Of a stretch of DNA of 37,511 bases, positions 1-37,511 are shown one piece after another; within the stretch, counting starts at the first letter, position 1, and each line of letters opens with the position of its first letter. Source of the stretch: Candidatus Aminicenantota bacterium. Its GTDB lineage: Bacteria > Acidobacteriota > Aminicenantia > Aminicenantales > Saccharicenantaceae. The stretch covers positions 1 to 37,511 of the forward strand of contig JADGNU010000005.1 in the NCBI GenBank assembly GCA_017883305.1. The letters run 5' to 3'. Made by a program: the position numbers and the translations under genes. The notes beneath the pieces are model-generated. The model made no database searches, was not told the origin of the DNA, and saw only the letters and a list, made by a program, of their open reading frames with translations.

Positions 1-20
1 GCCGGCTGGCTCTTCGCGGG

Positions 21-920
21 CTAGGTCAGGAGCGAGGCGAGGGCGATCGAGTAGAACTTGGTGTCGTCGGAGTCCCCGCGCGAGGTCAGGACGCAGGGAC
101 AGGTGGCCCCGACCACGACGGCTCCCAGCTCCCCTTTGGCCAGGTAGGTCGACCCTTTGAAGAAAATGTTGCCCGACTCGATGTTGGGAAAGACGAGGAT
201 ATCGGCGTCGCCGGCCACCGGGGACTTGACGCCCTTGATCCGGGCGCTCTCCTCGCTGAAGGCGATATCGAGGGCCAGCGGCCCGTCGACGATGGCGCCC
301 TTGATCTGGCCGCGCTCGGCCATCTTGGAGATGATGGCCGCATCCGTCGTCGAGGGCATCTTGGGGTTCACTTTCTCGACCGCCGAGAGGATGACGGCCT
401 TGGGATTATCGATCCCCAGCTTGTGGGCCACGGCGATGGCGTAGTTCAGGATGGTGATCTTCGCCTCGAGGTCCGGGGCGGGAATGACGGCCACGTCGCC
501 GCAGATGATGAGCTTCTTCCAGGACGGGACCTGGATGACCGTCACATGCGACAGAAGCTTGCCGGGCGGGAGCAGCCCCCTCTCCTTGTCGATGATGCCG
601 CGGATATAGACGGAAGAATCCAGCAGGCCTTTCATCAGGAAATCCGCTTCGCCTGAGCGGACCTTGTCGATGGCCAGGGTCAACGCCTTGGCCTTATCGG
701 GCTCGTGGAGGATCTCGAAAAGACCGGTGTCGACCTTGTTCTCGTCGGCGACCTTCTGGATGGCCTTCTTGTCCCCGGTCAGCGTGGCCTGGACCAGCTT
801 CTCCTTGACGGCGCGGGCCACCGCCTCGATGGTATGGGGGTCCTCAGCGACCGCGACGGCCAGCCGCTTGGTCGGAGTGCCTTTGACCCGGTCGACGATC
901 TGGTCCAAGGTCATGATCAT
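21..920 (-). CDS. ptb: Phosphate butyryltransferase / phosphate acyltransferase family (PTA_PTB)
   Basis: Minus-strand ORF. The likely start is the MIMTLDQIVDR Met near 920 rather than the ORF-track start at 1316, because the upstream part overlaps buk out of frame. PTA_PTB-like segments include MKGLLDSSVYIRGIID and KSPVAGDADILVFPNIESGNIFFKG. Confidence 0.88.
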   Translation of the reverse strand: MIMTLDQIVDRVKGTPTKRLAVAVAEDPHTIEAVARAVKEKLVQATLTGDKKAIQKVADENKVDTGLFEILHEPDKAKALTLAIDKVRSGEADFLMKGLLDSSVYIRGIIDKERGLLPPGKLLSHVTVIQVPSWKKLIICGDVAVIPAPDLEAKITILNYAIAVAHKLGIDNPKAVILSAVEKVNPKMPSTTDAAIISKMAERGQIKGAIVDGPLALDIAFSEESARIKGVKSPVAGDADILVFPNIESGNIFFKGSTYLAKGELGAVVVGATCPCVLTSRGDSDDTKFYSIALASLLT

Positions 921-946
921 GATGGCTACCTTCGGTTCAACGGAAA

Positions 947-2014
947 TTATGACGGATACGTGCGGGCCGCATCCTCTCCCCGCATCACGCGCAGGCCGGC
1001 TTGGGCCAGCGCCACCATCTCGTTCTCCCCAGGGAAAACGAAGACCGGCCCAAGGAATTGGATGCACTCCTTGATCCGGTCGATGAACTCGGTGGAGAAG
1101 GCCAGCCCGCCGGTCAGGACGATCCCGTCCACCCGGCCCTTGAGGACGGCGGCGCACGCCCCGACCTGCTTGGCCACGGTGAGGACCATGGCCGTGAAAA
1201 CGAGATCGGCCTGCTTGTCGCCCGCGGCGACGCGTTTGAGCGTCTCCCGCATGTCGTTCGTCTTGAGATGGGCGACCATCCCGCCCCGGCCCGTCAGCAT
1301 CTTTCTCAGGTCGCACTCCTGGTACTTGCCGGAGAAGGACAGGCCGACCAGGTCGCCCGCGGGCGTGGTCCCGGCCCGTTCCGGGGCGATGGGACCTTCG
1401 CCGTTCAGGGCGTTGTTGACGTCCACGACGCGCCCCTGCTTGTGGACGCCGATCGAGATGCCGCCCCCGAGATGGCAGACGATGAGGTTAACCGATTCGT
1501 AGCTCCGGCCGAGCTCGCGGGCGGCCAGGCGGGCCGAATACTTATGGTTCAATGCGTGGAAGATGCTGCGGCGCCGGATCTCCGGGACCCCGCTCAGCCG
1601 GGCCCATTCGTCGAGCTCGTCCACGACGACAGGGTCGACGATGAAGGCGGGGATCCCCAGGGGACGGGCGATCTCGTCGGCGATGAGGCCGCCCAGGTTC
1701 GAGGCGTGCTCTCCCTGGACTCCCCGGGTCAGGTCCTCGAGCATCCGGTCGTTCACCCGGTAAACGCCGCTCGGGATGGGATTGAGGAGTCCCCCCCGGC
1801 CGATGACCGCGGCCAGGCCCGCAGGCTCGATACTCTTGTCCTTGAGCGTACGGAGCACGATGTCTTTGCGGAAGCCCTTCTGCTCCACGATCTTGTCGAA
1901 CGGGGCCAGCTCTTCGGCGGTGTGCGAGATGTTCGCGGACAGGACTTCGCGCTCGTCCTCATAGACGGCGATCTTGGTCGAGGTCGAACCGGGGTTGATG
2001 ATCAAGAGAAACAT
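947..2014 (-). CDS. buk: Butyrate kinase
   Basis: N-terminus FLLIINPGSTSTKIAVYEDE, NLIVCHLGGGISIGVHKQGRVVDVNNALNGEGPIAPERAGT and DGIVLTGGLAFS are typical of the ASKHA acetate/butyrate kinase family, butyrate type. Lies immediately upstream of ptb. Confidence 0.93.
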   Translation of the reverse strand: MFLLIINPGSTSTKIAVYEDEREVLSANISHTAEELAPFDKIVEQKGFRKDIVLRTLKDKSIEPAGLAAVIGRGGLLNPIPSGVYRVNDRMLEDLTRGVQGEHASNLGGLIADEIARPLGIPAFIVDPVVVDELDEWARLSGVPEIRRRSIFHALNHKYSARLAARELGRSYESVNLIVCHLGGGISIGVHKQGRVVDVNNALNGEGPIAPERAGTTPAGDLVGLSFSGKYQECDLRKMLTGRGGMVAHLKTNDMRETLKRVAAGDKQADLVFTAMVLTVAKQVGACAAVLKGRVDGIVLTGGLAFSTEFIDRIKECIQFLGPVFVFPGENEMVALAQAGLRVMRGEDAARTYPS

Positions 2015-2103
2015 GGTTCCCCACGGGCAATGGATCGGCTATTTATGGCCGCGAGCGAGGGGCTTGGTTCCCGACCGCCTCCGTTGCCCGCGAGCACGGG
2101 GGA

Positions 2104-2133
2104 ATCTTACTGCCCGCTAAGGGGCCATGTCAA
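2104..2133 (-). promoter_or_regulatory. Putative sigma70-type promoter for buk-ptb: TTGACA-18 bp-TAAGAT
   Basis: Reverse complement reads TTGACA TGGCCCCTTAGCGGGCAG TAAGAT upstream of buk. Confidence 0.6.
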
Positions 2134-2152
2134 GACGACGGCCGCCTGCTGC

Positions 2153-2181
2153 TTCAGGGTCGGACGCCTGCGTGGTATAAT
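2153..2181 (+). promoter_or_regulatory. Putative extended -10 promoter (TGG-TATAAT) for the GNAT gene
   Basis: TTCAGG-17 bp-TATAAT with TG one base upstream of the -10. The ATG is only 8 bp after the -10. Confidence 0.5.
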
Positions 2182-2189
2182 GACCGGAA

Positions 2190-2606
2190 ATGCGTATTCG
2201 CAAGATCAGGCCGGGGGAAGCCGCTCCCGCCGTCGAGCTCGCCCGGACTCTCGGGTTGGACTATCCGGGCTTGGAGAGCGACCCGCTCTGGGTCGCCGAG
2301 GAAGGCGGGCGGCCGATCGGTCTCGTGGCCCTCAAGAAGCATCCGGACTGCCTGGAACTCTGCGCCCTCGGGGTCGATCCGGACTTTCGCGGGAAAGGCG
2401 TCGCCAGGGCCCTCGTCGAAGCTCTGATGGATAAGGCGCCGGGCGACGTCCATCTGGCCACCATCATCCCCCGGTTCTTCGAGGGCTGCGGCTTCCATAT
2501 TATTAAAGACGCGATCCCCGCGACCTTCCCGGCCAAGCGCGAGACCTCCTGGTGCGAGGGCTGCCCCCAGGAGCGCTGCATGGTCATGCTGAGAACGAGA
2601 CAGTGA
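2190..2606 (+). CDS. GNAT family N-acetyltransferase with C-terminal Cys cluster
   Basis: MRIRKIRPGEAAPAVELA...LGVDPDFRGKGVARALVEALMDKA matches GNAT motif A (R/Q-x-x-G-x-G/A). The C-terminus has CEGCPQERC. Confidence 0.85.
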   Translation: MRIRKIRPGEAAPAVELARTLGLDYPGLESDPLWVAEEGGRPIGLVALKKHPDCLELCALGVDPDFRGKGVARALVEALMDKAPGDVHLATIIPRFFEGCGFHIIKDAIPATFPAKRETSWCEGCPQERCMVMLRTRQ

Positions 2607-3472
2607 GCCGGCCCGCCTATCCCGATTTCAAGCCTGTCGGCCTCGAGGACCAGGACATCTTCCAGGAATACCTCGAAGCCTCGCCGTCCGAGGTCTGCGA
2701 GCTCAATTTCGCCAACATCTTCATGTGGAAGGGTTCCGAGCGTCCGAGCTGGACCATCCTCAATGGCAGCCTATGCGTGCTCGTGGAGCCCGATTTCGAG
2801 GACTCCTACGTCCTGCCACCGATTGGCGGGGAGCGGGTTCCCGATACGATCGCGAAGTGCCTGCGGCACGCGCCGCGACTCTCGCGCGTCCCTGAGGCTT
2901 TTGTCGAGCGCTACGGCGCCGGCTTCAAGGTCGAGGAGGATCCCGGCAACTTCGACTACATCTACTCGCGCCAGGAGCTGGCCGAGCTCAAGGGAAAGAA
3001 GTTCGACGGCAAGCGCAATCGCATCCGGAAGTTCGAATCGACTTTCGCCCACGAGTACCATGCCCTGACGCGGGCCGACGTCGCGGGCTGCTTCCGGCTC
3101 CTCGAGGACTGGTTCGAGGAGAAGAGGAACGGCGATCTCTACATGAGAGCCGAGAGGGTGGCCATCATCCAGGCGCTGGCCTCGTTCGAGCGCCTCGACC
3201 TCAAAGGCGGGGTGGTCAAGGTCGGAGGCCGGATCGAAGCTTTTACGATGGGCGGGCGCCTGACCGCCGACATGGCCGTCATTCCCATCGAGATCGCCAA
3301 CCCCGGCCTCGTCGGCCTGGCCCAGTGGATCAACCGCGAGTTCGTTTGCCGCGTATGGTCGGACTGCGCTCTTGTCAACCGCGAACAGGACATGGGCATC
3401 GAGGGATTGCGGAAAGCGAAGCTGTCCTACCAGCCCGTCCGGCTGGTCAAGAAATTCAACCTCACCCTCTAG
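2603..3472 (+). CDS. DUF2156 (phosphatidylglycerol lysyltransferase C-terminal-like, GNAT-fold) protein
   Basis: CELNFANIFMWKG...GKKFDGKRNRIRKFE...FTMGGRL... pattern. The GTG start at 2603 overlaps the TGA of the GNAT gene (2604-2606). Confidence 0.8.
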   Translation: MSRPAYPDFKPVGLEDQDIFQEYLEASPSEVCELNFANIFMWKGSERPSWTILNGSLCVLVEPDFEDSYVLPPIGGERVPDTIAKCLRHAPRLSRVPEAFVERYGAGFKVEEDPGNFDYIYSRQELAELKGKKFDGKRNRIRKFESTFAHEYHALTRADVAGCFRLLEDWFEEKRNGDLYMRAERVAIIQALASFERLDLKGGVVKVGGRIEAFTMGGRLTADMAVIPIEIANPGLVGLAQWINREFVCRVWSDCALVNREQDMGIEGLRKAKLSYQPVRLVKKFNLTL

Positions 3473-3574
3473 GCCGTCCCCGTCAAAGCTCGGGACTGTC
3501 TGGGGCGGGACCGCCTCACGTGGTGGTCAGGCCATCAGACTGCCCCTCGGAAGCTCGGGACTGCCTCTCGCTTA

Positions 3575-4552
3575 TCAAGCCATGAGGCTGCAGATGGCGG
3601 CGACGTTGACCATGTCGTCGGCCGAGCAGCCGCGGCTGAGGTCGCAGAAGGGCTTGTTGAGCCCCTGGACGATGGGCCCGACGGCCTCGGCCCCGGCCAG
3701 GCGCTCGGTCAGCTTGTAGCCGATGTTGCCGGCGTCGAGATCGGGGAAGACGAGGACGTTGGCCTTGCCGGCGACCGGGCTGCCCTTGCACTTGCGCTCG
3801 CCGATCGAGGGGACCAGGGCGGCGTCGGCCTGCATCTCGCCGTCGAGGAGGAGCGTGGGGGCCTTCCCTTTGGCGATCTTGGTCGCGCTGACGACCTTGT
3901 CGACGTCGGCGTGGGCGGCCGAGCCCTTGGTCGAAAAGGACAGCATGGCCACCCGCGGCTCCTCGCCGGTCACGGCCTGGAAGTTCTTGGCCGAGGTGAT
4001 GGCGATATCGGCCAGCTGGGCGTCGGTCGGGTTGGGGACGACGGCGCAGTCGGCATAGCAGAGGAGCCTTTCGGGGAAGACCATGATGAAGTAGCTCGAG
4101 ACGGTCGCGATGCCCGGCGCCGTGCCGACGGTGTGGATGGCGGCCCGGATGACGTCGCCGGTCGCGGAGATGTTGCCGCCGACGACGGCCCCGACCTTGC
4201 CCGTCGCGAGCAGGAGGCCGGCGTAATAGAGCGGGCTCTTGGTGGCCTCGGAGGCCTGTTCAAGCGTCCAGCCCTTGGCTTTCCGCTTCTCGAAGAGGAG
4301 ACCGACGAGCTCGTCGCGTCCCGGGTCGGTCAACGGGTCGACGATGGGGATGCCGCCGATGTCGAGCCCGTTGTCCTTGGCGATCGCGTGGATCGCGGCG
4401 GACGAGCCGACCAGGCGGGGCTCGGCGATGTGCTTTTCTCTCAAGATCAAGGCCGCCTTGAGGGTCCGGGCGTCTTCGGCGTCGGGGAAGGCGACCTTGA
4501 GGAACTTCTTCGCGGCCTTGTCGCGGATGTCGGATATGAATGTATTACCCAT
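3575..4552 (-). CDS. pta: Phosphate acetyltransferase
   Basis: 325 aa PTA_PTB protein: [91 protein letters not shown] Shine-Dalgarno upstream. Confidence 0.93.
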
Positions 4553-4584
4553 GGGCAGCTCCTTTTTTGTGGGGGTAAGGAGCG

Positions 4585-4614
4585 GTTATACCCTAGCGGC
4601 TTCGAGACTGTCAA
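4585..4614 (-). promoter_or_regulatory. Putative promoter for pta: TTGACA-18 bp-TATAAC
   Basis: Reverse complement reads TTGACA GTCTCGAAGCCGCTAGGG TATAAC. Confidence 0.6.
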
Positions 4615-4677
4615 CCCCACCGGATTCGCCTCTGAACGGATACTCCCTGCACGATTCCGTTGCGTGACATGCCAGAA

Positions 4678-4733
4678 ATAATTCCTGGGACACGATCCCT
4701 TTTCCAGAGAAAAGGGTCATGTCCCGGAATTAT
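4678..4733. repeat. REP-like imperfect palindrome (56 bp)
   Basis: ATAATTCC-T-GGGACACGATCCCTTTTC-CAGA-GAAAAGGGTCATGTCCC-GGAATTAT. The arms are near-perfect reverse complements. Confidence 0.8.
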
Positions 4734-4775
4734 CCGTTATCGTCGATCGGCGAATCCAGGACTCCGTCCTCCTCC

Positions 4776-4804
4776 TTGACTTTTCCCCTGCTCCGAGGGA
4801 AAAT
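4776..4804 (+). promoter_or_regulatory. Possible ackA promoter (TTGACT-17 bp-GAAAAT) overlapping an inverted repeat TTTTCCC-N9-GGGAAAA
   Basis: -35-like TTGACT at 4776-4781. Inverted repeat at 4781-4803 spans the spacer. Confidence 0.4.
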
Positions 4805-4865
4805 GGGGCTTAAAAAATCGGCCCTTTCTCCGGCCGATGGACCAAGAAATCTTAAGGAGTCATCG

Positions 4866-6212
4866 ATGATCATCCTGTCCTTGAACTGCGGCAGTTCGTC
4901 TGCTAAATATCGCCTCTATGACTACGATAAGAAGGAAACGCTGGCCACGGGCATCGTCGAGCGGGTCGGCATCGGCAAGAGCTACATCCAGCAGTCCGGC
5001 CTCGGCCGCGAGCCGATCAAATTCGACCACGAGTGCGCCAACCACAGGGAGGCCATCAAGCTCATCATCGACACCCTTCTCGACCCCAAGATCGGCGTCA
5101 TGGACGACCTGAAAGAGATTTCGGCCGTTGGCCATCGCGTCGTCCACGGCGGCGAGAAGTTCACGAAATCGGTCCAGATCACCCCCGAGACCCTGGCGAC
5201 GTTCAAGAGCCTCTACGGTCTGGCCCCCCTCCACAACCCGCCGAACGTCCTGGGCATCGAGGCGGCCATGGACGTCCTGCCGGACGTTCCGCACGTCGCC
5301 ATCATGGACACGGCCTGGCATCAGACGATGCCGGCAAGCTCTTACATGTACGCCCTGCCCTACGACTGGTACGAGAAGTACGGCGTCCGCCGCTACGGCT
5401 TCCACGGGACCTCGTTCCTTTACGTGGCCAAGCGGGCCGCCCTGCTCCTCGGCAAGGACCCCTTCGCGTGCAATCTCGTCTGCCTCCACATCGGCAACGG
5501 CGTTTCGGCCAATGCCATCAAGAACGGCGTCTCCTACGACACCAGCATGGGCCTGACCCCCCTCGAGGGCCTGGTCATGGGTACGCGGGCGGGCGACCAC
5601 GACGCGGCCATCGACCTCATGGTCATGGAGAAGGAAGGGATCGCCCCGGGCAAGATGAGCGATATCCTCAACAAGAAATCGGGCCTGCTTGGGATCACCG
5701 GCAAGTACACCGACCGCCGCGACGTCCAGAAGGCCGCCGAGGCGGGCGACGCCCGGGCCAAGCTGGCCATCGAGGTCGAGTCCTACCGGATCAAGAAGTA
5801 CATCGGGGCCTATTCGGCGGCCATCGGCGGCGCGGACGCCATCGTTTTCACGGCCGGCGTCGGCGAGATGTCCGACCTCATCCGGGAGAAGTCGTGCGAG
5901 GGACTGGAATTCCTGGGCATCAAGCTGGACAAGGCCAAGAACAAGCTGGCCAGGACCCGCAACGCCGAGACCGAGATCTCGGCGGCCGACTCCAAGGTCA
6001 AGATCTTCGTCATCCCGACCGACGAGGAGCGGGTCAACATCGAGGACGTCATCGCCATCCTCGAGGGCACGTACGACGAGCACACCCACTTCACCTACCG
6101 CTTCCAGTCGCCGGAATACGTCAACTCGCAGCGCGAGCAGGATTTCGTCAAGGAGTGCGAGGCCAAGCCCGGGCTCAAGGCGATCCAGGTCAAGCCCAAG
6201 ACTCGCTCATAA
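4866..6212 (+). CDS. ackA: Acetate kinase
   Basis: MIILSLNCGSSSAKYRLYDY, VGHRVVHGGEKF, YGFHGTSFLYVAKRAA, CLHIGNGVSANAI, GVSYDTSMGLTPLEGLVMGTRAGDHD. Start assigned by Shine-Dalgarno AAGGAG just upstream of 4866, not the ORF-track start at 4719. Confidence 0.96.
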   Translation: MIILSLNCGSSSAKYRLYDYDKKETLATGIVERVGIGKSYIQQSGLGREPIKFDHECANHREAIKLIIDTLLDPKIGVMDDLKEISAVGHRVVHGGEKFTKSVQITPETLATFKSLYGLAPLHNPPNVLGIEAAMDVLPDVPHVAIMDTAWHQTMPASSYMYALPYDWYEKYGVRRYGFHGTSFLYVAKRAALLLGKDPFACNLVCLHIGNGVSANAIKNGVSYDTSMGLTPLEGLVMGTRAGDHDAAIDLMVMEKEGIAPGKMSDILNKKSGLLGITGKYTDRRDVQKAAEAGDARAKLAIEVESYRIKKYIGAYSAAIGGADAIVFTAGVGEMSDLIREKSCEGLEFLGIKLDKAKNKLARTRNAETEISAADSKVKIFVIPTDEERVNIEDVIAILEGTYDEHTHFTYRFQSPEYVNSQREQDFVKECEAKPGLKAIQVKPKTRS

Positions 6213-6260
6213 AGGACGGCCGCTAAGGGTCTTCGGGATAGCCCGAAGGAACCCGTCCTT
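6212..6260. terminator. Candidate bidirectional hairpin terminator between convergent ackA and M42 peptidase genes
   Basis: Nested inverted repeats AAGGACGG...CCGTCCTT (6212-6219/6253-6260) and CTTCGGG-ATAG-CCCGAAG (6231-6248). Confidence 0.55.
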
Positions 6261-6280
6261 ACGAGGGCTCGAACTGGTCG

Positions 6281-7381
6281 CTATTTCCAATCAGAGATGA
6301 TGGCCAGGATGAGGTTCGTCAGGGCCTCGAGGTCGCGGCGATCGATCTTCTCGATGAGCGAGTGGGCGTAGGAGCCGGGCCAGGAGAGAGGGATGTCGAT
6401 GGCGCCGCTGGCGAGGAAGACCGAGCCGTCGTTGCCGCCGCGGGAATTGCCGGACTGGATCGGGATCATGCGCCGTTTGGCGATGGCCAGGACCTTGAGG
6501 ATCTCGGGCTTGGGCGTGACGTTGCTCGAGTCGACGGCCCGGACGACCGCCCCCTTGCCGACGGGAAGAAAGCCGAAGCGCTTCGATTCGAGCGGCGAAT
6601 CGGTCGAGACGAACGTGTCGATGGCGAAGACGTAGTCCGGTTTCAGGGTTTTGGCCAGCTCCGAGGCGCCGAAAAGGCCCGTCTCTTCCTGGACATCCCA
6701 AGCGAAGGTGATCGTCCGGCCTTTGATCGTCTCGGGCCTGAGGCGCAGGGCGGCGTCGAGAAGCGCGGCGCAGCCGGCCCGGTCGTCGACGGCCCGCGTG
6801 GCCATCAACCCCGGCGCGAAATCGGTGATCGTCTTCTTCGCGGTGATGGTGTCGCCCTCGGCGACTCCGAGGGCCCGGACCTCCGCTTCGGTCGCGACGC
6901 CGAGATAGATGTCGAAGCTCTCGGCCGTGAAGGTCGTTTCCTGGGTCTCGCCTTCGGTCGGGCGCTCGTCGTATCCCGGCCGCGGCGAGACGATCCCGGC
7001 CACATCACCCCGGCTTGTGTGGATGAGGACGGGGCGGGCTTCGATCGTCTGCGGGAGGATGCCGCCGCCCGGCTTGACCCGGACGCGGCCTTCCGGGGTG
7101 ATCCGGTCGATCGTCCAGCCGAGCTCGTCCGAATGCGCGACGAACAGAATGTGAGGACGGCCCGACCCGATAGTGAACCAGACGTTGGCCATGCCATCGT
7201 GTTCGGCCTTGAGCCCGGCCGGCAGCCGTCCCTGGATGAAGGTGGACACGGGGCCCTCGTGACCCGAAACGCCGGGGACGAGGACGATCTCCCGGAGGAT
7301 GTCCCAAGCTTTGGACTGGGCGCCAGCCGAGGAGACGGAGATGAGAAGCGCCAGGATGCCGATGCCGATCCGCTTGGTCAC
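6281..7381 (-). CDS. M42-family metallopeptidase with N-terminal signal peptide (appears catalytically complete)
   Basis: Signal-like MTKRIGIGILALLISVSSAGAQS; M42 motifs HSDELG, VDDRAGC, QEETGLFGA, IDTF, GGNDGS and SYAHSLIEKIDRRDLEAL. Confidence 0.88.
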   Translation of the reverse strand: MTKRIGIGILALLISVSSAGAQSKAWDILREIVLVPGVSGHEGPVSTFIQGRLPAGLKAEHDGMANVWFTIGSGRPHILFVAHSDELGWTIDRITPEGRVRVKPGGGILPQTIEARPVLIHTSRGDVAGIVSPRPGYDERPTEGETQETTFTAESFDIYLGVATEAEVRALGVAEGDTITAKKTITDFAPGLMATRAVDDRAGCAALLDAALRLRPETIKGRTITFAWDVQEETGLFGASELAKTLKPDYVFAIDTFVSTDSPLESKRFGFLPVGKGAVVRAVDSSNVTPKPEILKVLAIAKRRMIPIQSGNSRGGNDGSVFLASGAIDIPLSWPGSYAHSLIEKIDRRDLEALTNLILAIISDWK

Positions 7382-8496
7382 TTGGCACCTCCCGGCTGGA
7401 TGAATCGTTCAAGGATATCGCACAAGGCCTCGAGGTCTTTGAGAGTGACGACCTCGGACGGCGTATTGAGGAAACGCACCGGCAGAGCCAGCGTCACGAC
7501 CTCCGCGGGCGGGCTGGCGAACGGCAGCGCCATCGGCGAATCGGGCGCCGTCAGGAACTGGAGGGGTGCCCCGGCGGCAGCGGCCGCCGCCTCGACCGCC
7601 CGTCGCAGCGCGGATGATTCGTCCTTGGCTTGGACAAGGACCGGACCCCCGCCGGGGAAGGGGAAGCCATCCCCCTTGCCCGCGGCGATGACGTCGACGA
7701 TGATCGTCCTTTTCGGCTGCCACTTGGATCTGGCCCGCGCGGCGCCGATGGCCGGGCGCGCGCCCCGGCCGCGGGCCCCGAACTTCGTCTGGGCCGCCCA
7801 GGCCAGGACGGTCTCCTCGCCGACGGTCTTTCCGGTCAGGGCCTCGAGCACGGAAACGAGGCCGGCCGCGGCGGCCTTCACTCCGAGCGACGGCCCGGCC
7901 CACTGGTCACCGGCCAGCTCGGTCAGAAGGGCCGGATAGGTGACCGGGTCCAGAAGCTCGACGCCCCTGGCCCGGGCTTCCTTCTCGGACCTGGCGCCGA
8001 TATCCACGTAGGCGATCTCCAGGGAGAATCCTTCGACCTGGGTCCTGCGCCGCTCCTGGGTGAGAAGATGGATCGCGGGTTGCGAGACGACGCCCTGGAC
8101 CGGTCCTTTCGCCGTCGAGATGACGACCGGCTGGCCGAGGAGGAAGGCGTCGAACCGGGCGTGGGGCGGCGGCACGGGCCGGTCGAGGGTCAGGTAGCCT
8201 TCAGGCGTGATGCCGCTGACCATGTGCCCGTAGCCGTCGAGGGCTCCGAGGATGAGCGTCGGCCCTGGCGTGCCGCCGAGCCGGACGGCGATCGTGCCCA
8301 ATCCCGCCTCTTCGACCGTAGCGCCCTTGGGCAGGAGCGCCCGGATCTTCGCCGCGAGCATCTCCTCGTTCCCCGTCGTCGACGGCACTGCGAAAAGCTC
8401 TTTGGTTACGGACTTGAGGTCCGCCCCTCCGGCCGCCGCGGCGATGCACACTAGTGCCGCTGCCAATCCCAGGGTTTTCGTCATGCGATGAGCCAT
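7378..8496 (-). CDS. Degenerate M42-like paralog with signal peptide, probable pseudoenzyme
   Basis: Overall M42 layout is retained (VPSTTGNEEMLAAKIRALLP, GITPEG, RFLNTPSEVVTLKDLEAL), but the ligand/catalytic positions read ALDGYG, AAQTKFG and FLNTPSE. Overlaps the downstream M42 gene by 4 bp. Strong SD AAGGAGGT upstream. Confidence 0.8.
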   Translation of the reverse strand: MAHRMTKTLGLAAALVCIAAAAGGADLKSVTKELFAVPSTTGNEEMLAAKIRALLPKGATVEEAGLGTIAVRLGGTPGPTLILGALDGYGHMVSGITPEGYLTLDRPVPPPHARFDAFLLGQPVVISTAKGPVQGVVSQPAIHLLTQERRRTQVEGFSLEIAYVDIGARSEKEARARGVELLDPVTYPALLTELAGDQWAGPSLGVKAAAAGLVSVLEALTGKTVGEETVLAWAAQTKFGARGRGARPAIGAARARSKWQPKRTIIVDVIAAGKGDGFPFPGGGPVLVQAKDESSALRRAVEAAAAAAGAPLQFLTAPDSPMALPFASPPAEVVTLALPVRFLNTPSEVVTLKDLEALCDILERFIQPGGAK

Positions 8497-8534
8497 CCTG
8501 ACCTCCTTCCGTCCCCTTGTCCCGCGCCCTACCC

Positions 8535-8562
8535 ATTATCATAGCGCGCGACTTATCGTCAA
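8535..8562 (-). promoter_or_regulatory. Putative promoter of the M42 pair: TTGACG-16 bp-GATAAT
   Basis: Reverse complement reads TTGACG ATAAGTCGCGCGCTAT GATAAT upstream of 8496. Confidence 0.5.
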
Positions 8563-8619
8563 ACGAGGCCCATTCCTTTTAAAGAGGATTTTCGTTATGA
8601 TGAGTGAACCGGAGATCGC

Positions 8620-9642
8620 GTGGACAAAAAAAGGTTCCTCAAGTTCGGCGTTGGAATCATCGTCCTTTTCCTGCTGGGGGTTTTCCTGAAACTGGCCAGG
8701 CCTGTCCTCATCCCGTTCAGCCTGGCCTTCCTGTTCTCCTTCGCCGTCTCGACCGTCCTCGATTTTCTGGTCCGACGCAAGGTCCCGAAATCCCTCGCCC
8801 TGATCCTCATCCTACTCGTGACCTTCTCCGTCTTCTACCTCGTCGGGACCGTCTTCTATGCGGGCGGCAAATCCCTCGCCACCGAGATCTCGTCCTACAC
8901 GGAAATGGCCAAGTCGCTGGTCGAAAGGATCGACCAGGTCGTCTCCAACCCGCATCTGAAGGCCGGTCTGACGGATTGGGTCAACTCCTTTAGCGCGGAC
9001 CGGTTAGGGGCATTTTTCGTCTCCGCCCTCGGGCCCTTCTTTTCGTTCATGTCCCAGCTGCTGCTCATCTTCGTCTTCATGATCTTCATCCTGGCCGGGC
9101 GCGGCCGGATGACGAAGAAGCTCGCCGAGGCCTTCCCTCCGGCCGAAGCCTTGACCCTGAGCCATGCGGCGGTCCGGATCAACCATGAGATCCAGAAATA
9201 CCTTGCCGTCAGGACTTTGGTCAACCTCCTTATCGGGATCCTGACCGCCGCCGTGCTGGCCGCCTTCGGGGTCCGCTTCGCCGTCGTTTTCGGCGTCCTG
9301 GCTTTTCTTATTAACTACATCCCCGCCCTCGGCGCCGCCATTTCCGTCGCCCTGCCGACGCTCTTGATCCTGTTCCTCGAGGGCGGCGTGACCTTCAAGG
9401 TCGTGCTTGTTTTCGTCCTTCTCACCGGGGTCCACATAGCTCTGCACCGCCTGCTCGAGGGGCGGCTCATGGCCAAAGAGGTCAGTCTATCTCCGCTCCT
9501 GGTCCTTTTTTCCCTCTTCTTCTGGGCCTGGTTGTGGGGCCTTCCGGGGATGATCCTAGCCGTCCCGCTGCTGACGGCCGCCCGGATCTTTTTCGACAAC
9601 GTGCCGTCTCTGCGCTTCATCGGGACGATGATGGACCGCTAG
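8620..9642 (+). CDS. AI-2E family transporter (PF01594-like permease)
   Basis: Multi-TM protein with LNYIPALGAAISVALPTLL-like segment (FLINYIPALGAAISVALPTLLILF), HRLLEGRLMAKEVSLSPLLVLFSLFFWAWLWGLPGMILAVPLLTAARI. GTG start. Confidence 0.9.
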   Translation: MDKKRFLKFGVGIIVLFLLGVFLKLARPVLIPFSLAFLFSFAVSTVLDFLVRRKVPKSLALILILLVTFSVFYLVGTVFYAGGKSLATEISSYTEMAKSLVERIDQVVSNPHLKAGLTDWVNSFSADRLGAFFVSALGPFFSFMSQLLLIFVFMIFILAGRGRMTKKLAEAFPPAEALTLSHAAVRINHEIQKYLAVRTLVNLLIGILTAAVLAAFGVRFAVVFGVLAFLINYIPALGAAISVALPTLLILFLEGGVTFKVVLVFVLLTGVHIALHRLLEGRLMAKEVSLSPLLVLFSLFFWAWLWGLPGMILAVPLLTAARIFFDNVPSLRFIGTMMDR

Positions 9643-9658
9643 GGGACAGGGGGACGCT

Positions 9659-10105
9659 TCAGGCGTCGAGGCCAACTGCGGCCAGGAACTGCCCCAGGCG
9701 CCGCTCGATCTTGAGCGCCGTTTCCTTGTAAACCTGATAATCCGATCCGAGGGGATCCTCGATATCCCAGCCGTAGAGGATGGATTCCGGAATTCCCCAG
9801 ATATCGCGGAGATGGTGGTAGATGGAGGGGTCCAGGGCGATGACATAATCGAAGCTCCCGAGGTCGTATGTCCCGACCGGCCGGGCGATATGGGAGGAGA
9901 TATCGATCTTGTAGACGAGCTTCATGACCAGGGCAGCCTCCTCCGTGGCCGGGCCGCCGGTCGCGCCGATCCCGGCGCTCGCGACCTCGGCTGCCGGGCC
10001 GAGGCGCTGGCGGGCGATGGCCTCCGCCATCGGGCTGCGGCAGATGTTCCCATAGCAGACGAAGAGCAGGCGCTTCTTGGGCTTTTTCATCGGGACGGCC
10101 GTCAA
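9659..10105 (-). CDS. Low-molecular-weight protein tyrosine phosphatase
   Basis: P-loop VCYGNICRSPMAEAI (C-x5-R-S) and distal WDIEDPLGSD. TTG start at 10105 overlaps the kinase stop; an alternative ATG lies at 10090. Confidence 0.9.
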   Translation of the reverse strand: MTAVPMKKPKKRLLFVCYGNICRSPMAEAIARQRLGPAAEVASAGIGATGGPATEEAALVMKLVYKIDISSHIARPVGTYDLGSFDYVIALDPSIYHHLRDIWGIPESILYGWDIEDPLGSDYQVYKETALKIERRLGQFLAAVGLDA

Positions 10106-12087
10106 TTCCGCCCGGCCTGGGTGCTCTCGAGCGAGACTTCCTTGGCCTTTTCGTAGAGGAAACCGGCCAGGATATACTGCTCGGCCGCCTGGGGAACAAG
10201 ACCGTCCTTGGCCTTCTGGCGGGCGCCTTCCTCTTCCGTCGTGGCCCGCTCGTAGAGCCAGGCCTGCTTGGCGGGGGCCTGCGCGGCCTCGGCGTCCTTG
10301 CGGATCGTGCCCGTCAGCTCCCTCAGCGCGACTAGCCCCTGCTCCTCATCGGTCGCCTTGGGGCTCAGCAGATGGACCCGGTTCAGAATGTCGCACAGGA
10401 TCCGGGCGCCGGAAAAATCGTTCTTGGCGAAGGCGTCCGACGCGTCCTTTTCCTTTTCTGTGGCGATCCAGGAGAGGAGGTTCGGCCGTCCCGTCCGCGC
10501 CGGGCCGCCCATCTTCTGTTTCGTCTCCTGGAGCTCCTTGAACGCCGCTTCCGCCCGCTCCCGTTCGCTGACCTGGGAGAGGAGCTTGCGCATCTCGGAT
10601 TCGCCCCTGTCGTAGCTCCGCTTCGAGGCTTCGAGATTCCCGGCTTTCCGCTGCTTCTTTCCTTCGGTGATCCGGGCCTGGATGCTGTCGAGGAATTGAG
10701 ACACGGCGGACGCTTCGTCCGGATATTTTTCTTTGATCGCGGCCAGCGCCTTTTCGACCTCCAAGTTGTCCTTCTCGGCCATGAACTTGGTCGGGTCCTT
10801 TATGAACGGGGCGAGATAACCCAGGATGCCCGAGCCCGCGCCCCGGCCGAGCGATGGCGCCGCCTCGTCCTTTTCGCCCGGGGGTTGCGGGGCCGGCGGC
10901 AGGTTGGTCGTGGCATCGGCGCCGGAATCGGCCTCGGCCCTCCTGACGACTTTGATCCGGGGTTCCCCGGCCGGCCCGCCTTGTCCGCCCCTATCGAGGA
11001 GCGAGACGACGCCGACGATGACCAGGGCGCCGACGATGAGGGCCGGGACGAGGATCCTCCTGAGCCTGAATTTGACCGTGATCTCGCGGTCCGTGAGGGG
11101 CTTCGTCCGCGCCGTGACCTGCCGGGTCATGGGCAGGCCCTGTTCGACGGCAATCAGGTCCTCGAGGACCGCGGCCGCGGATTGGTAACGGTCGTCCCGC
11201 GATTTGGCCAGGCACTTCAGGATGATCCGGCTCAGGCCGGCGGAGATCTGGGAGTTGATCGTCTGCGGATCGGCGGGGGGCTCGCTCCGGTGCTTGAGGA
11301 CGATGCTGAGCGGCGTCGTGCCCTCGAAGGGGACGCGGCCCGTGACCATCTCGAACAGGATGGCCCCCAGGGCGTAGATGTCGACCCGGTGATCGATGTC
11401 GCGGCCTTCGGCCTGTTCCGGCGCCATGTATTCCGGCGTCCCGATGATGACCCCGGTGCCGGTGACGCCGCGGGTGTGGAGGGACCGGGCGATGCCGAAG
11501 TCCATGATCTTGGCGTTGCCGTCCTTGTCGATCATGACGTTCTGGGGCTTGAGGTCGCGATGGACGACCCCGAGACGATGGGCCTCGGCCAAGCCCTCGG
11601 CGATCTGCTTGGCCAACCCGACGGCCTTGGCCTCGTTGAGGTGTCCCGACCGGCGGATGAAGCTCTTGAGGTCCTCGCCGGGGACGTATTCCATGGAGAT
11701 GTAGATCGAGAGCCATTCCTCGCCGAGGTCGTACATCCGGCAGACGTGACGGTGGGCGACCTGGCGGGCCAGCTTGATCTCGTTGCGGAAGCGCTCGATG
11801 ACCTCGGGGTCGGAGGCGATCTCGGGCTTGAGGAGCTTGAGGGCCACGACCTCCCGGATCTTGCTGTCGTAGGCCTTGTAGACGGTGCCCATGCCGCCCT
11901 GACCGATCTCTTCGATGATCTCGAAGCGGCGGGCGAATGTCGTGCCGCGCTCGAGGCCCTTCGAGGGGGTCTGGAAAGTGGCCGTCCCCGTCGGCAGGGT
12001 CTCGCCCGAGCCGGGGAGCTCCCGGCCACAGCGGCCGCAGAAACGGGTCCCCTCAGGATTGTCGTTCAGGCAGCGCGGGCATTTCAT
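10102..12087 (-). CDS. Transmembrane Ser/Thr protein kinase with N-terminal zinc ribbon
   Basis: CPRCLNDNPEGTRFCGRCGREL zinc ribbon; GQGGMGTVYKAYD, VVHRDLKPQNVMID, IMDFGIAR and GTPEYMAPEQ kinase motifs; TM segment ILVPALIVGALVIVGVVSLL; coiled/helical C-terminal region. Confidence 0.96.
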   Translation of the reverse strand: MKCPRCLNDNPEGTRFCGRCGRELPGSGETLPTGTATFQTPSKGLERGTTFARRFEIIEEIGQGGMGTVYKAYDSKIREVVALKLLKPEIASDPEVIERFRNEIKLARQVAHRHVCRMYDLGEEWLSIYISMEYVPGEDLKSFIRRSGHLNEAKAVGLAKQIAEGLAEAHRLGVVHRDLKPQNVMIDKDGNAKIMDFGIARSLHTRGVTGTGVIIGTPEYMAPEQAEGRDIDHRVDIYALGAILFEMVTGRVPFEGTTPLSIVLKHRSEPPADPQTINSQISAGLSRIILKCLAKSRDDRYQSAAAVLEDLIAVEQGLPMTRQVTARTKPLTDREITVKFRLRRILVPALIVGALVIVGVVSLLDRGGQGGPAGEPRIKVVRRAEADSGADATTNLPPAPQPPGEKDEAAPSLGRGAGSGILGYLAPFIKDPTKFMAEKDNLEVEKALAAIKEKYPDEASAVSQFLDSIQARITEGKKQRKAGNLEASKRSYDRGESEMRKLLSQVSERERAEAAFKELQETKQKMGGPARTGRPNLLSWIATEKEKDASDAFAKNDFSGARILCDILNRVHLLSPKATDEEQGLVALRELTGTIRKDAEAAQAPAKQAWLYERATTEEEGARQKAKDGLVPQAAEQYILAGFLYEKAKEVSLESTQAGRN

Positions 12088-12134
12088 GGGACGAGTCGGA
12101 TATCTATCAAAAACAAGAATATCAATTCAGGTCT

Positions 12135-12143
12135 ATTATATCA
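12135..12143 (-). promoter_or_regulatory. Putative extended -10 (TGATATAAT) for the kinase gene
   Basis: Reverse complement TTTGATATAATAG about 48 bp upstream of the ATG. No good -35 seen. Confidence 0.45.
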
Positions 12144-12200
12144 AACCCATAAGGAAATACGCCCGGCGGACGGATTTGGTTTCGCTTCCGGGCCGTTCTT

Positions 12201-16315
<4,115 letters not shown>

Positions 16316-16345
16316 GGGGGCCTCCTCTCGTGATGATTCCCCGGT

Positions 16346-16375
16346 ATCTTAACGGAAGGCTTCGGGCCAGGTCAA
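16346..16375 (-). promoter_or_regulatory. Putative promoter for nucleotidyltransferase/GH2 pair: TTGACC-18 bp-TAAGAT
   Basis: Reverse complement reads TTGACC TGGCCCGAAGCCTTCCGT TAAGAT. Confidence 0.55.
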
Positions 16376-16381
16376 ACCAAC

Positions 16382-16410
16382 TTTACTTGTCTACTTCCAT
16401 CCTATATTAT
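16382..16410 (+). promoter_or_regulatory. Putative promoter for the hslVU gene run: TTTACT-17 bp-TATTAT
   Basis: TTTACT at 16382-16387 and TATTAT at 16405-16410, followed by SD GAGGAG and ATG at 16435. Confidence 0.5.
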
Positions 16411-16434
16411 TGTTTTCTTGGCAGAGGAGAACCC

Positions 16435-16962
16435 ATGATCCGTTCGACGACCGTCATCTGCGTCCGCCATAAGGGGAAAACGGCCATGGCCGCCGACGGC
16501 CAGGTGAGCATGGGCCAGACCGTTCTCAAGAAGACCGCCCAGAAGATCCGCCGCCTGGGCAAGGGCGACGTCCTGGCCGGGTTCGCCGGGTCCACCTCGG
16601 ACGCCTTCGCGCTATTCACTCGTTTCGAGGCCAAGCTCGAGGAATATCGGGGCAATCTCTCCCGGGCGGCGATCGAGCTGGCCAAGGACTGGCGCATGGA
16701 AAAGGCCCTCCGTCAGCTCGACGCCCTGCTCATCGTGGCCAACACAGAGACGTCCCTGCTCATCTCGGGCACCGGCGATGTCGTCGAGCCGGATGACGGC
16801 ATCCTGGCCATCGGGTCCGGCGGGTCCTTCGCCCTGGCCGCGGCCCGGGCCCTGATCAAGCATACCGACCTCGACGGGCGGACCATCGCCGAGGAAGCTC
16901 TCAAGATCGCCGCCGACATCTGTGTCTACACGAACGCCGAGATCACCGTCGAGGAGCTCTGA
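16435..16962 (+). CDS. hslV: ATP-dependent protease subunit HslV
   Basis: [29 protein letters not shown]...RKIRRL-like region, [46 protein letters not shown]. Start assigned at ATG 16435. Confidence 0.97.
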
Positions 16963-18357
16963 ATGCCGATCGTCCTGCCCGAATCGCTGGAAAAACCCGC
17001 CCCCGAAGCTCCCGAGGCCGAGCTCACGCCGCAGGAGATCGTCGCCGAGCTCGACAAGTACATCATCGGCCAGAAGGCGGCCAAGAAGGCCGTAGCCATC
17101 GCCTTGCGCAACCGCTACCGCCGGCGCAAGCTCCCGCCCGCTCTCGCCGACGAGATCGCGCCCAAGAACATCCTCATGATCGGCCCGACAGGCGTCGGCA
17201 AGACCGAGATCTCGCGGCGCCTGGCCAAGCTGACCTACTCGCCCTTCCTCAAGATCGAGGCCAGCAAGTTCACCGAGGTCGGCTACGTCGGGCGCGACGT
17301 CGAGTCCATGATCCGCGACCTCGTCCGGATCTCCGTGGACATGGTCAAGCAGGAGAAGATCGCCGAGATCGAGGGCAAGGCCCGGGCTGTCGTGGAGGAG
17401 AGGCTGCTCGACATCCTCCTGCCGCCGGCGAAGAAGCGCGACGAGCCGTCCGGCGAGACCGAGGCGGAGGCGACGCCGAGCGATACCCGCGAGAAGCTGC
17501 GGGCCCAGCTCCGCCTGGGGCTTCTCGAAGATCGAACGGTCGAACTGGAGGTCAAGGAGCGGACGACGCCGCCCCTCGAAGTCGTTTCCAACTCCGGGGT
17601 CGAGGAGATCGGCTTCCAGATCCAGGAGTTTCTGCCCGGCTTCCTCGGCGGCCGGACCAAGCGCCGGCGGATGAAGGTCAAGGAGGCGCGCGAGCTCATC
17701 CTCGAGGAGGAAGAAAAGCGCCTCGTCGACATGGACCAGGTCTCGCGCCTGGCCATCGAGCGGGTCGAACAGTCCGGCATCATCTTCCTCGACGAGGTCG
17801 ATAAGATCGCCGGCCGCGAGTCCGGCCGCGGGCCCGATGTCAGCCGCGAAGGCGTCCAACGCGACCTCCTGCCGATCATCGAGGGCACGACCGTCAACAC
17901 GCGGTTCGGGCTGGTCCGGACCGACCACATCCTGTTCATCGGCGCCGGGGCCTTCCACGTCTCCAAGCCCTCCGATCTCATTCCCGAGCTCCAGGGGCGC
18001 TTCCCCATCCGGGTCGAGCTTACGCCCCTCAGCAAGGACGATTTCGTGCGCATCCTGACCGAGCCGGAGAACGCCCTCATCCGCCAGTACGAGGCCCTCA
18101 TGGGCACGGAGGGTGTGACCGTCGCCTTCACCCCGGACGCCGTCGATGAGATCGCCGACATCGCCGAGAAGGTCAACGCCGACGCCGAGAACATCGGCGC
18201 CCGCCGCCTCCACACCGTCGTGGAAAAGGTCATGGAGGACATCAGCTTCGCCGCCCCGAACATCGCGCTCAAGTCGATCCGCATCGACCGCGGTTATGTC
18301 CAAGACCATCTCAAAGACATCCTCGTCAGCCAGGACCTGCGGCGTTTCATCCTGTGA
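16963..18357 (+). CDS. hslU: ATP-dependent protease ATPase subunit HslU
   Basis: [94 protein letters not shown]-terminal DLRRFIL. Confidence 0.98.
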
Positions 18358-18890
18358 TGGCGAAACCCGTCGCGACGCTCCTCATCGGGCTGTGGCTCGC
18401 CGCCGCGCCGGCGTGCGGCCGCAAGGGCCCCCTCGTCGCCCCTTTGGGGCGGGTACCGATGCCCGTTGAAGGGCTGACCGCAGCCGCCGGAGACGGCCTG
18501 ATCGTCCTCCGGTGGACGAACCCGGTCAAGGAGATCTCGGGACGGCCGCTCGGTCCGCTCGGCGCGGTCGAGATCTGGGTTTTCGACAAGGGGCTCCCGG
18601 ACGGCGAAGGGCCTCTAACGTCCGAGGCGATCGAAAAGACGGCCCGGCTCGTCCGCAAGATCCCCGGCAAGGAGATCGGAATTGCCGCCGGAACGGAAGC
18701 GCAGGCCCCCGGCGTGATGACGTTTACTTACGCCATACCGGCGGCGGCGGCCCCTCCGGAGAAGCTGGCCTTCGTTGTCCGTGTTTTCGACGGCAAAGGG
18801 CGGGCTTCGGAATTCTCGGCGCCCGTCGCCGTCGACCTCACCCGGAAAGACACCGGGGTCGACCGGCCGGCCGCCGAAGGTGTATCCTGA
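18354..18890 (+). CDS. Putative lipoprotein with LptM-like lipobox motif and Fn3-like region
   Basis: Signal + lipobox ...[22 protein letters not shown], then [19 protein letters not shown] resembling a fibronectin type III strand pattern. Start overlaps the hslU stop. Confidence 0.7.
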
Positions 18891-18906
18891 TGTCGGGAGA
18901 GAAGCC

Positions 18907-19674
18907 TTGAAGATCTACCGGTTCCGCTATCGCAAGAGGGTCCTCCAAGGCGTCCTCAAAGAGGAGTTTCTTTTCCCGATCGTCGGGTCGGTCTTTGGCG
19001 ATTTCCGTATCGGCACGAGCCCGGTCCCCATCAGCGACGTCCGCGTCCTGCCGCCGGTCCTGCCCTCGAAGATCATCGGCATCGGCCGCAACTATCGCGA
19101 GCACGCCAAGGAACTGGGGAACCCGCTGCCCGAGGAACCGCTCATCTTCCTCAAGCCGCCGTCGGCCGTCATCGGTCACCTCGAGGCCGTCATTCAGCCG
19201 CCCGTTTCCGTCCGGGTGGACTACGAGGGCGAGGTCGGCGTCGTCATCCGCAAGAAGACCCATCCGTTCCGCGACGATGAGCCGGTCGAGAGCTTCATCC
19301 TCGGCTACACCTGTTTCAATGACGTCACCGCCCGCGACCTGCAGACGAAGGACGTTCAGTTCACGCGGGCCAAGGGATTCGACACGTTCGCCGCCGTCGG
19401 TCCTTGCATCGCGACCGGACTCGACCCGGACGGGCTCCGCCTGAAGACCTTCCTCAACGGCAAGCTCGTCCAATCCGGGACGACGGCCAACCTGATCTTT
19501 TCCATCCCCACCCTCGTCCGTTTCCTGTCCCGGATCATGACCCTCAATCCCGGCGACATCATCGCCACGGGAACGCCCGCCGGGGTCGGTCCCACGTCGC
19601 CCGGCGACCGTGTCGACGTTCAGGTCGAGGGGATCGGCGTGCTTTCGAACACGTTCACTCGCTCGAGCGCCTAG
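18907..19674 (+). CDS. Fumarylacetoacetate hydrolase (FAH) family protein
   Basis: [88 protein letters not shown]. Likely TTG start at 18907 with SD GGGAGAG; start uncertain. Confidence 0.92.
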
Positions 19675-19682
19675 GAGGACCC

Positions 19683-20327
19683 ATGAAGCTGTTTCTGGAT
19701 TCGGCCAATCTCGACGAGATCCGCGAGGTCGCGAGCTGGGGCGTCCTCGACGGCGTGACCACGAACCCGTCGCTCTGCTCCAAGGAGAACGTGACCTTCG
19801 AGGACAACATCCGGGCCATCTGCGCCCTGACGTCCGGGCCGGTCAGCGCCGAATGCGTCTCGCTCAAGGCCGAGGAGATCATTCCCGAAGCCCGGACCCT
19901 GGCCCGGATCGCGCCCAACGTCGCCGTCAAGATCCCCGTCGGCCTCGAAGGCCTCAAGGCCGCCAAGATGCTCGACGGAGAAGGCATCGCGGTCAACATG
20001 ACCCTCGTCTTCTCCGCGGGCCAGGCCCTGCTCGCAGCCAAGGCCGGGGCCCGGTTCGTCAGCCCCTTCATCGGCCGCCTCGACGACGTGTCGGAAGACG
20101 GCATGGCCCTGATCGAAGAGATCGTCGAGATCTTCGAGAACTACCGGTTCAAGACCGAGGTCATCGTGGCCAGCGTCCGTCACCCACGGCACGTCATCGA
20201 AGCGGCCCGAATAGGGGCCGACATCGCCACCGTCCCCTTCGCGGTCATGCAGAAGCTCGTCCGTCACCCGCTGACGGACGCCGGGGTCGAGAAGTTCCTG
20301 GCCGATTGGAGAAAAGTCAAGAAGTGA
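19683..20327 (+). CDS. fsa: Transaldolase / fructose-6-phosphate aldolase family
   Basis: [106 protein letters not shown]. Confidence 0.95.
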
Positions 20328-23300
20328 GTCTCCACACCGTCGTCCGGATCCGGGAGCAGGCCCGGTCCCTTGCCCGCAAGGTCCGGCGGGCCGCGGTGTT
20401 CGTCCTCGTCTTGACGGTCCTCGTCGTCGTCCTGGTCGTCGGCAAGAACGTCCTCCTGAAGGAGGTCGCCGCCGGGATCCACAAGTCCTTCGCCTACGAC
20501 AGCCTGAAGCTGTCCTACTTCCCCCCGGCCCTGGTCATCGAGAACGTCCGCTCCCTGGTCGAACCCCCGATGCTGAGGGCCCGACAGGTCCGGATCGAGG
20601 TCCCGTACTTGTCGCTCCTCCGGAACCGGAAGGTCCTGTCCGTCGTCCTCGAATCCCCCGAGGTCCATATCCGCCCGCCCGCGGCCGGCGCCCCCCGCCG
20701 CAAGGCCCGCCCGCCCCTGTCCATCCTCGAGCTCCCCTTCGTCATCGAGAGCGGCCGCATCGAGAACGGCGCGGTCTTCTTCGAGTCGGGGGCGACGACG
20801 CTCGAGGCCCGCGGCGTCCGGGCCCTGGTCACCCAGAATGGCGCGGCTTTTTCCATCCGGGCCACGGCCGAGACGAGCGGCTTCATGTCCGCGGGGCGGA
20901 GCCTGACCCCGATCGGCGCCCTGAACGTGCTCCTCACGGGCAACGGGGAGGATGTGACCGTCAACCGGCTTGCGGTCGAAGGACCTGGTCTCACGCTCAC
21001 GGCGGGCGGACTCGTTAAGAACTTCTTCGATCCGGCGATCGAGCTCGACGCCCGGTTCGATCTCGATACGGTCATCCTCGACGACGTCCTGCGCATGCCC
21101 TTCGCTTGGGCCGGGAGGATGGCCGGCGAGGGCCGGCTCGAGCGCAAAGACCGCCGGCTATCTTTCTCGACCAGCGTGTCCTCGGACACGCTGGTCATCA
21201 ACGACGTGGCCATGGGAGCCGCCCGGGGCAGCTTCGAGTTCGCTCCTAAGGACGGGGGACGCCTCGAGCTCGGCTTCCAGAAGCCGGGGCGGCCGGCCGA
21301 GAGCCTGAGCCTGACCTTCCTGTCGGACCGGATCGAAGGCCGGGTCGCATCGATCTTCGTCGATCCGGTGTTCCGGGAGATCAAGATCCCGTGGCCGGTC
21401 CGATCCCCGGCCTGGGGGACGTTCAGCCTGGCCCACGGCCGGCTCGCGGTCGATGCCGAATTCCGTGACCCCTCGCTGGAGCGGCGAGGAAACACCTTCG
21501 CTTTCCGCGGCGGTCTCAAGGTCGGCGTCGATTTACCCTCCCACATTGTCACCATCGAGACCACCGGCCTCGAATCGGATTTCGGACGGCTCCAAGCGAC
21601 GGCCCGGATCGACCTTGCCGGGGACATCGATGCCCGGATCCAGGGGCAGGTCTCCGACGTCAAGGAGACCCGGGAGTTCGTGGCCCTCGTCCTCGCCCAG
21701 CCGTTCGGCTTCGGAGAGGTCCGCGGCAAGGGTTATGCCGATGTCCGGCTCACCGGGCGTTCGGCCTCGCCGGCGGTTGCCATCAAGGCCACGCTGTCCC
21801 CCGGGGGCTTCGATCTGTTCGACGCGGCGTTCGTCGACGCAGATGTCGTCCTCGCGGGTGGGGTCTTTGAAGGCCGTTTCGATGTCGATGACCCCGCTCT
21901 GAAGGGCCAGGTCGGCGTCAAAACATCGGGCGGCGACCTCGAAGTCGACGTCAAGAACGGAGACGCCGAGCTCAATCATGTCCTGCCGACTCTCGGGATC
22001 CCGGTCGCCCTCTCCGGCCGTGCCGCGGGCGATTTTCGGATGGTCCAGAAGGCCGGCGGCGTCCAGGAGTTCTCGGGGAATTTCACCAGTCCCGAGATCA
22101 AGGGCTACGGCCAAACGGCCTCCAACGTCTCCGGTCAGCTGGCCTGGAAGGACGGCGTCATTTCCTTTCCCGAGCTGGCCATGGATTTCTACGGCGGCCG
22201 CCTCGAGGGCCGCCTGCTCATCGGCACCCTCCACGGCGAATTCGATGTCGATGCCCGCGGCGAGGAGCTCGATTTCGCCCGGGTCGTCCCGTCAGCGTCC
22301 GGACGGCTGTCTCTGTCTCTCGCCGGACGCGGCACATTCGGCCAGGAAAAGCTCCCCGGCCTCTTCACCATCAAGGACCTGATGCTATCGCCCCTTAATA
22401 AGACCGAGGGCCGCGGCGAGCTCCAGATCGGCGCGGCCGGCGGCAAGATCACCCTGGATCTCAAGGGCAATCTCGTCCCAGGGGACAATCCTGTCGACGG
22501 CGCTTTCGAGTTTCCCCTCACGGGCGAGCTATGGAGCGGCGTTCTCAAAGGACGCATCACCGACCTCGACCTCATCGTCCCGTGGAAAGGCGCCCAAGGC
22601 CGGATCGACTACGCCGCGGACATCCGGTCGACCGCGGCCGCGGCCAGGGTCGCCGTGACCCTGAACGTGGCCGCCCCGATCATGCCCCTGCCGGGATTCG
22701 CTTACGCCGTGACCGACTTCACCTCTGCCATGAGCTATCTCGACGGCGTCCTGACCATCACCAAGCTCGGCGGGAAGCTCGGCGGGGGACCCCTGGCCGG
22801 CTCGGGCACGATCGGCATCGGCGAAGGCGGCATCGCCACGATGGACATCACCTTCGAGGGCCGGGACATGGTCCTGTCCCCCATGGAGCGGATGCGGGCC
22901 CAGGCCGACGCGACGTTGCGCATTCTCAAAGACGAAAAGCGCTTCGTCACGGAAGGGGAGATCTTGTTCAAGCGGTTCGACTTCCGGCGCGAGGTCTACG
23001 AGCCCTTCGACTTCTCCTCGGCGCCGGCTTCGGAGTCCTCGGGGCCGTCGTTCTTCGACGGCATGTCGCTCAACATCCGCCTGCGGGCCGACGAGAACGC
23101 GATCGTCCAGAACTCGCTGGGCCGGTTCGACATCCGCTTCAATCTGAGCGCCACCGGCGCTTTCGATGAGCCCGTTCTCCTCGGCGACATCGACCTCGTC
23201 AGCGGCGACTTCTATTTCCAGGACCGGAGCTTCCGCGTCATCCATGGCCGGCTGAGCTTCACGGATCCTGTGAGCGAGCCGTATCTCGATTTCCGCGGGG

Positions 23301-23812
23301 AGACCTACGTCAAGGACTACCGGGTGACGCTCGACATGAGCGGTCCCGTGAGCCGCCTCAAGCCGGAGTTCACCTCGTCGCCGCCGCTGCCGCCGGAGGA
23401 GATCTTGTCGCTCCTGGCGCTCGGGGAGTCCTTCCGGCGAATGTATTATTCGTATGCCGGGGACCGGAGCACGGCCTTGAACACGGCGTCCCTGCTGACC
23501 TATCAGATCGCCGATCTAGCCAAGAGGGGAGCCGGGGGCCTGTTCTCCCTCGACCGCTTCCGGATCGATCCCTACATCCCGGAGGGCGCCCCCGGGGGCA
23601 TCGCCGCCCGGATCACGGTGGGCAAGAAGGTGTCCAAGAACCTGTTGGTCCTGTATTCGACCATTCTCGCTAATTCGAGCGTCAGGTCCGAGATCGATGA
23701 AGTTCCGATCTTCCGCATGGAGTGGGACATCAGCCGGAGATTTTCGCTCGTCGGCGGGCGGGACGACCGGGGGAGGCTTGGTTTCGATGTCAAGTTCCGC
23801 AAGCGCTTCTAG
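20324..23812 (+). CDS. tamB: TamB-like translocation/assembly module protein (AsmA/DUF490 family)
   Basis: GTG start overlapping the transaldolase TGA. N-terminal TM ([23 protein letters not shown]), long beta-rich body. C-terminal signature [80 protein letters not shown]. Confidence 0.88.
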
Positions 23813-26579
23813 GGCGCGGCTGCAGGCCGGACGGACAGGGGCGGCCCTCGTCCTCGTTTTGGTCCTCGCCTTGGCCAACGGGCCGCCTCTCGTCGCCCAG
23901 GAGGCCGCCGTCGTCGCCAGCGTCGTCGTGCGGGTCGACGGGCGGCCGGGCGAGGCGGGACTCCTCGACCTCATCCCCATCCAGCCGGGCGACGGCTTCT
24001 CGCCGCGGCTCGTCGATCAGGCCGTCAAGCAGATCTTCCGGACCGGGCTCTTCGCCGACGTCCGGGTCACGAAGCAAGGCGAGCAGCGGATCGATCTCTT
24101 TTTCGATCTGGTCCGCAAGGTGTTCATCAACGCCGTCCGTTTCCGCGGACCGAAGTTCTCCGCGACGCGCCTGCGGGAGAGCCTGACGGTGCTGCGGCCG
24201 GGGGCCTATCTCCAGGAGGATCGCATCCCGGACGCGATCAAGGAAGTTCAGGCCGGGCTGAGGCAGGAGGGCTTTTCCGACGCCGTCGTCGTGTGCGACG
24301 TCAAGAAGAGGGAAGGGGCCTCCTCGGCCGATCTGGTTTTTCGGGTCCTGGACTGGAAGACTTTCCGCATCGGCGGGCTCGAGGTCGAGTGGAAGTCCGA
24401 GATCCCCGAACGGGCGCTCCTCAAGAAGATGAAGAGCAAGGTCGGGGACCTCTATAGGCCCAACCGTTTGGCCGCCGATCTCCAGGCCCTGTCCGGCGGC
24501 TTGGACAGGTCCGGCTACCCGCGGGCGGAGGTCCGTCTGGCCGGCGAAGCCTTCGATGAGGAGTCCCGCAGGGTCGACCTGCGCATCGAGATCCTGCCGA
24601 ACGAGAAGATCACGATCGTCGTCAACGGGGCCAAGATCCCCGCCCGGATCCTGGCGCCGATCTGGGAAGAGCGCGTCTTCGAACAGTGGGGCCTGTCCGA
24701 GGGCGAAGCCCGGATCCTCAACTACGTCCGCCGGCAGGGCTATCTCTTCGCCACGGTCCAAAGCCGCGTCGAGAAGGGCCGGAACGAGCTCCGCATCATC
24801 CACGACGTTACCCGCGGCGAGAAGTCCAAGATCACCGGGGTCGAATTCCGCGGCAACTCGGCTTTTTCGAGCCTCGATCTGAGGACCCGGGTAGCCGTCC
24901 GCGAAGGGGTTCCGCTCTTCTCCCTCCTCAAATACGATAAGCTGTTTTCGATCCCTCGCGAGCTCGAGAGCTTTTACAAGGACAACGGCTTCGCCGGCGT
25001 CCAGGTCCGGCTCGACCTGGCCAGGGACACGCACGGCGTGCGGGCGGTTTTCGATATCCAGGAGGGACCGAAAACGATGATCGAGGCCATCCGCATCCAG
25101 GGAACCTCGCTCGTGTCCGCGGATGCGCTCGCGCGCGGCCTCGTCAGCCGGGAGGGCGGCCCCTTCTTCCCCCCGAACGTCCAGAGGGACGTCGGCCAGA
25201 TCGAGACCTATTACCTCAATAGCGGCATCCGCGGCACCGGGGTCGTTCCCCGCGTCGAACGCCTGCCGGGGGGCCAGGTCGCCCTCGCTTATGAGATCAC
25301 GGAGGGGACCCGGGTCAACGTCCGCGACGTCTTCATCACGGGGAACCGGACGACCCGGAACCGGGTCATCGGCCGCGAGATCCGCATCAAGAAGGGCGCC
25401 GCGGCCGACTTCTCGCTGGTCCAGGAGTCCAAGCAGCGACTCGAGCGCCTGGGCATCTTCTCCGAGGTCCGCGTGGACGAGGTTCAGACCGGACCGGCTG
25501 ACGAGGTTGTCATCGTCACCGTCCGCGAGGGCGAGAAGAACTACGCCGGAGTCGGCCTCGGGGTCGAATCCCGAAACCCGGTGACCGGCTCTCTCGTCGA
25601 CTGGCTCGATTTCCGGCCGCGCGGCACGGTCGAATACATCCGCAGCAACATCTTCGGCTTGGGAGCCCAGGTCGGCGTCCTGGGCCAGATCAGCACGATC
25701 GAGCGGCGGGCGGTCTTGTCCTGGAACCAGCCCTATTTCTTGGGCCTGTCCCTGCCGACCGCGATCCTCGGTTGGGCGGAGCGGGAAGCCCGGACGGGCT
25801 TCACCTTCGACCGCCGCGGCGTCAGCCTGAGCGCCGCCAAGCCGTTGACCAAAGCCCGCCTCCTGCTGGGGTCTCTGAGTCTGACCCGAACGTCCATTGT
25901 CCAGCCTGTCGATCTCTCCCAGCTCCCGCCGAACATCGACCGCCAGTTCCTCCCATACTCGGCCGCCTTGGCTTCCCTAAGCATGAGCTGGGAGAGGCGG
26001 GACGATACCCTGAACCCCACCCGGGGATGGTTTCTCAGCGCGGTCGGCGAGATCGGCGTGCCCGTCTTCGGCACGGAGGCGAACTACCAAAAACTCTTCG
26101 TCAAGTCCCAACTCTACCGGCCACTCACGTCGGGTCTGAACTTGGGGCTGATTGCGCGGCTCGGGCTCGGCAACGGTCTGAGCCACCTCCCCGAGCGGTT
26201 CTTTGCCGGCGGCAGCAATACGTTCCGGGGCGAGGAATTCGAGATGCTCGGGCCCATTGCCCCCGCCCCGGCGGACCCGACGACGCTCAAGCCCTACGGC
26301 GGGGAAGCGGTCTTCCTCGTCAATACGGAGCTGACCTTTGCCGCCTTCCCGGCGTGGAGGGAGTTCCGGCTGGCCTCCTTCTTCGACCTGGGCAACGTCT
26401 ACGAGACCATCGGTCATTTCCGCCCCTTGGACCTCCGCGGGGCGGCCGGGGCCGGCATCCGCTACAGGACGCCTCTCGGGCCTGTCCGGGTGGAGATCGC
26501 TTGGAAGCTGTGGGGCTTCGATGTCCAGGACAAGAAGGGGCACCCGCTGATCTTCCTGACGATCGGCAATATCTTCTAA
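23787..26579 (+). CDS. Omp85-family outer membrane assembly protein (BamA/TamA-like) with many POTRA-like units
   Basis: Signal region ALVLVLVLALANGPPLVAQ; repeated POTRA-like units; barrel with ERRDDTLNPTRGWFLSAVGEIG, ERFFAGGSNTFRGEEFEMLGP and FFDLGNVYE; terminal TIGNIF. Start ATG 23787 lies inside the end of tamB. Confidence 0.93.
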   Translation: MSSSASASRARLQAGRTGAALVLVLVLALANGPPLVAQEAAVVASVVVRVDGRPGEAGLLDLIPIQPGDGFSPRLVDQAVKQIFRTGLFADVRVTKQGEQRIDLFFDLVRKVFINAVRFRGPKFSATRLRESLTVLRPGAYLQEDRIPDAIKEVQAGLRQEGFSDAVVVCDVKKREGASSADLVFRVLDWKTFRIGGLEVEWKSEIPERALLKKMKSKVGDLYRPNRLAADLQALSGGLDRSGYPRAEVRLAGEAFDEESRRVDLRIEILPNEKITIVVNGAKIPARILAPIWEERVFEQWGLSEGEARILNYVRRQGYLFATVQSRVEKGRNELRIIHDVTRGEKSKITGVEFRGNSAFSSLDLRTRVAVREGVPLFSLLKYDKLFSIPRELESFYKDNGFAGVQVRLDLARDTHGVRAVFDIQEGPKTMIEAIRIQGTSLVSADALARGLVSREGGPFFPPNVQRDVGQIETYYLNSGIRGTGVVPRVERLPGGQVALAYEITEGTRVNVRDVFITGNRTTRNRVIGREIRIKKGAAADFSLVQESKQRLERLGIFSEVRVDEVQTGPADEVVIVTVREGEKNYAGVGLGVESRNPVTGSLVDWLDFRPRGTVEYIRSNIFGLGAQVGVLGQISTIERRAVLSWNQPYFLGLSLPTAILGWAEREARTGFTFDRRGVSLSAAKPLTKARLLLGSLSLTRTSIVQPVDLSQLPPNIDRQFLPYSAALASLSMSWERRDDTLNPTRGWFLSAVGEIGVPVFGTEANYQKLFVKSQLYRPLTSGLNLGLIARLGLGNGLSHLPERFFAGGSNTFRGEEFEMLGPIAPAPADPTTLKPYGGEAVFLVNTELTFAAFPAWREFRLASFFDLGNVYETIGHFRPLDLRGAAGAGIRYRTPLGPVRVEIAWKLWGFDVQDKKGHPLIFLTIGNIF

Positions 26580-26586
26580 TAATGAG

Positions 26587-27228
26587 GTGATGAGGACCAT
26601 GATGAAGAGGATCCTGCTCGTCACGCTGCTCGCCGCGGCCGCCGGGCTGGCCCAGACCGTCAACTGTGTCGTGGCCGTCGTCAACGGCGAGATCATCACG
26701 CTCCTCGACGTCGAGGTGACCGCCGAGTTCGGCCTGGGGCAGGACCCGGCGGCCGAGAACACGGCGAACGCGCGGCTTGCCGCCCTCGAGGCGCTCATCG
26801 ACCGGAAGGTCGTCCTGAACCTGGCCCGCGAAGTCCGAGGGATCAACAAAGACGAGCTGGCCGCGGCGGCCGCCGACCTGAGGCAGAGCGTCGGTGAAGA
26901 AGCCTTCAAGGCCAAATTGGGCAAGTTCGGCCTCAAGGCCCAAGACCTCGAACCGTATCTCGAGGACCGCATTCTCTACGACCGCGCCCTGGCGCTGCGG
27001 TTCAGCCAATCGATCCCGGTCTCGGTGACCGAAGTGGAGCGGCACTACCGAGACATCTATGTTCCCGAGCAGACCCGTCTCGGGGTAGCGGCCGAACCGC
27101 TCGACCGGGTCTCGGACTCGATCCAGGTGCGGATCCGCGATGAGCGGAGGGCCCAGCAGACGACGAGCTGGGTCCGCGACCTGAGGAAGAGCGCCGACAT
27201 CCAGATCAAAAAGGACTGCTTGAAGTGA
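26587..27228 (+). CDS. SurA N-terminal-domain-like periplasmic chaperone without PPIase domain
   Basis: Signal peptide ILLVTLLAAAAGLAQ then TVNCVVAVVNGEIITLLDVEVTAEF...RLAALEALIDRKVVLNLAREV. The 213 aa length leaves no obvious parvulin domain. Confidence 0.72.
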   Translation: MMRTMMKRILLVTLLAAAAGLAQTVNCVVAVVNGEIITLLDVEVTAEFGLGQDPAAENTANARLAALEALIDRKVVLNLAREVRGINKDELAAAAADLRQSVGEEAFKAKLGKFGLKAQDLEPYLEDRILYDRALALRFSQSIPVSVTEVERHYRDIYVPEQTRLGVAAEPLDRVSDSIQVRIRDERRAQQTTSWVRDLRKSADIQIKKDCLK

Positions 27229-28154
27229 ACATCGCCTATCTCTTTCCCGGACAAGGTTCCCAGACGGTCGGCATGGGCAGGGATCTTTTTGACCGCTCGC
27301 CGGAAGCCCGGGCGCTGTTCGAGAAGGCCGACGGGGCCCTCGGGTTCTCGCTGTCCAAGATCTGTTTCGAAGGGCCCGAGGAGGATCTGCGACTGACGCA
27401 GAACACCCAGCCCGCGCTTCTCGTCGTCAGCACGGCCGCCTGCCGCACCCTCGGGCGTGATCCTGTCGTCGCCGCGGGACACAGCCTGGGCGAGTACTCG
27501 GCCCTCGTCGCCGCCGGCTGCCTCCGCTTCGAGGACGCGGTCGTCCTTGTCCACAAGCGGGGCCGCTATATGCAGGACGCGGTGCCCGTCGGCGTCGGCG
27601 GGATGGCCGCGGTCTTGGGGGTCCCGGGCGATGAGGTGGCCCGGCGCCTCGGCGAAGTGAGGGCGGGCATCGTCGAGATCGCCAACTGGAACAGCGACGA
27701 TCAGATCGTCATCTCCGGGGAAAAGCCCGCGGTCGAAGAGGCGCTGGCCCTGATCAAGGCGCCGCGGTCGGTCATGCTTCCCGTCAGCGCGCCGTTCCAC
27801 TCCCGGCTCATGAAGCCGGCCGAAGAGAAGCTGGCCGCGGACCTCGACGCCGTGGCATTCGCCGATCCGCGCTTCCCGATCATCACCAACGTCGACGCCC
27901 GGCTCATCCGGACGGGCGCCGAGGCCCGGGAGGCCCTCAAGCGGCAGGTCAGCCGGGCCGTTCTCTGGACGAAGTCCATGGCCGTGATGAGGGATCTCGG
28001 GATCGACGCCTGCGTCGAATGCGGACCGGGCAAAGTCCTCGCCGGACTGGTCAAGCGCATCGCCCGGGGCTGGCCCAAGGCACCGGTGATCTATAACGTC
28101 GAGAACTGGGAAGGGGCGGAGATAGCCCGGGCGGCCTTATTCGGCCTGCTGTGA
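27225..28154 (+). CDS. fabD: Malonyl CoA-acyl carrier protein transacylase
   Basis: IAYLFPGQGSQTVGMGRDL, AAGHSLGEYSALVAAG, GVGGMAAVLGV, VSAPFHSRLMKPA, VECGPGKVLAGLVKRI. Confidence 0.96.
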   Translation: MNIAYLFPGQGSQTVGMGRDLFDRSPEARALFEKADGALGFSLSKICFEGPEEDLRLTQNTQPALLVVSTAACRTLGRDPVVAAGHSLGEYSALVAAGCLRFEDAVVLVHKRGRYMQDAVPVGVGGMAAVLGVPGDEVARRLGEVRAGIVEIANWNSDDQIVISGEKPAVEEALALIKAPRSVMLPVSAPFHSRLMKPAEEKLAADLDAVAFADPRFPIITNVDARLIRTGAEAREALKRQVSRAVLWTKSMAVMRDLGIDACVECGPGKVLAGLVKRIARGWPKAPVIYNVENWEGAEIARAALFGLL

Positions 28155-28682
28155 AATGACCCGCGGCCCGAAGCGGACGAAGTACTCGAGGGCCGAGATG
28201 ATGGCCAGGGCGAAGACGAGCCACAGCCCGACCTTGGCCACGATGTAGAACTTCCCGAGGTACAGGGGGCCGAGCACCAGGGCCCCGATGATCCAGGATT
28301 CGCTGCCCATCTTGGCCTTGCCGAAGGCCGAAGCCGGGATGTTGACCCCCTTGGACGAGGCCATGGCCCGGAAGCCGGTTACGGCGATCTCCCGGCCGAT
28401 GATGACGATGGCCGCCCAGGCCGGGACGCGTCCGAGCTCGACGAGGCAGATGAGCGCCGAGGCGATGAGAAGCTTGTCGGCCGTCGGGTCGAGGAGTTGG
28501 CCGAGCACGGTGACCATCCCTTTCCGGCGGGCCAGCCAGCCGTCCAGCCAGTCCGTGAGCGAGGCGAAGATGAAGATGATGCAGGCGACGAGGTCGTGGC
28601 CCTGGAAGTTCGTCAGCATGACGGCGACCACGGCCGGAATGGCCAAAATCCTCGCCAAGCTCAAGTAATTGGGGATGTTCAC
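28137..28682 (-). CDS. pgsA: CDP-diacylglycerol--glycerol-3-phosphate 3-phosphatidyltransferase
   Basis: MNIPNYLSLARILAIPAVV, SLTDWLDGWLARRKGMVTVLGQLLDPTADKLL (CDP-alcohol phosphotransferase motif DG-x2-AR-x8-G-x3-D-x3-D), GREIAVTGFR. GTG start. Confidence 0.95.
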   Translation of the reverse strand: MNIPNYLSLARILAIPAVVAVMLTNFQGHDLVACIIFIFASLTDWLDGWLARRKGMVTVLGQLLDPTADKLLIASALICLVELGRVPAWAAIVIIGREIAVTGFRAMASSKGVNIPASAFGKAKMGSESWIIGALVLGPLYLGKFYIVAKVGLWLVFALAIISALEYFVRFGPRVISQQAE

Positions 28683-28721
28683 GCCCCCGAGATTACACCA
28701 CCGCCCCCAAGAGTGTCAATC

Positions 28722-28750
28722 TTGCAAAAGGGGAGGGCCGTGGGTATAGT
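28722..28750 (+). promoter_or_regulatory. Putative mutS promoter TTGCAA-17 bp-TATAGT
   Basis: TTGCAA at 28722-28727 and TATAGT at 28745-28750; ATG at 28763 with no SD. Confidence 0.5.
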
Positions 28751-28762
28751 GAACATTCGCCG

Positions 28763-31402
28763 ATGGCCAACGATACCTCTCTGACCCCGATGATGGAGCA
28801 GTATTTCCGCATCAAGGAGCTCCATCGCGACGCCCTGCTTTTCTTCCGTTTGGGCGACTTCTACGAGATGTTCTATGAAGACGCCAAGATCGCCGCGCCC
28901 ATCCTCGACATCGCCTTGACCTCGCGGCAGAAGGTGCCCATGTGCGGCGTGCCCTATCACGCCGTCAATTCGTACCTGCCCAAGCTCCTGCGGCAGGGCT
29001 TTAAAGTGGCCATGTGCGAACAGGTCGAGGACCCCAAGGCGGCCAAGGGCGTCGTCCGGCGCGAGGTCATCAAGGTCCTGACGCCAGGCACGGCCGTCGA
29101 GATCGAGCTCGAAGAGGCCAAGGAGAGCACGTACATCGCTTCGCTGGCCCTCACCGATGACGGCTGGGGCCTGGCGTTGGTCGACCTCGCGGCCGGCGAG
29201 GTCCGGACCCTCGAGGGCGCCTGGGCCGAAGCCAAGCTCCTGGCCGACGAGCTCTTCAAAGCCGCGCCGAAGGAGATCCTCTATCCCGAAGGCGCGGAGG
29301 ACGCTCTGCGACGCGTCCTCCCCCTCGACGGGTCGAACGGTGCCGCCCTGAGCCCGGCCGAAGGCTGGCTCTTCGATCCGCCCCAGGCGGCCCGGGTGGT
29401 CCTCGAACACTTCGGCGCCAAATCGCTCGCCGGCTTCGGCCTCGAGGACAAGCCTCGGGCCGTGGCCGCGGCCGGGGCCCTCATCGCCTACGTCAAGAAG
29501 GTCCGGCAGGATTCCCTGGCCCTCGTCCACCGCCTCTCGTATCTCAACGCCGCGAGTCACCTCGTCCTCGACGCGACGACTGTCCGCAACCTCGAGCTCG
29601 TCCGTAACCTCCGCGACGGCAAGCTCAAGGGCACACTCCTCGACGTCATAGATTTCACGGTCACCGCTCCGGGCGGCCGCCTGCTCCGCTCCTGGCTCCT
29701 CCGGCCCCTCCGCGATGTCACCGAGATCGCCGCCCGCCAGGACGCCGTGGCCGAGGGTCTCGGCGCGACCATCGCCCGCCGCGAGATCCGCGAGACGCTC
29801 AAGGGCGTTCACGACCTGGAACGGCTCGTTGGAAAGATCGCCCTGGCCGCGGCGCACCCGCGCGACCTCGTCGCACTCAAGCTGTCGCTCGCCCCGCTGC
29901 CGTCGATCGAGCACGAGGTCCGCGCCTTCTCGTCCGGTCCCTTCAAAGAGGTGGCCGGCCGCTGGGATAACGCCGCCGACGTCGCCGCTCTTGTCGACAC
30001 GGCCATCCTCGACGAGCCCGCCTTTCTCTTGACCGAAGGCGGCATTATCAAGGACGGCTGGAATGCCGAGCTCGACGACCTGCGCTCGGTCAGCCGCTCC
30101 GGCAAGGGCTTCATCGCCCAGCTCGAGAGCCGCGAGCGGGAGCGCACCGGCATCGGCTCGCTCAAGGTCCGCTACAACAAGGTCTTCGGCTATTACATCG
30201 AAGTGACCAAGCCCCACCTGGACCGGGTCCCGGCCGATTACATGCGCAAGCAGACGCTGGTCAACTCCGAGCGCTTCCTCACGCCGGAGCTCAAGGAGTA
30301 CGAGGAGAAGGTCCTCCACGCCGAGGAGCGCATCGGCCTCCTCGAGCACCGCCTTTTCCTCGAGGTCCTCGAGACCGTCGCCCGGGAGACCCTGCGCCTG
30401 CAGCGGATGGCCGCCGATATCGCAGCGCTCGACGTCCTCCTGGCCCTGGCCGAGTGCGCCGCTTGCCGCGGCTACGTCCGCCCGACGGTCGACGAGGGGG
30501 ACGCGATCCGCATCGAGGCCGGCCGCCATGCCGTCATCGAAACGACCCAAGCCGAGCCCTTCATCCCCAACGACCTCGAGCTCGACGCCGCCGAGAACCA
30601 GATCCTGATCATCACCGGTCCGAACATGGGCGGCAAATCGACCTTCCTGCGCCAGGCCGCGCTCATCGTCCTCCTCGGCCAGATGGGCGCCTTCGTCCCG
30701 GCCAAGTCGGCGACGATCGGCCTCGTCGACCGCATCTTCACCCGCATCGGGGCCATGGACTTCCTCAGCGTCGGGCAGTCGACGTTCATGGTCGAGATGC
30801 TGGAGACGGCCGCGATCCTCCACAACGCCACCGCCCGCAGCCTCATCCTCCTCGACGAGGTCGGCCGGGGCACGAGCACTTTCGACGGCCTGAGCATCGC
30901 CTGGGCCGTCGCCGAGCGGCTTCACGAGCGCGAGGACGTCCGTCCGAAGACGCTCTTCGCCACGCACTACCACGAGCTGACCGAGCTCGCGCTGACCCTG
31001 CCGCGGATCAAGAACTATCACGTGTCGGTCAGGGAGTGGAAGGACGAAGTCGTCTTTCTGCGCAAGATCGTCGCCGGCCCGTCCGATCGGAGCTACGGCA
31101 TCCATGTCGCCAAGCTGGCCGGAATTCCCCGGGACGTTATCGACCGGGCTAGGGAGATCCTCTTCAATCTGGAGAAACAGGAGCTCGACGAGACCGGCCT
31201 GCCGCGTCTGGCCCACCGCGGCCGCCCGTCAGGGGACCGCAATCAGCTCATGCTCTTCGCCGAGGACCGGGAATTCGCCCTCCTGCGCGAGCTCAAGGAG
31301 GAGATCGAGGGTCTCGACCTCACGTCGCTGACCCCCCTCGAAGCGTTGAATATCCTGGCCGGGCTCAAAGGCCGGACCGGGTCCGGCTCGGCCGGTCAAT
31401 AA
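28763..31402 (+). CDS. mutS: DNA mismatch repair protein MutS
   Basis: TPMMEQYFRIKELHRDALLFFRLGDFYEMFYEDA (mismatch-binding FxE motif), ITGPNMGGKSTFLRQAALIVLLGQMGAFVPA, LILLDEVGRGTSTFDGLSIAWAV, TLFATHYHELTEL. Confidence 0.98.
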   Translation: MANDTSLTPMMEQYFRIKELHRDALLFFRLGDFYEMFYEDAKIAAPILDIALTSRQKVPMCGVPYHAVNSYLPKLLRQGFKVAMCEQVEDPKAAKGVVRREVIKVLTPGTAVEIELEEAKESTYIASLALTDDGWGLALVDLAAGEVRTLEGAWAEAKLLADELFKAAPKEILYPEGAEDALRRVLPLDGSNGAALSPAEGWLFDPPQAARVVLEHFGAKSLAGFGLEDKPRAVAAAGALIAYVKKVRQDSLALVHRLSYLNAASHLVLDATTVRNLELVRNLRDGKLKGTLLDVIDFTVTAPGGRLLRSWLLRPLRDVTEIAARQDAVAEGLGATIARREIRETLKGVHDLERLVGKIALAAAHPRDLVALKLSLAPLPSIEHEVRAFSSGPFKEVAGRWDNAADVAALVDTAILDEPAFLLTEGGIIKDGWNAELDDLRSVSRSGKGFIAQLESRERERTGIGSLKVRYNKVFGYYIEVTKPHLDRVPADYMRKQTLVNSERFLTPELKEYEEKVLHAEERIGLLEHRLFLEVLETVARETLRLQRMAADIAALDVLLALAECAACRGYVRPTVDEGDAIRIEAGRHAVIETTQAEPFIPNDLELDAAENQILIITGPNMGGKSTFLRQAALIVLLGQMGAFVPAKSATIGLVDRIFTRIGAMDFLSVGQSTFMVEMLETAAILHNATARSLILLDEVGRGTSTFDGLSIAWAVAERLHEREDVRPKTLFATHYHELTELALTLPRIKNYHVSVREWKDEVVFLRKIVAGPSDRSYGIHVAKLAGIPRDVIDRAREILFNLEKQELDETGLPRLAHRGRPSGDRNQLMLFAEDREFALLRELKEEIEGLDLTSLTPLEALNILAGLKGRTGSGSAGQ

Positions 31403-31749
31403 GAGTCGGTTTCGTCCTCGACGGAGAAGCCGTCCCCGATGTCCTCGTCGTCCTCTTCGTCCGCGTCTTCGTCGAGGTCCTTGTCGCCGTTGCCCGAGAA
31501 GTGCGCTTCGCCATCGTCCGACTTTCGCTCTTCGATGGCTTCCTCGAACTCGTCGCGGTCCTCGAAGCGGCGGAGGGTGTTGGAGGCCGCGTCGCTGTAG
31601 CAGAGCTCGAGGAAATCGTCCTCGATGACGAGGAACACGGACTTCGAATGTCCGGTCTGGAGGTTTCCGATCGTCTCGACGACTTCCGCGCTTTTCGATT
31701 TCCGGATCGCGTCGAGCGTCAGCCAGCTCGTAACTTCCATCTCTTCCAT
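31396..31749 (-). CDS. Small protein with strongly acidic C-terminal tail, unknown function
   Basis: MEEMEVTSWLTLDAIRKSKSAEVVETIGNLQTGHSKSVFLVIEDDFLELCYSDAAS...KDLDEDADEEDDEDIGDGFSVEDETDSY. Has its own plausible promoter upstream. Overlaps the mutS 3' end by 7 bp. Confidence 0.68.
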   Translation of the reverse strand: MEEMEVTSWLTLDAIRKSKSAEVVETIGNLQTGHSKSVFLVIEDDFLELCYSDAASNTLRRFEDRDEFEEAIEERKSDDGEAHFSGNGDKDLDEDADEEDDEDIGDGFSVEDETDSY

Positions 31750-31766
31750 GACGCGCCTCTGCTGAC

Positions 31767-31796
31767 ATTAGATATGCTTTTTTTTCCGCTTGTCAA
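31767..31796 (-). promoter_or_regulatory. Putative promoter of the acidic-tail protein: TTGACA-18 bp-TCTAAT
   Basis: Reverse complement reads TTGACA AGCGGAAAAAAAAGCATA TCTAAT. Confidence 0.55.
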
Positions 31797-31836
31797 GGGG
31801 GCATGCGGGGCCTGCGTTAGCCTTGAGCGCGAAGCC

Positions 31837-31865
31837 TTGACAGCCCTCCGCCGGGAGTCTCTAAT
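31837..31865 (+). promoter_or_regulatory. Putative clpB promoter: TTGACA-17 bp-TCTAAT
   Basis: TTGACA at 31837-31842 and TCTAAT at 31860-31865; SD GAGGAG before ATG 31898. Confidence 0.58.
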
Positions 31866-31897
31866 AGGTAGGATAGTCCCTGAGGGAGGAGCGTCCG

Positions 31898-34480
<2,583 letters not shown>

Positions 34481-34550
34481 GGTCCTGGGTACCCGCCTTT
34501 TCCAATTTCGGATACAATGGGTCGACTCTCAGTCAGTGGAGATTTGAACC

Positions 34551-35840
34551 ATGACCAAAAAGATAGTCCTGGCGGCCATCGTGGGCCTATCCGTTCTGCC
34601 TTCGCTCGCGCCGGCGAATGGCCTCAATCTGAACGGGCTCGGCACCCGGGCCCAGGGAATGGGCGGCGCCTACGTAAGCATCGCCAACGATTTCAGCGCC
34701 GTCTTCTGGAACCCGGCCGGGGCGGCCGGCTTCCGGCAGACGACCTTCGGTTTTTATGCCTCAGATCTGATGCCTCGGACGACCTATCGCTTCATTCCGG
34801 AGGCCTCCCCGGATGCCCTGGTTGACGCCAAGACCAAGATCTCGCACTATCTGAGCTTCCTCGCTGGCTACTACAAGCCCCTAAGCTCCAAGATCGTTCT
34901 GGTCGTTGGCATCGGGACTCCCGCCGCCCAGGGGACGATGTGGAACTGAGCGGACTTCGCTAACATCTCGGACGGCATCACTTATGACTGGTCGAGCCGG
35001 GTCTATGTCTTTTCTCTTTCGCCGATGGTCGCGGCCAAGCTCAGCGAAGCGATCTCTGTCGGCGCGGCGATCAACGTCGATCACGGCACGTTCACGCTCA
35101 AGATGCCCGCGGGACCGTCCCAGGGGGTTCCGGCCTTTGAAGAGGTCGGGGCACCCCTCGCGGACCTCGGTCAGTACGAGGAAAACATGAATGGCTGGGG
35201 ATTCGGAGCGACCTTCGGCGTGCTTGTGAAGCCCGTCGAAAAGCTCTCGATCGGCTTGACCGTGCGGACGCCGAAGACCATCGCCTTCGAGGGCGCGGCC
35301 AGCATGTCCAACATGACCACGTTTGGGCTTCCCGGGAGCTCCGATCTCCGCCGCAAGATCACCTGGCCCTTGGGGATCGCGGGGGGCGTTTCCTTCCGGC
35401 CGGTCGAGCGCCTGTTCCTGAGCGCCGACGTGCACTGGACCCAGTGGTCAAAGCTCGATCAGATCACGACGACGTTCCTTGATTCCGTTTGGGCCGAGCT
35501 CGCCCTCGTCGATGGGAGGGATGTCCGGGACCTTAACTGGAAGGACGCGACCCAGATCCGCTTCGGCGCGGAATACCTCTTGAGCCCGTCGACCGCGCTC
35601 CGCGCCGGGTATTATCATGATCCGGCCCCCGGACGGGATTCGAGCCTCGACGTTCTCTTGCCGACTTTCACGAACAATGTGTTTTCAGTCGGGATCGGCA
35701 AGACTCTCGGAGGCCTTCAATTAGACTTCGGACTGGAGTACGTGGCGGGACTGAAGCGGCAATTGGAACTGTTCTTTTCGACCTTTGTCTTTACCAGCCA
35801 CGCGGTCGTTCCCTCCGTTTCGGCCAGCTACAGGTTCTGA
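34551..35840 (+). pseudogene. FadL/OmpP1-type outer membrane porin gene interrupted by one in-frame TGA (34947-34949)
   Basis: Signal peptide + GLNLNGLGTRAQGMGGAYVSIANDFSAVFWNPAGAAG (FadL N-terminal signature). The same frame continues after the TGA as ADFANISDGITYDWSSRVYVFSLSPMVAAKLSEAISVG...HAVVPSVSASYRF with no frameshift. Confidence 0.82.
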
Positions 35841-35925
35841 CCCTCCGTCCGCACGCAGAGACGCCCTCTATCCTTAAGTAGGGAGTCTTTCTAAGTTGGA
35901 GGGTTAGGTCTGAGGCATAAAAAAA

Positions 35926-35998
35926 TGGCTAGGGACGGAATTGAACCGCCGACGCAAGGATTTTCAGTCCTTCGCTCTACCAACTGAGCTACCTAGCC
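35926..35998 (-). tRNA. tRNA-Phe (GAA anticodon)
   Basis: Reverse complement GGCTAGGTAGCTCAGTTGGTAGAGCGAAGGACTGAAAATCCTTGCGTCGGCGGTTCAATTCCGTCCCTAGCCA folds as a cloverleaf. Anticodon stem AAGGA/TCCTT, loop CTGAAAA. CCA not encoded; T-run follows. Confidence 0.97.
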
Positions 35999-36033
35999 AT
36001 CGCACCGTCCAGCGACCGCCGGAAAGCGCGTAA

Positions 36034-36062
36034 AGTATAGCTATTCGGGGTGCCAAAGTCAA
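36034..36062 (-). promoter_or_regulatory. Near-consensus promoter of tRNA-Phe: TTGACT-17 bp-TATACT
   Basis: Reverse complement reads TTGACT TTGGCACCCCGAATAGC TATACT, about 36 bp upstream of the tRNA 5' end. Confidence 0.72.
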
Positions 36063-36077
36063 CGGCCCGAGACCGTC

Positions 36078-36133
36078 TGTCAAGGCAACATGAATCTTTC
36101 CGGTCCTGGGCAACGTGAATCTTTCCGCTTTTG
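36078..36133. repeat. IS left terminal inverted repeat with two tandem GGCAACrTGAATCTTTCC units
   Basis: GGCAAC units start at 36084 and 36109. Confidence 0.8.
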
Positions 36134-36140
36134 TCATCAT

Positions 36141-37415
36141 CTAGGGTCTCTCGGGCAGATCGTCTGCGAACCGGTCTCTGTAAACCTTCCAAGGGTGCGT
36201 CGGGGGCGGTGTGTACTTGGGCGGCTTCGGCCTGACCACGGGCGCCGCCGGGATGCGCTTCGGCCGTTCGGGGATCTCCCGGTAGCCCAGGTCCCGGCCT
36301 TCGTAGCGGATGGCCATCCGACCGTCGAAGTGAAGCATCACCGTGGTCGGCCGGCCCAGCATCCGACGTGCCGGCTCCTCGATGACGAAGCGCCGGCCCT
36401 TCCAACGGATGATGTAGCCGTCGAGGATCGTCCGGACTGTCTTGAGGCAGAAGATCTCTTCGAACTTAAGCCCCTTGGGCAGCGGCCGGTGAAGGTCCTC
36501 CGGCTCGCGCGGTTCACGCTCAAACTGGGCGTTAAATCGAGGCAGATACGACTCAAGGAAGCGGTTCGCATCTTCCAGAGTCGAGATCGAAGCCAGCCGC
36601 AGCTCCTTGACCAGTCGGTCCTGAAGGGTGGCGAAGGCCCGCTCGATCCGGCCCTTGGCCTGCGGCGAGTGGGCATGGATGATCTTGATCCCCAGCTCCT
36701 GGGTCGCCCGTTCGAACTGGGTCGATGCCTCATCGCCCCTCAAGAGCTCGTCCTCGGAGGGGTGTCGAACCGTCTTATAAGTGCTGTGTTTATCAACGTA
36801 TAGGCTCTGGGGAAGCCCGTAGCGGCGGATATAGCCCTCGAGCACGTTCATGGCCGGATAAACCCCTTCATACTCGTAAAAATGGCCGCAGAAGCGGTTC
36901 CGCGCATCGTCCACCATGCCCATCAGGACGAGCTTCGGGCCGCGCTTCTCGAGCCAGGCGTGATGCGATCCGTCCATCTGAACCAGCTCCCCATAGTGGG
37001 CCCGTGGCTCCCGCCACGGGTGGACCTCGCTTTTATGCCGATGGACGCGCCACAACCCCGCCCCGATCATGATCTGGCGCATCTTCTCGTCACTGACCCT
37101 GATCTTGTCCCTCTTCCAGAGCTTCTCGGCCGCGAACTTAGGCTTGAAGTCCGGGTAACGAACCTTAACCAGGGTGACGATCTTGTCAACCAGTGTCTGC
37201 GCCAGCCGCTTCGGCGACGGCTTGCCCCGGTTCCCGTGAGCCAACCCCCTGGCCCCGTCCCGCTCGACCTTCCGGACCAGGTTCCGCACCTGGCGGGTCG
37301 AGAGATCCAACAGCTCAGCTGCGACCTTCTGCTTAAGCTCCCGCTTCATGACCCGCCGGACGATCGCCAGCCTCTCAAGCTCCTTCTTGGTCAACGTGAT
37401 CAGTTCCTCTCTCAC
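36141..37415 (-). CDS. ISNCY-family DDE transposase
   Basis: N-terminal HTH (KVAAELLDLSTRQVRNLVRKVERDGARGLAHGNRGKPSPKR), DDE residues in ELVQMDGSHHAW, SLYVDKHSTYKT and HSPQAKGRIERAFATLQDRLVKELRLASISTLEDANRFL. Confidence 0.95.
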   Translation of the reverse strand: MREELITLTKKELERLAIVRRVMKRELKQKVAAELLDLSTRQVRNLVRKVERDGARGLAHGNRGKPSPKRLAQTLVDKIVTLVKVRYPDFKPKFAAEKLWKRDKIRVSDEKMRQIMIGAGLWRVHRHKSEVHPWREPRAHYGELVQMDGSHHAWLEKRGPKLVLMGMVDDARNRFCGHFYEYEGVYPAMNVLEGYIRRYGLPQSLYVDKHSTYKTVRHPSEDELLRGDEASTQFERATQELGIKIIHAHSPQAKGRIERAFATLQDRLVKELRLASISTLEDANRFLESYLPRFNAQFEREPREPEDLHRPLPKGLKFEEIFCLKTVRTILDGYIIRWKGRRFVIEEPARRMLGRPTTVMLHFDGRMAIRYEGRDLGYREIPERPKRIPAAPVVRPKPPKYTPPPTHPWKVYRDRFADDLPERP

Positions 37416-37455
37416 AGGGCCGGTCCTCCTTCTTGTCGAAGGAGTACCTTAGCCC

Positions 37456-37511
37456 AAAAAAGCGGAAATATTCACGTTGCCCAAAGCGGAAATTATCACG
37501 TTGCCGCAACA
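37456..37511. repeat. IS right terminal inverted repeat with two tandem units
   Basis: Plus strand AAAAAAGCGGAAATATTCACGTTGCCCAAAGCGGAAATTATCACGTTGCCGCAACA, mirrors the left end. Confidence 0.8.

Follow-up and report, generated by a model that had tools for sequence, protein, structure and literature searches.

Reciprocal loss of active-site residues in a conserved pair of predicted exported M42 peptidase homologues of Acidobacteriota

Two adjacent genes at positions 6281-8496 of a 37,511-nucleotide stretch of DNA from a Candidatus Aminicenantota bacterium (the whole stretch analysed, hereafter the window) encode M42 metallopeptidase homologues, one of which lacks most of the residues expected of such an enzyme. 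What does a peptidase homologue with a dead metal site do beside an apparently intact, likewise exported paralogue? A previous sequence-only reading of the locus suggested a structural or regulatory partner in a hetero-oligomer. Here we analyse the residues, distribution and descent of the pair and weigh this suggestion against other explanations.

An overlapping pair of M42 homologues

The first gene of the pair, D (7378..8496, minus strand; 372 aa), encodes a predicted exported protein that is homologous to M42 peptidases but dead at its metal site, a putative pseudopeptidase subunit, and the second, A (6281..7381, minus strand; 366 aa), a predicted exported M42 peptidase. Both products matched Pfam PF05343 (M42) above the cut-off of 23.2 bits, A with 183 and D with 79 bits, which bears out the initial assignment of both to this family; M42 was the sole fold-level family matched by either, and neither belongs to the M16 fold or carries its HxxEH motif. 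In pairwise alignment, D and A are 27% identical over 242 aligned residues. No further M42 genes were found in the source genome (G000; 2.9 Mb, ~90% complete).

The two genes overlap by 4 bp, as had been noticed before: the sequence GTGA (7378..7381, minus strand) contains the stop codon of D and the GTG start codon of A, consistent with translational coupling, and an RBS-like GGAGGT for A (7387..7392, minus strand), read directly from the sequence, lies 5 nt upstream of the GTG, within the 3' end of D. A search upstream of D yielded one sigma-70-like promoter (8535..8562, minus strand; a consensus match only, at 10 of 12 positions) versus 0.2 expected. Both N-termini resemble signal peptides, in agreement with the sequence-only reading (~25 aa in D, 8422..8496; ~22 aa in A, 7316..7381; both minus strand), the calls being made by hydropathy only, without a dedicated predictor. 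The accompanying remark that M42 enzymes are normally cytosolic needs a caveat, given that several lone, complete M42 proteins of the phylum have signal-like N-termini as well.

The neighbours of the pair are unrelated to it: one flank has genes of acetate kinase and phosphotransacetylase type, the other a divergent AI-2E-type transporter gene. A second acetate kinase family protein is encoded at 947-2014, besides that at 4719-6212. Elsewhere in the window, a gene for a Ser/Thr protein kinase with an N-terminal zinc ribbon (10102-12087) is followed and overlapped by a low-molecular-weight phosphatase gene (9659-10105), and a proteasome-type (HslV-like) gene directly precedes an AAA (HslU-like) gene (16330-18357). 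An 845-aa open frame with no Pfam match (28679-31216, minus strand) overlaps a longer frame on the opposite strand.

Active-site residues of A and D

All five metal ligands (H, D, E, D, H) and the general-base Glu are kept in A. By alignment, these are His83 of the HxD motif (7133..7135), the bridging Asp199 (6785..6787), Glu232 (general base) with Glu233 (ligand) (6683..6688), Asp255 (6617..6619) and His340 (6362..6364), all on the minus strand; Asp85, the Asp of HxD, is retained too. What A lacks is the conserved M42 loop histidine (H123 of PhTET2), the position of which is occupied by Tyr137 (6971..6973, minus strand).

In D, alignment placed Ala85 at the HxD His ligand (8242..8244), Thr237-Lys238 at the Glu-Glu pair of catalytic base and ligand (7783..7788) and Asn344 at the C-terminal His ligand (7465..7467), all on the minus strand. 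These three losses had been recognized correctly in the sequence-only reading, and the ITPEG motif on which it anchored its alignment proved a valid anchor. Its further claim that the Asp positions are kept stands for the Asp of the 'IDT' motif (Asp268) and fails for the bridging Asp, which is replaced by Gly205 (7882..7884, minus strand). The supposed equivalence of VDDRAG and GDQWAG was rejected: pairwise and family alignments both place SLGVKAA of D opposite AVDDRAG of A, and the bridging Asp is therefore lost in D. Within the window's order, this column is Gly or Ser in 31 of 31 D rows.

Three further positions of D, also assigned by alignment and located on the minus strand, have been retained. 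Asp87, the HxD Asp (8236..8238), is invariant in all D despite the lost metal site; His143 (8068..8070) is the conserved M42 loop histidine, equivalent to PhTET2 H123; and Arg242 (7771..7773) corresponds to an Arg kept in 17 of 17 lone M42 proteins and mostly in D, and lost in most A (Phe237 in the A of the window). Judged by its residues, D is an M42 homologue, not an M42 peptidase. Its fold agrees with this assignment to the family: in an AlphaFold2 model (pLDDT 69.5, pTM 0.72), the top PDB matches were all M42 structures (TM ~0.67-0.72). The model of A was poorer (pLDDT 60.5); both are monomers of moderate quality built from 10-row alignments and were used for fold identity only.

Distribution, gene order and fusions

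Of the 94 genomes searched in the order, 30 from four families carry D, and G046 carries a fused form in addition. Each of the 30 has A, or at least its start, as the next gene downstream on the strand of D, at a spacing of -4 bp in 19 pairs, -1 in 2 and 2-38 bp in the remainder; these pairs include two A genes cut by contig ends and one D (G012) split across two contigs. No D-A pair was detected in the class outside the window's order at E < 1e-10. The pair reappears in other families of the phylum: in an even draw of 396 Acidobacteriota genomes, a tandem pair was present in ~10 genomes of these families, and a single-chain D-A fusion in ~16, to which G046 is to be added. The fused frames (~700-800 aa, one of them split over two contigs) have D as the N-terminus and A as the C-terminus, Pfam detects two M42 stretches in them, and all chains complete at the N-terminus begin with one signal-like segment.

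The survey of homologous loci that had been proposed for this locus thus found the intact-plus-degenerate gene order to recur in order and phylum, and none of the homologous D compared carries all ligands. The ligand losses are not a matter of chance, because they recur in all D of the order and in D relatives across the phylum. The D-A pair is an ancient module across Acidobacteriota, the phylum that the in-depth search covered. Viral contigs searched for relatives contained none, and a plasmid search returned only four partial, ordinary M42-like matches.

Some loci depart from the common arrangement. In two genomes of one genus (L151 and L155, from G324 and G435), the order is reversed, with A followed by D, the genes still being adjacent. 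The fused chain of G046, a member of the window's own family (L070:6464-8548), has halves that group with fusions from distant families, which suggests horizontal transfer. Remnants of the pair were also seen (L191:2667-3196 in G081, L190 in G021 and L189 in G023); in G081, residues 1-59 of D adjoin C-terminal fragments of A. In these remnant loci, the decay of D seems to go along with that of A.

Descent and selection

In a tree of 104 rows (IQ-TREE), calculated after removal of nine functional columns, the 45 D domains group in a single clade, as do the 45 A domains, each with support of 100/99, and by this phylogeny D and A arose by one duplication. A lone, secreted-looking M42 protein of G207 (L157:1498-3111), which has all ligands and the loop His, joins at the base of D plus A; from its residues and placement, it would be a living representative of an unduplicated-like state. 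The label fused or tandem changes 5 times on the D side of the tree and 3 times on the A side, and fusion or fission has therefore happened several times.

The least degenerate tandem D are those of G294 and G258 (L145, L147), in which HxD and the DDR Asp are intact, the Glu-Glu pair has become Gln-Val or Gln-Leu, and the last His has become Gly, which points to an early loss of the catalytic Glu pair and the last His from D. The fused D of one genus (L160, L164) keep both His ligands and the base Glu, with the bridging Asp changed to Ala and the second Glu to Leu, and seem from their residues to be another, different intermediate state.

Within the genus, dN/dS of the mature part (Nei-Gojobori) has a median of 0.28 in D, with a range of 0.20-0.39, and a median of 0.17 in A, with values of up to 0.31. 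D is therefore maintained under purifying selection and is not decaying, although it evolves ~1.6-1.9 times faster than A. Together with the open frames, this settles the concern, raised with the sequence-only reading, that the second paralogue might be degenerating; D as a pseudogene is ruled out by dN/dS and distribution. The distances of D and A correlate (mirror-tree r = 0.89), a value that is expected from vertical inheritance alone and provides no independent sign of contact.

Complementary losses in D and A

The loop His is present in 56 of 56 D and in 17 of 17 lone M42 proteins, versus 2 of 56 A, whereas A has the full set of metal ligands and the catalytic Glu, and no D has this set intact. 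An unselected test returned the same division: lone M42 proteins have 38 invariant alignment columns, of which D alone has lost 8 and A alone 2, with none lost from both. The D-only losses are metal and active-site columns plus two Gly (positions His85, Gly113, Gly182, Asp205, Glu237, Glu238, Asp322 and His344), and the A-only losses are the loop His and the Arg after the Glu-Glu motif. Because of the monophyly of both D and A, the 56 pairs amount to only a few independent events; a fair count is about one loss of the His in A, with progressive decay in D.

Entropy is zero at the loop His column of D, the median column having 2.45 bits; the former ligand columns of D, the HxD Asp excepted, reach 1.8-3.1 bits and vary like the remaining protein. 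In A, Tyr is the commonest replacement at the loop column (43 of 56 rows), some fused A have Ala, Phe or Pro there, and several other A domains have a displaced His elsewhere in the loop. The two A with His at this column are fused domains from one genus (L168, L171).

M42 enzymes have a conserved Pro-Pro-His in a long, poorly ordered loop. In human DNPEP, an M18 enzyme, His170 of the opposing subunit completes the active site and contacts the bound ligand, the H170F variant is inactive, and the authors proposed an equivalent role of the His for M42 (PMC3472314). In crystal structures of M42 enzymes, the loop is disordered, with His-to-metal distances from 4 to >20 Å (PMC8993905). PhTET2 H123 mutants that were assayed keep some activity, and A alone might therefore have residual activity.

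A predicted heterodimer with one working site

The reading we favour, and consider probable, is that D and A are subunits of one exported M42-type aminopeptidase, an obligate heterodimer in which the loop His of D acts in trans at the metal centre of A. A complete secreted M42 gene would have undergone a single duplication, after which each copy would have lost the half of the active site that the other kept: A would retain the two-metal centre and the catalytic Glu, its loop His having given way to Tyr, and D, without a metal centre, would retain the loop residue His143 and also Arg242. In the D-A dimer, the loop of D would cross over and complete the active site of A; the own loop of A would face the dead pocket of D, where no His is needed, so that each dimer would have one working site.

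For a protein lacking metals, a His that works at a metal site would be of no benefit to itself; yet the loop His has never been lost from D, which has no metals, and has been lost from A, which has them, and the simplest reading is that the loop of D serves the site of A. Reciprocal loss, gene overlap, signal sequences on both proteins and natural fusions together support an obligate exported D-A heterodimer with a single composite site. Physical dimerization, catalysis in trans, export of the folded pair and aminopeptidase activity on peptides are what we infer from these sequence patterns, and for the trans role of the loop His we lean by analogy on M18, where it is established, and on the proposal made for M42.

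An exported inactive partner in a hetero-oligomer, as envisaged at the outset, is likewise supported by the conserved gene order and the fusions, from which the association of D with A would follow. If D contributed no catalytic residue and served assembly, export or allosteric control as a structural or regulatory pseudoenzyme subunit, with the His kept for loop structure, the linkage and the fusions would look the same, and inactive partners are common among pseudopeptidases (PMC11266112); the MPP alpha named in that review also contributes residues. Such a role leaves unexplained why the His is lost in A only (54 of 56) and retained in the metal-free D (56 of 56), and we regard it as unlikely. 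As D alone keeps, and A alone has lost, a loop His predicted to act in trans, D is more likely a catalytic partner than a merely structural or regulatory one.

Alternatively, D might have acquired a function of its own, either different catalysis or peptide binding in a remodelled pocket (Asp87, Lys207, Thr237, Lys238), and adjoin A only because both act on peptides. Across the window's order, the replacements are indeed conserved, with Lys at the Arg position in 30 of 31 rows, Thr or Ser at the base Glu in 29 of 31, Lys or Arg at the ligand Glu in 27 of 31 and the HxD Asp in 30 of 30. A conserved new catalytic set holds within this order only: in other families, the pocket of D varies freely and these replacements are not maintained, only Asp87 being universal. 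The fusions also tie D to A, which leaves a new function of D quite improbable.

Could A be an active aminopeptidase by itself, with the loop Tyr in place of His and the two proteins forming separate homo-oligomers? Tyr, the commonest replacement (43 of 56), could hydrogen-bond substrate; in some fused A, however, the residue is Ala, Phe or Pro, and neither the conservation of D, its invariant His nor the D-A fusions would be explained, so that the chance of this being correct seems very slim. That D is a degenerating duplicate which has survived beside A by chance is scarcely credible: it evolves faster than A (~1.6-1.9x) and has lost catalytic residues, but its dN/dS within the genus (0.20-0.39), open frames in 30 genomes of the order, invariant non-catalytic positions and fusion with A all speak against decay, and true remnants occur in few genomes, where A has decayed too (G081, G021).

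Comparison with known systems

The known M42 TETs (PhTET1/2/3, TmPep1050, SpPepA, MJ0555) resemble A over its length, with metal ligands and catalytic Glu, and D in fold and in the PPH-type loop His. They are, however, cytosolic and homodimer-based, with complete subunits, whereas here the halves of the site lie on two predicted exported paralogues. Two M42 paralogues in one assembly have a precedent in the PhTET2-PhTET3 hetero-dodecamer (PMC4220976), which is composed of homodimers of two active enzymes and has no inactive subunit, fusion or tandem overlapping gene pair. The closest M42 heterodimer precedent is the crosslinking-supported dimer of the paralogues YtoP and YsdC of Bacillus subtilis (PMC10090944; PDB 9a5r), the account of which, in the parts available to us, does not call one paralogue active and the other inactive. 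Hetero-TETs in M42, and active/inactive pairs and fusions in M16, are thus already known. Neither M42 nor M18 figures in a review devoted to inactive metallopeptidase homologues (PMC11266112), and our full-text literature search found no paper on an M42 pseudopeptidase and no report of an M42 split-site pair.

On balance, we lean towards regarding the D-A pairs and fusions as a new M42 class across Acidobacteriota, the first that we could find in clan MH, in which a single active site would be divided between two homologous polypeptides or fused halves, a natural split site produced by reciprocal degeneration after one duplication. If so, Pfam-level annotation counts as two M42 peptidases what would be a pair with neither member predicted to be a complete enzyme, and the pair would provide natural evidence for trans action of the M42 loop histidine, which is disordered in crystals. 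The natural D-A fusion is a form usable for structural work, and the lone M42 protein of G207 (L157) a good control enzyme.

Completion of the site by a loop His of the opposing subunit, as proposed for D-A, is known from DNPEP of M18 (PMC3472314), a symmetric homodimer in which each subunit gives and receives, unlike the proposed D-A dimer. A parallel in working is found in M16 (MPP alpha/beta, SPH2681/SPH2682, TTHA1264/1265 and the single-chain M16A/C), with active and inactive homologous halves encoded by neighbouring genes or in one chain, where completion of the active site falls to the inactive half (PMC12731061). In the manner of M16B, D and A are homologous active and inactive halves encoded together, and form a single chain in some taxa; fold and clan are unrelated, so that D and A would work alike without being members. 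M42 would then have gained, independently of M16, an obligate active-plus-inactive heterodimer, the starting point being a dimer whose subunits already shared a site and then lost complementary parts of it.
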